A stretch of DNA of 64,000 nucleotides. Origin: Gammaproteobacteria bacterium. GTDB lineage: Bacteria; Pseudomonadota; Gammaproteobacteria; Pseudomonadales; Cellvibrionaceae. The notes under the pieces were generated by a model that saw only the letters and a program-made list of their open reading frames with translations, ran no database searches and was not told the DNA's origin. This document shows positions 1-64,000 of the stretch, piece by piece; the first letter of the stretch is position 1; each line of letters opens with the position of its first letter. Location of the stretch: positions 434,001 to 498,000 of the forward strand of contig SEBU01000003.1 of assembly GCA_004173475.1 (NCBI GenBank). The letters run 5' to 3'. The position numbers and the translations under genes were made by a program.

Positions 1-1559
1 TGACCGTTGGTGAAGCGAACCCCGCATTTTTAAAAGCGTTTCGGGAAAGCGATGTATTAAAAAACTTTACTAAAGACATCCTCAACCGAGTCACGGTAAT
101 TCCTTATGACGGTCGGCTGTTTCTCGCTAATACCAGTGAGCGCTACGATGTTATTGATCTGAGCCTTGCTGATTCAGCAGGTCTGTCCAATCCAGGCGGT
201 TTTGCGATTGTAGAAAAATATTCATACACCCAGGAAGCCATGCAGCACTACATGCGCGCGCTTAGCAGCACGGGAGTTTTGTCCGTTACCCTGTGGAATA
301 AAGAAGAACCCCCAAAATCCGTACTGAAATTGTTCGCGACAATGGCAGCAGCAGCACGAGCCAATGGCGATAAAGATATCAGCCAACATTTTTTTGTGGC
401 CTCCAGCTATCTCTCCACGGTAACCGTGCTCTACAAGCGAGACGCGTTCACTCAGGAGGAGCTATCAAAATTACGCCAACATACTTCTTCTATGTCGTTC
501 GATGAAATCTATTCGCCCGGCATCAAAGTCGATACTGTAAAAGCCGATCACGTCTTCAAAGATTTTCATGACAGTATTTATTCTGTAGATTCAAACTCAG
601 CTCAAGCAACTGAATCGATGCCCGAACTTGAAAGCGAACCGGCCGCTGAAGACACACTTAGCGAAGAAAATGCGTTAACTGTTCCGGCCTCCCTACTCAA
701 TCAATTGGCCTGGCAGGCTTTAATTAAGGACGATTGGAAAAACTTCAGTGAGCGCTATCTTTTCGATGTGCGTCCACTCACCAATAATCACCCTTATTTC
801 GCCGCCTATGTTTTCCCCAAGGATCTACCAAAAATTACTGATCGCCTGGAGCTGTTCCAGGATGAATGGGGTTATTTGCTGCTGTGGGCGACGCTTGCAA
901 TTGCGTGTGCAGCCGGTCTGATTCTTATTGCAATACCCGTAATTTTTGGTTGGCGCACCGCCTTCAACCGCTACCCTGGTAAATCGCAAACGATTTTATA
1001 TTTTGCCTGCCTTGGTTTTGGTTACATAACCGTTGAAGTTGGGTTAATTGCACAATTTATCCAGGCACTTTCTAACGCTACTGTTTCCGCATCGGTATTA
1101 ATCACGGGCATGCTGGTTTTTTCTGGAATCGGAAGCTTTGTTTCAGACAGATACGCAGCAAGTGCGCGCACTACCTTACCGAAAATTTTTATATTGATTG
1201 GCGCCCTCTTGATTGGATACAGCTTGGTACTTAATCCAATCCTCAACGCAATTGGCGGCCTGCCATACCCGCTACGTTTGCTACTCTGTTTCGCTTTAAT
1301 AGCGCCGCCGGCATTTTTAATGGGCTTCCCTATGGCAACGGGGATGGGTGTTCTAACGCGACTAACGAAAGAGCATATGTTTCTGTGGGCATGGGGCGTG
1401 AACGGATGTTTTTCAGTGATAGGAGCCGCGCTTGTGCCTATAATCGCAACATCATTTGGCTTGGCCGCCGTTATAGCTACAGCAGGTGCAGTGTATCTCC
1501 TCGCTATACCCGCGTTTTTCGGCGTGTTGAAACCTATTGTCAACGAGACAAACATATAG
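1..1559 (+). CDS. Spermidine/spermine synthase-like membrane protein (3' part)
   Basis: The reading frame is open from base 3, so the gene starts before the window; the ATG at 240 lies inside the coding frame and is not the start. The visible N-terminal part reads like the end of a spermidine-synthase Rossmann domain (YDVIDLSL, then GGFAIVEKYSYT and a VLSVTLWN strand). The C-terminal half, from roughly base 870, holds about seven hydrophobic segments. This soluble SpeE-like domain fused to a polytopic membrane region is known as a family in proteobacteria, but its substrate is not established. The downstream hydrolase follows within about 10 bases and is probably co-transcribed. The product name is family level only. 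Confidence 0.7.
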   Translation, partial: TVGEANPAFLKAFRESDVLKNFTKDILNRVTVIPYDGRLFLANTSERYDVIDLSLADSAGLSNPGGFAIVEKYSYTQEAMQHYMRALSSTGVLSVTLWNKEEPPKSVLKLFATMAAAARANGDKDISQHFFVASSYLSTVTVLYKRDAFTQEELSKLRQHTSSMSFDEIYSPGIKVDTVKADHVFKDFHDSIYSVDSNSAQATESMPELESEPAAEDTLSEENALTVPASLLNQLAWQALIKDDWKNFSERYLFDVRPLTNNHPYFAAYVFPKDLPKITDRLELFQDEWGYLLLWATLAIACAAGLILIAIPVIFGWRTAFNRYPGKSQTILYFACLGFGYITVEVGLIAQFIQALSNATVSASVLITGMLVFSGIGSFVSDRYAASARTTLPKIFILIGALLIGYSLVLNPILNAIGGLPYPLRLLLCFALIAPPAFLMGFPMATGMGVLTRLTKEHMFLWAWGVNGCFSVIGAALVPIIATSFGLAAVIATAGAVYLLAIPAFFGVLKPIVNETNI

Positions 1560-1569
1560 GATTTTGAGA

Positions 1570-2505
1570 GTGAGATATAAACTGTCGCATTACCTTGCTA
1601 CATTTTTATTTTTCGTTTGCCTGAACGCATCCGCGCTTGCGCAAACAACTCTCATCAAATTCCAACACACTCCTTTCCCTTACCAAGAATCAACTAACTC
1701 GGAAAAACCTTTTTTTGATGTCACTGAACAAGGTCGACGCGGTCATAAAAGTTCGCGCGCAGGAATTTATTGGGAGGACGAAACTTACAGTGATAATCGT
1801 GTGCTCATTTCAATTCCCTCGCAATTCCGCCCGACAAAATCTGCACTTATAATCGTTTACCTCCACGGCAATATGGCAACACTCGAGCGAGATGTGCGCG
1901 ACCGTCAACAAATTCCCTCTCAGCTCAGTGAATCAGGATTAAACGCTATTTTGGTAGCCCCGCAGTTTGCGCTTGATGCCTTGGACTCAAGCCCGGGGCA
2001 CTTTGCCGACCCAAATTATTTTAAGAAATTCTTGAATGAAGTCGCCGTTAGAGTTGGTCAGTCGAAAAAAAATCGTGCCTATGCAGCATCATTAAAACAA
2101 GCAAAAGTGATTGTTGTTGCCTATAGCGGCGGCTATCAAGCTGCCGCGGCCATATTGGAAAATGGAGGAGCAAACAATCGTATAGCGGGAGTAATATTGT
2201 TAGATGCGCTTTATGGCCGCGAGCAAACATTTGCAAATCTATTTACAACTAACCCTGGAAGTTTTTTGCTAAGCAGTTTCACTGAAGCTGCTCGCACCCC
2301 CAACGAAAACTTAAAGGCGATCCTGCAAACTAACAGTAAAAATTATACTGAAGCCCTGCCTGAAAAAATTGTGCCTGGAAATATAAGTTTTATTTCTCTT
2401 GGCCCAGACGTTGATCACTACACCTTATTGGAAGGTAGTTGGATTGACAAACCTCTAACGGATATTTTGCGACGAATTGAGCTTCGTAAAAAAATAAGCT
2501 TCTGA
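1570..2505 (+). CDS. Secreted alpha/beta-hydrolase-like protein
   Basis: I place the start at the GTG at 1570, because it gives a normal signal peptide (VRYKLSHYLATFLFFVCLNA, cleavage after ALA near residue 24) and has AGGA eight bases upstream. An in-frame ATG at 1537 would overlap the previous gene and spoil the signal. The mature protein has an alpha/beta-hydrolase pattern: an HG oxyanion turn at residues 99-100, a nucleophile elbow AYSGGY (Ser186), an Asp in LLDALYG and a His in DHYTLLEG. It is presumably periplasmic or secreted. Substrate unknown; an esterase or a catalytically weak relative are both possible. It converges on the next gene with only two bases between stops. Confidence 0.65.
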   Translation: MRYKLSHYLATFLFFVCLNASALAQTTLIKFQHTPFPYQESTNSEKPFFDVTEQGRRGHKSSRAGIYWEDETYSDNRVLISIPSQFRPTKSALIIVYLHGNMATLERDVRDRQQIPSQLSESGLNAILVAPQFALDALDSSPGHFADPNYFKKFLNEVAVRVGQSKKNRAYAASLKQAKVIVVAYSGGYQAAAAILENGGANNRIAGVILLDALYGREQTFANLFTTNPGSFLLSSFTEAARTPNENLKAILQTNSKNYTEALPEKIVPGNISFISLGPDVDHYTLLEGSWIDKPLTDILRRIELRKKISF

Positions 2506-2507
2506 GG

Positions 2508-3443
2508 TTACATAATCAGCATATTGTTGACGGCTATTATTATTTGGGCAGGTGACACTACTGGAGGATATCGCTCACTAGCTCTTTTCATCACATCATG
2601 TCCAAATTTTTTATATATATTTATATCTAATTGCGAGTTGGCAGAAACGGCCTTAAGACAATCGAACCTGCCAACTTGTTGCCATATAAAAGGTGTAACA
2701 GCTATCACCTGAGGGTCATCAAGCGCTATCTGATTATAGATTCTTGCCTCCTTTTCAACACCGGCTTGGTAATAAACTGCCGTCACAACTGAATCATAAT
2801 AATAACCTGCTTGAGGGACCAAAATAATACGTTGCCACGGTCGTACTTGCGATTTGAATCTCGCCCAAAAAGAACCCGCAGGAGTAGACTCTGTGGGTGA
2901 AATCTTTCCATTTGTATAGTAATCAAACCCAACCCAATCAAACATACCTGTACCTAAATCTCCACCCGCTCCAGATGCGATTGACGCAGTGGGTATACTA
3001 GGAAAGTTTGCCTTAAGTGCGTTTATTGCAGCTTGCAATTCCCAAACTGAAAGACCAACCCGACCAGGCTCGTCTGCAACATAAAATGCAGCTAGATTAT
3101 TTGTATAACTTCCAAGTCGAGTTTTGTAATGATCCCATCTCGCTTGGTAATCCTGTCTAAGTCGCTGGGAATCATCACCGTCATTAGGATCTTCGTCTTC
3201 AAAAAAAACTTGAGTAACGTCAACCATTATTTTCATATTATGGTTGATGACGTATTGATACGTATCAGCAAACTGATCAGCATGCAGATATTGATGAGTT
3301 AAATTGGAATGATCTTCTATTTCTGAAACATAATTCCCAGATAAGTAATACCCATAATATCGGACGCCTATTCCTGAAAGATCTGAGTTAGCGCAAGTTA
3401 CAAAAGGATAAAAATAAAGAGCAAAAAAAGAATCGAGACACAT
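2508..3443 (-). CDS. Putative TIM-barrel glycoside-hydrolase-like secreted protein
   Basis: I do not recognise the family. The 311-residue product has a barrel-like run: GVRYYGYYLSG at the start of the mature part, IMVDVTQVF, AAFYVADEPG (a DEP motif typical of the acid/base strand in TIM-barrel glycosidases), FDWVGFDYYT and IILVPQAGYY. This suggests a glycosidase-like enzyme, but the substrate cannot be read. The ATG at 3443 gives only a poor signal sequence. An ATG at 3450 in another frame has a better-placed AGGGA and encodes a classic signal (MKHVSRFFFCSLFLSF) that runs into a stop; the two frames would join if the 7-T tract were one base shorter. The gene looks AT-rich compared with its neighbours. 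Confidence 0.6.
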   Translation of the reverse strand: MCLDSFFALYFYPFVTCANSDLSGIGVRYYGYYLSGNYVSEIEDHSNLTHQYLHADQFADTYQYVINHNMKIMVDVTQVFFEDEDPNDGDDSQRLRQDYQARWDHYKTRLGSYTNNLAAFYVADEPGRVGLSVWELQAAINALKANFPSIPTASIASGAGGDLGTGMFDWVGFDYYTNGKISPTESTPAGSFWARFKSQVRPWQRIILVPQAGYYYDSVVTAVYYQAGVEKEARIYNQIALDDPQVIAVTPFIWQQVGRFDCLKAVSANSQLDINIYKKFGHDVMKRASERYPPVVSPAQIIIAVNNMLIM

Positions 3444-3546
3444 GTTTCATTTATTTTCCCTAGCATAAATTGTGTACAGTAGCGCAACATGTACGTCTTA
3501 AAAACAGAACTTATTTCGAAGAAAAATGAAAAAGCGAGACCAATAT

Positions 3547-3873
3547 CTAATTCACAACAATAGCACTTATATCTTCAGCATCACCATGCGTTGTACACGT
3601 GCTTTTACCACTTACCGTTATTGTTAAATTCGCTGCTTTGGCAGCCAATATTGTTGAAAATATATTTTTTCCCTGCTGAGTGGATGTGGAGATAGCATAT
3701 CTTCCAGTAACTGCGCAAGAAGCAAAGCCGGGTTGCGCTGAGATCATACTAAATAATATGAAATCATTGTAGCCATGCACATATAAAAGATTCACTTTCC
3801 CTGTAGTTTCACCAGCGAAAACACTGCCTGAAAAAAAACAGGACAATACAAATATAATATTTCTGATTTTCAT
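3547..3873 (-). CDS. Small secreted protein with one predicted disulfide
   Basis: The product has 108 residues, with a strong Shine-Dalgarno (AAGGAG, seven bases before ATG) and a clear signal peptide ending at SVFAGE. The mature chain has two cysteines (in FASCAVTG and STCTTHGD), so one disulfide is likely, and an alternating hydrophobic pattern suggests a small beta-rich fold. The layout (GKV near the N-terminus, a Cys-containing central strand, GK-x-I in the middle, and C-x(3)-GDAE near the end) resembles a loose group of uncharacterised small secreted proteobacterial proteins. No function can be given. It lies next to the TIM-barrel gene in the same orientation and shares its AT-rich look. 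Confidence 0.7.
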   Translation of the reverse strand: MKIRNIIFVLSCFFSGSVFAGETTGKVNLLYVHGYNDFILFSMISAQPGFASCAVTGRYAISTSTQQGKNIFSTILAAKAANLTITVSGKSTCTTHGDAEDISAIVVN

Positions 3874-4101
3874 GATCGCTCCTTAATAAAAGATATAGTT
3901 AATTCAGTTTTACAGTTACCATCATGAATATTAGCAAAAAATAATTGAATTTAATAGGACACAAGACCAATCATAAAAAAATTTATGATTCCAACTGTCG
4001 ATTTAGCTTTACTTTTTATTGCTTAATCCCAGCAACTAGTTTGCAGTTTTTGGACGCGTATTTAATAGCTATCAACGATTCTAATTTTACGAGTTATAAA
4101 T

Positions 4102-5235
4102 TTAAGAAAAAAAACGTTTTATCGCCTCAGCTTCGACTAACGCATCCTGACGACCGAGCTCCATTAACTCGGTGATGAATTCTGTTGAGAATAATAAATA
4201 ACTTGCTGCGGTTGCGCCGCCGCCTTTTGCGGTAGCACCTATTGCGCGTAGGAAAAATCGCAAACTTTCAGGAAGATAACGAACATTTCTACCTGCGATA
4301 ACATCCAGCGGGCTGGAGGGAGAAATCACCATATTTTCAACGGCACGCAAATGTAGGCCCGAAGTTTTTTTTGTTTCTTCGGGAATTAATTTAACCATTT
4401 TATTAATGAGTTCCATATGCTCCAAATCACCTTCCAGTGAATCTACAAATGCACTATTTAATAAATGACCAACAATTTGACCCATCGACGGTGAATGTTT
4501 TGCGGGCAAACGTTTATTGGGTTTTGCAGAAGATCTATTTCCGCTCACACCCACCACGAAAAGCGATTCAGCACCCAAATGCAACGCGGGGCTGATGGGC
4601 GCCAACTGTCGCAACGCACCATCGCCAAAATATTCGCGATCAATTCTTACTGCCGGAAAAATAGTTGGTATAGCGGATGATGCTAATAAATGTTCAAGTC
4701 GTAATTGGGTTGGAACACCAGCTCGCCTGTAGCGAGTCCAACCACTTATACTTTCATGGCCCTGGAAAAAACTGACGGTGTGTCCTGATGTGTAACCCAT
4801 CGCAGAAACAGATACTGCCAAGAGTTTTCCGCTGGCAATGGACTGACTAATATTTTGAAACGGAATGCGAGAACCCAACAAATCCCAAAGCGGAGAATTA
4901 TCGAGTAGTGATAAAGGTTTTTTTCTTCCAATCCCTTGATTGAACAGGGATAGCCCTAAAAAACCCAACCCTTTGAAGATATCCCACCATGCGTGCAGAT
5001 AAACATCGCCGACGGTAAGGTTGCGCCACATATTTGCTAAAGCTTGCACCGAGTCTTTAAAATTTCCGGGATGCGCTGCAAGCGCAAGCGCGTTGATAGC
5101 ACCGGCAGAGGTTCCACAAATAATGGGGAAAGGATATTTTTCGTCGTCAGGAAGAATTTCTGCCAAGGCTTGCAATACACCCACCTGATAGGCTGCGCGC
5201 GCACCACCGCCAGATAATATCAAGGCTCGCTTCAT
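4102..5235 (-). CDS. Patatin-like phospholipase
   Basis: This is a 377-residue patatin-family serine hydrolase. The oxyanion loop SGGGARAAYQ is at residues 8-17, the nucleophile elbow GTSAG at 41-45 (Ser43), and the dyad aspartate in FGDGA at 203-207, so the catalytic Ser-Asp dyad is complete. There is no signal peptide, so it is presumably cytosolic or loosely membrane-bound, acting on phospholipid or lysophospholipid. The start is the ATG at 5235; the longer reading from TTG at 5244 adds three residues without benefit. It lies upstream of no obvious partner, but fadD and an acyl-CoA dehydrogenase follow on the same strand, so released fatty acids could be activated and oxidised nearby. That link is inference. 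Confidence 0.9.
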   Translation of the reverse strand: MKRALILSGGGARAAYQVGVLQALAEILPDDEKYPFPIICGTSAGAINALALAAHPGNFKDSVQALANMWRNLTVGDVYLHAWWDIFKGLGFLGLSLFNQGIGRKKPLSLLDNSPLWDLLGSRIPFQNISQSIASGKLLAVSVSAMGYTSGHTVSFFQGHESISGWTRYRRAGVPTQLRLEHLLASSAIPTIFPAVRIDREYFGDGALRQLAPISPALHLGAESLFVVGVSGNRSSAKPNKRLPAKHSPSMGQIVGHLLNSAFVDSLEGDLEHMELINKMVKLIPEETKKTSGLHLRAVENMVISPSSPLDVIAGRNVRYLPESLRFFLRAIGATAKGGGATAASYLLFSTEFITELMELGRQDALVEAEAIKRFFS

Positions 5236-5314
5236 AAACCGCAACTATCTTTTTTCATCGCCCCGCCTTTCATTAACCATATTTACAAGCAATTTTTTAA
5301 TAAAGAAAATTTTT

Positions 5315-5328
5315 ATAAGTTAACTTAT
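5315..5328. repeat. 14-bp perfect palindrome over the fadD stop
   Basis: ATAAGTTAACTTAT is a perfect palindrome that touches the stop codon of the acyl-CoA ligase. On the minus strand it is followed by an A/T-rich stretch with several T residues, so it may act as a weak, AT-rich termination hairpin for fadD. It is too AT-rich to be sure. Confidence 0.3.
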
Positions 5329-6953
5329 TAAGAAATCTTGCTTATTTCTTTATCGCGCAATTCACGGCGCAGTACTTTACCTACATTACTTTTAGGTAAC
5401 TCTTTGCAGAATTCAACCTGGTGCGGAACTTTATAAGCTGTTAATTTCGTTTTAGCAAAATCACGAACTGTTTTCATATCAAGTTCCGGATTTGACGAGA
5501 CTACGAATGCTTTTACAATTTCGCTGCCTTCTTTATCCGGAACCCCGATCACTGCCGCTTCTACAATATCCGGATGGCTGCTTAGAACATCTTCAACTTC
5601 GTTCGGGTAAACTTTAAAACCGGACACGTTAATCATGTCTTTTTTACGATCAACAATTTTAATAAAACCATCAGCCGAAATTACCGCCATATCACCGCTT
5701 TTAAACCAACCTTCGCTATCAATAACTTCCGCAGTTGCGTCTTGGCGCTGCCAATATCCTTTCATAACTTGCGGACCGCGAATACATAACTCACCCGCTT
5801 CACCTGGCGGCAAAGATTTTCCATTTTCATCTATGATCTTACATTCTGTTTCGGGCAGTGCATGCCCGACGGTGCCATATTGCAACAAATTTATTTGATT
5901 GCTGCACACCACGGGCGAGGTTTCTGTTAAACCGTAACCCTCAGTAATGGGTGCATTTGTTAAGGTTTTCCACTTGTTAGCAGTTTCTGCAACGAGAGCC
6001 ATACCGCCCGATGAAGTTAGACGCAATTTACTAAAATCGAGCGTATTAAATTCTGGATTTCGCAGCAACGCATTGAATAACGTATTCAAACCTACAAATA
6101 AGGTGAATGGATATTTTTTCAAAGTTTCTACAAATCCGGGAATATCCCGAGGATTTGGAATCAAAATGTTATGGTTGCCCAAGGAAACCGCAGAAGTGCA
6201 GTGAAGCGTAAACGAGTAGATATGGTAAAGCGGCAAAGGTGCGACATAAACTTCTTCATTTTTACGGAAAGCATCCACCATATGTGCATTCAGTTGTTCC
6301 ATGTTTGCAACTAAATTGCGATGCGACAACATAGCACCTTTGGCGACACCCGTTGTTCCACCGGTATATTGAAGTACAGCTACGTCTTCCGGATCAATAG
6401 CAACTTGTTGCCATGGTTTTGTTGCCATATTTAAGGCGCGGTTAAATTTTATCTGGTTCGGAAAACTAAATTGTGGCACCAATTTTTTTACATATTTTAC
6501 TACGCAGTTAATGATCAATCTTTTCACTGGCGGATGAATATCGGCTAGCTCGGTGACAATCACTTGCTCAACGCCGGTGTCCTTAATAATAGCGGATGCA
6601 TTCTTTGCGATATTTGCCAAAACTACGAGCGCTTTAGCGCCTGAGTCGTTGAGCTGATGTTGAATTTCGTGAGCGGTATATAGTGGATTAGTATTCACCA
6701 CCACCATACCAGCACGCATCGCGCCAAACACGGCAATAGGATATTGCAAAATATTTGGTAACTGAATAGCAATGCGATCGCCAGGCTTTAGCGCGGTGTG
6801 TCGTTGCAAGTAAGCCGCAAATTTACCGCTGAGGTTATCTAACTCACGAAAACTAATCGTATGATCCATGCAAGTAAACGCAGGGCTGGCCGAAAATTCC
6901 TGACACGACTTTGCAAACACGTCTGGAATTGTACGGTGATAATTCAACGGCAT
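5328..6953 (-). CDS. fadD: Long-chain fatty acid-CoA ligase
   Basis: This 541-residue adenylate-forming enzyme activates fatty acids to acyl-CoA via acyl-AMP. Motifs are complete: P-loop YTGGTTGVAKG at 196-206, GYGLTE at 339-344, GWFKSGD at 415-421, the hinge DRKKDMINVSG at 435-445, and the C-terminal catalytic Lys in NVGKVLRRE. Length and motif spacing fit proteobacterial FadD. The AGGAG before the ATG at 6953 is well placed. The acyl-CoA dehydrogenase gene lies 54 bases upstream on the same strand, so the two may form a beta-oxidation operon. The exact chain-length preference cannot be read from sequence. Confidence 0.93.
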   Translation of the reverse strand: MPLNYHRTIPDVFAKSCQEFSASPAFTCMDHTISFRELDNLSGKFAAYLQRHTALKPGDRIAIQLPNILQYPIAVFGAMRAGMVVVNTNPLYTAHEIQHQLNDSGAKALVVLANIAKNASAIIKDTGVEQVIVTELADIHPPVKRLIINCVVKYVKKLVPQFSFPNQIKFNRALNMATKPWQQVAIDPEDVAVLQYTGGTTGVAKGAMLSHRNLVANMEQLNAHMVDAFRKNEEVYVAPLPLYHIYSFTLHCTSAVSLGNHNILIPNPRDIPGFVETLKKYPFTLFVGLNTLFNALLRNPEFNTLDFSKLRLTSSGGMALVAETANKWKTLTNAPITEGYGLTETSPVVCSNQINLLQYGTVGHALPETECKIIDENGKSLPPGEAGELCIRGPQVMKGYWQRQDATAEVIDSEGWFKSGDMAVISADGFIKIVDRKKDMINVSGFKVYPNEVEDVLSSHPDIVEAAVIGVPDKEGSEIVKAFVVSSNPELDMKTVRDFAKTKLTAYKVPHQVEFCKELPKSNVGKVLRRELRDKEISKIS

Positions 6954-7007
6954 TATTAACTCCTGCTCTTTCTTATTGGCTATTTTAGAAATGTAATTAA
7001 ATTTAAA

Positions 7008-8804
7008 TTACGAAAATGAAAAGTGGTCAACGGGCAGATCCATCATATTTGGCGCACCGGAATTCATGCTGGCAATGAGTGAAAAAGTTCTCGGTAAAAT
7101 TCTCTCAAAATAAAAACGCGCAGTTTCTAATTTTGCGCGATAAAAATCTTGCTCCGGTGTACCTGCCGCAAGTGCCTGAACAGCAGTTTTGGCTGCTCGT
7201 GCCCACATATATCCCATAAAGAGGTAACCGCAGTACATTAAATAATCTACTGACGCTGCACCCACTTCATCAGCATTCTCCAATGCGCGCTCGCCAATAC
7301 GAGCAGTTGTTGCTAACCATTCAGAATGTAGTCTAGCCAAAGTTTTAACGTAGGGCGACAATTCTGGAATGTTTGCGGATTCGTTACAGTAAGTTAGAAC
7401 GCAATCCGCAAAACCTTCCAATAGACTGCCGTTAGACAATAAAATTTTTCGGCCCAACAAGTCCAGCGCTTGTACACCTGTTGTGCCTTCGTAAAGTGAA
7501 GCAATCCGACAATCGCGCACATTTTGTTCAACTCCCCACTCTTTGATGTAGCCGTGCCCACCAAAACATTGCAGCGCCAAGTTAGCAGACTCAAACCCAA
7601 CCTCCGTCATAAAACCTTTCGCGATAGGCGTTATCAGACTCAACATGTCTTGAGCGGCTTGGCGCTTAACGGCTGATTGCGCGTGCTCAACTATGTCAAA
7701 ACGCTTGGCAGCAAAATACGCCATCATTCGCATGCCTTCGGACAAAGCTTTTTGAGTAATGAGCATGCGACGCACGTCAGGATGAACAATGATGGGATCA
7801 GCAGAATCCAAAGCTGATTTCGTTCCTGTGAGCGAACGCCCTTGCAATCGTTGCCGACTGTATTGCAACGACTTTTGAAAACCTACTTCTGCATGTGCAA
7901 GCCCTTGCAGGCCTGTACCGAGCCGCGCAAGATTCATAAACGTAAACATCAGTTGCAAGCCTTTGTTAGGCTCACCCAATAAAGTGCCTATGGCTCCATC
8001 AAAATTTAAAACGCAGGTTGCATTACCGTGAATGCCCATCTTGTGTTCGAGTGAACCACAATTAACATTATTTCGTTCTCCCAAAGAACCGTCGCGGTTT
8101 ACATTTATTTTGGGAACAATAAAGAGTGATGTCCCACGAGTACCGGGCGGCGCGTCTGGCAGGCGGGCAAGCACTATATGGACAATATTTTCAGCCAGAT
8201 CATGGTCTCCGGATGAAATAAAAATCTTGGTCCCGTTAAGTTTATAACACCCGTCTTCCAAGGGCGTTGCTTTGGTTTTTAACAACCCGAGATCAGTACC
8301 ACAATGGGCCTCCGTCAGGCACATGGTTCCAGTCCAGCGCCCTGAAATCAGTGAGGGTAGATAGGTTTGCTTTTGTGTGTCAGACCCGTGCGATTCAATG
8401 GTATGCATGGCGCCTTGCGATAAGCCCGGGTACATCGTCCAGGCATAATTTGCCGACGCATTCATTTCGTTTATCACACACCCAAGTGATTGCAATAATC
8501 CTTGGCCGCCGAAATCGACTGAACGACTTAACGATGGCCAACCGGCATCGCAATATTGGGCATAAGCAGCTTTAAACCCGCTGGGCGTGCGAACCTCACC
8601 ATCTTCGAGACGGCAACCTTCACTGTCACCTACAGCGGATAGAGGCGCGATAACTTGTTCGCAAAAGCGCGCACTTTCCTCAAGCAACGCTAATGTGAGG
8701 CTGCGATCCAGACTTGGACAATATTCTTCGCAGTGCGCTTCGAAATGGAAAACCTCAAACAAGGCGAATTCAATATCGCGTAGAGGTACTTTGAAATGAC
8801 TCAT
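7008..8804 (-). CDS. Acyl-CoA dehydrogenase (large FadE5-like subclass)
   Basis: The enzyme has 598 residues, the size of the long acyl-CoA dehydrogenases with an extra C-terminal domain. It performs FAD-dependent alpha,beta-dehydrogenation of acyl-CoA. Visible features are the acyl-CoA dehydrogenase middle-domain motif GTMCLTEAHCGTDLG, the helical-domain segment ALQCFGGHGYIKEWGVEQ, and the catalytic-base loop SLYEGTTGVQALDLLGRKI. AAAAGG lies about eight bases before the ATG at 8804. The downstream neighbour is the acyl-CoA ligase, which would supply the substrate. It is not the classic E. coli FadE (about 814 residues). Substrate chain length is unknown. Confidence 0.9.
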   Translation of the reverse strand: MSHFKVPLRDIEFALFEVFHFEAHCEEYCPSLDRSLTLALLEESARFCEQVIAPLSAVGDSEGCRLEDGEVRTPSGFKAAYAQYCDAGWPSLSRSVDFGGQGLLQSLGCVINEMNASANYAWTMYPGLSQGAMHTIESHGSDTQKQTYLPSLISGRWTGTMCLTEAHCGTDLGLLKTKATPLEDGCYKLNGTKIFISSGDHDLAENIVHIVLARLPDAPPGTRGTSLFIVPKINVNRDGSLGERNNVNCGSLEHKMGIHGNATCVLNFDGAIGTLLGEPNKGLQLMFTFMNLARLGTGLQGLAHAEVGFQKSLQYSRQRLQGRSLTGTKSALDSADPIIVHPDVRRMLITQKALSEGMRMMAYFAAKRFDIVEHAQSAVKRQAAQDMLSLITPIAKGFMTEVGFESANLALQCFGGHGYIKEWGVEQNVRDCRIASLYEGTTGVQALDLLGRKILLSNGSLLEGFADCVLTYCNESANIPELSPYVKTLARLHSEWLATTARIGERALENADEVGAASVDYLMYCGYLFMGYMWARAAKTAVQALAAGTPEQDFYRAKLETARFYFERILPRTFSLIASMNSGAPNMMDLPVDHFSFS

Positions 8805-9021
8805 CCTTAATTACCTTTTGCGTATTGGGACTGATCCCAGCAATGATGGACAAACCCAATCGACAAGCGTAGGTGTCGAAAAATCCGCTTTGAGTTTGCG
8901 CTTACAAAAACTCGTTTTTATAACGTGTGCAGTCATATTGGCAGAGGATCAGCTTCTGTCAAATGCCTAGCCGGTTATCTGGGCTCTGTGCTCACTTTGC
9001 ATGAATTATTGGTTCGGAATT

Positions 9022-9606
9022 TTAACCCGTATGTATAGGCAGTGAATGTAACAAGCTCAACAATTCGGACGTTACACCGGCGGTAAAGCCCCAGATTTCA
9101 AAGCCTTTGTATACATATGCAGGCATACGCAGACGCGCACCATTGTGTTCAAAAATATCCGTTCTTACTTGCAGTCCTTGACGAAAAGCTGCCAGGGGAA
9201 CAGTGAATAAATCCTGCAATTCATGGTGATTCAGCGTAAAACGACAGTCCGCAGGAATCTTTCCCACGAACGGTTGAACCATTGCACCAGAACGCGTAGC
9301 TCGTGCGGGTAATATGCCCAGAATATCTATCATGCTTGAAGATAAACCAATTTCCTCATGCGTTTCTCGCAAAGCGGTTGCTAGCAGAGAAGAGTCTTGA
9401 AGCTCCCATTTTCCACCGGGAAAACACACTTCCCCTGCATGCTGGTTTAGATGTTTGGCTCGCAGGGTATAAATCACCTGGGGCGAAACTTCGTCAGTAA
9501 TGAGTACTAACACGGCTGCTTGTTGCGGAAAATCTCCTTTAAAAGAATAAGCATCGCCAGCAAATGCCAGAGCTTCCTCGACCGCTTGCCAGAGCAAGCG
9601 ATTCAT
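9022..9606 (-). CDS. Nudix hydrolase, CoA pyrophosphatase-like (NudL/YeaB family)
   Basis: The Nudix box lies at about residues 64-87 (GGKWELQDSSLLATALRE, then THEEIG), preceded by the family pattern LRAKHLNQHAGEVCFPGG typical of the CoA pyrophosphatase subgroup. The likely reaction is hydrolysis of CoA derivatives to a phosphopantetheine and 3',5'-ADP. I use the ATG at 9606, which overlaps the stop of the upstream gene as ATGA and indicates translational coupling; a longer reading from 9630 adds eight residues inside the upstream gene. It is presumably cytosolic. Proximity to fatty-acid activation genes makes a role in CoA turnover plausible, but this is inference. Confidence 0.85.
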   Translation of the reverse strand: MNRLLWQAVEEALAFAGDAYSFKGDFPQQAAVLVLITDEVSPQVIYTLRAKHLNQHAGEVCFPGGKWELQDSSLLATALRETHEEIGLSSSMIDILGILPARATRSGAMVQPFVGKIPADCRFTLNHHELQDLFTVPLAAFRQGLQVRTDIFEHNGARLRMPAYVYKGFEIWGFTAGVTSELLSLLHSLPIHTG

Positions 9607-9920
9607 AGTCGAAACTCCTCCAATCGCCAAATATCTATAGCAGGCTCTTCATAAGGGTGAGCAGAACGTAGCGACTCGATAGCCGTTTTAATAAGCGCAT
9701 CCTCACAGACGACTTCTACGCGAAACTCAGGGACTTGTTCAAGCTTATCTATCTCGCCAATAAAAGGCTTACTACCTTTCAGTGGACGAAATTGACCAGT
9801 TCCACCAACCTGCCAACAACACTGGTCATAGGAGCCTAAATGACCTGCACCGGCACTAAAGACCGCCGTTTTGACAACGTCGAGATGGGATTCGGGGACG
9901 AAAAAAACAATTTTATACAT
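9603..9920 (-). CDS. YqfO/NIF3-like domain protein
   Basis: This 105-residue protein matches the small CutA-like YqfO insert domain of NIF3-family proteins as a stand-alone protein: MYKIVFFVPESHLDVVKTAV at the N-terminus, GSYDQCCWQVGGTGQFRPL in the middle and LRSAHPYEEPAIDIW at the end. These stand-alone forms are widespread in gammaproteobacteria, and their biochemical role is not established. The stop overlaps the start of the Nudix gene (ATGA), so the two are coupled. The serA terminator hairpin sits directly upstream, so this pair probably has its own promoter in the short gap or depends on read-through. Confidence 0.8.
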   Translation of the reverse strand: MYKIVFFVPESHLDVVKTAVFSAGAGHLGSYDQCCWQVGGTGQFRPLKGSKPFIGEIDKLEQVPEFRVEVVCEDALIKTAIESLRSAHPYEEPAIDIWRLEEFRL

Positions 9921-9925
9921 ATATA

Positions 9926-9963
9926 AAGTCGCTAGTAACCAGTCACCGGGTTACCAGCGACTT
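9926..9963 (-). terminator. serA terminator-like hairpin
   Basis: An interrupted long stem (AAGTCGCT/AGCGACTT and GTAACC/GGTTAC around an 8-base loop) begins five bases after the serA stop on the minus strand. It is followed by TTTATATAT, a weak T-tract, so it may stop serA transcripts only partly before the coupled YqfO-Nudix pair. Confidence 0.6.
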
Positions 9964-9967
9964 AATA

Positions 9968-11143
9968 TTAAATTACGCGCACCGCAATAACATGTTCAAC
10001 TTTTGCGATGGCATCAAGCACTGCCGCTGAGGGAGCTTGTTGTACATCGATAATATTGTAAGCGAGGTCGCCACGGCTTTTATTTACCATATCGACTACG
10101 TTTACATTCTTATCCGCCAGAAGCGAAAGCACATGACCTAGAACGCCTGCCACATTCGAATTGGAGAATGTAATACGAGCACCAGTGCCAGGATTGCGAT
10201 CCATTGATACCGCTGGAAAATTTACCGAGTTTTTGATATTGCCGTTTTCGAGATAATCCATCAACTGGTTGGCGGCCATAATTGCGCAATTCTCTTCCGC
10301 CTCTTCAGTGCTGGCACCGATGTGCGGCATGGCATAAACATCGCTTCTATTGAGCAGTATAGGCTCAGGGAAGTCGCAGATATATTTGCCCAAGTGGCCC
10401 GCATCCAAACTAGCTACAACAGCGTGAGCGTCAACGATGGACTCGCGCGCAAAGTTCAGTAGAACTGAACCTTGCTTCATTACTTTTAAGGTATCTGCAT
10501 TGATCATGTGTTTCGTAGCATCGATCGCAGGTACGTGCAAGGTTACGTAATCTGAACGTGCCAAAAGCGATTGAAGGTTCTCCGCTTTGGTAACCTGATT
10601 GGGTAAGCGCCACGCGGCCTCAACCGAAAGTGCCGGGTCGAATCCAACTACGTTCATCCCCAAAGCCAGCGCTGCATCCGCAATCATAGATCCAATTGCA
10701 CCCAAACCGACGATCCCCAAGGTTTTACCTTGTAACTCGAAACCTGCAAAATTGGATTTTTCTTTTTCTAATAACTTGGACATTTCCTCGGCATCGGTCA
10801 TATGGGTCAAGCCATTTACATACGCCATTCCATTCAAAATGCCGCGCGAACCCAACAACATTCCGGTAAGTACCAGTTCCTTAACGGCATTTGCATTCGC
10901 GCCCGGAGAATTAAATACCACCACGCCCAACTTGCTGTAATCAGACACGGGCACGTTATTAGTACCAGCACCAGCGCGAGCAACCGCTTTTACGCTGGAA
11001 GGTAAAGGCTCACCGTGCAGTTTATGGCTGCGTAAAATGTAAGCGTCCGGAGCGCCGATGTCGCTGGCCACTTCATACTTATCGCGACCAAAGCGGCTTA
11101 AGCCTTTAATAGAAATTGTGTTATAGGTTTTTATTTTGAACAT
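9968..11143 (-). CDS. serA: D-3-phosphoglycerate dehydrogenase
   Basis: This enzyme carries out the first step of serine synthesis, NAD-dependent oxidation of 3-phosphoglycerate. The Rossmann motif GLGAIG is at 146-151, the substrate-domain ARAGAGTNN at 56-63, the catalytic His region MPHIGASTEEAEEN follows, and a C-terminal ACT domain (RITFSNSNVAGVLGHVLSLL onward) suggests serine feedback control. I use the ATG at 11143 (391 residues), which has AAGGA at ideal distance; the upstream ATG at 11176 adds 11 unsupported residues. serC lies next upstream on the same strand but is separated by a strong terminator, so the two genes are likely separate transcripts with a shared pathway. Confidence 0.95.
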   Translation of the reverse strand: MFKIKTYNTISIKGLSRFGRDKYEVASDIGAPDAYILRSHKLHGEPLPSSVKAVARAGAGTNNVPVSDYSKLGVVVFNSPGANANAVKELVLTGMLLGSRGILNGMAYVNGLTHMTDAEEMSKLLEKEKSNFAGFELQGKTLGIVGLGAIGSMIADAALALGMNVVGFDPALSVEAAWRLPNQVTKAENLQSLLARSDYVTLHVPAIDATKHMINADTLKVMKQGSVLLNFARESIVDAHAVVASLDAGHLGKYICDFPEPILLNRSDVYAMPHIGASTEEAEENCAIMAANQLMDYLENGNIKNSVNFPAVSMDRNPGTGARITFSNSNVAGVLGHVLSLLADKNVNVVDMVNKSRGDLAYNIIDVQQAPSAAVLDAIAKVEHVIAVRVI

Positions 11144-11285
11144 AATTTTTTCCTTCTTCGATGTGACCTCATACATCAGGTCGACTTAATTCATTGAGCC
11201 CAACTCTTAACAGCTATGTAGATACTTCTTTGTATTTTTTCGTCGCCCTAAAATCGGCAACGAACTATTCATAATTAGCTATCGA

Positions 11286-11317
11286 ATAAAAAAGGGCCGT
11301 GTATTCACACAGCCCTT
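11286..11317 (-). terminator. serC intrinsic terminator
   Basis: On the minus strand, AAGGGC(T)GTGT-GAAT-ACAC(G)GCCCTT forms a GC-rich hairpin followed by a run of six T, starting 17 bases after the serC stop. This is a textbook Rho-independent terminator. Confidence 0.9.
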
Positions 11318-11334
11318 CAGGATTTGCATTCCAA

Positions 11335-12468
11335 TTATCCTTTAGTGGCTTCTTGATACGCCCAGCTCAACCAAGGCAATAGTGCTTCAAGATCAGCAGC
11401 ATCAACTGTTGCGCCAGACCAAATACGCAACCCGGCTGGAGCATCGCGGTAAGCACCTATATCGTAAGCAACACCTTCTTTATCCAACAGCTTGATCATA
11501 TTTTTTACTTGATCGCCCGTCGTTTTAAGCACGAAGCAAACTGATGTGTTTGAGCGAGTTTCCTGCGTTTGAGGTAGGAAACTGATCCAATCGTTTGCCG
11601 CAACAAATTTCTCCAATACAGCGAGGTTTGCGTTTGAGCGTGCAATTGTTTCTTTTACGCCACCAATTGAGCGCACCCAATCTAATGCATCAAGATAATC
11701 AGCAACTGCCAACATGGAAGGAGTATTAATCGTATCGCCTTTAAATAAACCTTCAGTCACTTTACCGCCACTGGTCATGCGGAATAGTTTAGGCATTGGC
11801 CAACTTGGCTTGTAAGTTTCCAAACGTTCCACCGCGCGAGGGCCAAGAATCAACATGCCGTGCGCACCTTCACCGCCGAGCACTTTTTGCCAGCTGAAAG
11901 TAATTACATCTAGCTTTTCCCAAGGCATGTCCATAGCGAACACGGCAGACGTTGCATCGCAAATAGTTAAGCCTTTACGGTCGGCAGGAATCCAGTCACC
12001 GTTAGGAACTTTTACACCTGAGGTTGTACCGTTCCAGGTAAAAATAACGTCGTTGTCGAAATTTACTTTGCTCAAATCAGGCAGCAAACCGTAGTCAGCA
12101 TTGTGCGCATTTACTGTTAGTTTCAACTCTTTGGTAGCATCGCTCAACCAGCCATTACCAAAAGACTCCCACTGCAGAATATCCACACCACGTTGGCCAA
12201 GCAGAGACCACATCGCCATTTCTACCGCACCCGTATCTGAACCGGGGACTACACCTACACGATAACCCTCCGGCAAACCCAACAATTCGGCGGTGTCCTC
12301 ACACGCACGTTGTAATGCAGCTTTACCAATAGTTGAACGATGTGAACGTCCAAGGGTAGAAACATCCAATTTATCCAGACTATAACCTGGACGCTTGCTG
12401 CAGGGACCAGATGAAAAATTGGGGTTGCGGGGCTTTGTTTGCGGTTTTTGGAAAGGCTGTACTTGCAT
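11335..12468 (-). CDS. serC: Phosphoserine aminotransferase
   Basis: This is a PLP-dependent transaminase converting 3-phosphohydroxypyruvate and glutamate to phosphoserine. The 377-residue product belongs to the shorter, divergent SerC subgroup (N-terminus [16 protein letters not shown], then STLGRSHRS), different from the E. coli-type enzyme. PLP-binding features are FTWNGTTSG, the [11 protein letters not shown] cofactor aspartate (Asp171), and the Schiff-base Lys195 in [10 protein letters not shown]. The ATG at 12468 is followed by a Gln/Pro/Lys-rich leader. It has its own terminator, and the serA gene follows. The 210 bases upstream start after the small-RNA terminator described at 12678-12706. 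Confidence 0.93.
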
Positions 12469-12677
12469 GTTAATCCTCGAAGGTAGAAAAGGTGTGCATG
12501 TGCAATTACCTACTCATTCTTATGTTGAAGCCCAAGCCACAAAAGTATGAATAAGTCTAAAAATAAGGGGCCGTGATTATGCCAGCTATACGAGAAATAA
12601 CCTAGGGTTGGAAAATAAAACCCGCCTGCACTGCGGAAATAGATGGCGATTTACTGCACCTAACCGAGCTTCGGGGC

Positions 12678-12706
12678 AAAAAAAAGCCCTCTACAATGTA
12701 GAGGGC
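12678..12706 (-). terminator. Intrinsic terminator of the candidate small RNA
   Basis: On the minus strand GCCCTCTACA-T-TGTAGAGGGC is an uninterrupted 10-bp inverted repeat (bases 12686-12706) followed directly by eight T. No protein gene ends just upstream: the GH97 stop is 410 bases away and has its own hairpin. The terminator therefore points to a separate short transcript. Confidence 0.9.
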
Positions 12707-12796
12707 AAGAGGGAGACGTCGATGCATCAACCAGACATCGACGGTGAGAGACTTTCACCATGGCTAATCTTGCACGAGGCGTATCAACCATCTGAG
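12678..12796 (-). ncRNA. Candidate small RNA, about 119 nt, between GH97 and serC
   Basis: This stretch has no credible ORF on the minus strand but has everything expected of a small RNA gene: a promoter with perfect 17-base spacing (12803-12831), three consecutive stem-loops and a strong terminator. The hairpins are GGTGA/TCACC (loop of 7), CGTCGATG/CATCGACG (8 bp, loop of 11) and the 10-bp terminator stem. GGTTGAT occurs twice, once in the unpaired 5' region and once in the 11-base loop, as expected for repeated seed regions. I see no GGA-rich loops (so not RsmY/CsrB type) and no 4.5S, 6S or tmRNA signature. Family unknown; a serC leader with an attenuator is the alternative. Confidence 0.65.
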
Positions 12797-12802
12797 GCTC
12801 TC

Positions 12803-12831
12803 ACTTTATCCACAAATGACAGCGCTGTCAA
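12803..12831 (-). promoter_or_regulatory. Promoter with LacI-type palindromic operator
   Basis: On the minus strand TTGACA (12831-12826) and TAAAGT (12808-12803) are separated by exactly 17 bases, predicting a start near 12796. Overlapping the -35 and spacer is the perfect 14-bp palindrome TGACAGCGCTGTCA (12817-12830), whose central CG resembles operators of LacI-family sugar regulators. The geometry suggests repression of the downstream small RNA. Which regulator binds is not visible; no LacI-family gene is in the window. Confidence 0.6.
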
Positions 12832-13026
12832 CAAATCGCTGAGTTAACCCAATTCATTTAATAAATACGCCAACTATCGCACGAAAATATTTTTTACCGC
12901 TTAATTATTAAACCTCTTTAATGAGAATAACTATTAAATTTAGATAGGTGGGCGCATCCTTTTGGTGCTACTAAAAAGACAATTCAGATATTTATGAAAC
13001 GCATAAAAGCCCTGATTTTTTGAGAT

Positions 13027-13072
13027 AAGCAATCGCGTGTTTAAATTTCAAGTTTGAACACCACGATTGCTT
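13027..13072. terminator. Long hairpin after the GH97 gene
   Basis: AAGCAATCG/CGATTGCTT plus an inner GTGTT/AACAC stem encloses an AT-rich loop, 44 bases after the GH97 stop on the minus strand. The minus-strand side lacks a T-run, whereas the plus side has TTCTCTTTTT a little later. It probably terminates or protects the GH97 mRNA 3' end. Confidence 0.5.
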
Positions 13073-13115
13073 AGGTGATTCTCTTTTTATTGAGTATCGA
13101 TTGCTTTGCAGAATT

Positions 13116-15035
13116 TTATTTAAAAACGGCTACGAATCCGCCGCGAGATTTCATCGCCAAAGTCATGTCTTTACCGCTCGCTATTTCAGCTTGGGTAAAT
13201 TCGCGTTCCGAGTTACCGTCCGTAATTAAAAAACCTTTCTTATCGCCCAGGAAACTCAAATCCAGCGTTACATTTTTTTCTGTTGCTTCAGCATTAATAC
13301 CAGCCACGTACCAGCTGTCACCAGCTTTGCGGGCGAGAATCAGGTATTTGCCGGGAACACCATCAATAAATTTCATGTCATCCCAAGTGCGCGGTAATTC
13401 TTGCAAGAAAGTTTTAACGTATTCGGGCGCTGTGGCCATGCCTTCCGGAATTTCGGCAAAATGCTGGATGCCGGAAATAAATAAAACCGATTCCGCAATT
13501 TCAAAACCATTACGCGTCGTACGTTTAATATTAGGAATGTCACCAAACACCATGGGAGTAAAATCCATGGGATCAAACAAATTACGAGCGAATGGCGACA
13601 TAGCGGCGTGAGTTGCGACCGCGTCCTGATCGGCTTGCGAAAAGGTCGTGAACTCAAAACCTTTTATGGCCTCCATGGTCATTAAGTTGGGGTATGTGCG
13701 TTGCCAACCGCGCGGCAAAGTCGCACCATGAAAATTGATGAGCAATCCGTGTGCGGCCGCGTCTTTCAAAATATCAATGTAATAGGCAATCATTGATCTG
13801 CCGTCACCACCGAAGAAATCAATCTTCAATCCTTTAACACCCATTTCACGCAAACGCGAAAACTCTGCAACACGTTGTTCGTGGGTCAATAACTGGCTTC
13901 TGGGAGTAAACGGTGCGGTATTCCAATCACCCGCCGAGTTGTACCACAAAATAATTCCGATATTTTTTGTAGCTGCGTAATCAACTAATTCTTTCATTTT
14001 TTCGTAACCGATTTTTTTATCCCAATCGGCGTCTACCAAGGTGTAGTCCCAATGCATATCCACTGCATAATCTACAAACTTTTTCTGAACGTCGAATATC
14101 GTGTAATCGTCTTTTAAAATTACCCAGCTCCAGGAAGCATGACCAGGTTGAATTAATTTTTTATCAAATGAAATTGCTTTATCGGCGAGATCAGTACCAA
14201 GGGTAGATTCCATAACTGTCGATAAATTACCTATTGCAATAACCCGCCACGGGGAAACCAAATCAGATGTGGTTTCAGCTAACAAATTTCCACCGGTAAA
14301 CACTTCTGCGGCCATAGGCGTACCAATTTTGTACTCACCTTTCTCAGACTGTTGTTGCAATCGTGAAGCATGAAAGCTCCCATCTAAATTAACTTCAGTG
14401 AGCAACATCCAAGTGTCATTAGTCTTGAATAAAGCGGGAAATACCCAGCCTGCAGGTGATGGGGACGCTGTGCCTGCCGCAATATCCATCAGATAATGTT
14501 CCTCGTACGATGGATTAGTATTGCTCCAGCCAGTTTGTGCGACAGCCATGGGTTGCATCCAGGCTTTGGTGGATTCAGGGAATGCAAAACCAGTCGTTTC
14601 ATTTTTAAACGTGATCAATTGTTTTTTTGGATTCGCGAACTGATAACGAAACGCGACACCGTCGTTTGATGCACGAAACACCACATCCAATTGCTGACCG
14701 GCTGAATTTTTTAATGTATAAGTTTGTTCATTTGCCTGATACGTGATTTTGTGTTTTTTACCAACCATCATCTCGTAACTATCACTGATGGTTTTAACAG
14801 CGGAGGTATTTTTTATACTCACCGACTTCGTAAAATCAGCATCGCTTAATTCAATTCCTAGCGTAGATTCTTTTAAAACCGCTTTACCGGCCCTCGTAAT
14901 ACTATATTGCACAACTCCATTATTATTGCTGAGGTGAACTTGTAAATGTTTGTCCGGGCTTGCGAGATCTTGCGGTGTATTCTTCGCGCAAGACACGAAC
15001 AATAAACAGATAAGGCCAATGTAAATTTTATTCAT
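13116..15035 (-). CDS. GH97-family glycoside hydrolase lipoprotein
   Basis: This 639-residue product carries a lipoprotein signal (LLFVSC, Cys16), an N-terminal beta-super-sandwich and a TIM barrel typical of GH97. The barrel shows YTLVDADWDKKIGY (331-344), IILWYNSAGDW (361-371), GLKIDFFGGDGR (402-413) and TMEAIKGFEF (453-462). In this family Asp at the KIDF position (Asp406 here) is the nucleophile of the retaining branch (alpha-galactosidase-like), while SusB-like inverting enzymes lack it, so I infer a retaining enzyme. It is likely attached to the inner or outer membrane facing the periplasm. It releases alpha-linked galactose or glucose from oligosaccharides. No transporter or regulator is adjacent. 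Confidence 0.92.
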   Translation of the reverse strand: MNKIYIGLICLLFVSCAKNTPQDLASPDKHLQVHLSNNNGVVQYSITRAGKAVLKESTLGIELSDADFTKSVSIKNTSAVKTISDSYEMMVGKKHKITYQANEQTYTLKNSAGQQLDVVFRASNDGVAFRYQFANPKKQLITFKNETTGFAFPESTKAWMQPMAVAQTGWSNTNPSYEEHYLMDIAAGTASPSPAGWVFPALFKTNDTWMLLTEVNLDGSFHASRLQQQSEKGEYKIGTPMAAEVFTGGNLLAETTSDLVSPWRVIAIGNLSTVMESTLGTDLADKAISFDKKLIQPGHASWSWVILKDDYTIFDVQKKFVDYAVDMHWDYTLVDADWDKKIGYEKMKELVDYAATKNIGIILWYNSAGDWNTAPFTPRSQLLTHEQRVAEFSRLREMGVKGLKIDFFGGDGRSMIAYYIDILKDAAAHGLLINFHGATLPRGWQRTYPNLMTMEAIKGFEFTTFSQADQDAVATHAAMSPFARNLFDPMDFTPMVFGDIPNIKRTTRNGFEIAESVLFISGIQHFAEIPEGMATAPEYVKTFLQELPRTWDDMKFIDGVPGKYLILARKAGDSWYVAGINAEATEKNVTLDLSFLGDKKGFLITDGNSEREFTQAEIASGKDMTLAMKSRGGFVAVFK

Positions 15036-15409
15036 GGGAATCTCTCATTTATCGAAAACTTATACCTCGTGAATATTCAAAACACGATAAATCTCAAAAC
15101 AAACTTATCGTTCTTACAAGGCTATTATGAAAAAACAGGAAGAACTCAAAAAACATATTTTACGATATATAATACAAATTGGAAAGATAAGGGCGTTTAG
15201 CTCTTTTGAAGCTGCAAATAAGCATAGCGAGAGTGATTTAAATAAATCAGTATTAATAAAAGACGGGCTTGGACGTAGAAACGTAAGTAAAGGACTTAAA
15301 AAATCCTATTCGTTAATGATGGGCGCGCAAGAAAGCGCAGGTAAATTTTTGAAGAGAAACAAAAGACAAGGACGTTTTACAAAAAAGCGCCCTTTTGGAA
15401 TGATTATTC
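15036..15409. other. Gene-free stretch upstream of GH97
   Basis: This is AT-rich sequence between the GH97 start and the stop of the HEAT-repeat gene. It should hold the GH97 promoter, but no -35/-10 pair convinces me. A plus-strand ORF begins at 15127, but it is lysine-rich in an AT-rich context and runs antisense into the HEAT gene, so I do not call it. Confidence 0.5.
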
Positions 15410-16357
15410 TTAAGGAATTTGTGTCATGGGTAAGTCTGCCGAGATATCTGCAACGGACAACATCGTTCGCGCGCTGTCACTCAAATTTTGCAAATCGCCA
15501 ACAACTTCTTTCGCCAATGTGCTCACCGCAGGATCGGGATCATTTTCTAAACCTTCAACATATGCCACATGCGTCTGATTCCCCGTGGCACGCAACGCCA
15601 AAAGTGCGTTCAATTTCACATCAATATTGGGATCGTTGAGTAGCGGAGTTATAGCGTTCGCTGCGCTCATACTGCGAGTTTTTGCAAGTTGGGTGAGCGC
15701 TCGCTGACGCTCCAGGGGATTTTCACTTTTTAATTGAGATTGCGCTTCAGTAATTTGATTATCGATTAAGGAATTATTACCTCTATTCGATAACACTTGC
15801 GCGATAACGCGTTTCAAATCTGGATTGGTTTGTGTGCTGTACATGGACTGCAGCATGTAATCCGGGACAATCTCGCGATTGCTCGCCATATCAACGATGC
15901 TTTTACTTACAACCGCAATTTTTTCTTCTGTGGGATTTGCAGCCAATAAATCATTCACCTTTTCGGAAAATGATCTTGGGTCGCTTTCTGATTTTGTTCC
16001 TAAATCTCTCAATGCTTGAGTGCCATTAAAATCACTACCCACCGAGGCTTGCATATTGTCATTTGGCGGAAAAACTGGATTGGTGTCTTGCGTGGTTTGC
16101 TTACATATCTCTGTTAAAGTGTTGACGGTGACCAAGCTACTTTTGTCATTCTGACGTAACGCCAACACTCGCAAGCTTTTTAAATTCGCTTCTTTTTGTG
16201 CTAGTGATGTTTCCAAATCCTTAACGTGATTTTCCAGCGATAGAATCGTCTGGTCTTTATCGGAGTCGCCGGCTAACAAGTAGCCAGCTACCCAAAATAA
16301 AATAGCGCCTATGATTCCAGCAAATAGTAAACTTTTGCCTGATTGGTCGATTGCCAT
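15410..16357 (-). CDS. Membrane-anchored coiled-coil/HEAT-repeat protein
   Basis: The 315-residue product starts with an N-terminal membrane anchor (LLFAGIIGAILFWVAGYLLA, residues 10-29), then a coiled coil (ILSLENHVKDLETSLAQKEA). A variable linker follows, then a C-terminal set of HEAT-like helices (PLERQRALTQLAKTRSMSAA, DPNIDVKLNALLALRATG, DPDPAVSTLAKEVVGDL). Such an architecture suggests a periplasmic-facing scaffold for protein interactions; no catalytic motif is present and no specific function can be given. GAGAGG lies about seven bases before the ATG. Upstream lies the TTTTTC microsatellite, so expression could vary with its length. Confidence 0.75.
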   Translation of the reverse strand: MAIDQSGKSLLFAGIIGAILFWVAGYLLAGDSDKDQTILSLENHVKDLETSLAQKEANLKSLRVLALRQNDKSSLVTVNTLTEICKQTTQDTNPVFPPNDNMQASVGSDFNGTQALRDLGTKSESDPRSFSEKVNDLLAANPTEEKIAVVSKSIVDMASNREIVPDYMLQSMYSTQTNPDLKRVIAQVLSNRGNNSLIDNQITEAQSQLKSENPLERQRALTQLAKTRSMSAANAITPLLNDPNIDVKLNALLALRATGNQTHVAYVEGLENDPDPAVSTLAKEVVGDLQNLSDSARTMLSVADISADLPMTQIP

Positions 16358-16481
16358 AGTCGCATGCCTCTCAAATATTTTTTATTAAACGCTTTGTTTT
16401 TCCAACGCTTTTATTTTTTAGTAGGGCGAGCTTCTTTTACTCTTTCTTCTCTATGATTTCCTTCTTTATTCTTGCTTCGTT

Positions 16482-16535
16482 TTTTTCTTTTTCTTTTTCT
16501 TTTTCTTTTTCTTTTTCTTTTTCTTTTTCTTTTTC
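16482..16535. repeat. Hexanucleotide microsatellite (TTTTTC)9
   Basis: Nine uninterrupted TTTTTC units (GAAAAA on the minus strand) lie between the xylanase terminator and the HEAT-repeat gene, about 125 bases upstream of its ATG. Perfect tandem repeats of this length are prone to slipped-strand changes. The tract is purine-rich on the mRNA-sense strand of the flanking genes and could change promoter spacing or mRNA structure. Confidence 0.97.
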
Positions 16536-16553
16536 TTCAATATTTTCAGGATT

Positions 16554-16580
16554 AAAAAAAGGGGCAAGACCAGGCCCCTT
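16554..16580 (-). terminator. Xylanase intrinsic terminator
   Basis: On the minus strand AGGGGC-CTGGTCTT-GCCCCT is followed by seven T, about 28 bases after the xylanase stop. It is a strong Rho-independent terminator. Confidence 0.9.
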
Positions 16581-16607
16581 TTCTTTTTAAATCAAACGAT
16601 AGTGATA

Positions 16608-17690
16608 TTACAGATTGCCGTAACCTATAGCGCCGTTACAGTGCATCCACTCGCTCATACCGCTACCACCACCACAAGCGTTATTTTGGAATACGCCAGT
16701 GTTGTAGCTTTGTGCTTCAGATTGACGAACAGAACCATTTACACTGATGTAATCAATTTGCACATCGCGAGTACCGCCGTCATTGGTGTATTCAACCAAA
16801 CTTCCGCCGCTCAAGCTGGTGCTTGCTGTGTAGTTAGTCATAGTAGTCGACAGAGTCCAGGTTTGAACTGCAGTGCCATTCACTTTGAGAGTGATACTCT
16901 CGCCACCAGCAGCACCTCTTGCACGAACTACAACCGTCTTGCTGCCGGTACCGCCACTGCTGCTTGAACTTGAGCTTGAACTGCTGCTAGCAGCGCCCTC
17001 ACCGATGCTCAAATCGGAGTTACCGTTACTTTGGTAGCCTTCGGTCGCAAGGATTTGATAATCATGAGTACCCAAGTTCAAACCTTTACTTCTCCAGAAG
17101 TTTGCATGGTTAGCAAAAGTTACTGTACCGGAGATGTTGCCAAAACCTTTCTTCGGATTTCTCACGCTGAAATACTGATAGAACGTTGTATTGCCATCGA
17201 TTGATGGTTGGTTTTGACGCAAGCAACGACGAACGTTATAAGTTGCACCATCACTTACGAAACTACCGAAGTCAGTACCGCCTGAACAGTTGGACGGATT
17301 GTATGAACCGTAACTTTCAATTACGTAGTATTCGATCAATGGGCTTCTAGTCCAGCCGTAAAGAGCAATATAGGTATTTTGGCTGTCGCTTCCACCGTAG
17401 TAGCCGGTATAGCTAACAGTTCTTGAGCTGTTACCAGGCTTCCAACCTTTTCCGCCTACCCAGTTATTGGTGTTATTGGTCCATTGAGAACCGTAACGGC
17501 CACCTCCGTAGAGAGTCATGGACGCACTACCAGAGTCTTTCCAGAACGAGAAATAAAACCCGTTATTTGTACCCGTCAAATTGCTTGTTAACACTTGTTG
17601 GGCGCTAGCAGATGTTGCGCAAGTAACTGCCGCAACTGCTAATGAAACTTGACCAACTTTTTTGCACAGATTAATTAACGAACTTTTCAT
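16608..17690 (-). CDS. GH11 endo-1,4-beta-xylanase with C-terminal CBM60
   Basis: This is a secreted xylanase of 360 residues from the ATG at 17690; the upstream start at 17747 only adds non-signal residues. Signal peptide 1-30 (cleavage SASA-QQ) is followed by a GH11 jelly roll with nucleophile Glu120 (PLIEYYVIESYG) and acid/base Glu217 (ILATEGYQSNG). A 13-residue serine linker comes at 235-245 and then a CBM60-like module at about 249-360 (VVVRARGAAGGESITLKV, DYISVNGSVRQSEAQSYN, Cys339/Cys351). It cleaves internal xylan bonds outside the cell. Export via Sec and the type II system is usual for this architecture. The CE4 gene upstream carries a related CBM60, so the two probably act together. 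Confidence 0.96.
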   Translation of the reverse strand: MKSSLINLCKKVGQVSLAVAAVTCATSASAQQVLTSNLTGTNNGFYFSFWKDSGSASMTLYGGGRYGSQWTNNTNNWVGGKGWKPGNSSRTVSYTGYYGGSDSQNTYIALYGWTRSPLIEYYVIESYGSYNPSNCSGGTDFGSFVSDGATYNVRRCLRQNQPSIDGNTTFYQYFSVRNPKKGFGNISGTVTFANHANFWRSKGLNLGTHDYQILATEGYQSNGNSDLSIGEGAASSSSSSSSSSSGGTGSKTVVVRARGAAGGESITLKVNGTAVQTWTLSTTMTNYTASTSLSGGSLVEYTNDGGTRDVQIDYISVNGSVRQSEAQSYNTGVFQNNACGGGSGMSEWMHCNGAIGYGNL

Positions 17691-18231
17691 AATTATTGTC
17701 TCATTGGTTGATTTATACACGCCGTTACAGAGGCACATTACGCTCACTCACAAAACCTCGCGTATAAAACGTATCTCTATTTTTGGGCTGGTTTAGTTTT
17801 CAATCACCGCGACATTCGTTCACATCAAAATCCCTCACACTTTTAGAACGAGCTACTCTCATCAAGCTAGATAAGGACCGCTACCGGCAATTGCGAAAAT
17901 GTGTTTTACGCGACACAATTTCATCCTAGAGAAGGAAAAATTTATTTTCAACAGACTTCGGAGAAGTGATCAAAACTTATAGCCAATGGCACCAAAAGTT
18001 ACATTTTATGGTTACATAATGAGACATGCGCCACACTTATTGCCATTACTACATCACATTTTAATCATATGGAAAAAACGTATTTATTAGTGAAAATAAC
18101 GAATCTTAGAAGTGGTGAAAGATACAGCGTCAAAATTACTTATATTTTCAACTACTTTTGAGTGTAATCTTCTAAAGTGTCAATAAAATGGTTCGGCATT
18201 ACATTTAGCGTTGGATCACGAAATTCATATA
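17691..18231. other. Long non-coding region upstream of the xylanase
   Basis: About 540 bases without a credible gene lie between the CE4 terminator and the xylanase start. The region is AT-rich and includes several TATA-like hexamers near the xylanase start, such as TATAAA around 17715 on the minus strand, but none with a good -35 partner. I found no palindrome like the one at 12817-12830. The length suggests complex regulation of the xylanase. Confidence 0.5.
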
Positions 18232-18232
18232 T

Positions 18233-18254
18233 AAAAAAAGGCAGAAAATCTGCC
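18233..18254 (-). terminator. CE4 deacetylase terminator
   Basis: On the minus strand GGCAGA-TTT-TCTGCC is followed by seven T, about 22 bases after the stop codon. It is a compact intrinsic terminator. Confidence 0.9.
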
Positions 18255-18276
18255 CTTTTCATTGACGCACTAAGAC

Positions 18277-19386
18277 TTATGGAGCGACAGCTTTCCCGGT
18301 ACTGGAATCAATTTTACCGGGGCATAGGCCTCTTGCTTTAAGGTTGGCTGCAATCTGCGCAATCGCACTGTTAGTGTTGGCATAACCATCATGCATAAGA
18401 ATCACTTGACCGTTTTGCAATTGACTAGCGGCGCTCACGATCGCGGAAGTGCTCGCCCCATTCCAATCTTTCGAATCAATATCCCAAGTCACTAGACGCA
18501 GCCCAAGAGATTGCGCCGCTTGTTGGACATTTGCATTGGACTCACCATACGGAGGACGCAACACAGTAGGTTTTGGCGATCCAGCGTTCTGAATGGCCTG
18601 ATTGGTTTGGTTCAACTCATTATAAATTTGCTGATAACTGAGTGAGGTCAAATGAGGATGCGTATAGCTATGGTTTTGCACAATCCCCACACCACGCTCC
18701 AAAGCGACCAGAGATCCGTTACTCGCCGCATTCTGGCCTTTATTAAACCAGGTGACTGGTACCAAGGAGTTCGCTTTAAGCTGATTAATCAAGGTAGTTG
18801 TATTAGACGTTGGGCCGTCGTCGAACGTGATGCCCACGTAGCCTCTGCAGGTATTGCCACCGCTCGAGCTATTACTGCTACTTGATGAACTGTTGCAGTT
18901 ACCGCTGAAGCAGTCGTAGGTGTACCCAAAACCTATGACTCCGTTGCAATTCATAGTTTCCGAATAAGATCCCCCACCACAGCGACCATTCCCATAAACG
19001 CCGGTGTTGTAACTCATGTTCTCGGCTTGGCGAGTTTCTTTATTTACGGAAATATAATCAATAATGGCATCGCGACCCGTTGCATCATTGTCGTACTGAA
19101 TTTGAATATCGCCGGCTGCCGTGCCGCTATAAATGTAGTCTTTAAGGCTAGTGGTTAAGGTCCAATTAGCGACGGTAACGCCGCCAACTTTTAGGTTGAT
19201 ATGCTCTGTACCACTAACACCTTTAGCGCGAACGGTAATGCCGCCGCTTGTTTGAGCATAGGCTTCGGTGACACACAACATGGCCGCACAAAAAAACGCT
19301 ACAAGGCCGCTCTTAGATATCAGCTGATTTGCTATGCGCGTGCTGTAGCGCAGACTCTCGTCGTTGTTAATAAAGAAGCTTTTCAT
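18277..19386 (-). CDS. CE4 polysaccharide deacetylase (acetylxylan esterase type) with N-terminal CBM60
   Basis: From the ATG at 19386 the product has 369 residues with a long signal region ending at EAYA-QT (about residue 44). A CBM60-like module spans about 48-165 (VRAKGVSGTEHINLKVGG, DYISVNKETRQAENMSYN), followed by a serine/asparagine linker at 166-176 and a NodB domain with all five CE4 motifs: TFDDGP 187-192, HSYTH 239-243, RPPYGE 277-282, DIDSKDW 302-308 and MHDG 331-334. The Asp-His-His metal site is intact. It should remove acetyl groups from xylan, though chitin-oligosaccharide activity is possible in this family. The CBM60 is closely similar to that of the neighbouring GH11 enzyme. 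Confidence 0.93.
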   Translation of the reverse strand: MKSFFINNDESLRYSTRIANQLISKSGLVAFFCAAMLCVTEAYAQTSGGITVRAKGVSGTEHINLKVGGVTVANWTLTTSLKDYIYSGTAAGDIQIQYDNDATGRDAIIDYISVNKETRQAENMSYNTGVYGNGRCGGGSYSETMNCNGVIGFGYTYDCFSGNCNSSSSSSNSSSGGNTCRGYVGITFDDGPTSNTTTLINQLKANSLVPVTWFNKGQNAASNGSLVALERGVGIVQNHSYTHPHLTSLSYQQIYNELNQTNQAIQNAGSPKPTVLRPPYGESNANVQQAAQSLGLRLVTWDIDSKDWNGASTSAIVSAASQLQNGQVILMHDGYANTNSAIAQIAANLKARGLCPGKIDSSTGKAVAP

Positions 19387-19774
19387 ATTTATAGTCTCTC
19401 TTATCAATGTTGCTTGGGATGCACACAAAACTCCAATGCCCGGTAATACTCGAACCTAAACTGGAAATCTTTGATGGCAAGTTGATTGAACCGCGTTGTT
19501 TTATTTTTATCATTAGCACCCAAAGGCACTTAAAACATCCTATGCAATTGAACATCGGCTTTCAATCACTTGTACACAAGCGCGCCAACATCAAGATAAT
19601 TGTGATTTAAAGTGACGATTAAGGTTACGAAATGAGCCAAATAGCTTTCAATCATTTGAAAAATGCATTGGGCAACGCCTACGGAGAGAACATAAACGTA
19701 TGAATGATTTGAGGCGGGCGTGCGACTAATCCTTAAGTCGCAACGTGATTACGGAAGCATAAGACTAGTATTTC
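19387..19774. other. Non-coding region between GH127 and CE4 genes, with a hairpin
   Basis: This contains the 7-bp stem TGCGACT/AGTCGCA at 19721-19742 (minus-strand loop TAAGGATT) after the GH127 stop. No T-run follows on either strand, so it is an mRNA-end structure rather than a clear terminator. The rest should hold the CE4 promoter, which I cannot identify. Two short ORFs on opposite strands here have no signal or RBS. Confidence 0.5.
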
Positions 19775-22126
19775 CTAGCGGAGCAGACGCAATCCGTATA
19801 AACCACCTGCTATCGAGTTATTACGTGCAACAAATTTAATATTGAGCTTGCCTTTGGAGTTTTTTCTGACCGAATCTGGAATCGCAAAATCGCGCGCATA
19901 AACTTCCTGCGAAGTATTTGCCGCTAGGCTAATGCGTTCAATTAAGTTGCCATTGATAAACAGATCAAATTCACGGCCAGCGTCCGCTGGTGAAAAGTTC
20001 AATCGTAATGTTTTCGCTTCGAGTTTTTTATCCGTTAATTCATAACTCATCCATTTGTTTGCTTGTCGCCACCGCATACCTTTGGTTATACCTGTGTCTG
20101 CACCCTCAGCTTTAAAGAAGTGATCTGATTCCGGTTGTTGTTCACCAGGAGCAACCTGATCAATTGTTATTGCGTCCAACGCTAATTTTTCCGCTTCTTT
20201 TTTTGCGGTAGCGTCCTGCATTTTGATTAAATTTTCAGGTGTGGAATATGGCCAATAAATTACGTATCTTGAATCGTGTAAACGAAAAAATGGAATAAAC
20301 TCAATCTTGTCCGAATCCTTACCTTTTAATACGTCGCTTGCGGTGAAGGTTAATGACTTCCCGGCAACAGGCTTAATGCTACTTATAAACTCGGTACTAT
20401 TACTCACAAACAAAGGCGCTGCTTCCAAGGGACAAATTTGACCATGAGCTATGTGGCCCATACGCGAATCGTCAGCAAGGTAATTTAATTTTTCGCCATC
20501 GAAGGGATTTGTTTTTGCAGCAAGAACTATAGGGCCATGAAGCAACGCATAGTAATTCGATTGATCCGGCATTTGTTCCAAACGGGTTTTCATCGGCAGA
20601 GAAACTTCAATTTTATCACCCTTACGCCACCGGCGATTTAAATTAACGTAGTCGCCTGGCTTAGCATCAATTTTTATTATCTTCTTATTAACGCGAACTT
20701 GTAACTCGCCTGCTCCAATCCACTTCGGATAGCGAATATTCAATGCAAACTTCTTGCTCGATTTAATAGTAAGCAGCGTTTTTTCTTCGTCAGGAAAAAT
20801 TGTGTCTTGGCTTATCAGGATATTTTTTTCACGCCAATTAAGAGTGGATGGAATAAATAGATTCACATAAAGCTGATCATCTTTGTAGGCGTAAATAAAT
20901 TCACCATATTTCGCCTGGCTTTCAATACCCGAGCCTACGCAACACCACATACCTTTTTCAATTTGTGAATAGACCCGGTAATGATTCGGCCGCATAGGCG
21001 TAAAATAAACGAAGCCACCGCTTTCAGGTCGTTGCGACGACAGAATATGATTGTAAAGTGCGCGCTCATAGTAATCCGCATAATTTACTTTTGGATCCGT
21101 CAAATAAAGCATTTCAGTTAGCTTAAGCATATTGTAGGTGTTACAGGTTTCTGGCCCTTCGACCTCATCAATCATGCTTGAAAAATCTTTGTCGTCATGA
21201 AAGTGTTCTTTCACACTATTACCACCAATAGCAACCGTTCGATGATCATGCACTGTTTGCCAAAAAAATTGTGCAGCATTTTGCCAACTTTCACTGCCAG
21301 TTAAATCACCGATACGTTTAAAACCAATAACTTTTGGAATTTGCGTATTGGCATGCAAACCGGTGAGTTTATCCTGCTTGGCAACCAAGGGATTTAAAAT
21401 AGCCGTATGCGAAAACCTTTGCGCGAGTGTGAGATATTTTTTATCTTTCGTAATTGCATAGACATCCGCCAGAACTTCATTCATACCGCCGTGCTCGCTG
21501 CGTAACATCGTTTGCATTTGTTCGTCGGTTAAATGATTAGTGAGAGTTATTGTCCAATCCGATAAGTTAATCAGTAGCTGTTTAGCGTCTTCATTACCCG
21601 CATATTGATAGGCATCGCGTAAGCCCGCAAATGTTTTGTGCAAGTTATACCAAGGCACCCATTTTCCGTTTACTGAAAAATTATCAGCTTGTAATTTACC
21701 TTTCGCAATTTGCTCAAATGCTTCTTTACCCCCAGGAACTCCTCCGATATACCCATCGCTATTCTGTTGGCATCTTTTCAATTCCGCGACGAAGTAATTT
21801 AATCGCTTTAAAACTTCGGCATCTCCCGTTGATGCGTACATAAGCGAAAGCGCAGTTAGGTAGTGTCCACCCAGATGGCCATCTAACCCCGAAGATTCCC
21901 AGTTACCGTAGCTTTCTTTTTTTAATGGCAGCCCCGCTTCTCGCAAAAAAGGCGCTAGTAATTTATCCGGCTCCAAAGCCAACAGATATTTTAAATCGGT
22001 AGTTTGCGCTTCAAGGAATGGGCTAGCGGTAAGACGCACATCACTCAACGGAAATAATTGCAGCGTAGATTTAGCTGCAACATGAACACTAAACATAAAA
22101 CATAAGCTGGCGATTATTATTTTCAT
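19775..22126 (-). CDS. GH127-family beta-L-arabinofuranosidase (DUF1680)
   Basis: I take the ATG at 22126, which gives a good signal peptide (MKIIIASLCFMFSVHVAAKS); the start at 22219 would bury it. The 783-residue product has the DUF1680 alpha/alpha barrel, with the zinc site expected for GH127: Glu326 and Cys328 (GPETCNTYN), Cys395 and Cys396 (MWCCVGSGIES). The first Cys of the CC pair is the predicted nucleophile, by comparison with the characterised bifidobacterial enzyme. C-terminal beta-domains (DUF4986- and DUF6805-like, ending GGLYGLRLLR) follow. It releases beta-L-arabinofuranose in the periplasm, which fits a neighbourhood of hemicellulose enzymes, although no arabinose catabolic gene is adjacent. 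Confidence 0.92.
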   Translation of the reverse strand: MKIIIASLCFMFSVHVAAKSTLQLFPLSDVRLTASPFLEAQTTDLKYLLALEPDKLLAPFLREAGLPLKKESYGNWESSGLDGHLGGHYLTALSLMYASTGDAEVLKRLNYFVAELKRCQQNSDGYIGGVPGGKEAFEQIAKGKLQADNFSVNGKWVPWYNLHKTFAGLRDAYQYAGNEDAKQLLINLSDWTITLTNHLTDEQMQTMLRSEHGGMNEVLADVYAITKDKKYLTLAQRFSHTAILNPLVAKQDKLTGLHANTQIPKVIGFKRIGDLTGSESWQNAAQFFWQTVHDHRTVAIGGNSVKEHFHDDKDFSSMIDEVEGPETCNTYNMLKLTEMLYLTDPKVNYADYYERALYNHILSSQRPESGGFVYFTPMRPNHYRVYSQIEKGMWCCVGSGIESQAKYGEFIYAYKDDQLYVNLFIPSTLNWREKNILISQDTIFPDEEKTLLTIKSSKKFALNIRYPKWIGAGELQVRVNKKIIKIDAKPGDYVNLNRRWRKGDKIEVSLPMKTRLEQMPDQSNYYALLHGPIVLAAKTNPFDGEKLNYLADDSRMGHIAHGQICPLEAAPLFVSNSTEFISSIKPVAGKSLTFTASDVLKGKDSDKIEFIPFFRLHDSRYVIYWPYSTPENLIKMQDATAKKEAEKLALDAITIDQVAPGEQQPESDHFFKAEGADTGITKGMRWRQANKWMSYELTDKKLEAKTLRLNFSPADAGREFDLFINGNLIERISLAANTSQEVYARDFAIPDSVRKNSKGKLNIKFVARNNSIAGGLYGLRLLR

Positions 22127-22529
22127 GAAATTCACTAATAAGGGTGTCGGATTATTAAAAAATGCGCATGCAGAAAAACGCACATCCGGGCGCGTTTTAA
22201 AAAGATATTCAATGGACATTAGCAGCTAAGGCTAAGTGAGTCCAGCCAGTAGAAGTTCGAAGCCAGTAAACTTTTGATAAGCGTGGGGTCATTGGTTTGG
22301 GTAGCTATTGGAGCTGCCGGACAACGCAATATGAATTAGTTTACTTCGGAGACGATTGCTCGAAAAATCGCCCATTTCTGCTTTTGTTTAAGTAAGACGG
22401 TTAAAGCAAATTCTTTCAACGCTATCGCCTTTCTAATAGTTGAGGCTTTCTTTATAGTACGCACCTACCAAAAATATTCGCCCACTTAAAATACCCATCA
22501 ATCAAATCGCCACTGCAGAGGTTTAGCTC
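22127..22529. other. Divergent intergenic region, GH127 / ettA
   Basis: About 400 bases hold the promoters of both flanking genes. AGCCAGTA occurs twice 17 bases apart near 22245-22270, too short a repeat to interpret. TATAGT near 22455 on the plus strand is a possible ettA -10 without a clear -35. The ettA ATG is preceded by AGAGG. Confidence 0.45.
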
Positions 22530-24194
22530 ATGGCTCAATTCGTATTCAGCATGCACAGGCTTGGCAAAATTGTGCCGCCCAAGCGTGAAATTTTAAAAGA
22601 CATATCCCTCTCTTTCTTTCCCGGCGCCAAAATTGGTGTGCTAGGTCTGAACGGTTCGGGTAAATCTACATTGCTGCGTATTATGGCGGGGGTTGATAAG
22701 GATTTTAACGGTGAAGCACGCCCAATGCCGGATATTAAAATCGGTTATCTACCGCAGGAACCGCAACTCGATCCAACCAAAGATGTTTTGGGCAATGTTC
22801 AAGATGGCGTACGCGAAGCGGTTGATGCCTTAGCCGAGCTTGATCAAATTTATGCTGACTACGCTGAGCCCGATGCAGACTTCGATGCGCTCGCCAAGAA
22901 GCAAGCAAAATGTGAAGACGTAATTCAAGCGTGGGACGCACACAATTTACAACACACATTAGATGTCGCAGCTGACGCCCTGCGCCTACCACCATGGGAT
23001 GCAGATGTCACCGTGCTCTCTGGTGGTGAGCGCCGACGTGTTGCGCTTTGCCGTTTGCTGTTATCTCGTCCTGACATGTTATTGCTCGACGAACCTACTA
23101 ACCATTTGGATGCTGAATCCGTTTATTGGTTGGAACAATTTCTTCATAATTTTTCCGGTACTGTCGTAGCTATTACGCACGACCGCTACTTCCTTGATAA
23201 CGCGGCTGGGTGGATTCTCGAACTCGACCGTGGGCACGGTATTCCCTATGAAGGCAACTACACCAGTTGGCTGGAACAGAAAGATGCCCGTTTAGAACAA
23301 GAAGCTCGCTCTGAAGCCGCGCATCAAAAAGCTTTGAAAACCGAATTAGAATGGGTGCGTCAAAACCCGAAAGGCCGCCAAGCTAAGAGCAAAGCGCGTA
23401 TCGCTCGCTTCGACGAATTGCAATCGCAAGAATTCCAGGCTCGTAACGAGACCAACGAAATTTACATTCCGCCAGGCGAGCGTTTGGGCGATAAAGTCAT
23501 CGTATTGGAAAATGTGAGCAAAGGTTACGGCGACCGTTTGTTGATTGATAACTTGTCACTCAGCATTCCAAAAGGCGCTGTGGTCGGAATCGTAGGCGGA
23601 AACGGCGCGGGTAAATCCACCCTCTTCCGCATGATTTCCGGTACCGAAAAACCGGATAGCGGCACCATTACTATTGGTGATACTGTAAAAGTCGCTTATG
23701 TAGAACAGAGCCGCGAAAATCTCGACGATAAACACTCTGTCTGGGAAGCTGTTTCTGGCGGCGCTGACATTTTGAAAATCGGAAACTACGAAGTTAGCTC
23801 GCGCTCCTATTTAGGCCGCTTCAACTTTAAAGGTGGCGATCAACAAAAACGTGTTGGCGAATTGTCCGGTGGTGAACGTGGACGTTTGCATTTGGCGAAT
23901 ACCCTGAAGCAAGGCGCAAACGTTTTGCTGCTTGACGAACCGTCAAACGACCTCGACATTGAAACCTTGCGCGCACTGGAAGATGCCATCCTGGCCTTCC
24001 CTGGCTGCGTGTTGGTGATCTCGCATGATCGATGGTTCCTTGATCGTATCGCTACGCATATCCTTGCTTACGAAGGCGAATCAGATATCCAATTCTTCGA
24101 AGGTAATTACACCGAATACCACGAAGATTTGGTAAAACGTAAAGGCGCTGATTCTCAACCGAAACGTATGAAGTACAAACCGCTTAAAGCATAA
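22530..24194 (+). CDS. ettA: Energy-dependent translational throttle ABC-F protein
   Basis: This 554-residue ABC-F ATPase has no membrane segment. The first ABC domain shows GLNGSGKST and LSGGERRRVALC. An interdomain linker rich in charged residues follows (QNPKGRQAKSKARIARFDEL), and the second domain has GGNGAGKSTLF and LSGGERGRLHLAN, with D-loops LLDEPTNHLD and LLDEPSNDLD. N-terminus and length match EttA, which binds the ribosomal E site and gates the first translation steps in response to the ADP/ATP ratio. It stands alone with its own terminator, in a housekeeping context unrelated to the carbohydrate genes. Confidence 0.96.
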   Translation: MAQFVFSMHRLGKIVPPKREILKDISLSFFPGAKIGVLGLNGSGKSTLLRIMAGVDKDFNGEARPMPDIKIGYLPQEPQLDPTKDVLGNVQDGVREAVDALAELDQIYADYAEPDADFDALAKKQAKCEDVIQAWDAHNLQHTLDVAADALRLPPWDADVTVLSGGERRRVALCRLLLSRPDMLLLDEPTNHLDAESVYWLEQFLHNFSGTVVAITHDRYFLDNAAGWILELDRGHGIPYEGNYTSWLEQKDARLEQEARSEAAHQKALKTELEWVRQNPKGRQAKSKARIARFDELQSQEFQARNETNEIYIPPGERLGDKVIVLENVSKGYGDRLLIDNLSLSIPKGAVVGIVGGNGAGKSTLFRMISGTEKPDSGTITIGDTVKVAYVEQSRENLDDKHSVWEAVSGGADILKIGNYEVSSRSYLGRFNFKGGDQQKRVGELSGGERGRLHLANTLKQGANVLLLDEPSNDLDIETLRALEDAILAFPGCVLVISHDRWFLDRIATHILAYEGESDIQFFEGNYTEYHEDLVKRKGADSQPKRMKYKPLKA

Positions 24195-24207
24195 AATTTG
24201 CTGAATC

Positions 24208-24244
24208 AAAAAGCGCAATGCAAAACTGTGTTGCGTTTTTTTTT
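24208..24244 (+). terminator. ettA terminator
   Basis: AAAAAGCGCAA and TTGCGTTTTTTTTT form a stem with a 12-base loop about 14 bases after the ettA stop, followed by nine T. The A-run on the other side could also serve the convergent globin gene. Confidence 0.8.
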
Positions 24245-24265
24245 GAAATTTTATCAAGATTTCTG

Positions 24266-24688
24266 TCAAGCCATTTCAACTTCAGGGTAAGCCGCCGTTA
24301 TCATCGTCTCCGATAAAAGTGCGTAAACTTCTTTCCATGCCGTAAAAGCCTCAACACTCAAAGCATCGCCCAATCCTTGTTGCAAAGTATTCATTAATGC
24401 ATCGCCCACCGTTTTATAGTGGGCTGGTTTTACGCCGTAATGAACGTGGCGTTTTGCAAGTTGCTGAACCACCGGAACCAAATCGTCCAGCTTGTCCAAT
24501 AAATTAACTGCGGCGGCCAACATCTGCATGAGCTTCGCTGACTGTTGCGTAAGATCTTTCGGAAACATGGGTTCCAACGCCGGGTCAAGCGTAAATAAAT
24601 TACGATAAAACAATAAGCCAACTTCACCACTAGCAGGAAGCACTAGCGCAAAACTTTCACGAATCAAATTTATTTTAGTAAGATTCAT
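24266..24688 (-). CDS. Single-domain globin
   Basis: This 140-residue haem protein resembles Vitreoscilla-type haemoglobin and the globin domain of flavohaemoglobins. The proximal His is His81 (LAKRHVHYGV, aligned with the KHC motif of Vgb), the B10 Tyr is Tyr28 (FYRNLF), and a Gln around position 48-49 takes the distal E7 place. There is no reductase domain, so it needs an external electron donor. Likely roles are oxygen or NO binding/detoxification. GGAG lies seven bases before the ATG. A second globin sits 2.7 kb away with opposite orientation, and the MocR regulator lies between them. Confidence 0.88.
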   Translation of the reverse strand: MNLTKINLIRESFALVLPASGEVGLLFYRNLFTLDPALEPMFPKDLTQQSAKLMQMLAAAVNLLDKLDDLVPVVQQLAKRHVHYGVKPAHYKTVGDALMNTLQQGLGDALSVEAFTAWKEVYALLSETMITAAYPEVEMA

Positions 24689-24740
24689 TTACCGCTCCAA
24701 TAGGAAATTAATCCTGATGATTTGCTATACTTTTTCAAGA

Positions 24741-24770
24741 CGAGCCGCTCACTGTGAACGGCTCGTTTTT
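24741..24770 (+). terminator. GC-rich near-palindrome with T-tract
   Basis: CGAGCCG ... CGGCTCG (24741-24765) is part of a 25-bp near-palindrome with one mismatched pair, followed by five T on the plus strand. No plus-strand gene ends here. An extended -10 (TGCTATACT, 24724-24731) lies just before it, so a very short plus-strand transcript is possible. On the minus strand it separates the 70-residue secreted protein from the globin and could be a terminator with a poor T-run, or an operator. Confidence 0.5.
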
Positions 24771-24796
24771 ACATCATCCTTGAATAAAAATTATCC

Positions 24797-25009
24797 TTAA
24801 TACGTTGGCGGATTATGTCTTATCACAGCGTAAGGATCCGGCGGCACGTCCTGTCCGTTTAAAACACCGTAAGGATCCGGCGGAACACTATTACAGATGG
24901 TTTTACAGGTCGGTGGATTGTGACTAATAGTGTTGCCAACCACTTTAGCACTCGCTAATTGCGCGCTTGTTAAGGCAGCACAGATAAAAACTATTTTTGC
25001 AATCGACAT
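24797..25009 (-). CDS. Small secreted protein with PPDPY repeats
   Basis: I choose the ATG at 25009 because AAAGGA lies six bases before it; the ATG at 25024 precedes this RBS. The 70-residue product has a signal peptide (MSIAKIVFICAALTSAQLAS, cleavage after ASA) and a mature part of about 46 residues. This is built of repeats: VPPDPYGV and VPPDPYAV, and HNPPT at both ends, with two cysteines (TCKTICNS) that may form a disulfide. The two PPDPY repeats are also conserved at DNA level (GTAAGGATCCGGCGG twice). I do not recognise a family. Context: a small cluster of secreted or membrane peptides between two globins. Confidence 0.65.
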   Translation of the reverse strand: MSIAKIVFICAALTSAQLASAKVVGNTISHNPPTCKTICNSVPPDPYGVLNGQDVPPDPYAVIRHNPPTY

Positions 25010-25106
25010 AAAATTTCCTTTCATTAGTTAAATTGATTGTTCTGCACTCATCATGAATGTCAGATTTTACGGTTTCACGGAAAAAATCATTAGCACATAA
25101 GCTACC

Positions 25107-25376
25107 TCATCCGCGAGTAAGGTTTACTTCATTCACAACTGGAATCCATTGTTTACGACGACGTACGATTACCAAACTGCACAAACCAAAACCTAACAAG
25201 GCTACGAAGCCTGTCTTGGAAATAGAAGTGGCTGTTTCAGTCATAAACGTTAAGGCACCTGCATTTGCATAAGATGAAAACACCAAAAAACAAGTCATGG
25301 CAAATAAACGCGTTAACGAATAGGTTGGTAATGGTTGATCGTAACCACACAACATTTTTAAAATCCTGATCTTCAT
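25107..25376 (-). CDS. Small membrane protein with PEP-CTERM-like tail
   Basis: This 89-residue product has a well-placed AAGGAG before the ATG. It starts with an N-terminal signal-like segment (LFAMTCFLVFSSYANAGA), a short linker (LTFMTETATSISKTG), then a hydrophobic helix and a basic cluster: FVALLGFGLCSLVIVRRRKQ. The tail strongly resembles PEP-CTERM sorting signals (ALLGLGL-type helix plus RRRK), but the PEP motif is replaced by ISKTG and 13 residues follow the basic cluster. It may be a minimal or degenerate sorting substrate, or simply a bitopic membrane peptide. Function unknown. Confidence 0.6.
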   Translation of the reverse strand: MKIRILKMLCGYDQPLPTYSLTRLFAMTCFLVFSSYANAGALTFMTETATSISKTGFVALLGFGLCSLVIVRRRKQWIPVVNEVNLTRG

Positions 25377-25458
25377 TAAGAACTCCTTGACCTGACTAGT
25401 TGTTAAAAAATAAATCGCTAAATGTGAAATTCATTGTGATTCAAACTTCCTAACACAA

Positions 25459-25492
25459 ATAGATACAAGCGATGGCATTTGGAATAGATACA
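25459..25492 (-). promoter_or_regulatory. Direct-repeat pair 1 (TGTATCTAT, 25-bp period)
   Basis: Minus-strand TGTATCTATT(C/T) occurs at 25467-25459 and 25492-25484, exactly 25 bases apart, 83-116 bases upstream of the 89-residue protein. Its arrangement is repeated at 25637-25670. Direct repeats with fixed spacing are the usual operator form for MocR-type regulators, and a MocR gene is adjacent. Confidence 0.55.
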
Positions 25493-25636
25493 GTCAATTA
25501 AACATTTGTTATAAAACTGAATAACAATCTAATTGAAGTGATGATTGAAACGAGATCCATTTAAAACAGATTTGCTATTCCTATATTGCGTCACCGCTAA
25601 TATGGGAGCCATTGTGAGGGAGGTTAGGGTATGCAG

Positions 25637-25670
25637 ATAGATACAGACGCACACGAAGTGAATAGATACA
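25637..25670 (-). promoter_or_regulatory. Direct-repeat pair 2 (CTGTATCTAT, 25-bp period)
   Basis: Minus-strand CTGTATCTAT occurs at 25645-25637 and 25670-25662, again exactly 25 bases apart, 46-79 bases after the MocR stop and 178 bases from pair 1. The same spacing and orientation in both pairs make chance unlikely. Confidence 0.55.
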
Positions 25671-25715
25671 GCGATAGAAAATCACCTACGCCGGCCTGCG
25701 CAGGTCAGTAGAAAA

Positions 25716-27173
25716 TTAATACAACCCACGCAGATAAAAACAGAAAGCAGTAAGCGATTGACGTAATGGATCAGTCAGGGGAATAGAAGTGTTGATGCAC
25801 AAACCATGGGAAACAATGGCTACTTGCGGAGTATCAACCGATGTAATAGATGGCCCGATTGAGTTTAATAAGGGCCAAAATAAATTAATTTTTTGCAGAA
25901 TATCCTCAGCACTAACCGCCTCGGGCAAGGGTAACCAATAGCTATAGCCGCCAGGCACATCTTTTAATTCCACGGCGTTACCCAACGCAGGTCTTAATAT
26001 TGCCAAGTACTCCTCGGCTCGGCTTTTTAGTAATTTACGAAACTTACGCAAATGCGGAACATGACTGCCTTGTGCAAGAAACTCAGCCAATACCAATTGC
26101 GATAATTCGTTAACGCTACTGGCGGAAGCACTCTTCAGATACTCAATTCGTTCGCGCCATTTGCCCGCAGCCAACCAACCTATCCGCAAACCAGGGGCCA
26201 GGGATTTGGAACAGGAGTTCACGTAAATTACATTGCCCTTCATATCAAACGATTTCAATGTAAGCGGGCGCGAGCCATCATGCTGTAGATCGCCGTACAC
26301 ATCATCCTCGATAATCGTCAACGCATATTTTTCCGCGAGCCTTATTAGGTGGCGCTTAGTAGTCAAGGGCATGAGCGCGCCAGACGGGAAATGATAATTT
26401 ACTACCAGCAACATGACACCGGGTGGATTATCAGCGTCCAAAACTCCTTCAAGTTCCGCGATAAAACTGGCTTGATCAACGTTACTGTTAATTTCAACCG
26501 GCACCAGTGAAAGCGTTTCGAGCAAACGGCTAAACAGTTCGCTGACCGGTGCTTGAACCAGCACACGATCACCCGCCTCGGTCGTGGCGCGCAGGGCAAG
26601 CAACAAAGCTTCTGTCGCGCCCTGGGTAACGATCAACTCGTCTTCTCTCAAGAAGCAACCATTCTCAGCGCTGCGACGAGCAAGCTCACCACGCAATTGC
26701 GGATGTCCATAACCGCGTGCCGGACGAGTCGGTAAAAACGGATGCCGACGAATAACGCTCCCCAACAAACTTTGCCAGCGTTGCCCCGGAAACAAATCTT
26801 CAGCGGGAGCCCAGTTGCGCAATACCGGAAATGTCTTCGACGTACTTTCAATTTTTTGCGCGATTGAGGTTGAATGAACAACATCTGATATTGCACGAGC
26901 CGCTTTCAGATTAGTTTTCGTATCGCTAGCTTGTGCTTGATTGGCTTTAGGTTTTACGAAATAGCCGGATTTATCGCGCGGCTCAATTAAGCCCTGCTGT
27001 TCTAGCGTACGCAATGCAGTCGTGACAGTTGCCAAGCTGAGCTGATGTTGTTGCATGAGCTCACGCACCGACGGCAAGCGCGCGTTAGGTGATAATTTCC
27101 CCGAACCTATTGCCAGCGAAAATTCATCAGCAAGCGCTTGATATTTGGTTTTATTCACAAACACTCCATTCAC
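25716..27173 (-). CDS. MocR-type (GntR-HTH plus aminotransferase fold) transcriptional regulator
   Basis: The 485-residue product has an N-terminal GntR winged helix-turn-helix (residues about 5-75: SVRELMQQHQLSLATVTTAL, LRTLEQQGLIEPRDKSGYFV) joined to a class-I aminotransferase-like domain. PLP-binding residues are visible: the Lys in NSCSKSLAPGLRIGW, Asp-Tyr-type cofactor contacts around IIEDDVYGDL, and VNYHFPSG. MocR proteins use PLP as effector or cofactor sensor and often regulate a nearby or divergent gene. A globin is divergent, and direct repeats lie just beyond its stop. Its target cannot be identified from sequence alone. Confidence 0.93.
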   Translation of the reverse strand: MNGVFVNKTKYQALADEFSLAIGSGKLSPNARLPSVRELMQQHQLSLATVTTALRTLEQQGLIEPRDKSGYFVKPKANQAQASDTKTNLKAARAISDVVHSTSIAQKIESTSKTFPVLRNWAPAEDLFPGQRWQSLLGSVIRRHPFLPTRPARGYGHPQLRGELARRSAENGCFLREDELIVTQGATEALLLALRATTEAGDRVLVQAPVSELFSRLLETLSLVPVEINSNVDQASFIAELEGVLDADNPPGVMLLVVNYHFPSGALMPLTTKRHLIRLAEKYALTIIEDDVYGDLQHDGSRPLTLKSFDMKGNVIYVNSCSKSLAPGLRIGWLAAGKWRERIEYLKSASASSVNELSQLVLAEFLAQGSHVPHLRKFRKLLKSRAEEYLAILRPALGNAVELKDVPGGYSYWLPLPEAVSAEDILQKINLFWPLLNSIGPSITSVDTPQVAIVSHGLCINTSIPLTDPLRQSLTAFCFYLRGLY

Positions 27174-27297
27174 ATCGAAGCCTGCAGCTCGAGTTCAGAG
27201 TCAAGCCAGCGAAACAAAATTGGGGAACTCATAAAGGCAATTAAACCGCTCCATTCTGAGCCCACGACGTAAAGATCGCTAGCAATTCATGGGGAAA

Positions 27298-27314
27298 TTG
27301 CAGGTATACTGCAA
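27298..27314 (+). promoter_or_regulatory. Inverted repeat over a -10 box upstream of the globin
   Basis: TTGCAG-GTATA-CTGCAA is a perfect 6-5-6 inverted repeat that overlaps a TATACT hexamer (27305-27310), about 55 bases before the globin start. No good -35 is seen. Such a position fits a repressor site. Whether the MocR protein or another factor binds is unknown. Confidence 0.4.
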
Positions 27315-27368
27315 AAAAATTAATACTGAGTAAAGCTCAAACCAAAGCCCGTAAGGATGAGTCCCTTC

Positions 27369-27860
27369 ATGACCAAAGCTCCCACATCACGTCCGCCTAC
27401 AAAAGCTCAGCTTACTGCAGCAGAAAAATGGTTGATGGATATTAACCCTGACGCAGCGGTGCTTATTGAATCCGGTTGGCGTGCTGCAATTGAAGCACCT
27501 GGAGATTTCGCTACTGATTTTTATCAAAATTTATTTGCGGCGGCGCCGGCAGTTATTGAATTATTTTCGGGCGATATGACCGAGCAGAAAGGCCGCCTGA
27601 CTCACACACTCGCTGAAACCGTGGTACTCATTCACAACCCGAAACATTTATTACTGCTACTGCGGGCGTCCGGTGTTCGCCATCAACACTACCAAGTTAA
27701 GCAGGCCTATTTTGGCGCTATGAGAAATATTTTGATAGATACTATTGCCCTTCGCGCAGGCGATTCCTTCACAGACGAACATCGCCGCGCATGGGAAGGT
27801 TTCTTTGATAACATGGCCACCGTAATGCAAGCTGGTATGGCAGCCGCAGCCAAAAGCTAA
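27369..27860 (+). CDS. Second globin-family protein
   Basis: The ATG at 27369 is preferred over 27357, because AAGGA lies about ten bases before it but immediately abuts the earlier ATG. The 163-residue product has a globin pattern: FYQNLFAAAPAVIELF with B10 Tyr at position 52, and SGVRHQHYQVKQAYF carrying the proximal His (His105), matching KRHVHYGVKPAHY of the other globin. An N-terminal Pro/Thr/Lys-rich extension and an Ala-rich tail are extra. It is a likely haem protein for O2 or NO. It is divergent from the MocR gene, with 195 bases between, and ends in a strong terminator. Confidence 0.8.
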   Translation: MTKAPTSRPPTKAQLTAAEKWLMDINPDAAVLIESGWRAAIEAPGDFATDFYQNLFAAAPAVIELFSGDMTEQKGRLTHTLAETVVLIHNPKHLLLLLRASGVRHQHYQVKQAYFGAMRNILIDTIALRAGDSFTDEHRRAWEGFFDNMATVMQAGMAAAAKS

Positions 27861-27880
27861 CTGAAGCTGCCTCAAAAAAA

Positions 27881-27914
27881 TGCACAACTACGAGAGTGGT
27901 TGTGCATTTTTTTT
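27881..27914 (+). terminator. Globin terminator
   Basis: TGCACAAC and GTTGTGCA form an 8-bp stem with a 10-base loop, followed by eight T, 20 bases after the globin stop. It is a strong intrinsic terminator. Confidence 0.93.
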
Positions 27915-28020
27915 GCCTGAAATTAAATTGCGACGGAAACCCGTAACGACGCGCTATGTTATCTAAATGTAACAATTCATAAATACAATTTAGGCGTCAC
28001 CCTACCCAAACGGTTTTATT

Positions 28021-28959
28021 ATGAGCGTTATAGATGCAGAACTCGTTCAACGAGTTCACAATGATTTTCTCGATAGCTACGATGAAGAGCTTGAGCTGGA
28101 ATTTGAGGACCGCATTTTTGAGCGAATCGGTGCGGTGGAATCTCTCGATGACGCGGGCGAATCAGAATATTATTCTGAAGAACGCAGAGAATATCGTCGA
28201 CTTTATTTTCGCGAGTTATTTCGTTTGCAAGGCGAGCTAGTAAAATTACAAGATTGGGTTGCAAGCACTGGTCACAAAGTTGTAGTGATTTTTGAGGGGC
28301 GCGACGCGGCGGGAAAAGGTGGGGTAATCAAACGTATTACTCAACGTCTCAATCCACGTATTTGTCGCGTTGCTGCCCTACCCGCACCGAACGAACGCGA
28401 GCGAACGCAATGGTATTTTCAACGTTATGTATCGCACTTACCCGCAGCAGGTGAAATAGTATTGTTCGACCGCAGCTGGTACAACCGCGCGGGTGTTGAA
28501 CGCGTGATGGGGTTTTGTAATGACCAACAATACGAAGAGTTTTTTCGTTCGGTACCTGACTTTGAACGCATGTTGGTTCGCTCAGGAATTCAAGTGATTA
28601 AATACTGGTTTTCAATTTCAGACGAAGAACAAAATTTACGCTTCCTGGGTAGAATTCACGATCCGCTAAAGCAATGGAAATTAAGCCCAATGGATTTAGA
28701 GTCGCGCAGGCGTTGGGAACTTTACACGAAAGCAAAAGAGGTGATGTTGGAGCGAACTCATATTGAAGAAGCACCGTGGTGGGTCGTTGAAGCGGTGGAT
28801 AAGAAAAAAGCACGACTAAATTGCATCCATCATTTACTTAACCAAATGCCTTACGAAGAAATCAAGCGGCCTATGATCGATTTACCGGAACGCGAATATC
28901 ACAAGGACTACGCAAGGCGCCCTGTGCCTGCGGAAATGTTTGTTCCTGACATCTACTAA
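28021..28959 (+). CDS. ppk2: Polyphosphate kinase 2
   Basis: This 312-residue PPK2-family enzyme transfers phosphate between polyphosphate and nucleotides. Walker A is GRDAAGKGG at 93-101, Walker B/lid LFDRSWYNRAGVERVMGF at 148-165, with the usual one-domain class I size and the DPLKQWKLSPMD signature later on. Class I enzymes typically phosphorylate NDP to NTP from polyphosphate. The N-terminal extension is acidic (DEELELEFED). The gene stands between the globin terminator and a methyltransferase with its own RBS. No ppk1 or ppx is nearby. Confidence 0.93.
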   Translation: MSVIDAELVQRVHNDFLDSYDEELELEFEDRIFERIGAVESLDDAGESEYYSEERREYRRLYFRELFRLQGELVKLQDWVASTGHKVVVIFEGRDAAGKGGVIKRITQRLNPRICRVAALPAPNERERTQWYFQRYVSHLPAAGEIVLFDRSWYNRAGVERVMGFCNDQQYEEFFRSVPDFERMLVRSGIQVIKYWFSISDEEQNLRFLGRIHDPLKQWKLSPMDLESRRRWELYTKAKEVMLERTHIEEAPWWVVEAVDKKKARLNCIHHLLNQMPYEEIKRPMIDLPEREYHKDYARRPVPAEMFVPDIY

Positions 28960-29044
28960 TGTATTTGCATAAATATTGCATTACAACTATTAGCACGAAC
29001 TCTACTTTAACACTCATACACTCGATCTCAGCGAAGGATTTATT

Positions 29045-29674
29045 GTGCCTGAACTCATTGCTCCCCCTGAAAAAAATACACTCGGCGCTTACGGTGTATG
29101 GCTGTTCACAGAAAAACACGCAAAAATAAAACAGATCAAAAAACAAGTAACGCCAAGCGTACACGGTGACCGTCATTGGGATTCCAGTTATTTGCTCATG
29201 GATTATTTTACGCAAAATCCACCTGCAAAAAAAACATGTGTTTTAGATGTAGGTTGCGGCTGGGGTCCAACTTCAATTTTCTTTGCTAGTAAAGGCTGCA
29301 AAGTCACTGGCATGGATGTAGACGAAGACGTATTTGCTTTTCTTGATGCACAAGCTGAATTCAATGATGTAAAAGTTTCAAAGCTAACCTGCGCAATGAA
29401 GGACATGAAGAAAAACGATTTAGAAAACTTCGACATTATTGTAGGTGGCGATATTTGCTTTTGGGACGAACTTGCCGACGAATGGTTCGCTATGCTCAAA
29501 CGCGCATCGCAGGCAGGCGTTAAAAAAGTAGTTCTGGCTGATCCAGGGCGCAGCCCGTTTTTAACACTGATTGAAAAATGCGAAAAACGTTGGCCTACAG
29601 ATTTGTTAATGTGGTACGCATTGGAACCGAAAAAATTTGAAGGCAGTTTGATGGTGGTAAAACTTAATAAGTAA
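29045..29674 (+). CDS. Class I SAM-dependent methyltransferase
   Basis: The start is GTG at 29045 with AAGGA seven bases before it. The 209-residue product has motif I VLDVGCGWG at 66-74, an acidic end of strand 2 (VTGMDVDEDV), and IIVGGDICFWDE in the motif II/III region. It resembles the small lysine or nicotinamide-type methyltransferases (ETFB-KMT/Nnt1-like group), whose bacterial substrates are mostly unknown. It is cytosolic. It follows ppk2 by 85 bases and may be co-transcribed. Function beyond methyl transfer cannot be given. Confidence 0.8.
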   Translation: MPELIAPPEKNTLGAYGVWLFTEKHAKIKQIKKQVTPSVHGDRHWDSSYLLMDYFTQNPPAKKTCVLDVGCGWGPTSIFFASKGCKVTGMDVDEDVFAFLDAQAEFNDVKVSKLTCAMKDMKKNDLENFDIIVGGDICFWDELADEWFAMLKRASQAGVKKVVLADPGRSPFLTLIEKCEKRWPTDLLMWYALEPKKFEGSLMVVKLNK

Positions 29675-29815
29675 TTAGTCCGATACTTTATTATCAGTTA
29701 CTTCTTAATTGCGCAGATCGCTATAATTACGATCCTTAACTATTAGGATCGCCGCCTATTAAGTTAACCATTTATTAAGTTGTTGATGCGCACGGACGCG
29801 ATCATCTCGAAGCGA

Positions 29816-31255
29816 TTATAAAAGCCAATCTAATTTCATTGCTCGTTCAACTTCATCAGCCAAATCATTGAGTGCTTTTTCACGAACATCATTCAAGTTA
29901 TCGGTTTGTATATTTTCAATACCACACCATTGCAATAGCATTTTTGATGCTTCGGGTAAATCAAACAATCCATGTAAATAAGTTCCCAGTATTTGTCCAT
30001 CATCACTGATAGCACCGTCCGCTATCCCCGAATTAAAATAGACCGCCGGATTTTTGAGCGCGTCACCCTCGCTCACACCGCAGTGAATCTCATATCCGTT
30101 AACTTGCGTGATCTTGTCCCACAAGGTGCCGCATTGTTGTCTTAGGATTTTTTCAGGAAAGAGACGAGTATTCATCGAAAAGTAACCCAATCCTTTAACC
30201 TCAACTAATCGACTTTCAATTTCGTCGGGGTCAGAGATAACTTCTCCTAAAATCTGAAAGCCACCGCATATTCCTATAAGCTTACCGCCATAGCGTAAAT
30301 GTTTGGCTATAGCTTTGTCCCAACCTTGCTCACGCAAAAATTGCAGATCAGCACATACATTTTTACTGCCCGGAATAATAATAAGGTCGCATGCAGGAAT
30401 ATTATGTTCCGGTCCGACCCAAGTGAATTCAACGTCAGTATTAAAGCGTAGCGAATCAAAATCATTATGATTAGAAATTCTTGGCAACACTAATACCGAA
30501 ACTCGAATTTTTGCGTGAGGATTTTTTTGCGTGTGTTTTTCCAGCGCATCTTCTGCATCAAGTCGCAGCCCTTGCACATAAGGAACTACCCCCAACACCG
30601 GCTTGCCAGTTTTTTGATCAAGCCAATCAAGGCCAGATTGCAATAAATTAATATCACCCCGAAAACGGTTTATTACAAAACCTATCACCCGCTTCTGTTC
30701 CGATTCGCTTAACAAGTCCAAGGTGCCTACAATATGTGCGAACACACCACCGCGATCAATGTCCGCGATAATAATTACCGGGCAATCCACCGCTTCAGCA
30801 AAGCCCATATTGGCTATATCGCGGTCGCGTAGATTAATTTCTGCCGGGCTACCGGCGCCCTCAACAATAATGACATCATATTGATCTTTTAAACGATAGT
30901 ACGATTCCAGCACCGCAACCATCGCGTGAGATTTATAATCATGATAAACCGCGGCTTCCATACCGCTCACAGCTTTTCCGTGAATAATGATCTGTGCTTT
31001 GGTATCACTCGTGGGTTTAATCAATATTGGATTCATATCCGTATGAGGCTTTAAACCTGCAGCTTGCGCTTGCAACGCCTGAGCGCGCCCTATCTCGCCG
31101 CCATCTTCAGTCACTGCTGAATTTAAAGCCATATTTTGTGGCTTGAAGGGTGCGACCGACACACCGCGTCTTTTTAAAATCCGGCAAAGCGCCGCAACTA
31201 ATGTAGTTTTACCTGCATCTGATGTCGTGCCCTGAATCATGATTGTCATTGACAT
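29816..31255 (-). CDS. cobQ: Cobyric acid synthase
   Basis: This is a 479-residue amidotransferase that amidates positions b, d, e and g of adenosylcobyrinic a,c-diamide using glutamine and ATP. The N-terminal dethiobiotin-synthetase-like domain begins [20 protein letters not shown]. The C-terminal type-1 glutamine amidotransferase has its Cys in [13 protein letters not shown] and a His in YLHGLFD. It lacks a strong RBS. The gene is divergent from cobT across about 125 bases, with cobTSUC on the other side, so a shared control region is likely. It is a late step in de novo or cobyrinate-level B12 synthesis. Confidence 0.95.
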
Positions 31256-31380
31256 ATTTTTTTACGAAACCCGAATAATTCGTTAAACTCACTAATCTAA
31301 AAAATCGCATGGCTACATGCATCGTGACGTTCAAGCTTGCGATACCAAACTTTAGTCGGTCTATGATAACGGAAAAAAAT

Positions 31381-32418
31381 ATGCATCGCTTATGGGATAT
31401 TAAACCGCTTGATAAAAGCAACATTGTTTCTGTTACGAAAATCATTAATCAAAAAACAAAACCCCCTGGCGCATTGGGCGAGCTGGAAAATATCGCTACT
31501 AAAATTTCGCTCATTCAAAAATCCGAGAAAATTTCAATTAATGCCGCGATGATTATTTTCGCTGCAGACCATGGCATTTCAGACGAAGGCGTAAGCATCG
31601 CCGACAGTATGGTTACACAAAAAATGGTCCTGAATTTTTTAATCGGCGGTGCAGCGATTAATTGCTTCTGTCGAATTCAAAACTTGCCTTTTTTCGTAGT
31701 AGACGCTGGCATAAAGTATGAAATAAGCCCTCAACCCGCAGGCCTAATAAATCAACGCATTGCAGCTGGTACGAAGAACTTCTCCGTCGAACCCGCCATG
31801 AGCATGACAGAGGCGGAGCAATGTATACATTTGGGAGCTTCGCTCGCTGAAAAATTTATTGGTGAAGGCTTCAATACGCTTGCTTTTGGTGAAATGGGAA
31901 TTGGTAACTCCACCTCTGCCGCCGCGTTACTTGCAGCTATCACAAAAACGCCTATCGATGAATGCACCGGTAGAGGAACGGGGATTAGCGATGCGCAGCT
32001 TGAAAAGAAAAACAACCTCATCACGAATGCTTTATTACGTCTACCCAGCAAATCTAACTCGCCACTGGAGTTACTCAGCGAAATTGGCGGATTTGAAATT
32101 GGGCAAATGTGCGGCGCTATGCTTGCAACTGCACAAGCAGAAAAAATAATTCTTGTGGACGGATTTATTGCATCTGCCGCAGCGCTACTCGCAACACAGT
32201 TCAACCCGCATGCTTGCGAATATATGATATTCGCACACCAGTCACACGAAAAAGGCCACCAACTTTTATTGCAAACATTAGATGCCAAGCCTTTATTAAA
32301 TTTAGGTTTACGTTTAGGTGAAGGAACAGGCGCTGCCTTAGCGCTTCCCCTGCTTAAAGCAGCAGAGAGTTTCTACAACGATATGGCCAGCTTTAGCAAT
32401 GCGGGTATTGACCTGTGA
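31381..32418 (+). CDS. cobT: Nicotinate-nucleotide-dimethylbenzimidazole phosphoribosyltransferase
   Basis: This enzyme makes alpha-ribazole phosphate from DMB and nicotinate mononucleotide, the activated lower ligand. I use the ATG at 31381, with CGGA seven bases before it, giving 345 residues, the usual length; the ATGs at 31309 and 31363 add unsupported N-terminal residues. Motifs: KTKPPGALGELE near the N-terminus, AADHGISDEGVS, GEMGIGNSTSAAALL, and the catalytic Glu region RLGEGTGAALALPLL near the C-terminus. It overlaps cobS by one base (TGATG), so the two are translationally coupled in the cobT-cobS-cobU-cobC operon. Confidence 0.95.
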   Translation: MHRLWDIKPLDKSNIVSVTKIINQKTKPPGALGELENIATKISLIQKSEKISINAAMIIFAADHGISDEGVSIADSMVTQKMVLNFLIGGAAINCFCRIQNLPFFVVDAGIKYEISPQPAGLINQRIAAGTKNFSVEPAMSMTEAEQCIHLGASLAEKFIGEGFNTLAFGEMGIGNSTSAAALLAAITKTPIDECTGRGTGISDAQLEKKNNLITNALLRLPSKSNSPLELLSEIGGFEIGQMCGAMLATAQAEKIILVDGFIASAAALLATQFNPHACEYMIFAHQSHEKGHQLLLQTLDAKPLLNLGLRLGEGTGAALALPLLKAAESFYNDMASFSNAGIDL

Positions 32419-33179
32419 TGTTGCGAGCTATAAATCGCGAAGCTAATTTATTTTTTTTAGCACTGGGCTATTTCAGCCGTATTCCTATGCCGGGATGGGT
32501 GAACTACACCGCTGAAAATCTCAATCATGCCAGCCGTTATTTTACCCTTGTCGGTTGGCTCCTGGGCTGTATGGTAGTTGCTGTCTTTTATGTAAGCTCG
32601 CATTTTTTTTCCGAAGTTATCAGCATCTGGCTTTGCATGTTTGTAAGTCTTTTATTAACAGGTGCGTTTCACGAAGACGGTTTGGCCGATACCGCAGATG
32701 GCTTGGGCGGCGCGTTCACCCGCGAGAAAAAATTGACCATCATGAAGGACAGCCGTATCGGGACTTACGGTGCATGCGCGCTTGTGATGGCACTTGGTGG
32801 AAAGTTCATTTTATTGCAGGAATCTAACAATCTATTAATCGCGATACCTATCGCCTACGCATTGTCGCGCACCCTTGCCTGCTCCTTATTATTTACTATG
32901 GAGATTGTGAGTAATCCTCAAACAGAAAAAGCAAAACCACAAGCCAAAGCACAATCCCGACTCGATAAATTTGTTCTGTTATTTAGCTGCCTGCCGATTG
33001 TATTCTTACTCTCCGCAAAAGTTTTACTTTTCCTTTTGATAATGCTCATGTTTCTTCGTTGTATTTTCCAATATTTTTTTAACAAACAGCTTGGTGGAGT
33101 TACGGGAGATTGCCTTGGTGCAAGCCAGCAAATTACGGAGTTGTGTATCTATTTATTACTCATTGGACTAGACATTTGA
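32418..33179 (+). CDS. cobS: Adenosylcobinamide-GDP ribazoletransferase
   Basis: This is an integral-membrane enzyme joining adenosylcobinamide-GDP and alpha-ribazole (phosphate). The 253-residue product has several hydrophobic segments and the family motifs FFLALGYFSRIPMP at the N-terminus, GAFHEDGLADTADGLGG with its metal-binding acidic residues, and GGVTGDCLGASQQITEL at the C-terminus. The start is the ATG that overlaps the cobT stop; a GTG one codon upstream is possible. The next gene begins one base after its stop. Confidence 0.95.
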   Translation: MLRAINREANLFFLALGYFSRIPMPGWVNYTAENLNHASRYFTLVGWLLGCMVVAVFYVSSHFFSEVISIWLCMFVSLLLTGAFHEDGLADTADGLGGAFTREKKLTIMKDSRIGTYGACALVMALGGKFILLQESNNLLIAIPIAYALSRTLACSLLFTMEIVSNPQTEKAKPQAKAQSRLDKFVLLFSCLPIVFLLSAKVLLFLLIMLMFLRCIFQYFFNKQLGGVTGDCLGASQQITELCIYLLLIGLDI

Positions 33180-33180
33180 T

Positions 33181-33693
33181 ATGAGCGTATCACTTATTAT
33201 CGGCGGAGCACGCTCAGGAAAATCACGGTATGCCGAAGAGCTTGCGAGTCAGGATGGAGAAGCGGTTTGTTATGTTGCAACGGCGCTAGCATTTGATAAA
33301 GAAATGGAAGAGCGCATTCTTCATCATCAGGCGCGTCGCCCAGCACAATGGACCCTACATGAATGTCCTCTAGCGCTTCCGCAATTATTAAGCGTTGAGG
33401 CAAAAAAAGAACAAACGATATTGGTTGATTGCTTGACCATGTGGGTTAACAATCAAATTTACGAAAATCCTACCCAAGACTTTTCGCAGTTATTTTTATC
33501 TCTCTCAGATAGCGTTGTAGATGCTAAAGCTCATGTTATTTTTGTCGCTAATGAAGTAGGCTTGGGAATTATTCCGCTCGGTGAAATTACCCGGCAGTTT
33601 GTTGACGAAGCTGGTCGCCTAAACCAGCAAATAGCAAAACTAGCGGATAAGGTTAGGTTCATGGTCGCGGGCTTGCCTCTCGCACTTAAATAA
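33181..33693 (+). CDS. cobU: Bifunctional adenosylcobinamide kinase/guanylyltransferase
   Basis: This 170-residue enzyme phosphorylates adenosylcobinamide and transfers GMP to it. The P-loop is GGARSGKSRYAE at 8-19, the guanylylated His region RILHHQARRP is at about 44-53, and the C-terminal part shows VANEVGLGIIPLGEITRQFVD, all characteristic of CobU/CobP. It starts one base after the cobS stop. Together with CobS, CobT and CobC it completes the nucleotide-loop assembly. Confidence 0.95.
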   Translation: MSVSLIIGGARSGKSRYAEELASQDGEAVCYVATALAFDKEMEERILHHQARRPAQWTLHECPLALPQLLSVEAKKEQTILVDCLTMWVNNQIYENPTQDFSQLFLSLSDSVVDAKAHVIFVANEVGLGIIPLGEITRQFVDEAGRLNQQIAKLADKVRFMVAGLPLALK

Positions 33694-33711
33694 ATTAACC
33701 GACAATCACAT

Positions 33712-34323
33712 ATGAATAATCGTCGCTTCAGCTTTATTCGTCATGGCAAAGTTAAGGGGCCGGCTGCGCTTTATGGAAAAACAGATATTGAAATGAATGC
33801 TCATGCGCAGCAGGATCTGCTGGTTAGTCTGGATCATCTGCACCACGAAAATGCCATCGATTATATTATTAGCTCACCGCTAAAGCGCTGCGCTTTAGTT
33901 GCGGAAGAATTTTCCAGGCATCATTTACTCCCGGTAGAAATGAATGCCGATTTACAAGAATGTGATTTTGGCGACTGGGACGGAAAAGATTTTAATTCGC
34001 TTAAAAGTGAATGGCCTGCACTGGAGGCTTTTTGGCAGTCACCGCTAAGCCAATCTCCACCTAATGGAGAAAACTTACAGAAATTTGCTGACCGAGTGCG
34101 TAATGCGTGGCGCGCAATTCAGGCGCAACAAACCTGCGAACACACATTAATCCTCTGCCACGGTGGAACTATTCGAATCGTTATCGCCGACATACTCGAT
34201 ATCCCTGTCTCGAGCGCTCTGTTCCAACAATTGCACATAGATCTTTGCTCCCACACTTATATTGAGATTGGCGATTACGCCGATGCAAAACCTGTGATTC
34301 GTTGGATTGGTACCGTACTTTAA
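33712..34323 (+). CDS. cobC: Alpha-ribazole phosphatase-like histidine phosphatase
   Basis: This 203-residue histidine-phosphatase protein carries FIRHGKV at 8-14 (catalytic RHG), a mid-chain ISSPLKRCALVAEEF, ECDFGDWDG, and the second His in ILCHGGTIRI. Family and operon position, last of cobTSUC, support dephosphorylation of alpha-ribazole 5'-phosphate or cobalamin 5'-phosphate. General phosphoglycerate-mutase-like phosphatases look similar, so the name rests partly on context. It converges on cobO with 14 bases between the stops. Confidence 0.88.
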   Translation: MNNRRFSFIRHGKVKGPAALYGKTDIEMNAHAQQDLLVSLDHLHHENAIDYIISSPLKRCALVAEEFSRHHLLPVEMNADLQECDFGDWDGKDFNSLKSEWPALEAFWQSPLSQSPPNGENLQKFADRVRNAWRAIQAQQTCEHTLILCHGGTIRIVIADILDIPVSSALFQQLHIDLCSHTYIEIGDYADAKPVIRWIGTVL

Positions 34324-34337
34324 AAATTAAAATTCAA

Positions 34338-34976
34338 TTACCACTCAATACCTTTCTGCGCTTTCACACCTTCATCAAAAGCATGTTTAATTGCTTTCAC
34401 TTCGCTAAAAGTATCTGCCAGGTCTTCCAAATATTTTTTAGCGCCACGACCAGTTATAATCACGTTTTGATTAATCGGACGATTTTTAATGGCTTCAACA
34501 ACTTTTTCTTTATCCAGATATTTGAAGTTAAGCATATAGGTTATTTCGTCCAACAAGACCAAATGAATTTCTGGATCACTAAATACGTGTTCGCACTCTG
34601 CCCAGACTTTTTCCGCCGCGGCTCTATCTAACTCAGCATTTTGAGTTTCCCAGGTAAAACCGGTGCCCATAACAAAATATTCAAGCTTGGCATTCTCGCC
34701 ACGAAAAAGACTTTCTGTTAAAAAGTTTTTCTCGCCGCACTCCCAAGTGCCTTTTATAAATTGCACAATCGCAACTTTGTATCCATGACCTAAACAGCGC
34801 AAAGCAGTACCAAAACCAGAACTACTTTTACCTTTCCCATCGCCTGTCAATACAATAACCACTCCACGTTCTTCGGTGGCCTTGGCAATTTTTGCGTCCA
34901 CAATTTCTTTGCGCTGTTGCATACGCTCTTGGTGACGTTGCGATTTTTCGTCAGTCATCACTTTTTCGTCGGGCAT
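34338..34976 (-). CDS. cobO: Cob(I)yrinic acid a,c-diamide adenosyltransferase
   Basis: This 212-residue CobA/CobO/BtuR-type ATP:corrinoid adenosyltransferase attaches the 5'-deoxyadenosyl group to reduced corrinoids. The P-loop variant LTGDGKGKSSSGFG lies at about 42-55, followed by QFIKGTWECGE and DEITYMLNFKYLD. The N-terminal region is rich in charged helix residues. GAGGA precedes the ATG at 34976 directly after a strong hairpin. It is downstream of btuB on the same strand, so the B12 riboswitch could control both. CobO both assimilates scavenged corrinoids and serves the de novo route. Confidence 0.95.
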   Translation of the reverse strand: MPDEKVMTDEKSQRHQERMQQRKEIVDAKIAKATEERGVVIVLTGDGKGKSSSGFGTALRCLGHGYKVAIVQFIKGTWECGEKNFLTESLFRGENAKLEYFVMGTGFTWETQNAELDRAAAEKVWAECEHVFSDPEIHLVLLDEITYMLNFKYLDKEKVVEAIKNRPINQNVIITGRGAKKYLEDLADTFSEVKAIKHAFDEGVKAQKGIEW

Positions 34977-34993
34977 AAAAAATCCTCAAAAAT

Positions 34994-35013
34994 CTGGGTG
35001 GAAATCCACCCAG
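34994..35013 (-). terminator. Hairpin between btuB and cobO
   Basis: On the minus strand CTGGGTGGA-TT-TCCACCCAG is a perfect 9-bp stem followed by ATTTTTG, 14 bases after the btuB stop. The cobO RBS (GAGGA) starts within ten bases of the stem. It may be a leaky terminator that lowers cobO expression relative to btuB or an mRNA-stabilising end for btuB. Confidence 0.65.
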
Positions 35014-35027
35014 TTTAAACCATAAAC

Positions 35028-36974
35028 CTAGAAACGGTAGCTTATACTCACGTCGTAATTTCGGCCTGGTTGTGGGTACTGATAATTACCGGCCGTGGGC
35101 GAGTAGCCTTGAAGACCCGCGTACATTTCATTGGTAATATTACGTACTCTCGCATTCAAATCCAGGCCTTGAATTTGCCACAATATATTTGCGTTTAAAA
35201 TAGTTGTCGGATCCGTTTTTTCATGGGCATTAAGCTGGTCACCCGAGCGATAACGTGAGCCAGTATATGTTGCATCCAAGGTAAAAATTAGCTCAGGAGT
35301 AAATGAGAATATTGCAGCGATGTTTCCTACATTTTTTGCAACATAAGGAACCTGATTACCAACAAAACTTCCTGATGTTAACTCGGCGTCGGTATAAGTG
35401 TAATTCGCATGAAATGCAATTTGCGAGCTCAGTGTTAACTCACTATCAAACACCCAACCTTTACGCTCCGACTGATCAAGATTAATATTTGCGCCAAATT
35501 TGCTGAACGATTCTACATTCGGAATTACCGCATCATACATCAGCTCGTCATCGAGCTTGATTTTATAAAATGTGATTTGAGAAGAAAACTCTTCACTATC
35601 CCATTCAAAACCTGCTTCACCCGTCCGACTCGTCTGTGGTTTAAGAAAACTCACGCCAGGCAAAAGCAAACCGTTTTCATCAGCATTTGCGAACCTGAAT
35701 CCCTCGGCAAAACGAGCAAAGGTTCTCCACCCGGAATCTATTTGGTAGCTCAAACCCAACTCTTTCGCATTGAGATCATCACTGTGTTGTGTGTCCGTTA
35801 TGTGATTTTCATCATCCACCGATGATTGGCGCGCGCCAATGGTAACCGCGAAATCTTTCGTGAATGGATAAATCACTTGTGCGTAATAGGCATCCATGTC
35901 TTGCTCATTATCAATTCCCCAATCAACAACTTTGTAACGCGCTGCTACATTATCGTAACCCAGTGTAATTACTGCAGAACCCTGATCTGTTGGAATATTT
36001 CCGATCACACGGGGGCTGGCATTTTTTACACGCATATTGCCGAGTGTTGGATCACCGTAACCATAAAAAGACGACGTGTCTTCATCGCGATCTGCATATT
36101 CAGCAAGGAATTGCCAATTTTCAGTGATGTCAATTTCACCACCTGCGCGTGCCAAATCAGTGTCCTGATTGGCATAGTCATCGGGGGTACGTGCTTTACG
36201 CGAATTAACAGCAGCTTCTGAGTCTAATAAATAACCAGCGAGATTTAAGTCATCTTCAATTTTCTGGCCTTCAACAAATACAAATCCCCTTGAAAAATTG
36301 TAACGCAGATTTGCTAAAACATTTTCCTGTGAAGATTCATTATTATCGCGAAAATTATCGGCGTTACGTTTTTGGCCGGATATTGAATAGGAAATTCCAT
36401 TTTCGAATCCCTGGCGAACGCTAGCGGTATAATCCTCTAAATTTCCAGTACCACGAGTCGCACTTACAGAGCCGTGCAATTCACCCGTAACTGCCTGGCG
36501 GGTAATAACATTGATCACACCGCCCACCGCCTGATCACCATATAGTACGCCGGCACTACCTTGTACAATTTCAATACGCTCCACATCTTTGAGCGACACA
36601 GTGCTTAACGACGGGCTTGCGAGACTGGGGTTGTTAAGTTTACGTCCGTCAACTAACACCAATACGTTATTAGTTCCCGATAATCCACGCATGGACGCCG
36701 TGACACTTCTAGCACCACTACCATCAGAATCTGTTAATTGGATACCGGCTTGCGTACGTAAAACTTCCGAAATTAATTTCGCACCGCTAACGCGAATGTC
36801 TTCAGCTGTGATTACTTTAATTTGCGTTGCGATAGGCATTTGCGCTGTTTCGCTTCGAGTCGCGCTGACATAAACAGTTTCGATTTTTTCATCTACAGCC
36901 AAAACAGTATTGGCAAAAGATAGTGATAAAATAGCAGCGCTGAGACGGGTTAAGGTGAAAGACTTGGTGGACAT
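35028..36974 (-). CDS. btuB: TonB-dependent cobalamin receptor
   Basis: This outer-membrane corrinoid transporter has 648 residues from the ATG at 36974 (GAGGA six bases upstream); the longer start at 37043 lies inside the leader. It shows a signal peptide ending NTVLA-VDE, a TonB-box-like ETVYVSATR, a plug domain (VRVSG-type helix, LVLVDGRKLN, VERIEIVQGSAGVLYGDQAV) and a beta-barrel ending in ISYRF with the C-terminal aromatic residue. A cobalamin riboswitch precedes it, which identifies its ligand much better than sequence alone. Some length variation from E. coli BtuB (about 614) is normal. Confidence 0.95.
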   Translation of the reverse strand: MSTKSFTLTRLSAAILSLSFANTVLAVDEKIETVYVSATRSETAQMPIATQIKVITAEDIRVSGAKLISEVLRTQAGIQLTDSDGSGARSVTASMRGLSGTNNVLVLVDGRKLNNPSLASPSLSTVSLKDVERIEIVQGSAGVLYGDQAVGGVINVITRQAVTGELHGSVSATRGTGNLEDYTASVRQGFENGISYSISGQKRNADNFRDNNESSQENVLANLRYNFSRGFVFVEGQKIEDDLNLAGYLLDSEAAVNSRKARTPDDYANQDTDLARAGGEIDITENWQFLAEYADRDEDTSSFYGYGDPTLGNMRVKNASPRVIGNIPTDQGSAVITLGYDNVAARYKVVDWGIDNEQDMDAYYAQVIYPFTKDFAVTIGARQSSVDDENHITDTQHSDDLNAKELGLSYQIDSGWRTFARFAEGFRFANADENGLLLPGVSFLKPQTSRTGEAGFEWDSEEFSSQITFYKIKLDDELMYDAVIPNVESFSKFGANINLDQSERKGWVFDSELTLSSQIAFHANYTYTDAELTSGSFVGNQVPYVAKNVGNIAAIFSFTPELIFTLDATYTGSRYRSGDQLNAHEKTDPTTILNANILWQIQGLDLNARVRNITNEMYAGLQGYSPTAGNYQYPQPGRNYDVSISYRF

Positions 36975-37087
36975 AAATTTCCTCAATCTAAAAAAGATGA
37001 GGGAGGGAAAGCGGAATAATGCGCGAGGCTGTGAAGTCCTCAAAACAGAATTTCCACCGATGTTGCCCTCCGCGACATCGTGAATAT

Positions 37088-37257
37088 AAGTGTTGAGGCT
37101 GGTATCGGACTTATGCTCTGTATTTCAAGAATCATTTACCGTTGCGGGGGCAGTGTTGGCTTTACAAGGTTATATTGTTCACCAAACTTCCCATTTAATT
37201 TGACCCTTGCCTTGTTGAATCTACTACCGAAACAACAATTGGCACGTCAAACACCTC
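37088..37257 (-). promoter_or_regulatory. Cobalamin riboswitch upstream of btuB
   Basis: On the minus strand the leader shows the conserved core in order: GACGTGCC, AATGGGAAGTTTGGTGAA, CACTGCCCCCGCAACGGTAA, and a B12-box AAGTCCGATACCAGCC, closed by a P1 helix between GGTGTTTGA and TCAACAC. It lies 114 bases before the btuB ATG. Adenosylcobalamin binding is expected to reduce btuB (and possibly cobO) expression, most likely by sequestering the RBS, because I see no obvious terminator between riboswitch and ATG. Confidence 0.93.
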
Positions 37258-37317
37258 GGCGCGCAGGTTATGGGGTTGCGTGAGTTGAGTCAAGGGGAAA
37301 TCTGTACAGAAGAATGA

Positions 37318-37770
37318 TTATCGCTTAGTCGGTTTGCGTTTCACATATACAGTGCGGTGAACGCGCGCCACTAACTCCTGATTGGCGTTATGAATGTCCA
37401 CAGTAAATTCTGGAAAATATTTTTCACCATTGGCGGTAGCAGCGCGAATTTCTGCAATTTTTTTTTCGGTGAGAATAAATTTTGCGGTAACTGCACTGCG
37501 ACCTGGAGCAATAAATTCGATGCTGGCTTTCTTATCCCATACAAAATAATCCTTGCCAAGATTTTCCATAATCATAAGCATGTACCACGGATCGGTCATG
37601 GCAAATAAATTTCCACCAAACTGTGTACGCACGTTGTTGCGGTTGTACCAACGTAAATTTAGCCTGACATGAATTTCACGATAGTCATCGCTAATGTACG
37701 TTGCACTAATGGAATTAAAAAATAACGGCGGCCAACTATTAATTAAACGTCGCAGAAGTGTGGCTCTCAT
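37318..37770 (-). CDS. Hotdog-fold thioesterase-like protein (DUF4442)
   Basis: The 150-residue product fits the DUF4442 branch of the hotdog superfamily: LNLRWYNRNNVRTQFGG with the GG turn, YMLMIMENLGKDYFVWDKKASI, and IEFIAPGRSAVTAKFILTEKKI. Its start overlaps the btuD stop as ATGA, so it is translationally coupled to the B12 importer, although no link between these proteins and cobalamin is known. Substrate is unknown, probably an acyl-CoA or acyl-ACP. It is the last gene of the btuF-btuC-btuD operon. Confidence 0.75.
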   Translation of the reverse strand: MRATLLRRLINSWPPLFFNSISATYISDDYREIHVRLNLRWYNRNNVRTQFGGNLFAMTDPWYMLMIMENLGKDYFVWDKKASIEFIAPGRSAVTAKFILTEKKIAEIRAATANGEKYFPEFTVDIHNANQELVARVHRTVYVKRKPTKR

Positions 37771-38555
37771 GATTGCACTCGTTTTATTGGAATAATTACC
37801 ACACCGTCGTCACGGCAATCTACATATGCGTTAATGCCATAGACCCGCGCTAAGTTTTCAGGCGTTAGCACTTTAACGGGATCGCCTTCTGCAACGAGCT
37901 GCCCATGATTCATCAATACTAACCTTGAACAAAAGCGCGACGCTAAACCCAAATCATGCAATGCCGCGATAACCGCTCCGCCCTGTTTTGCGTGAGATTG
38001 CAGTAATTCCATGATGTGCAATTGATGATACACATCCAATGCAACTATAGGCTCATCGGCGATAATTAATTTTGGATTACCGGCAAAGACTCGCGCCAAT
38101 AATACTCGCTGCAATTCACCACCGGATAATTCAGTGACTGGTCTCTCGGCTAAAGCTGCAACATCTGTCATATTTAATGCAGAGATAACAGCTCTTTCGT
38201 CCTGCTCATTTGTGCGCACTGAGGAATTCCATGGTGACCTCCCCAGCGAAACCAAATTTTTAACACTTAAAGGCCAAGCCGGAGATTCATGTTGTGCCAG
38301 ATATGCCATAAAACGCGCGCGTGTTTGGGGGGCGATTAAGTTAATGGGTGCACTTTCTTCCTGCGGCGTTAAAGAGATATCACCACTTTTAGGTTTCACC
38401 AAACCTGCGAGCATACGCAATAGCGAACTTTTACCTGCGCCGTTGGGCCCGATCAAACCCACGAATTCACCTTGGTTGATATGCATATCCATTTTTTCGA
38501 CAACAGATTTTTTGCCAAGATTTAACGACACATTTCTGGCGTTTAATAGTTGCAT
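37767..38555 (-). CDS. btuD: Cobalamin ABC transporter ATP-binding protein
   Basis: This 262-residue ABC ATPase belongs to the iron-siderophore/B12 subfamily. Walker A is GPNGAGKSS, the signature is LSGGELQRVLLARV, Walker B is LIIADEPIVALD, and the H-loop is IAALHDLGLASRF. It powers BtuC from the cytosolic face. The name comes from position between btuC and the riboswitch-controlled btuB rather than from sequence, because the FecCD-type ATPases are all alike. It is 43 bases downstream of btuC. Confidence 0.88.
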   Translation of the reverse strand: MQLLNARNVSLNLGKKSVVEKMDMHINQGEFVGLIGPNGAGKSSLLRMLAGLVKPKSGDISLTPQEESAPINLIAPQTRARFMAYLAQHESPAWPLSVKNLVSLGRSPWNSSVRTNEQDERAVISALNMTDVAALAERPVTELSGGELQRVLLARVFAGNPKLIIADEPIVALDVYHQLHIMELLQSHAKQGGAVIAALHDLGLASRFCSRLVLMNHGQLVAEGDPVKVLTPENLARVYGINAYVDCRDDGVVIIPIKRVQS

Positions 38556-38598
38556 TTGAAACTCTCTGAATTATTTTTCTTCATAGGCATTCTCGCAA

Positions 38599-39597
38599 TT
38601 ACGCCCAACGCGAACGTGTTTTCAAAATCAACATTAAAAAGAAGGGGCCGCCTACCAACGACGTCACTATACCTAGTTTTAATTCACGTGCGACGTCTAG
38701 CTGACGAACCAAAATATCCGCACCTAACACGAGAAGCGCACCGCCAAGCGCGCTCGCTAGGAGTAAACGGCCGGGGTTGTAACCAACCAATGGACGCAGC
38801 AAGTGCGGAACCACTAGCCCAACAAAACCTATACTTCCACTCACTGCAACCGCAGCACCCACACACAATGCGAGACCAATTAAAAGAAAATTTCTTTCAC
38901 GTTGCGGGTTAAAACCTAAAGACTCCGCTGTTTCCTCACCGAGGCTTAACGCGTTTAAAAAGCGATAACGGCTGAATAACAGAACCCAACCAACTGCGAC
39001 AAAAGGCGCGGCTATATACACGTGATGGACATTGCGATTTGCAAGTGAACCCATCAGCCAGAATACAATTTCTTGCATTGCATACAAACTCGGGGCGAAA
39101 TTTAACGCAACCGCAATCATACCTCCCGCTATAGCATTGATCGCTACACCAGCCAGAATGAGCGAGAGCACGCTGCTGCGAAAACCAGCTAATAAATACA
39201 CCAAGATGAGCGCAGTTAATGCACCTAAGATTGCTGCGCATGGCAACCAATACCAGGCAGCAGCCGATAAACCGAAATACAAAACAATAACAGCGCCCAA
39301 GGCTGCACCGCTTGATACACCGAGAATTCCCGGCTCCGCGAGCGGATTGCGCAAAAAACCCTGCATAGCGGCACCGGCAATACCCAAGGTAGCGCCAACC
39401 AATACTGCAAGTGTTACGCGCGGCAATCGAATTTCCCAAACCACGGTTTGATGTAAAGACGCCGTTGAGTTAAATAAATCTTTAATTGCCTGAAAAACTG
39501 AAATGGAAGCATTACCCATAGACAGGGAAAAAATAAATGTGGCCACCACAGAAATAGCGAGAGTTGCAATTAAAAGAGGAAAAGATATTTTTAGCAC
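38599..39597 (-). CDS. btuC: Cobalamin ABC transporter permease
   Basis: This is a FecCD-family permease of 332 residues with about nine to ten hydrophobic segments, including VYLLAGFRSSVLSLILAGVA and LLASALGGALLVLGADIL. The family motif LPRVTLAVLVGATLGIAGAA-MQGFLRNPLAEPGILGVSSGA and the later FVGLVVPHLLRPLVG are well conserved. It imports corrinoids together with BtuD, receiving them from BtuF. It starts 14 bases after the btuF stop. Iron-siderophore permeases are the alternative, but the B12 context settles it. Confidence 0.88.
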   Translation of the reverse strand: MLKISFPLLIATLAISVVATFIFSLSMGNASISVFQAIKDLFNSTASLHQTVVWEIRLPRVTLAVLVGATLGIAGAAMQGFLRNPLAEPGILGVSSGAALGAVIVLYFGLSAAAWYWLPCAAILGALTALILVYLLAGFRSSVLSLILAGVAINAIAGGMIAVALNFAPSLYAMQEIVFWLMGSLANRNVHHVYIAAPFVAVGWVLLFSRYRFLNALSLGEETAESLGFNPQRERNFLLIGLALCVGAAVAVSGSIGFVGLVVPHLLRPLVGYNPGRLLLASALGGALLVLGADILVRQLDVARELKLGIVTSLVGGPFFLMLILKTRSRWA

Positions 39598-39611
39598 AAT
39601 AATTCCTTGCG

Positions 39612-40451
39612 TTAATTAGACAAGCGCTTGCGCTGTTGTATAAGATTTTCGATAGCATCTACCGCAACAGGCGCGATGCAAGAAAGTGTTGTGGGTAAAC
39701 GAATTATTTTTACATCATTGCTGCGCAACGCTGGGTGTTGGATATATTCCTGAGCCAACGAAAACGCCTGAACATCCGAGGTTTCAATAATCAACACTTT
39801 AGGCTGCGCAAGAATAAGCTCTTCCAAATCGATTTGTTTGAAGCCACTAATATTTTTATCGAGCGCAATATTATGAAAACCTGCGCGCGTCATTAATTCA
39901 TTTTCAAGTGTTTCAGCACCCACCACAACGCCGTTTGAGGAATACCAGAATCCGCGAATAGATGTTGAGGTTTTTTGAAGCGCATCCAGCTGCGTTAATT
40001 TTTGCTCCATGGCCCGCGCCATTATTTCTGCTTCCGCAGCGCGATCAACCAATGAGCCGAAGCGACGAATGTGTGTAGATATATCGTCAAGATTACGTGG
40101 CAGAGGCAAAACTTCTACTCGGAAGCCCAATTGCTTTAATAAAGTTCGCAACTCCAGTGAAGAATACTCGCCCGCCAATATTAAGTCGGGATTGCGAGGA
40201 ACTATATCTTCCGCGAGCCCGTGATTTAAATTATAAGTTTTGGCTTGTTCTGCAACCGACGAAAATTGCGGATTCGCAGATAAATAATAAAGTGAGTCAA
40301 CACGGGCTGGCTCAACTAATTTGATGAGTAGCGCATCCAGACATAAGTTGATTGAAACGATTCGCTTTGCTCGTAATTCATTCGCTGTGGGCGATTGCGC
40401 GCAACAGAAAAGCATAAGCGCAAGAAGCGGAGCGGTAAAAAATTTGCGCAT
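39612..40451 (-). CDS. btuF: Cobalamin-binding periplasmic protein
   Basis: This 279-residue class III periplasmic binding protein starts with a signal peptide (FFTAPLLALMLFCCAQSPTA). It has two lobes joined by a long helix. RIVSINLCLDALLIKLV, DIVPRNPDLILAGEYSS and the C-terminal lobe IDLEELILAQPKVLIIETSD fit BtuF/FhuD-like proteins. Adjacent btuC and btuD support cobalamin. No riboswitch lies upstream of it; the 96-base gap to the ROK kinase gene is too short and lacks the conserved core, so control must come from another promoter. Confidence 0.85.
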   Translation of the reverse strand: MRKFFTAPLLALMLFCCAQSPTANELRAKRIVSINLCLDALLIKLVEPARVDSLYYLSANPQFSSVAEQAKTYNLNHGLAEDIVPRNPDLILAGEYSSLELRTLLKQLGFRVEVLPLPRNLDDISTHIRRFGSLVDRAAEAEIMARAMEQKLTQLDALQKTSTSIRGFWYSSNGVVVGAETLENELMTRAGFHNIALDKNISGFKQIDLEELILAQPKVLIIETSDVQAFSLAQEYIQHPALRSNDVKIIRLPTTLSCIAPVAVDAIENLIQQRKRLSN

Positions 40452-40547
40452 AGGATTTCAAAATCATTAAGTTAATATTTCCGTTCAGCCTGAGCGCGAA
40501 CCTATTATAGAAGGGGATACTAAAGTTGCTTAATCAATAGACAAAGA

Positions 40548-41456
40548 TTATAGAGGATTCAACCAAGCCGCCCCGCGCACCCCACTAGAATCACCGTGAA
40601 CCGCTTGAACTATAGGGGTATCGCACTCAAAACCAAATACATAGTTACTTAATAATTGCGGCACAGCGGTATAAATTTCCGGGATGTTGGAGACACCTCC
40701 GCCCAGTACGATAATATCTGGATCCATTATATTAATGACGGCTGCCAGACCACGCGCAAGCTGATCAAAATAAGCATCTAATACTTTACGCGCGTTGAAC
40801 TCTTCTTTAGCAGCACGCTGCGCAATTTCATTTCCAGTTAACTTAATGCCCGTAAGCATTTCGTAGGATTTACATAAGCCGGTACCGGATAAAAATGTTT
40901 CCTGGCACCCGGATTTACCGCAGTAACAGGGTCGCGCCTCCAATTCAGCGTCGTGAGTCCAGGGCAGTGAATTATGTCCCCATTCGCCCGACACGCCATT
41001 AGGCCCTACCAAGGGTTGGCCTTTAAATGCGACACCCGCGCCGCAACCCGTACCGATAATACCGGCAAACACCAAATCGTAGTCTTTCCCCGCACCGTCA
41101 GTCGCCTCGGAAACCGCGAGGCAATTTGCATCGTTGGTTATTTTGACATTGCGATTTAAAGATGCGGATAGATCCTTCTGAAAAGGTTTGCCATTTAACC
41201 AAGTAGAATTAGCATTCTTTACCAACCCGGTCTTACGAGAAACAGTCCCGGGAATTCCAATACCTACTGGTAAATTAGATTGGCCCACGGCAGCTTCAGC
41301 TTGAGCGACGAGAGCTCCAATGCAACTTAAGGTGACGGCATAATCATCGCGCACCGTGGGAACTCGCGTACGAAATATTTCCTGGCTACTGCCATTCAAC
41401 AAAATTACCTCAGTTTTAGTACCACCGAGATCAATACCAATTCGAAAATCTGTCAT
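40548..41456 (-). CDS. ROK-family sugar kinase
   Basis: This cytosolic sugar kinase has 302 residues from the ATG at 41456; a GTG at 41483 would add nine unsupported residues. The phosphate-binding motif DLGGTKTE is at 9-16, the catalytic region ITNDANCLAVSEATDGAGKD follows, and the ROK zinc site reads RPCYCGKSGCQETFLSG. Fructokinase, glucokinase and N-acetylglucosamine kinase are all possible within ROK. No sugar transporter is next to it, so the substrate cannot be fixed. The short gap to btuF suggests no operon link. Confidence 0.88.
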   Translation of the reverse strand: MTDFRIGIDLGGTKTEVILLNGSSQEIFRTRVPTVRDDYAVTLSCIGALVAQAEAAVGQSNLPVGIGIPGTVSRKTGLVKNANSTWLNGKPFQKDLSASLNRNVKITNDANCLAVSEATDGAGKDYDLVFAGIIGTGCGAGVAFKGQPLVGPNGVSGEWGHNSLPWTHDAELEARPCYCGKSGCQETFLSGTGLCKSYEMLTGIKLTGNEIAQRAAKEEFNARKVLDAYFDQLARGLAAVINIMDPDIIVLGGGVSNIPEIYTAVPQLLSNYVFGFECDTPIVQAVHGDSSGVRGAAWLNPL

Positions 41457-41600
41457 ATGCGGAACCAGCGAAATTAAAGCCACGATTATAGATTTGCAGC
41501 GTCAGACTAAGCAAATTGTGTGTAAAATTCGCAAGCTAATGGCCAATTGAGTCAGCTGAGCTACACTCAAGGAAACAACTTAATTTTTTCTCAGAAAAGA

Positions 41601-41975
41601 ATGTCTATGAGTCAAGAGCGCCGTCGTTTTCACCGTATCGATTTTGATGCCCGTGTTGAAATTGCACAAGGCAGCAATAATTGGCAAGCACAATTATTGG
41701 ACATTTCACTCAAGGGTGTTTTGCTCAATAAGCTGGGACATTACCAATTGCCGGTCGAAACTCCTTTCTTGGTAAAAATAATCCTGTCTGATCAAACCAG
41801 CATTGCTATGTCTACCCAAGTTGTTCATCAGACTGTTGATCAAGTTCATCTCGCTTGCGTAGCTATTGATATAGATAGCATTAGCCATTTACGACGTTTG
41901 ATTGAATTAAATTTAGGCGATGCTGATGCAGCAGAACGCGAGCTGTCCGAGCTATTAGGTGAATCTACACGATAA
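41601..41975 (+). CDS. PilZ-domain protein 1
   Basis: This is a single-domain PilZ protein, a likely c-di-GMP receptor. The RxxxR-type motif is in ERRRFHRIDFDA and the DxSxxG motif in LLDISLKGVLL. The start is uncertain between ATG 41601 and 41607; the frame before this, from TTG 41547, is not supported. The C-terminal helix ends SELLGESTR. A second PilZ gene and a periplasmic binding protein follow at short distances (28 and 32 bases), so this is an operon. Partner or output is not known. Confidence 0.85.
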   Translation: MSMSQERRRFHRIDFDARVEIAQGSNNWQAQLLDISLKGVLLNKLGHYQLPVETPFLVKIILSDQTSIAMSTQVVHQTVDQVHLACVAIDIDSISHLRRLIELNLGDADAAERELSELLGESTR

Positions 41976-42003
41976 TTTTACCGCGATTAAGGTAAACTAG
42001 ATT

Positions 42004-42342
42004 ATGAATGATGATGAACGCAGAACTACGCCGCGCTACCCTCTAAGAGCGTTTGCGGCATTGCGAAATTCAGATAAAGAGTGGGCCGCGCACGTACTTG
42101 ATATATCCTATTACGGAGCGCGAGTGGCCTTGCTGGACGATTATCATTTATGTGCAGGAGATTCCATTCAACTGCGTTTGGAAATACCTGAGATGCAAGT
42201 ACTTCAGGGCGCTCTTCCTTACCTACACGTAAATGGTACCTTGGTACATCAACAAGAACATATGCTAGGAATTCAATACGAACCTGCCACTGAAGAAGAT
42301 GCCCGCCTATTAAAGCAATTACTCGCCAATCTGAATATCTAA
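42004..42342 (+). CDS. PilZ-domain protein 2
   Basis: The 112-residue product has the complete c-di-GMP-binding pattern: RRTTPRYPLRAFAALR and, later, VLDISYYGARVALLDD (DxSxxG). It is similar in size and layout to PilZ protein 1 but clearly different in sequence, so the pair is probably an old duplication. It is cytosolic. A role in relaying c-di-GMP to the surface machinery is possible, though not shown by sequence. Confidence 0.88.
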   Translation: MNDDERRTTPRYPLRAFAALRNSDKEWAAHVLDISYYGARVALLDDYHLCAGDSIQLRLEIPEMQVLQGALPYLHVNGTLVHQQEHMLGIQYEPATEEDARLLKQLLANLNI

Positions 42343-42374
42343 ATTTTTCGTACGCCGTTAACGGGCAAGGTTTT

Positions 42375-43256
42375 ATGTTTATTTCTCGCAGCAGATATTA
42401 TCGATCATTAACTGCGATTGTTCTTTTGATTTTATCGCTTTGTATAAATCATCAAACTTTCGCCCAAGACAGCACTCAAGATACGCCTTCTATTACCATC
42501 CCTTACATTGCCAGCCATACGCCGGAACACCCCGATTACTATTATGAACAAGCGTTGAAACTGGCTCTAACAAAAACTGAATCTGCGCATGGAAAATTGG
42601 ATGTAAGGTTCTACTCATTCAGCACCACGTCAGAGCGGCAACGCGCCATTTTAACAACCAATAGCGGCTTGGATCTTATCTGGGGTTCCTCAAGCGTGTT
42701 GCGCGAGGACAAAATGCTCGCCATAAAATTTAATTTGTTGCGCGAACTCAGCGACTATCGACTTTTATTAATTCGCAAAGATGATAGAGAGAAATTTGCC
42801 GCTGTTAAAAATATCGATGATTTGAAAAAGTTTAAGGCAGGTATTGTTGCAGACTGGCAAGACAAGAAAAAATTTCAACTCAACAACATTCCCTTTGTCG
42901 CTTCATGGGCCTATGAACCCATGTTTAAAATGCTGGCTGAAAAACGCTTCGACTATATAATGAGAAGCGCTCAGGAGATCTGGCCAGAATTGGAGCAGCG
43001 TCAAGATTTGCCGATAATGGCAGAAGAAAAATTACTAATTGCTTATCAGTCACCTGTATATTTTTTTGTTCATACTTCCAATGAAAAACTTGCAACGCGG
43101 ATTAAAAAGGGACTGCAAATTGCTGAAAAAGATGGCAGTTTGAAGGTACTATTTATGAGCCTTCCGGCATTTAAAAAAGGTTATCAGGAAATTAAAAATA
43201 AGCAGCGAACGCTGATCAATATGAATGACGAAGATGCAGTTGTGTTGGACTTATAA
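42375..43256 (+). CDS. Periplasmic solute-binding-like protein (SBP type 3)
   Basis: The 293-residue product has a signal peptide (SLTAIVLLILSLCINHQTFA-QD). It then resembles bacterial family-3 solute-binding domains: PSITIPYIASHTPEHPDYYYEQALKLAL, DLIWGSSSVLREDK, VKNIDDLKKFKAGIVADWQD, and a C-terminal lobe with FFVHTSNEKLATRIKKGLQI. No permease or ATPase is near, so it is probably a sensory or enzymatic relative, not an importer. Operon position after two PilZ genes suggests a signalling role. The stop overlaps the radA stop by six bases in convergent orientation. Confidence 0.75.
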   Translation: MFISRSRYYRSLTAIVLLILSLCINHQTFAQDSTQDTPSITIPYIASHTPEHPDYYYEQALKLALTKTESAHGKLDVRFYSFSTTSERQRAILTTNSGLDLIWGSSSVLREDKMLAIKFNLLRELSDYRLLLIRKDDREKFAAVKNIDDLKKFKAGIVADWQDKKKFQLNNIPFVASWAYEPMFKMLAEKRFDYIMRSAQEIWPELEQRQDLPIMAEEKLLIAYQSPVYFFVHTSNEKLATRIKKGLQIAEKDGSLKVLFMSLPAFKKGYQEIKNKQRTLINMNDEDAVVLDL

Positions 43257-44621
43257 AGCCTCCAAAGCTTCCTGTAAATTTTTCACGGCAATAATTTCCA
43301 TTCCCGAATGTTTTTCACGCGGTGCGTTTGCAATGGGAACTATTGCTTTTTTAAACCCGTGCTTTGCTGCTTCGCGAATACGCTCTTGCCCACTCGGAAC
43401 CGGGCGAATCTCACCAGACAAACCTACCTCACCAAACACCATTAAATCCTGAGGTAAAATTTTATCGCGAAAGCTGGATACTATCGCCAATAAAACGGCT
43501 AAATCCACACTGGTTTCCATGACGCGCACACCGCCAACCACGTTTACAAACACATCCTGATCACCCACCATAATTCCACCGTGACGGTGTAATACTGCGA
43601 GCAACATTGCTAATCGGTTTTGATCCATACCCACAGCAACACGACGTGGATTTCCTAAATGGCTGTCATCTACCAGTGCCTGTATTTCAATGAGTAGTGG
43701 TCGCGTTCCCTCCCACATCACCATCACCACCGAACCCGGCGCGGGATCTTCAGCACGCTGCAAAAAAATTGCCGAGGGATTATTCACTTCGCGCATGCCT
43801 AATTCGGTCATGGCGAACACCCCCAACTCATTTACGGCACCAAACCGGTTTTTATTGCCGCGCAAGGTTCGAAAACGTGAGTCGTTATCACCCTCCAATA
43901 AAATCGAGCAATCGATCATATGCTCCAATACTTTCGGGCCTGCAAGTGAACCATCTTTGGTAACGTGTCCCACTAAAATAACTACGGTGCCGGTTTGTTT
44001 TGCGAAACGCGTTAAATAAGCAGCGCTCTCGCGTACTTGTGATACTGAACCTGGTGCGGATGAAATATCTTCCATGTGCACTACCTGAATAGAATCCACC
44101 ACCAGCACTTTGGGAGCGATTTGCTGTGCAGTTGCGCAAATAGTTTCAACATTGGTTTCGCTCAACATTTGTAATTTATCGGTAGGCAAACCCAAACGTT
44201 GCGCGCGCATCGCCACTTGCTGCAAAGATTCTTCACCGGTTACATAAAGCGCAGGCATATTGCTCGCTAAAAAGCACAATGTTTGCAGTAACAATGTACT
44301 CTTACCCGCGCCTGGATTGCCGCCTATAAGAACAACCGAACCCGGCACAAAACCGCCACCAAGCACACGATCAAATTCACTCGTTCCACTGGAAAAGCGC
44401 GGCACATCGCCCAAGGAAATTTCTGCAAGAGTTTGTACTTTATTGCCAGAAGCCCCGCCCGCGTAGCCTTCAAATTTTGCAGAGCGATTAGTGGGCGTTG
44501 GGCCAAGACGAACTTCAACAATGGAATTCCAGGCATTGCATTCAGTGCATTGCCCCTGCCATTTTTTATAATCTGCACCACACTCATTGCAAACAAATGC
44601 GCTTTTGGTTTTTGTGCTCAC
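43251..44621 (-). CDS. radA: DNA repair protein RadA
   Basis: This 456-residue branch-migration helicase acts in recombination. The N-terminal zinc finger has Cys11, Cys14, Cys25 and Cys28 (CNEC and CTEC). Walker A is GNPGAGKST at 101-109, the RadA-specific KNRFG motif is at 257-261, and a Lon-like C-terminal domain follows (VGLSGEIRPVPSGQERIREA). All expected parts are present. The convergent end overlaps the SBP-like gene. Confidence 0.97.
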   Translation of the reverse strand: MSTKTKSAFVCNECGADYKKWQGQCTECNAWNSIVEVRLGPTPTNRSAKFEGYAGGASGNKVQTLAEISLGDVPRFSSGTSEFDRVLGGGFVPGSVVLIGGNPGAGKSTLLLQTLCFLASNMPALYVTGEESLQQVAMRAQRLGLPTDKLQMLSETNVETICATAQQIAPKVLVVDSIQVVHMEDISSAPGSVSQVRESAAYLTRFAKQTGTVVILVGHVTKDGSLAGPKVLEHMIDCSILLEGDNDSRFRTLRGNKNRFGAVNELGVFAMTELGMREVNNPSAIFLQRAEDPAPGSVVMVMWEGTRPLLIEIQALVDDSHLGNPRRVAVGMDQNRLAMLLAVLHRHGGIMVGDQDVFVNVVGGVRVMETSVDLAVLLAIVSSFRDKILPQDLMVFGEVGLSGEIRPVPSGQERIREAAKHGFKKAIVPIANAPREKHSGMEIIAVKNLQEALEAL

Positions 44622-44661
44622 CGCAATTCTCTTTTTAAGCCACTGGATTTAAATATTTGAA

Positions 44662-45579
44662 TTATTTTTCGTCAGTCAGTTTTAAATAAACACCAAGCCC
44701 CACTAACATGGATACGGCTGCAAATAACATAAGCACTGCAGAATTCAAGTGATCCTCTCCGCCCAGTAACGATTTAAACATCAGTAAAAGCGATTCAATT
44801 GAAACGGCAATAACAATTGCGGACATGAAACGACTGATCGTGCGTCGCATAGAACCTTCGTGATGGATATCTTTGTGAAGAAAAACCTCTTCTTCCAAAA
44901 TCGTTTTACCCAAATCAAATATTGCCAAGCCCAAGGTTACTAAAATAACCGCACCGAATATTTTGATTGGTTCGTTGATATGGTTTTGCACAACACTGTA
45001 CATATCCTTACCGCCGTAATAGAGCAATAAGGTTGCAATTAACACCAACATAGCTCCAATCACCGCGTAGACGGCTTGAAAAAATGGATGCACCCGACGA
45101 CGTAAATCGTCGCCGTTTAAAAAAATAATCAACTTCTCCAAATTAAAATTGATTACAAGAAAACCAATCTTATTTTGTTCAGTGATGTAACGCTGCACTG
45201 CCGAAATAGCGAGCTGATGAGTTGCGTTAGAAAGGTAGGGAGATGTCACCGTGGATATTTTTTCGTTTTTCACTGCCTTAGTGTAATAAGCGCGATTACT
45301 GCGATCCGAACGCATGCCGGGCTCGCTGCGTTTAGAGTCATCAATATTGGGAGCTGCAGCGGAAACCGTAATTTGCATTCCATTTTCGTCAAGACAATAA
45401 AGCAACTCAACAAATGGGTAGGATTTATACAAACGTTCTACTGTTTTATGAAGCTGAGCCTCATCTGCTTCCAATTTACGCGGCATCAGTGCCGTCACAA
45501 TTGAATCCAGCAACCGATCAATTTGCGGTTGATATTCTTCGTATTTGCGCAGTAGATATAAATAGTTGCGGGGTGTCAT
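44662..45579 (-). CDS. PDC-sensor-domain membrane protein
   Basis: From the ATG at 45579 the product has 305 residues. The N-terminal 175 residues resemble a PDC/Cache sensor (YPFVELLYCLDENGMQITVS, then MRSDRSNRAYYTKAVKNEK, SPYLSNATHQLAISAVQRY), but no membrane segment precedes it. Four hydrophobic segments follow, starting around VYAVIGAMLVLIATLLLYYG and ending LMLFAAVSMLVGLGVYL, with an intervening DLGKTILEEEVF similar to YqhA/UPF0114-type proteins. So the sensor is predicted to be cytosolic. Ligand and output are unknown; no signalling domain is attached. Confidence 0.7.
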   Translation of the reverse strand: MTPRNYLYLLRKYEEYQPQIDRLLDSIVTALMPRKLEADEAQLHKTVERLYKSYPFVELLYCLDENGMQITVSAAAPNIDDSKRSEPGMRSDRSNRAYYTKAVKNEKISTVTSPYLSNATHQLAISAVQRYITEQNKIGFLVINFNLEKLIIFLNGDDLRRRVHPFFQAVYAVIGAMLVLIATLLLYYGGKDMYSVVQNHINEPIKIFGAVILVTLGLAIFDLGKTILEEEVFLHKDIHHEGSMRRTISRFMSAIVIAVSIESLLLMFKSLLGGEDHLNSAVLMLFAAVSMLVGLGVYLKLTDEK

Positions 45580-45739
45580 AAAAAATCCCAATCAAAAAAT
45601 CTTAATCGCAGATAACGCCATTTGGAAGCAGACATTAATCATGCAAAACCTTAGCCGCAATCATACACAAGCAGCTTTAGGCTGACTGCATAATTTAAAA
45701 AATTCTCGCGAATACGTTGTAGGTTTTATGAATAAGCGC

Positions 45740-45768
45740 AAAAAAAAGCCCGCTGCAAATCAGCGGGC
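45740..45768 (-). terminator. Lipase gene terminator
   Basis: On the minus strand GCCCGCTG-ATTTG-CAGCGGGC is followed by eight T, 28 bases after the lipase stop. It is a strong intrinsic terminator. Confidence 0.95.
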
Positions 45769-45795
45769 TATAAATTTCATGAAAACGAAATGGTA

Positions 45796-48171
45796 TTAGG
45801 GCTGCTCAATATTCGCGGGAGCCTGGCTCCCCACAGCAACCTTTCCGCTACCCAACACGAAACTAACAATTTCGGCCTGCATTTCAGGCGTTATTTGCGG
45901 TGCAGCTGTCGATGGTTTCAATAAAGAAGCGTGATCACCTGCATTTAATTTCACCAACCCAGATTTCACGGTGTTCGACTCCGAGTCGAAGCCTAACTGG
46001 GTTTCACCCAAACCAAGTTGAGTTGCGCCTAGCAGCCGTGCAAACGCCTGGGTCCCAGTCAATGGTGCTACCTCTGAACTGTTTGGAATTACCGCATCGT
46101 TCTTAACTTGTTGCAGTAACACCGGGATTTTCAGTGTCGGGAGCAATTGGGCGAAGTTCACTGGATCGCCTGAATCCATTGCAGTCTGCGCAGCGTACAA
46201 GAACTTTTCGTAATTGCTCGTACCTATATTAACCCCGGCCTTTGCCAAGCCGGCATTTATCACCGGAGCAAAGGTTGCTGAGTTCACCAAAATTTGCGCT
46301 ACCTGCGTGCCCGCTACCGACGCGACCAAGCTGCGTACCGGGTTAAGATTGGACGTTAAGTTGATCTTGGCATCATTGGCAATAGCGATCTGGTTTACAG
46401 TGGTAAACACTGAGCCAATAATTCCTCCCAACGAGTGTCCCACCACATTTACATTGCCGAGGTTTAGCTTGGCACCTTGCGCCTGAACGAAGTCGGCATC
46501 CAAACCTTTTAAGCTTGCATTGAGATTTAGCAAATCCATTACCGCCTGACGATTGTTATCGCGGGTATTTAGCAGATAACCAAGGTTCGTAAACTGAGCT
46601 CCCGAACCATCGCTTGCGGTGGGTGTAGAAAAATTCATAGGTGCTGGTGCACCGCCAGGGCCTGCGACGTTAAAGTGACGCTCATGAGGTGCGTCTGTTC
46701 CGTAGAGTGTGGCAAAAGGAATAAGTTGACCTTTTTCTACATTAAGCACACCTACGAAAGGATTAGTAGCCGCGACACCATGCAGAGGCAAATCTATAGC
46801 GACGGTGGCCACACAACGGCCTGCCAAGGTATGCGCAAGCGCCAAGCCAGAGGTACGGTCACTGGTAATACCGTGAATGTAGATAACAACCGGATAGCCG
46901 TTAACACCGAAAATCTGACCGCAAGTTAATGAGCCAGACAAACCGGAAACCAAACCACTCTCCGGCAAAGTTACCTGTAAAGGCACCGTCTCATCGCTTG
47001 TTTTGGCCGCGAAAGGATAGCGGTAGGTGACGTTATAAGAAGTCGCATCGACGTCCTTGGGAACCGCAACGCCAAGCTGTGAAGCCAAGGTTAAATCGGG
47101 TGCCCAATTTTTTGTCAGATATGCGCCAAAGGGCAAACTGCCCGGGGCGGTTAAGTAATAGGGGAGCTTGATAAAGCCAGTATAGAGTTTACCGACGTTA
47201 CCAGCTAAAGCGCCATTGCTTAGCACCCCCATATCCACACCTGTAGCAGCAGATATTTTTAAGGAACGCTGCTTAGGCGTTGAAAGCAAACCGCCCATAT
47301 CAAGCGCCGTAACGTTCCCTACCGCTGTCGCCGACGCTACACCAGCCGTAATTTGCGACGCGGCCAACGCAGCCCGGGGTGCTGCCATAGCAATCAAAGG
47401 CGCTTGCGGATCTGTGGTGGTGAATGTGTAGGTCAGTACCAATTTATCGGTAGCTGCGGCTGTGGTAAGCCCGGTCACTTTAGAAAGGAATCCACTGGCC
47501 AGGGTTTCCCAACCCACTACGGCATTGCGCACCGGCAGCAAACTTTCCAATATTGGATAGCTAGTGTCGTGCAGCGCATTGTAAGTCCAGGAGCGGGTTA
47601 ATGCTTTACCAGAAGAATCTTTAATATCGTTGGTGAACACGACCAAATATTTGGCTTTGGATGTCAAAGGTAAGGTCGGGCGGATTCTAATGGCGTTATT
47701 TGTACCGCCATCCAGGGAAACAACTTTTGTATCAAAGGTCGCAGCTCCTTTAATGCCGATAATATTGGCTGGGTTGAGAGCGTCTTTTCCGCCCGTGTCC
47801 AACTCTAAAAGAATCACGCTTTTCATCGGCACCACAGTCGCCGCATCCACACTGCCTTCAATCATGACATCAAAAAATGCAGAGGTTGAAAATCCATCCA
47901 GCCCATTAAGGGTCGCGCGAACCGTGTCTGAGGGTGATCCAACATCCGCAGTACCGTCGGTGGTGCCGGCTTTGGCAAAAATTAAATCGGTATTGAAAGG
48001 AATATCTGAAATGACCGGATCAAAACGGGGATGGGTTCCAGCCACAAATGCTTCTGGCTCGCTAAGCGGAGGTTGGGTTTGCTTGTCGTTCCCTCCGCCA
48101 CATGCCGTGAGCAATGTTGAAAAAATGAGAGCTAAAGTTGTGCAGGGGAGAAATTTGCTTTTATTTTTCAT
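45796..48171 (-). CDS. Pla-1/cef-type lipase lipoprotein
   Basis: This 791-residue protein is read from the ATG at 48171 (AGGA about nine bases upstream). Lipobox LLTACGG gives Cys24, so it is a lipoprotein, likely surface-exposed. The long N-terminal half is beta-rich with Ig-like repeats; the alpha/beta-hydrolase region has YIHGITSDR (431-439), LPLHGVA, and the nucleophile VVGHSLGGIIG with Ser580. Length and layout match the Pla-1/cef extracellular lipase group (VolA-like), which releases fatty acids from phospholipids. It fits with a fatty-acid activating fadD elsewhere in the window. Confidence 0.9.
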   Translation of the reverse strand: MKNKSKFLPCTTLALIFSTLLTACGGGNDKQTQPPLSEPEAFVAGTHPRFDPVISDIPFNTDLIFAKAGTTDGTADVGSPSDTVRATLNGLDGFSTSAFFDVMIEGSVDAATVVPMKSVILLELDTGGKDALNPANIIGIKGAATFDTKVVSLDGGTNNAIRIRPTLPLTSKAKYLVVFTNDIKDSSGKALTRSWTYNALHDTSYPILESLLPVRNAVVGWETLASGFLSKVTGLTTAAATDKLVLTYTFTTTDPQAPLIAMAAPRAALAASQITAGVASATAVGNVTALDMGGLLSTPKQRSLKISAATGVDMGVLSNGALAGNVGKLYTGFIKLPYYLTAPGSLPFGAYLTKNWAPDLTLASQLGVAVPKDVDATSYNVTYRYPFAAKTSDETVPLQVTLPESGLVSGLSGSLTCGQIFGVNGYPVVIYIHGITSDRTSGLALAHTLAGRCVATVAIDLPLHGVAATNPFVGVLNVEKGQLIPFATLYGTDAPHERHFNVAGPGGAPAPMNFSTPTASDGSGAQFTNLGYLLNTRDNNRQAVMDLLNLNASLKGLDADFVQAQGAKLNLGNVNVVGHSLGGIIGSVFTTVNQIAIANDAKINLTSNLNPVRSLVASVAGTQVAQILVNSATFAPVINAGLAKAGVNIGTSNYEKFLYAAQTAMDSGDPVNFAQLLPTLKIPVLLQQVKNDAVIPNSSEVAPLTGTQAFARLLGATQLGLGETQLGFDSESNTVKSGLVKLNAGDHASLLKPSTAAPQITPEMQAEIVSFVLGSGKVAVGSQAPANIEQP

Positions 48172-48623
48172 AAGAGGTTCCTGAAGGATCGAAGTCACTT
48201 CGGTTGAGTATAGTCAAAAAATTATAAAAGATTAGCTTCACTTTTTTACTGCTTCCCGCGAATATAATGCGCGTCGTCAAAAACAACAAAGACAAGATAT
48301 TTGCGCATGCAGATTCGATAGCGGCTGGGGTTTGGACAAGATTTCTACACTCTTAATTAAATCCAGTGAATTGGAGTAATCGTCTTGGAAATTAAAGTTC
48401 AATACGGAAAATCGTTAAATTTAAATAAGAAAAAATAGAGACGATAAATTTAAAAAACAGGATGAACCAATCTCTTAAAAAATCTCCATGATTCCCGTAC
48501 AGTTTCCTGCTGTATAAGCCCAACGATAATGACTAAGACTCTGCTAAGTATTTTCTGCAACAATAGTTTGGAAGAAGATCTACAATCACAGCGAATCAAT
48601 GCGCATCTTCGGAGGCAAAAACC
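48172..48623. other. Divergent intergenic region, lipase / response regulator
   Basis: About 450 bases without a gene. It should hold the lipase promoter and the two-component operon promoter. TACAG-N7-CTGTA near 48497-48513 is a short inverted repeat of unknown meaning. GGAGG lies eight bases before the response-regulator ATG. Confidence 0.45.
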
Positions 48624-49292
48624 ATGCGAATTTTACTGGTTGAAGATGACCACATGATTGGCGAATCAGTTTTTGAAAGCCTGAAGGATTCCGGCTATGC
48701 GCCTGACTGGGTAAAAGATGGTGAATCTGCATTAACGGCAATCGCTTGCCAACAATATGATTTGATGCTGCTTGATATAGGACTACCAAAGCGCGATGGT
48801 ATTTCAGTTTTACAAAAAATACGTCAAGGCACCTCGCTCTTACCTGTAATTATACTTACGGCGCGCGACGGGCTTGAGGATCGTATTTTAGGCCTGGATG
48901 CCGGTGCGGATGATTATTTGATTAAACCATTTGCGCTGGGGGAATTAAACGCACGCATACGAGCAGTATTGAGACGCCAAGGCGCATCAGCAGGTTACTA
49001 TCTTACAAATGGAAGTATTTCTTTGGATCCAGCAACTCGGGAAGCTTTCGTTATCAACGGCGAACCTATTCGTTTGTCAGCACGGGAATTTGCTTTGCTT
49101 CGCGCCTTGCTCGCACGACCAGGTGCAATTTTGTCGCGCTCAGAATTAGAAGAAAAAATTTACAACTGGGGATCTGAGGTAGAGAGCAACGCTGTCGAAT
49201 TTCTCATTCATTCGTTGCGAAAAAAATTTGGCAGCACAATTATAAAAAATATCCGGGGGCTTGGATGGATGGTCGACAAAACACACTCGTGA
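48624..49292 (+). CDS. OmpR/PhoB-family response regulator
   Basis: This 222-residue regulator has a receiver domain (acidic pair in LLVEDDH at 4-10, phosphoacceptor Asp51 in LLDIGLPKRDG, Lys103 region in DDYLIKPF) and a winged-helix DNA-binding domain (LSAREFALLRALLARPGAIL, NAVEFLIHSLRKKFG). It resembles QseB/PmrA in size and motif pattern. Its stop overlaps the kinase GTG as GTGA, so the kinase is coupled. Target genes cannot be read; the neighbouring PAP2 phosphatase would fit a membrane-lipid response. Confidence 0.94.
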   Translation: MRILLVEDDHMIGESVFESLKDSGYAPDWVKDGESALTAIACQQYDLMLLDIGLPKRDGISVLQKIRQGTSLLPVIILTARDGLEDRILGLDAGADDYLIKPFALGELNARIRAVLRRQGASAGYYLTNGSISLDPATREAFVINGEPIRLSAREFALLRALLARPGAILSRSELEEKIYNWGSEVESNAVEFLIHSLRKKFGSTIIKNIRGLGWMVDKTHS

Positions 49293-50608
49293 AATCTTTA
49301 CAGTTTCAGCTATCTGCCAGCATTTCTATCGCCGTAACAGTGGTGGCATTAATTGCGAGTGTTTTTTCCTATTGGTGGTCTTTTAATGAGGCCATTGAAT
49401 TACAAGACGAACAGCTTAGGCGCTTATCAAGCTTGGTAAATGACCAGCGTATATCGCAAATCACGCCAGCTAAACCCATTTATAAATCCTCAGTCGATCC
49501 CGAATCAGATTTCATTGTGCAATGGCTGGATTCGTCATCATCGCAACAAAAATTTGAAATACCCGGGTTACCCCATAATTTACCTGATGGCTTACAAACT
49601 CAAACAGTCAACGGTGTGGGCTGGCGGCTACTGATTGAAAAACAAGAAGACGGAACGCGAAGCCTGGTGGCACAGCAAACGGAAGTTCGCGACGAAATTG
49701 CACGAATCAGTGCATTGAATACATTAATACCACTGCTTATTTTGATTCCAATTTTATCCCTGCTTATCGCTTATTTGATTAGACAAGTTTTCTTACCTTT
49801 AAAAAAAATGTCTGCACAATTAAACAACAAGAACAATCAGGACTTGCAGCCTCTGCCACAGCAAAATCTCGCTAATGAAATCGCACCTTTTGTTACGGCC
49901 ATTAATCATTTGCTTGACCGTGTGCGTCATTCGATGATGCTACAAAGACAGTTCGTCCGCGATGCCGCTCATGAACTCAGATCACCGCTCACTGCAATTT
50001 CGCTACAAGCTGAACGTTTAATTGATGCGAATGGAAACCCTGACATACAACCTCGCCTCATTAATTTACACAAGGCGACCGAGCGAACCCGTATCCTTAT
50101 TGAGCAGCTGTTGACGATGGCGCGCGTTCAAGAAGAACATTCTGCCAATAAAACAATTATTTCGGTTAAAGCATTGTTACGTGAGGTTGTTGAGGATTTG
50201 TTACCTTTGGCAAATTTCAAATCCATTGATTTATCGGTTGACGGAGACGATATTGAAATCAACAGCCAATCGATAGATTTACATATATTAATTAAAAATT
50301 TAATTGAAAATGCAATTCGTTACACACCGAATCAAGGGAAAGTTGAAATTTTCATTATAAAAAATGATGGGTACGTTGAACTGATCGTGAAAGATTCTGG
50401 GCCTGGAATACCTGAGGATGAAATGCAGCGAGTGTTTGATCCCTTTTATCGCGTATTGGGAAATAATGAGCCAGGTTCAGGTTTAGGCTTATCTATCGTA
50501 AAAACAATTGCGAATCGTTTAGGCTTGGGGCTTAAAATGTACAATAATTCAAACGAGTCCGGATCAGGTCTGTCTATTCGTGTAAGCTTCAAAACCAACC
50601 CGATTTAA
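49289..50608 (+). CDS. Sensor histidine kinase (QseC/PmrB-like)
   Basis: The GTG at 49289, overlapping the regulator stop, gives an N-terminus that runs straight into membrane segment 1 (residues about 11-30); an ATG at 49265 is an alternative. The 439-residue product has a periplasmic loop of about 110 residues, a second membrane segment (LIPLLILIPILSLLIAYLI, 146-164), a HAMP-like linker, His228 in DAAHELRSPLTA, and an ATPase with IENAIRYTPNQG, VKDSGPGIPEDE and GSGLGLSIV. The signal is unknown. Its last 20 bases overlap the convergent PAP2 gene. Confidence 0.94.
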   Translation: MKSLQFQLSASISIAVTVVALIASVFSYWWSFNEAIELQDEQLRRLSSLVNDQRISQITPAKPIYKSSVDPESDFIVQWLDSSSSQQKFEIPGLPHNLPDGLQTQTVNGVGWRLLIEKQEDGTRSLVAQQTEVRDEIARISALNTLIPLLILIPILSLLIAYLIRQVFLPLKKMSAQLNNKNNQDLQPLPQQNLANEIAPFVTAINHLLDRVRHSMMLQRQFVRDAAHELRSPLTAISLQAERLIDANGNPDIQPRLINLHKATERTRILIEQLLTMARVQEEHSANKTIISVKALLREVVEDLLPLANFKSIDLSVDGDDIEINSQSIDLHILIKNLIENAIRYTPNQGKVEIFIIKNDGYVELIVKDSGPGIPEDEMQRVFDPFYRVLGNNEPGSGLGLSIVKTIANRLGLGLKMYNNSNESGSGLSIRVSFKTNPI

Positions 50609-51332
50609 TTTTGACTAAAGGCAAAACTGCGTTGGGATGATAGAAGGGCTTCGAGAAACTTCCGGAAAAAATTAAATACAATCCCAGAGAAAAAAACCAG
50701 CAGATTGCCAATGCCCATAAATCATGGGATATAAAATGCGCACCACGAAGTTGTTGCGCAAACCCGAAGATAAAGCCGCTTGTTAAAGCACCAAGTAATC
50801 CCAACCACCGTAAACGCGATTGAAAAAATAAACCGAAGAAATATAAAGCTACCCACGCGTAACCGGCGCTTGCATGGCCGGCAGGAAAACATCCTCCACC
50901 ATTACGCAAATGTAATTGCTGCACTATATTCGCATAGACCAGGCGGCCGCCATACCGATCAAATTCCCAAGGGCAGGAAACGGCGAGCAACATTTTAAGA
51001 AAAACAACCAGTAAAGTGGAGCCAGTGACACTGAGAAAAAGATATAACAACTGCTGCCGAAAATTTTTTAGGCGTTGCATTATATAACTTAGAAAAAATG
51101 AAATTAGCACCGAAGCCGCCAGGAAAATCGATAGCGCCCTGCCACCCCTGTGAAGAATCCTGTCAGTTAGCCAAGCATTTTTCCATGCCCATGAATATCC
51201 CTGAAGACCATAGAAATAATCCGCGATACGCACGTCAAGGCCAAAAATAAGAATCACTGCGCTAACAATAGCTAACACAACAAGAGGATAAAGGAAGTGT
51301 TGGCGAATGAACCTTGATTGATCGACGACCAT
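50589..51332 (-). CDS. PAP2-family membrane phosphatase
   Basis: The 247-residue product has about six hydrophobic segments and PAP2 motifs: a K-x(6)-like first motif in KMLLAVSCPWEFDRYGG, PSGH as CFPAGHASAGY, and the SR-x(5)-H-x(3)-D region as LRGAHFISHDLWAL with the catalytic His and Asp. The first motif has CPWEF in place of the usual RP, a variant seen in some lipid A phosphatases. It likely removes phosphate from a membrane lipid or undecaprenyl pyrophosphate. It converges on the two-component pair, overlapping it by 20 bases. Confidence 0.88.
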   Translation of the reverse strand: MVVDQSRFIRQHFLYPLVVLAIVSAVILIFGLDVRIADYFYGLQGYSWAWKNAWLTDRILHRGGRALSIFLAASVLISFFLSYIMQRLKNFRQQLLYLFLSVTGSTLLVVFLKMLLAVSCPWEFDRYGGRLVYANIVQQLHLRNGGGCFPAGHASAGYAWVALYFFGLFFQSRLRWLGLLGALTSGFIFGFAQQLRGAHFISHDLWALAICWFFSLGLYLIFSGSFSKPFYHPNAVLPLVKIKSGWF

Positions 51333-51445
51333 AAATCATATCTTTAGGCTGAAAAGCTCATCCTAAAGAGTGAGACTTAGACCAGACTTAGAAAACCTGA
51401 TCTTTAAAGATTTTTTCTGATCGCAACCCATCGAGAAATCGTAGT

Positions 51446-51646
51446 TCAAATATTCGTTTCCATACCACCCAATAGTAGGCCGAACAGTTCATAGTGAGAT
51501 TGAACTTTATTTTTTGTCTCTGCTGACAAATCTGATGCATCGAGAATATCGAACACCAGAAACACCACCGCCACCAGGGATGCAATCTGGCAGCCGAGAA
51601 TAAATGACCTGGATAACAACAAACGACCTACAGTTAGAGTTTTCAT
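51446..51646 (-). CDS. Small membrane protein, unrecognised
   Basis: The start is the ATG at 51646, with AAGGAG at ideal distance; the longer frame to 51718 has no RBS. The 66-residue product has one hydrophobic helix (FILGCQIASLVAVVFLVFDI) between a basic N-terminus and a charged C-terminal part (ETKNKVQSHYELFGLL) that ends GGMETNI. No family is recognised. It is isolated in gene-poor sequence between the PAP2 gene and parE, in the same direction as both. Confidence 0.6.
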   Translation of the reverse strand: MKTLTVGRLLLSRSFILGCQIASLVAVVFLVFDILDASDLSAETKNKVQSHYELFGLLLGGMETNI

Positions 51647-52057
51647 ATACCAGCTCCTTGATATTTCCTGACTCAATTTAATAGTTAAAAACTTCGTCAG
51701 GTGCGCATAAAAGCACATCGCAAAAAATCTACCTCACAAGCATTACTACCTGTTAAACAGAATATACCTAGCAGTAAATGATGGCTGTGAATAAAAACAT
51801 TTTAGTTATGTGAATTATTCACCCATAGCTAGGAAATGAATATTCATGTAAATGTGACCCGTGATTTTAAGCGCTTCAATAAAGTCAAAATTAGAAGTTG
51901 GTTTGGCGTTAGAACTTGTAGGAAATTAATTTCTTAACAATTAAATCGATTAAGACAAAAAATTATGCTCCAATAAAAAAACCACCAAAAAGGTGGCTTT
52001 TTTATTGGATCCTGCATTAGTCAAATTCGAATCTAAAGGATTACATGATTAGAACTA
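51647..52057. other. Gene-free region between parE and the small membrane protein
   Basis: AT-rich sequence with the parE terminator at its right end; otherwise nothing I can support. No small RNA-like structure was found in the remainder. Confidence 0.5.
51970..52008. terminator. parE bidirectional terminator
   Basis: CCAATAAAAAA(A)CCACC-AAAAA-GGTGG(C)TTTTTTATTGG is a long, nearly perfect inverted repeat, 50 bases after the parE stop. A- and T-runs lie inside the stem on both sides, so it can stop transcripts from either strand. Confidence 0.92.
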
Positions 52058-53965
<1,908 letters not shown>

Positions 53966-54063
53966 TCAGTTAAATAAAATTAAATGTTTTTTAGCTAAAC
54001 GATTCTGCTTAGTTAATGTTGATTTTCATTCCTTACGAGAATGGCTAGATACGTTCTTAAAAA

Positions 54064-54636
54064 TTATTGTTGTAAAAATTCCAAGCCGCTTTTTAAATAC
54101 CGTTCAAAACCCTGAAAAGAATGATCACCGCCCTCTTCTATTGTTTGCTTACAACCTGCATATTTTTCAACCGCGTTACGGTAATCCAAGGTTTCATCCC
54201 CGGTTTGAACAAGCAGCCAATAATTATCCAAGCGGCGCGGTTGCACATCAACTGATTTAATTTCTTCAACATGATGCGAATGTAAAAGATAAACATCGTC
54301 AGTGTGATAACTTTTTAATTCAACGGCCACGTACTTAGGCATGAACTCTTGTGGCCGTACTGCGGGATTAATCAACAAGGCTCGCAAATTATATTTCTCT
54401 GCCAACCATGTTGCCCAAAAACCGCCAAGGGAGCTGCCAACTAAATAAACAGGCTCGGGTAAAAACGATTCAACCAATGTTTCGAGAAGCTGTTGCGTTT
54501 GTGCCGGGTACGGCGAGAGCTGCGGGCAATGATAGTCTATTTCTGGATGATTGGCCGCAAGCCAGGCTTGGGTCTGTTGCGCTTTGAAGGATAGAGGGGA
54601 GCTGAGAAAACCGTGAATGTACAACAATGCTGCCAT
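54064..54636 (-). CDS. yqiA: YqiA-like esterase
   Basis: This 190-residue alpha/beta-hydrolase of the UPF0227 family has an oxyanion turn in LYIHGFLSSP, a nucleophile VGSSLGGFW (Ser69), Asp in VQTGDETLDY and His in GGDHSFQGFE. It shows short-chain esterase activity in E. coli. It lies between cpdA and parE as in E. coli, ten bases after the cpdA stop. The biological role is not known. Confidence 0.92.
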   Translation of the reverse strand: MAALLYIHGFLSSPLSFKAQQTQAWLAANHPEIDYHCPQLSPYPAQTQQLLETLVESFLPEPVYLVGSSLGGFWATWLAEKYNLRALLINPAVRPQEFMPKYVAVELKSYHTDDVYLLHSHHVEEIKSVDVQPRRLDNYWLLVQTGDETLDYRNAVEKYAGCKQTIEEGGDHSFQGFERYLKSGLEFLQQ

Positions 54637-54645
54637 AGGAAAGAA

Positions 54646-55464
54646 TCAATAACCGGCGGATTTATAATCGATAATATATTGCTTGCCAGTCACTCGCTCA
54701 ATACCTGTCACTAAACTGCCATCGTCATTAAGATCAAACCAGCGATAACCTGGCATTAATGTATCTACCGTAAACTCGTTACAATTGGGCTTGAATTGAA
54801 CGCAAGTCGAGGGAGTGGCTATCAACTTGACCCCATTTCGTTCGCTATTGAAATCTTGATGGACATGCCCCCAAACAACAGCTTTTACTGCCGGGAAGCG
54901 GTCAAGCATCGCAAAAAAAGAATCCGCATTGCGCAAAATATATTGGTCGATCCATTCACTACCTACCAACACCGGTTGATGATGCAACATCACCATAATG
55001 TGTTTGTCGGGATTAGCAGTAAGCATACGTTCGAGATAATCCAACTCACTCTGCTCGAAATTACCGTGCACTTTGAACGGCACCACTGAGTCCAGCAAAA
55101 TGACTAACCAATTCCCCAAATCGATCGCGCGGGACTCGGGCAACTCGGGAAGGCTCAAATGAGACATGATGCTCGTTGAGTCGTGATTTCCAGGAAGCCA
55201 GGCAAAGGGTTGGGAAAAATATTGGTGGACTATATCGATAAAACGGCGATAGCAATTCTCATGACCAGCACTGGCGATATCACCGGTACACACCATGTAG
55301 TCAAATCGCGGCTCTTTATTCAGGATAAGTGCCAGAACATCGTGCAGGCTTTCGTCGGTATTCAACCCCAGCAATGTTTCGCTGGTGAGCGGCCCAAGGT
55401 GGCAATCGCTGATTTGAATGAAACGCTTTGTGCTAACGCCCGTTTTTACCACAGCAACATCCAT
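54646..55464 (-). CDS. cpdA: 3',5'-cyclic-AMP phosphodiesterase
   Basis: This 272-residue calcineurin-type metallophosphoesterase hydrolyses cAMP. All metal ligands are present: QISDCHLG (D and H), CTGDIASAG, LPGNHDS, MLHHQP and VWGHVHQDF. The starting segment is KRFIQISDCHLGPLTS. It is first in the cpdA-yqiA-parE operon. It lowers cAMP and so affects Crp-type catabolite control, which would matter for carbohydrate use in this organism. Confidence 0.95.
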   Translation of the reverse strand: MDVAVVKTGVSTKRFIQISDCHLGPLTSETLLGLNTDESLHDVLALILNKEPRFDYMVCTGDIASAGHENCYRRFIDIVHQYFSQPFAWLPGNHDSTSIMSHLSLPELPESRAIDLGNWLVILLDSVVPFKVHGNFEQSELDYLERMLTANPDKHIMVMLHHQPVLVGSEWIDQYILRNADSFFAMLDRFPAVKAVVWGHVHQDFNSERNGVKLIATPSTCVQFKPNCNEFTVDTLMPGYRWFDLNDDGSLVTGIERVTGKQYIIDYKSAGY

Positions 55465-55661
55465 CTCACGGTTGGCCTCTTCCTTAGTAGTCTATTTAAG
55501 AAGAGAGAGTTTAGAAAAATACGGTTAACTACTGCAACGATATACGCTAAACCGCATTAATTCCACCCTCCCCTTCGCTTAAATCTACTTTTATAGCTAA
55601 CACGTCCGAAAAAACCGCAGAAGTGTGAAGGCGTTAGGAGTTGAAATACTTCTTCAGGGCG

Positions 55662-56177
55662 TCAATGGACAGATAATAAATCCACCGGCGTCCGGTTAAA
55701 TAAACCCGGTAAATCCAATACCGGATACAAATTGTCCCCATCTTTAAAAGCCGCTTGCGAAAGAAGTTGGAACTCCGGGGCAAGGCTTACCAAGGGAGCA
55801 CTTTGCGCTGGTTTGACGGACGAAAGCTTCGGCACACCGCGCAATAAAATTGCACCCATGGACACTTTACCCTGCGTATTTTCGTAAGCGACAATTGCTG
55901 CCAGCTGCTCCTTATCGGTGGTGGGAATTCTTCTTCGCGTAACAAGGCTGTGAATATCCAAAACGGGAATAAATCGATTGCGCCAAATAAATCCCTGCTC
56001 ACAAAAAGCTGGCAACCCTGGCAATGAAACGCAATGGTTTATGTACTCAATGTATTTCAATTCATATTTTCCAACCGCAACATTTGTCTGAGCACTGATG
56101 GGTAAAATCCAGGCACCCAAATCCTGTGAGTTGCTCTGCTCATTCACCGCTTCAGGTAGCACATCTGTGTCAGACAT
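55662..56177 (-). CDS. CheW-like protein 2 of the Pil/Chp cluster
   Basis: This is a 171-residue CheW-domain adaptor. ILPISAQTNVAVGKYELKYI, GFIWRNRFIPVLDIHSLV, and the final FKDGDNLYPVLDLPGLF follow the two-subdomain CheW pattern. It is the last gene of the operon, and its ATG overlaps the previous stop as TAATG. It may correspond in position to ChpC-type adaptors of Pseudomonas, though equivalence is not shown by sequence. It links receptors to the ChpA-like kinase. Confidence 0.8.
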   Translation of the reverse strand: MSDTDVLPEAVNEQSNSQDLGAWILPISAQTNVAVGKYELKYIEYINHCVSLPGLPAFCEQGFIWRNRFIPVLDIHSLVTRRRIPTTDKEQLAAIVAYENTQGKVSMGAILLRGVPKLSSVKPAQSAPLVSLAPEFQLLSQAAFKDGDNLYPVLDLPGLFNRTPVDLLSVH

Positions 56178-56716
56178 TAAATAGCCTCCTGAACAAGATT
56201 GTTTGTAACAACATCCGGAAACACCACGCCGCGTGCCTCTAACAATTGCAGCAAACCTGCTGCAGACGTTAAGCCAGCCGCGCGATGATTGATAACGGCA
56301 AAGTGTGAAAAGGGTTGCTTGCGACTACTCATGCTGACGGGAACCGGGAAAAACTGCAGTTCTTGCATGTCGATTTTTTCGAGTGTGACACAGCACCATC
56401 CGAACATTAGGGTTTGATGCTGAAGCACAACCAGGGTGAGATGACTTGAAGGCCTCTCAGAACTTAATTGCAATGTCTTATTCATTGCAAATACCGGAAG
56501 GCAATTTTCGTCGACGACAATTTCGCCACACGCTTGCGTTAGTGTCGGCGACATCATTTTTTGCGTCGACATCAAAGTGAAAATATCCTTACTGGATACC
56601 AGCAAGCTCATGTCACCGAAATCCAGTAATGCTAAAGGCTCATCTATAGCAGCCGATGGAGCGACCGCACGCAACGGATTTTTTTGTTCAGCATTGAATC
56701 GGCTTTCATTACTCAT
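56177..56716 (-). CDS. CheW-like protein 1 of the Pil/Chp cluster
   Basis: This 179-residue CheW-domain protein is coupled to the chpA-like gene by an ATGA overlap and to the next adaptor by TAATG. It shows the CheW strand pattern LALLDFGDMSLLVSSKDIF, CGEIVVDENCLPVFAMNK, LTLVVLQHQTLMFGWCCVTL, VINHRAAGLTSAAGLLQLLE. Two successive CheW-type genes after the kinase suggest a linked adaptor pair. No enzymatic residues are expected. Confidence 0.78.
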   Translation of the reverse strand: MSNESRFNAEQKNPLRAVAPSAAIDEPLALLDFGDMSLLVSSKDIFTLMSTQKMMSPTLTQACGEIVVDENCLPVFAMNKTLQLSSERPSSHLTLVVLQHQTLMFGWCCVTLEKIDMQELQFFPVPVSMSSRKQPFSHFAVINHRAAGLTSAAGLLQLLEARGVVFPDVVTNNLVQEAI

Positions 56717-59637
56717 GCGTGCATGTTTTCCTGTATGTGATGTAACAATTCTTCTTCGGAGAAAGGTTTATTCAAATAAGTATCAACACCGGCAGCCGTT
56801 GCAAGGTTGCGATGTTTTTCCGTATTGCGGGAAGTGATCATAATGACGGGAACATGCTTGGTATCTTCGTTAGCACGCACGTGCGCTGTTAATTCCAACC
56901 CATTCATCCGCGGCATTTCCATATCCACCAGAATAATGTGCGGCACTTGTGTCTGTAATACTTCGATGGCTTCAAATCCGTCTTTTGCGGTGCGCACTTC
57001 CATACCCATATCACCCACAAACTGCGCAAGTGAACGACGTGTACTGAGGGAGTCGTCCACAATTAACGCCATAGGTTTTGTGACCGCCGTTTTTTGGTTT
57101 ACGAGCATTGCGTCGGCCACCCAATCCATTGCGTTCACTCCGCTTTGTAATGATTCAAGCACCAGGTGTTGAATGTCTATTACAGGGGCAACCTGGCCGT
57201 CACCCAAGATAGTCGCGCCTATAACGCCACTTACATAAGGTGTATAGGGTGTTAAGGGTTTAACTACCATTTCACGGCTGGCCAATACGCGTTCTACCAA
57301 GACTCCCACACGTTGGCCCGGTAATGTTTCTACCACCAGCAATGCATGCGCATCCACTGCACTTATGGAAAGCACGTCAGGCAAACGTGCAAGTTGCGCT
57401 ATGTGGAACACGTCAATTTCTTGTTGATCAAATTTATAGCGCAATTGATCGCCACGATTCGTAAGAGCTGATACTTCTAAAAATAATAATTGCTCAACAC
57501 CGCGCGACGAAATGGCAAGGTTATGTTTGCCAGTAGCAATTAATAATCCTTGTTCAGTAATCATCGGCATAGGTAAACGAATGGAAAATTCGCAACCAAA
57601 TTGCGGGCGGCTATCGACCGTGATGCGACCTTTTAATTGATTAACACGATCCGCAACCATGTCTAAACCTATACCACGACCAGAGGTTTGGCTGACGTGG
57701 TCACGGGTTGAAAACCCCGCTGCGAAAATCAATTGCTTTAACCACAACTCCGTCACCTCCGCGCTAGCATCCTGCGGCGGTTGAATGGATAACTCCGCAG
57801 CTTTTTTCGCAATGCGCTCATTCTGCAAACCCGCTCCGTCGTCGGTTACACGAACAAGGATAGACTGCGCCTGTACTAAAAATTGCAGCTCTATCAGCCC
57901 TTCAGGAGATTTACCCACGGCTTCGCGAACATCGGAAAATTCGACACCGTGATCAACTGCATTACGCAACAAATGCATCAGTGGGTCGACCAATTCGTGT
58001 AACACTCGGCTATCAATCATGGTGTCACCACCACGCAATTGAAACCGCGCTTGCTTGCCTGTTAAACGACAGGCCTGACGCACGCAACGTTGAAAACGCG
58101 CTTCAAATTGATTCGCCGGAATCATGCGCATTTCCAAGAGATGATGTTGACTGGCTCGATTGGTTACCTGCTGTTCATAAGTCAAGTTTTCTAAATTACG
58201 CAGCTGACCCTGGGTTTGATAAATCGCATCGCGAGTATCAATCGCAAATTCCTGGAGTTGGTGGAAAAAACTATGTAACTCGTTATATTTATCAAGCTCA
58301 AGCGGATCAAGATCGTCATCGCTCATATTTTTCGAGCGACTGTTAAATAATTCGCGCACCTCAATTAATTGACCAAACTCCTCTGTGAGCTGGGTAAGCT
58401 TATTATGCAAAGAACTGATGTGCTGAACCTGATGCTTAACATCTTGCACCTGTGTTTGAAGTCGATTGGTTGAAATTGCGCTTTCGCCGGCGAGTCGCAA
58501 TAAATCCTGCGCGGTTTCTTCTTTAATGCGTAAATTTGTGGCCAATGTTTCCTGAACATTTGGAACATGTTGCATAGCAGCGCGATGAGATTCATCAGCA
58601 TCAGTTTCTCCAACCGATGCCACCGGCACATCCGCGGCCTGAACATGCGAGCTTTTAATTTCTACAGGATCGCCAAGAATAATGTTATTTGCAGAAGAAT
58701 TATCGAATGCTGCCAAACCACCGGAGCGAATAGCGTAGTAAGCATCCAATACATTTTGCATAACACCCAGTTCAATACCACTCATCCAATCATGCGTCGA
58801 ATCGCCAGACAATAAACAATCCAACATTGCTGCAAGCGTATCCGTCATATCAACTAACAAGGTTTTTAATGCTGGCGTTAGCGGCTCATTATGTTTTGCA
58901 ATTTCTTCCAAAAAATCTTCGCTGAAATGCATAAAATTGGCGAGTCCAGTTACACCCACCACGTTAGCAGCGCCTTTTAAAGTATGTGCAATACGTTGCG
59001 CGCTCGCCAATGAATCTTTATTGTGTTGCTCAACAAATTGGTTCAATTGATCGGTGAATTGATGCACTTGCGTTGGCAATTCAATCATCAACCCTTCGAA
59101 TAAATCCGGATTGATGTCTTCACCTAGCGCAAGGGAAAGCATCTCAGGTGTAGCGAAAATGGGTAAGCGATATGACGAATCATCGTCAGCAGATAATTCC
59201 GCTTGCAGTAACTGATCTGCAATCAGAACTTTTTGATCTGAACTTAAAGGCGATGGCCATTCCGGTGAAGCTAGAAATTCAATCAGTGGAGCAATAGATT
59301 CAGCCGTTACTTGACCGTCATCCAACTGATTCAGAAAATCCAGGCAATATAATATCCACGAATCTACAAGAAATTTTTCATCGCCGCTGATTGCTTCTTG
59401 CTGTGCCAGCAACGAAAAATTTTCGCGCAAACAATTCCACGCTAACGCCAACCCATCCAAACCTATAAGTTCAGCTGCGTGCGCAAAATTTCCCAAGCTT
59501 TCCGCCTGCTCATTTAACGAATCAACAGACGCAGACTTTTCAATATCATTTAGGGATACTTCCAGTTGCGCCTGCAATTCGCTGGCAAGCATGGCGAGTA
59601 ATTCGTGCTGATCCGTTGTTAATGCACTTTTTGCCAT
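56713..59637 (-). CDS. chpA: ChpA-like hybrid chemosensory histidine kinase/receiver
   Basis: This 974-residue hybrid has a degenerate N-terminal Hpt-like region (LGNFAHAAELIGLDGLALAW, no canonical His), then one good Hpt with His218 (AQRIAHTLKGAANVVG). Dimerisation and CheA-type ATPase parts follow (MHLLRNAVDHGVEF, VTDDGAGLQNERIA, SGRGIGLDMVADRV), then a CheW-like domain and a C-terminal receiver with Asp905 (ILVDMEMPRMNG). It is the core kinase of the pilus chemosensory system. P. aeruginosa ChpA has about 2,500 residues and eight phosphotransfer domains, so this is a reduced version. Confidence 0.9.
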   Translation of the reverse strand: MAKSALTTDQHELLAMLASELQAQLEVSLNDIEKSASVDSLNEQAESLGNFAHAAELIGLDGLALAWNCLRENFSLLAQQEAISGDEKFLVDSWILYCLDFLNQLDDGQVTAESIAPLIEFLASPEWPSPLSSDQKVLIADQLLQAELSADDDSSYRLPIFATPEMLSLALGEDINPDLFEGLMIELPTQVHQFTDQLNQFVEQHNKDSLASAQRIAHTLKGAANVVGVTGLANFMHFSEDFLEEIAKHNEPLTPALKTLLVDMTDTLAAMLDCLLSGDSTHDWMSGIELGVMQNVLDAYYAIRSGGLAAFDNSSANNIILGDPVEIKSSHVQAADVPVASVGETDADESHRAAMQHVPNVQETLATNLRIKEETAQDLLRLAGESAISTNRLQTQVQDVKHQVQHISSLHNKLTQLTEEFGQLIEVRELFNSRSKNMSDDDLDPLELDKYNELHSFFHQLQEFAIDTRDAIYQTQGQLRNLENLTYEQQVTNRASQHHLLEMRMIPANQFEARFQRCVRQACRLTGKQARFQLRGGDTMIDSRVLHELVDPLMHLLRNAVDHGVEFSDVREAVGKSPEGLIELQFLVQAQSILVRVTDDGAGLQNERIAKKAAELSIQPPQDASAEVTELWLKQLIFAAGFSTRDHVSQTSGRGIGLDMVADRVNQLKGRITVDSRPQFGCEFSIRLPMPMITEQGLLIATGKHNLAISSRGVEQLLFLEVSALTNRGDQLRYKFDQQEIDVFHIAQLARLPDVLSISAVDAHALLVVETLPGQRVGVLVERVLASREMVVKPLTPYTPYVSGVIGATILGDGQVAPVIDIQHLVLESLQSGVNAMDWVADAMLVNQKTAVTKPMALIVDDSLSTRRSLAQFVGDMGMEVRTAKDGFEAIEVLQTQVPHIILVDMEMPRMNGLELTAHVRANEDTKHVPVIMITSRNTEKHRNLATAAGVDTYLNKPFSEEELLHHIQENMHA

Positions 59638-59684
59638 AATTTTTCCTAACCCGATCTACTGCCAAACTTATCTTGCCAGCTTGT

Positions 59685-61652
59685 CTATGCCAATTTTGCT
59701 TGTTGCAATTTTTCTGCCGGAATCTGACCAAGCGCAATTTGCTCCAAATGTAATTGGTTTGCGCTTGGTTGATGTGGTGTGGTTTGAGTTACGATCGGCA
59801 CAGTAGTAACGTTTGCTGCAGATGCGCTAATAATATGCGGGCGATTGTCCGCACGGAATTCTGGCAAGGTAAATATATTTACCCTTTCTACCAATGCTTT
59901 CGCATAGTTTTTCAATTCATCTGTTTGTACACGCTGCTCTTCAAGTTTACCGTGGGTTTTTTCGGTGGATTCTGTAATCAACACCGCCCGGTCGCGCACA
60001 CGGTTTGCCATGTTGGCTTGATTCATCGAATTCACAGCAATTGATTTAACGTGGTTCACCAATTGACGAGTCGCGGCTTCAGTTTCCTGCATACGTTGAC
60101 CAGAGTCTTCCGCCAACTTGGTACCGTCAGCCACTTGGGTAATCAGTTTATTCATAATATTTACGGTGTCTGATGTTTCGACACGAATATTATTTACCAT
60201 CGCCGAAATTTCTGAGGTAGCACCACGGGCATTTTCCGCCAGCCGCTGAACCTCTTCCGCTACTACCGCAAAGCCTTTACCTGCTTCACCCGCTGACGCT
60301 GCGTGCATACTCGCGTTCAACGCAAGAATATGCGTACGTTCAGCAATGGTATTAATCAGGTTTACAATTCCCGTAATTTCCTGGGAGCGATCACCCAATC
60401 GTTTGATACGTTTTTCTGTTTCAGAAATAGTGCCGCGAATTGTTTGAATACCTTCCACCGTTTGCGTTACTGACTGCTGCGCTTTTTGGGTAAAATCAAT
60501 TGCTGAGGCTGCAATGCTATTCGCACTGCGAGCTTCTTTAGCAATATCAGTCATGGTTTTTGCAGATTGATCCAACGCGCTAACGGTATCCGATACCTGT
60601 ACACGTTCTTCCTCTGCGACCGATAAAACGACTGCAGACTGAGCCTGTAATTGATCTGAAATTTCGTTAATTTTTTCCGAAACGCCTTTCACCTGATACA
60701 AGGTGCGCGCAGTTTCTGAGGTTAATAAATTCACCGCATCGGAGATAGTTCCGGTTACGTCTGCTGACACAGGGACTTTAATCGAAAGATCTTTTCTCGC
60801 AATAGCGCCTAGCGCACGAATCAAACCGATAATAGATGTATTGAGCGTTTCGTTTTCCTGACTTTGTTCAGAGAGTACTTTGATACGCTCATCCAACAAT
60901 CGGTTAAATGCTCGACCCAACTCACCTAATTCATCGTTAGCATGAATGCGAACACGAGCTTTGTCGTTACCGCTATTTTGTTGCGCAATAATGCGTTGCA
61001 TGTGAGAAAGCGGTAATACAATGCTGCGATAAATTAAAAATAATCCCAAGGTCGTACCCACGGCTGTTATAAATAACACGGCAGCGAACATGGTACGTGC
61101 TGTATTCATATCGCCTTGTGCTACCTCTATTCGACGCTTCACGCTGGCATCCAGCAGGCGGCGATAATCTTGCACGCTCGTGGCGAAACTAGTAATTACT
61201 GTGGCTAGCTCCGTTTTTAGTTGGGCATTCTTTAGCGAGTCTTTAGCACTGTAAACTTGCTGCTCAGGTAAGGTCGCAAAGGTGGCATCCATTTTCTTTG
61301 CACCATCCTTTGCTGCTGCCAACGCATTTTTATTCACATACTTCATGTTTAAGGTGCCAAGCAAATTTAGCGATTCATTAATCTGCAATTTGCCACCACG
61401 GTAATACGAAAGAGCCGCCTCGTCACCCGTATCAATAAAAGCGGGTGATGCCACGCGAATTTCACCCACCGCACTTAAGGTGGACGAAATAATTTGGTCA
61501 ATATTTGCAATATTCGCATTCGCTTCATTAATCGTTTTTTCAGACGCGAATTGTGCGTAGTAAGCTACCGCCATGAGCAGGAAACCTCCTACCAGGCCGA
61601 TCATCAAGCTACTAATCTTATGGGATATTTTAATCCCGGATAGTTTGTTCAT
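59685..61652 (-). CDS. pilJ: PilJ-like methyl-accepting chemotaxis protein
   Basis: The 655-residue receptor has membrane segments near residues 16-36 and at about 190-210 (TMFAAVLFITAVGTTLGLFL), a periplasmic domain with PilJ-like helices between, HAMP, and a signalling domain with the hairpin tip ILALNASMHAASAGEAGKGF and VVAEEVQRLAENARGATSEI. The NASMHAASAGEAG form is characteristic of PilJ-type receptors. It passes signals to the ChpA-like kinase through CheW adaptors. The ligand is unknown. It starts about 90 bases after the pilI stop. No obvious methylation enzymes are in the window. Confidence 0.92.
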   Translation of the reverse strand: MNKLSGIKISHKISSLMIGLVGGFLLMAVAYYAQFASEKTINEANANIANIDQIISSTLSAVGEIRVASPAFIDTGDEAALSYYRGGKLQINESLNLLGTLNMKYVNKNALAAAKDGAKKMDATFATLPEQQVYSAKDSLKNAQLKTELATVITSFATSVQDYRRLLDASVKRRIEVAQGDMNTARTMFAAVLFITAVGTTLGLFLIYRSIVLPLSHMQRIIAQQNSGNDKARVRIHANDELGELGRAFNRLLDERIKVLSEQSQENETLNTSIIGLIRALGAIARKDLSIKVPVSADVTGTISDAVNLLTSETARTLYQVKGVSEKINEISDQLQAQSAVVLSVAEEERVQVSDTVSALDQSAKTMTDIAKEARSANSIAASAIDFTQKAQQSVTQTVEGIQTIRGTISETEKRIKRLGDRSQEITGIVNLINTIAERTHILALNASMHAASAGEAGKGFAVVAEEVQRLAENARGATSEISAMVNNIRVETSDTVNIMNKLITQVADGTKLAEDSGQRMQETEAATRQLVNHVKSIAVNSMNQANMANRVRDRAVLITESTEKTHGKLEEQRVQTDELKNYAKALVERVNIFTLPEFRADNRPHIISASAANVTTVPIVTQTTPHQPSANQLHLEQIALGQIPAEKLQQAKLA

Positions 61653-61744
61653 TACTTAACTCCATCAATATGCCACAAAGTATTTGTATTGCGAATTTAA
61701 GACTAACCAGCGTTAATACGCTGGCAAAAAGCTGGTTAAACTTC

Positions 61745-62365
61745 CTAAGAATGCGCCGCTTCAATATTATTTTTTTTACGCGCCGAAAATTTATGTATTT
61801 GGTTCGCTACACTTTGCAATTGCGCAGCGAATGCGTTGCCATCTATTAAATGCCAATCAATTTGATTCGATAAATAACTGGCCTGAATAAACGGCACTAG
61901 AGCTGCAGCCTTACAACTTGCATCGGCAAGACGCTGCTGCCTACTTAAAGAAATAGAGACAGGAAGCCCATCGATTAAAACTCCTATCGCGGCATCACCT
62001 TTTCCAATACAAAAAATTGTATTCTTTTTAGGTAATTTAATTTCCAGCGCTGAATGGAGTTGATACACCGGCACCAGAACACCGCGAATGTTGCTTAGGC
62101 CAACCAGGCAATCTGGTGCGTTAGGTAAGGACGCGATCGGGGTATCTACAAATACCTCACAAAAACATGTAGCACTTACAATAAGCGAGTGAGAGCCAAT
62201 CACAAAACCGAGAAAAGGTTCTGGCGGTAGCTCTTCCTCACGTTTTGTGTTGGCATTCAGTAATTCAGTGTCAAATGCAGTAGTTTGCAAACGTGTTAAT
62301 GCGGCAATAAGGTTTTTTTCAAGAGCTTCCTGATCTGATATTGCGTGTAGAAATTCCTGATTCAT
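61745..62365 (-). CDS. pilI: PilI-like CheW adaptor
   Basis: I use the ATG at 62365; the longer frame begins at a TTG (62395). The 206-residue product has a helical N-terminus and a CheW domain: LGFVIGSHSLIVSATCFCEV, LSNIRGVLVPVYQLHSAL, IFCIGKGDAAIGVLIDGLP. Position between pilH and pilJ supports the PilI name. It couples PilJ-like receptors to the kinase. GGAAGAG lies about ten bases before the start, weaker than its neighbours. Confidence 0.85.
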   Translation of the reverse strand: MNQEFLHAISDQEALEKNLIAALTRLQTTAFDTELLNANTKREEELPPEPFLGFVIGSHSLIVSATCFCEVFVDTPIASLPNAPDCLVGLSNIRGVLVPVYQLHSALEIKLPKKNTIFCIGKGDAAIGVLIDGLPVSISLSRQQRLADASCKAAALVPFIQASYLSNQIDWHLIDGNAFAAQLQSVANQIHKFSARKKNNIEAAHS

Positions 62366-62403
62366 TTTTTCATTCTCTTCCGCGCGCAAGCGCAAGGAAA
62401 ACC

Positions 62404-62766
62404 TTAAAGTGCTGCGATTGTGTCAAGGATCTGATCCTGGGTGTAGGGCTTACTGATCATGGCTTTGCCGCCCTGTAGTTCGCCCCACACACGATCAGCA
62501 CGTTGATTTTTGCTCGTGACAAAAACAACCGGAATGTTAGACAAATCTTTATCGCCCGTAATATTGCGGCAGGCTTCAAAGCCGTCCACGCCATCCATAA
62601 CAACATCCATTAAAATTACGTCGGGTCTATAAGTCTTGGCTTTATCGTAAGCGTCTTGACCGTTGGTAGCAGTAATTACCTGATAACCAGCATCCGACAC
62701 TATTTCTTTTAAATGTTGTAATTCAACAGGTGAGTCATCCACAATCATTACGCGATTATGCTTCAT
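62404..62766 (-). CDS. pilH: PilH-like single-domain response regulator
   Basis: This 120-residue CheY-like receiver has no output domain: acidic pair in MIVDDSPVE (Asp10, Asp11), phosphoacceptor Asp54 (LMDVVMDGVDG), Thr/Ser in FVTSKNQ and Lys in ISKPYTQDQ. It lies between pilG and pilI, where PilH usually is. Phosphotransfer from ChpA to PilG and PilH controls pilus extension/retraction in relatives. The usual DVVMPG is DVVMDG here, a minor change. Confidence 0.9.
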   Translation of the reverse strand: MKHNRVMIVDDSPVELQHLKEIVSDAGYQVITATNGQDAYDKAKTYRPDVILMDVVMDGVDGFEACRNITGDKDLSNIPVVFVTSKNQRADRVWGELQGGKAMISKPYTQDQILDTIAAL

Positions 62767-62781
62767 TGTTTTTCTCCAGTT

Positions 62782-63678
62782 TTAAGTACGGGTCTTGATA
62801 ATATTTAGATGTTTTTCTGTAACTTCTTTAAACTCATTATGATTAATTGGTTTTGTTAGATACGTATCACATCCCGCTAAAATGCCTTTTAGCTTGTCAA
62901 ATTTTGACGAGCGACTGGTCAGCATAATGACTGGTGTATTTTTATTGAGCTTACTGCGTTTAATACTTTTACAAGCTGCATAGCCATCAATTCCAGGCAT
63001 GACCACATCTAAAAAGATGACATCGTATTGCTCTGTTTCAGCGGCCTTCACCGCCGACTCACCGTCCTCTACCAAATTAATTTTTGCATTAAGCGCGTCA
63101 AATCCTATTTTTAATTGCCGACGCACGGCCAGACTATCGTCTGCCACTAATACTTTTAACGCGCTCTCACGCTGCGCGCTTTGCATGTGACTAGTGAGAT
63201 TAATAGCCTTGATGTTTTTAACAGTGGCAACACAGGGCTCAGTTTCTGAGCCGATTTCAAATTCAGGATAGTAGTGCAAGTGACGAATGGTGTAGTTATC
63301 CAACGATTGCAATAACTTCGACGGATTAATCGGCCACGAAATGGTGAATTCAGAACCAGACTCCGTTGAGGGAGTAACTTTGGAAATTTTGAGCACGGGT
63401 TTGCGTCGTCCAGCGTCTATAAGTGTGGACAGCCTATGCCAGCAGTGAACTGCATGAGTGCTGTGCAGATTGACAACATAGATATCTGCATTCGCTGCAC
63501 TGGATAGATCGCCGAGTGAGCTGTTTTCACTCACAACTTTCAAATGATAGCTACGGGGCCGATAACGCGTGATTGCGAAAATGCGCGAGAATATTTCCAA
63601 GTCATTCGCGTTGGCGCCTACCACCGCTACTTGAAATAATTTACCCGGCTGCTTCGCAGTAGATACTTGGGCTGACAT
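62782..63678 (-). CDS. pilG: PilG-like response regulator with an N-terminal pseudo-receiver
   Basis: From the ATG at 63678 (GGAG eight bases upstream) the product has 298 residues; the frame upstream to 63810 is not supported. The C-terminal half is a full receiver: Asp180/Asp181 (VLVADDSLAVRR), phosphoacceptor Asp224 (IFLDVVMPGIDG), MLTSRSSKFD, and Lys in YLTKPINHNEF. The first 145 residues resemble a receiver fold without its active site (FQVAVVGANANDLEIFSRIF, ADIYVVNLHS, PVLKISKV). PilG of Pseudomonas has only one domain of about 135 residues. First gene in the chemosensory operon. Confidence 0.85.
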   Translation of the reverse strand: MSAQVSTAKQPGKLFQVAVVGANANDLEIFSRIFAITRYRPRSYHLKVVSENSSLGDLSSAANADIYVVNLHSTHAVHCWHRLSTLIDAGRRKPVLKISKVTPSTESGSEFTISWPINPSKLLQSLDNYTIRHLHYYPEFEIGSETEPCVATVKNIKAINLTSHMQSAQRESALKVLVADDSLAVRRQLKIGFDALNAKINLVEDGESAVKAAETEQYDVIFLDVVMPGIDGYAACKSIKRSKLNKNTPVIMLTSRSSKFDKLKGILAGCDTYLTKPINHNEFKEVTEKHLNIIKTRT

Positions 63679-64000
63679 TACTTGATCTCCAATTGTAAAA
63701 ACTTCATCTCTAACGGAAAAAATCCCTATTCCCAGAGACTTTACAAGCAATAGTTTAGAACAGCCGCAGTAGCAGGCAATTTGAATTTTCAACGCAAATA
63801 AAATTTTCAAAAAAATATTTTTTCACGCCACTTGTCGTCGAAATGATTAATACGACACTTTTGTTGTAATAGGCGACGCGACAAATTTTCCAACCATTTT
63901 ACGCGCCAAACATTTTCTTTCTTTACATAGACTTAATCACTTTCGCGTAATTGGTTCACATTTTTATTTTAATTTGGCGTTTTTTTTCGTCTAAATACTT
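63679..64000. other. AT-rich region upstream of the pil/chp operon
   Basis: There is no gene in this stretch on either strand. It should contain the operon promoter, but I see no convincing -35/-10 pair. The GGAG Shine-Dalgarno for the PilG-like gene lies at its left end. Confidence 0.5.

What the first reader, a model, noticed from the sequence alone, without database searches (positions are those of the whole stretch)
12678..12831. Unannotated small RNA gene with its own operator
Seen: TTGACA-N17-TAAAGT, a perfect TGACAGCGCTGTCA palindrome overlapping the -35/spacer, three successive stem-loops, and a 10-bp terminator stem with eight T, all in the right order over about 150 bases with no ORF on that strand. 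GGTTGAT occurs twice, both times predicted single-stranded (5' end and an 11-base loop). Known: LacI-family operators for sugar genes have a central CG like this one. Inference: a sugar-responsive repressor controls a base-pairing RNA, perhaps tied to the carbohydrate genes next to it. A serC attenuator is the main alternative.
Basis: partly seen in the sequence, partly recalled or inferred. Interest (0 to 1): 0.72.

Follow-up and report, generated by a model that had tools for sequence, protein, structure and literature searches.

The report
Small RNA wired to glucoside-sensing repressor
In plant-cell-wall-eating Cellvibrio bacteria a small RNA gene, matching no catalogued RNA family, sits under the same DNA switch that controls glucokinase and beta-glucosidase genes, so the cell probably makes this RNA when glucose-type sugars are available, but what the RNA then acts on is still unknown.

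Summary
The minus strand of 12831-12678 carries a free-standing small-RNA gene: TTGACA-17-TAAAGT promoter, perfect TGACAGCGCTGTCA operator over the -35, ~119-nt RNA, strong terminator. It is present in 20 of 21 genus genomes and in five genomes of three related genera (Marinimicrobium type); a 42-nt core (TCTCTCACC, a hairpin with loop TCTGGTTGATG, GTCTCCCT) has one variable position in 21 genus copies, while the terminator and one hairpin pair show compensatory changes. The exact operator precedes 25 of 26 copies with fixed promoter spacing. Its other 47 exact sites in the 21 genus genomes lie at GH3 beta-glucosidase/glucokinase genes (21 sites, one per genome; a LacI-family gene is in the same stretch in 18), TonB-receptor-like genes (17), cellulase/xylanase-type genes (4), lacI itself (1) or unlabelled genes (4). 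In Marinimicrobium the order is lacI-glk-operator-sRNA-serC. A serC attenuator is unlikely: serC has its own conserved promoter element beyond the terminator, and one Cellvibrio lacks the sRNA but keeps serC and that element. No Rfam family reaches its cut-off. Marinimicrobium-type genomes hold a paralogue with the same core and a different promoter. Base-pairing is inferred; no convincing target was found.

The parts
12817..12830 (.). operator TGACAGCGCTGTCA (perfect palindrome, cre-like)
   Evidence: exact copy upstream of 25 of 26 sRNA copies; 67 exact sites in 21 genus genomes, reversed-pattern control 0 in 21
12826..12831 (-). -35 hexamer TTGACA, overlapping the operator
   Evidence: same arrangement in relatives
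12803..12808 (-). -10 hexamer TAAAGT, 17-nt spacer
   Evidence: best -10-like hexamer (sought at spacings 16-19) lies at 17 nt in 24 of 25 copies with exact operator, 18 in one
12678..12797 (-). small RNA, about 119-120 nt; the 5' end is inferred from the promoter
   Evidence: start not measured
12710..12751 (-). 42-nt conserved core TCTCTCACC...GTCTCCCT
   Evidence: one variable column in 21 genus copies; same layout in Marinimicrobium-type genomes
12717..12743 (-). core hairpin, 8 bp, 11-nt loop TCTGGTTGATG (12735-12725)
   Evidence: never varies within the genus; G-C to C-G at one pair in 7 of 16 aligned sequences (4 of the 7 are paralogues) and G-C to A-U once at another
12707..12716 (-). 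single-stranded pyrimidine-rich linker TCTCCCTCTT, Shine-Dalgarno-complementary (inferred pairing segment)
12678..12706 (-). intrinsic terminator with 8 T
   Evidence: 6 of 9 pairs with two-sided changes among 19 distinct genus copies
12576..12604 (-). conserved serC promoter-like element TAGGTTATT-N9-GCTGGCATAAT, beyond the sRNA terminator
   Evidence: 21 of 21 genus copies; kept in the genus genome that lacks the sRNA
11335..12468 (-). serC, downstream gene, not part of the sRNA gene
   Evidence: name recalled from the sequence; no family search run on it
13116..15035 (-). GH97 glycoside hydrolase, upstream neighbour, not conserved as neighbour
   Evidence: Pfam GH97

Best explanation
It is a trans-acting small regulatory RNA gene of the beta-glucoside/glucose regulon. 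A CcpA/GalR-like LacI-family repressor, encoded in most genus genomes next to glucokinase, sits on TGACAGCGCTGTCA over the -35 box and blocks transcription; when glucose or a beta-glucoside is available the repressor leaves and the RNA is made together with glucokinase, GH3 beta-glucosidase and TonB-dependent receptors. The RNA then most likely (Hfq-assisted) pairs with mRNAs through its invariant pyrimidine-rich segments TCTCTCACC and GTCTCCCT and the loop TCTGGTTGATG, repressing translation of genes not needed while glucosides are used. Shown by sequence comparison: gene anatomy, conservation, shared operator, independence from serC. Inferred: which protein binds, its effector, Hfq dependence, pairing and target choice.
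For: Anatomy. Conservation: 20 of 21 genus genomes, five genomes of three further genera, core pattern in 25 of 144 family genomes with reversed control 0 in 144. Covariation: terminator 6 of 9 pairs two-sided, 0 of 500 shuffles reach the covariation score; one compensated pair in the core hairpin. Operator: exact upstream of 25 of 26 copies with fixed -10 spacing. Regulon: of the 47 exact non-sRNA sites in 21 genus genomes, 21 (one per genome) lie within 700 bp upstream of GH3 beta-glucosidase and/or glucokinase, 17 upstream of TonB-receptor-like genes, 4 of cellulase/xylanase-type genes, 1 of lacI, 4 unlabelled; a LacI-family gene is in the same fetched stretch in 18 of 21; the operator also precedes lacI in L240 and L244 of other genera. 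Order lacI-glk-operator-sRNA-serC in L242 and L244, with one extra gene before serC in L243. Regulator: Pfam LacI + Peripla_BP_3, best solved relative CcpA, E 2e-51; a gel-shift study designed exactly TGACAGCGCTGTCA as a cre site and reports CcpA binding (PMC10992428, passages). Hfq gene present.
Against: No transcript data. No target: duplex energies against leaders of 8 gene groups do not beat shuffled RNA segments (all |z| < 2); AGAGGGAGAC hits fall at no recurrent gene; pairing with the lacI leader exists only in one subclade; a recurrent weak pairing with the bacterioferritin-like leader (6 loci high) falls on what looks like that gene's own promoter and is not beyond shuffles (z -1.28, 28 of 300). 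In G006 and G016 no lacI gene is in the fetched glk stretch, and one sRNA copy (L007) has only a degenerate operator. The 5' third is poorly conserved. The number of pair types does not exceed shuffles (430 and 172 of 500 reach it).
Confidence: 0.8

Rival explanations
1. It is a leader/attenuator of serC: the transcript runs into serC and the terminator controls read-through.
For: serC is the next gene, same strand, in 21 of 21 genus copies and 4 of 5 others.
Against: serC has its own conserved promoter-like element beyond the terminator in 21 of 21 genus copies (in the five other copies that long element is absent, though GGCATAAT is found in 4); G005 keeps serC and that element but has no sRNA; in L243 (M. 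alkaliphilum contig) another reading frame lies between; the operator belongs to glucoside genes, not serine synthesis; the terminator is kept by compensatory changes.
Confidence: 0.05
2. A protein-binding (titrating) RNA rather than a base-pairing one, for example a sponge for an RNA-binding protein.
For: The hairpin stem is as invariant as the loop in Cellvibrio, more than pairing alone needs (inference); no target found.
Against: No GGA and no AANAANAA motif in the RNA (motifs of CsrA/RsmA and CrcZ type recalled); only one conserved hairpin; in other genera the stem changes with compensation while the loop centre TGGTTGAT stays.
Confidence: 0.12
3. A short mRNA for a small protein (frame ...VSHRRCLVDASTSPS...).
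For: That frame is open in many copies.
Confidence: 0.03

Closest known systems
RsaI of Staphylococcus aureus (sRNA repressed by CcpA)
   Same: small RNA repressed by a LacI/GalR-family carbon regulator; pairs with Shine-Dalgarno regions of sugar-related mRNAs (PMC9266662, passages)
   Different: RsaI is repressed by CcpA when glucose is abundant and derepressed in starvation; here repression is expected to be lifted by glucose or a glucoside; no Rfam match links them; targets here unknown
Rfam suhB/mmgR (RF00519), SorX (RF02784), Betaproteobacteria toxic sRNA (RF02278)
   Same: CUCCCU/CUCC-type single-stranded stretch before a terminator; sub-threshold scores 23.9, 21.3 and 23.0 bits, E 0.004-0.009
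   Different: all far below gathering scores (41, 46.6, 50); SorX's printed consensus has GGGUCAUG, not UGGUUGAU, in the loop; the other two printed alignments hide that part
GluR/BglR glucose and beta-glucoside regulons
   Same: LacI-family regulators of glk, beta-glucosidases, outer-membrane receptors, transporters (PMC4052901 and PMC2996990, passages)
   Different: the main text of PMC4052901 has 0 occurrences of 'small RNA'; orthology to the Cellvibrio repressor not tested
SgrS / Spot 42 sugar-responsive sRNAs (recalled)
   Same: role: RNA arm of sugar control
   Different: other regulators (SgrR, CRP; recalled); no Rfam hit here

Membership tests
Independent intergenic sRNA gene | own promoter and own intrinsic terminator, conserved | tested here: met
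Independent intergenic sRNA gene | no conserved open reading frame | tested here: met
   no ATG for the best frame in 6 of 21 genus copies
Independent intergenic sRNA gene | discrete transcript of the predicted size | not testable with these tools
   no expression data held
Hfq-dependent trans-acting sRNA | Hfq encoded in the genome; terminator with long U tail | tested here: met
   (Hfq, 101 bits); 8 T
Hfq-dependent trans-acting sRNA | conserved complementary sites in target mRNAs | tested here: inconclusive
   none found in the limited sets searched
LacI-family-controlled gene | palindromic operator with central CG over the promoter, shared with genes beside a LacI-family gene | tested here: met
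LacI-family-controlled gene | the protein binds the operator; effector identity | not testable with these tools
   only the general precedent of CcpA binding probes with this 14-mer
Rfam suhB/mmgR, SorX, Betaproteobacteria toxic sRNA | score at or above the curated gathering score | tested here: not met
serC attenuator | serC depends on the promoter upstream of the terminator | tested here: not met
   by sequence only: serC promoter element 21 of 21; sRNA absent with serC kept in G005

The most novel reading that the evidence does not exclude
A lineage-specific, modular RNA arm of carbon control: one base-pairing core (TCTCTCAC - loop TGGTTGAT - GTCTCCCT) has been copied and placed under different sugar regulators, a LacI-type glucoside repressor in Cellvibrio and Marinimicrobium and, in Marinimicrobium, a second copy beside a GntR/FCD regulator gene with a GTATTATAATAC-type palindrome at its promoter, so that different sugars trigger the same post-transcriptional programme.
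Probability: 0.35. Interest if true: 0.72.

Novelty: new member of a known kind. Interest (0 to 1): 0.56.

Why it matters
Cellvibrio is a model for lignocellulose breakdown, and a 2024 review of hemicellulase gene regulation whose main text names Cellvibrio japonicus 19 times has no occurrence of 'small RNA' or 'sRNA' (PMC10766802, term counts and passages). A genus-conserved RNA under the glucoside repressor would be an unseen layer deciding how the degradative programme is dosed, and it is directly testable in a soil bacterium that can be handled genetically (recalled).

Tried and rejected
Target search: (1) duplex energies of the three segments against leaders of 323 ORFs in the window and 44 fetched loci. 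The lacI leader carries a perfect ATCAACCAGA in G013 and TCAACCAGA in G009 and G012, but not in the own genome or most others. A bacterioferritin-like leader recurs among the best for the loop segment, but over 12 leaders it is not beyond shuffled segments (z -1.28, 28 of 300), and the matching CCAGACT lies 16-18 nt after a TTGACA, so probably in that gene's promoter (promoter reading by eye). (2) Eight gene groups against 150 shuffles of the segments: largest |z| 1.84. (3) CATCAACCAG is commoner than its reversed control in all 5 genomes searched, most of all in G018 (82 against 5); I take this for codon use (Ile-Asn-Gln) and did not follow it; AGAGGGAGAC gave 20 hits in 5 genomes, 15 of them outside the sRNA and at no recurrent gene start.

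Distribution: model R1 gave 42 of 144 family genomes at E <= 0.01, but only 25 of 144 carry the core pattern; 9 weak-hit loci that I checked lack the core, and the second hit in the own genome, window 45740-45798, is a terminator behind a gene. R2 outside the family gave weak hits only (28.4-37.5 bits) in 6 of 390 order genomes at E <= 1e-4 and 2 of 369 class genomes at E <= 1e-6; all 8 lack the core. The named scan found 16 contigs, named Cellvibrio, Marinimicrobium, Cellvibrionaceae or only Gammaproteobacteria; large complete genomes that carry the RNA (for example G006, G016, G018) are not in that result, so it is not exhaustive.

Mistakes: the promoter pattern used a spacer at least one base too long and so missed most sRNA promoters; only its hits at other genes are used. 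The output was cut around L113; one search relabelled all 47 sites. Labels come from tblastn against the own genome's proteins and one receptor (L096); those to GH11/GH6/GH10 references may rest on shared cellulose-binding domains, and two receptor matches are only 28-30% identical.

Full report
What is there. On the minus strand, TTGACA (12831-12826), a 17-nt spacer and TAAAGT (12808-12803) precede about 119 nt that end in a 9-10 bp hairpin and eight T (12706-12678). The palindrome TGACAGCGCTGTCA at 12817-12830 covers five bases of the -35 box and half of the spacer, and is the only such site in the window even with two mismatches. The predicted RNA folds far better than its shuffles (z -4.25). 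Promoter-like and terminator-like matches by themselves are at chance level in this region.

Conservation. The DNA search found it in 20 of 21 genus genomes (own plus 19 of 20; the 21st matching genome among 37, G030, matches only the terminator part). In the 21 genus copies (G017 has two) the 42-nt core TCTCTCACCGTCGATGTCTGGTTGATGCATCGACGTCTCCCT has a single variable column, whereas the 5' part and the terminator drift. The terminator drifts with compensation: 6 of 9 pairs show two-sided changes, 99.4% of cells are paired and none of 500 shuffles reaches the covariation score; the number of pair types alone is not above shuffles. The core hairpin never varies within the genus; with other genera added, one G-C pair is C-G in 7 of 16 aligned sequences (three sRNA copies and four paralogues) and another is A-U once.

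Range. The core pattern occurs in 25 of 144 family genomes (29 places), with the reversed control at 0. A named scan returns only Cellvibrio, Marinimicrobium, Cellvibrionaceae and Gammaproteobacteria records (16 contigs). Outside the family, model R2 gives only weak hits in 390 order and 369 class genomes, none with the core. No Rfam family reaches its gathering score here; the best sub-threshold ones share the CUCC(CU)-plus-terminator layout.

Operator and regulon. An exact TTGACAGCGCTGTCA lies 66-237 nt upstream of the core in 25 of 26 copies from Cellvibrio and the Marinimicrobium-type genomes, with a -10-like hexamer 17 nt from the -35 in 24 and 18 nt in one; the exception, L007, shows a degenerate TTGACAGGGTTGTCG followed by TAAAGT. 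The exact 14-mer occurs 2-6 times per genome in 21 of 21 genus genomes (67 sites) and its reversed control never. Twenty of the 67 are the sRNA operators. I fetched the stretches around the other 47 and labelled the genes whose 5' ends lie within 700 bp downstream of each site: GH3 beta-glucosidase and/or glucokinase at 21 sites, one in each of the 21 genomes; TonB-receptor-like genes at 17; cellulase/xylanase-type genes at 4; lacI at 1; nothing recognised at 4 (L099, L114, L116, L130) (Pfam for the repressor, glucokinase, GH3 and one receptor). A LacI-family gene is in the same stretch in 18 of 21 genomes; it is missing from the stretches of G006 and G016 and from the short contig of G017. 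The operator lies upstream of lacI in L112 and, in other genera, in L240 and L244. In other genera the same 14-mer lies between glk and GH3 (L234-L236) or between an MFS transporter and a glucose-6-phosphate dehydrogenase operon (L237-L239, Pfam for L237). The repressor's nearest solved relatives are CcpA proteins, and exactly this 14-mer, designed as a cre site, was reported to bind CcpA in gel shifts (PMC10992428, passages). That makes a LacI-type repressor responding to glucose or beta-glucosides the best candidate; the effector is inferred from the gene content.

Why it sits by serC. In Marinimicrobium-type genomes the order is lacI - glk (divergent) - operator - sRNA - serC - serA (L242, L244; L243 has one extra reading frame before serC). 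The simplest history is that the RNA arose between glk and serC and that glk and lacI moved away in Cellvibrio while the RNA kept its operator and its place (inference). It is not an obligatory serC attenuator: a promoter-like element TAGGTTATT-N9-GCTGGCATAAT lies beyond the terminator in 21 of 21 genus copies, and G005 has serC and that element without the RNA.

A paralogue. G073, G074, G075 and G076 each hold a second copy of the core without the LacI operator nearby; upstream lies TTGTA(T/C)TATAATA, and in the first three a gene of one family follows, GntR/FCD by Pfam in the one tested (L245). The same RNA core thus appears under two kinds of promoter. Whether the GntR protein controls it is untested.

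Mechanism. With Hfq present and an RNA made of a hairpin with an invariant loop between two invariant pyrimidine-rich segments, pairing with ribosome-binding sites is the most likely mode; the closest functional analogue is RsaI, repressed by CcpA and acting on Shine-Dalgarno sequences (PMC9266662, passages), with the opposite sugar logic. My target tests were negative or limited to one subclade, so the regulatory outcome is inference.

Literature. Searches for Cellvibrio + small RNA (16 papers), Cellvibrio japonicus + LacI (12), Cellvibrio + sRNA (6), Marinimicrobium + small RNA (1) and the operator letters (1) showed nothing on this RNA in the listings; two further searches for LacI-controlled sRNAs gave 0 and 1 papers. 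The library holds open-licence papers only. Of the papers cited I saw passages and term counts, none in full.

Noticed in passing
window 37080-37246 (minus): Cobalamin riboswitch, 49.9 bits, the only Rfam gathering-level hit of the window.
   Followed up: no
L134, L135, L136, L145, L245 (5262), L137/L246 (5647): Paralogous sRNA with the same core and a TTGTA(T/C)TATAATA palindrome-like promoter element; a gene of one family follows in L134-L136 (GntR/FCD by Pfam in L245); L245 also has a GH97 gene upstream, as the window has next to the first sRNA.
   Followed up: partly
L042:2625-4542 (own genome): A GH6-type cellulase gene (label by eye) is split into two overlapping reading frames, whereas G005 has one 1056-aa frame matching it (L131:5088-8258); frameshift or assembly error.
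   Followed up: no
L042:4890 and 5035: Two one-mismatch operators 145 bp apart between the cellulase-type genes and a GH10-type xylanase gene in the own genome.
   Followed up: partly
L237-L239: In genus g40 two exact operators lie between an MFS transporter and a glucose-6-phosphate dehydrogenase operon, so the same operator may run central glucose catabolism there.
   Followed up: partly
L099:4460: In G018 an exact operator lies 280 bp from the start of a gene that looks like a secreted lytic polysaccharide monooxygenase (label from memory of the sequence).
   Followed up: no
L003 and L004, upstream of the sRNA: A partial second operator copy lies directly before the operator (TGACAGCGCTGT followed by TTGACAGCGCTGTCA).
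   Followed up: no
G017: L004 and L022: Two sRNA copies of different clade type in one genome listed with 6% contamination, one on a 7.4-kb contig: probably a contaminant contig.
   Followed up: no
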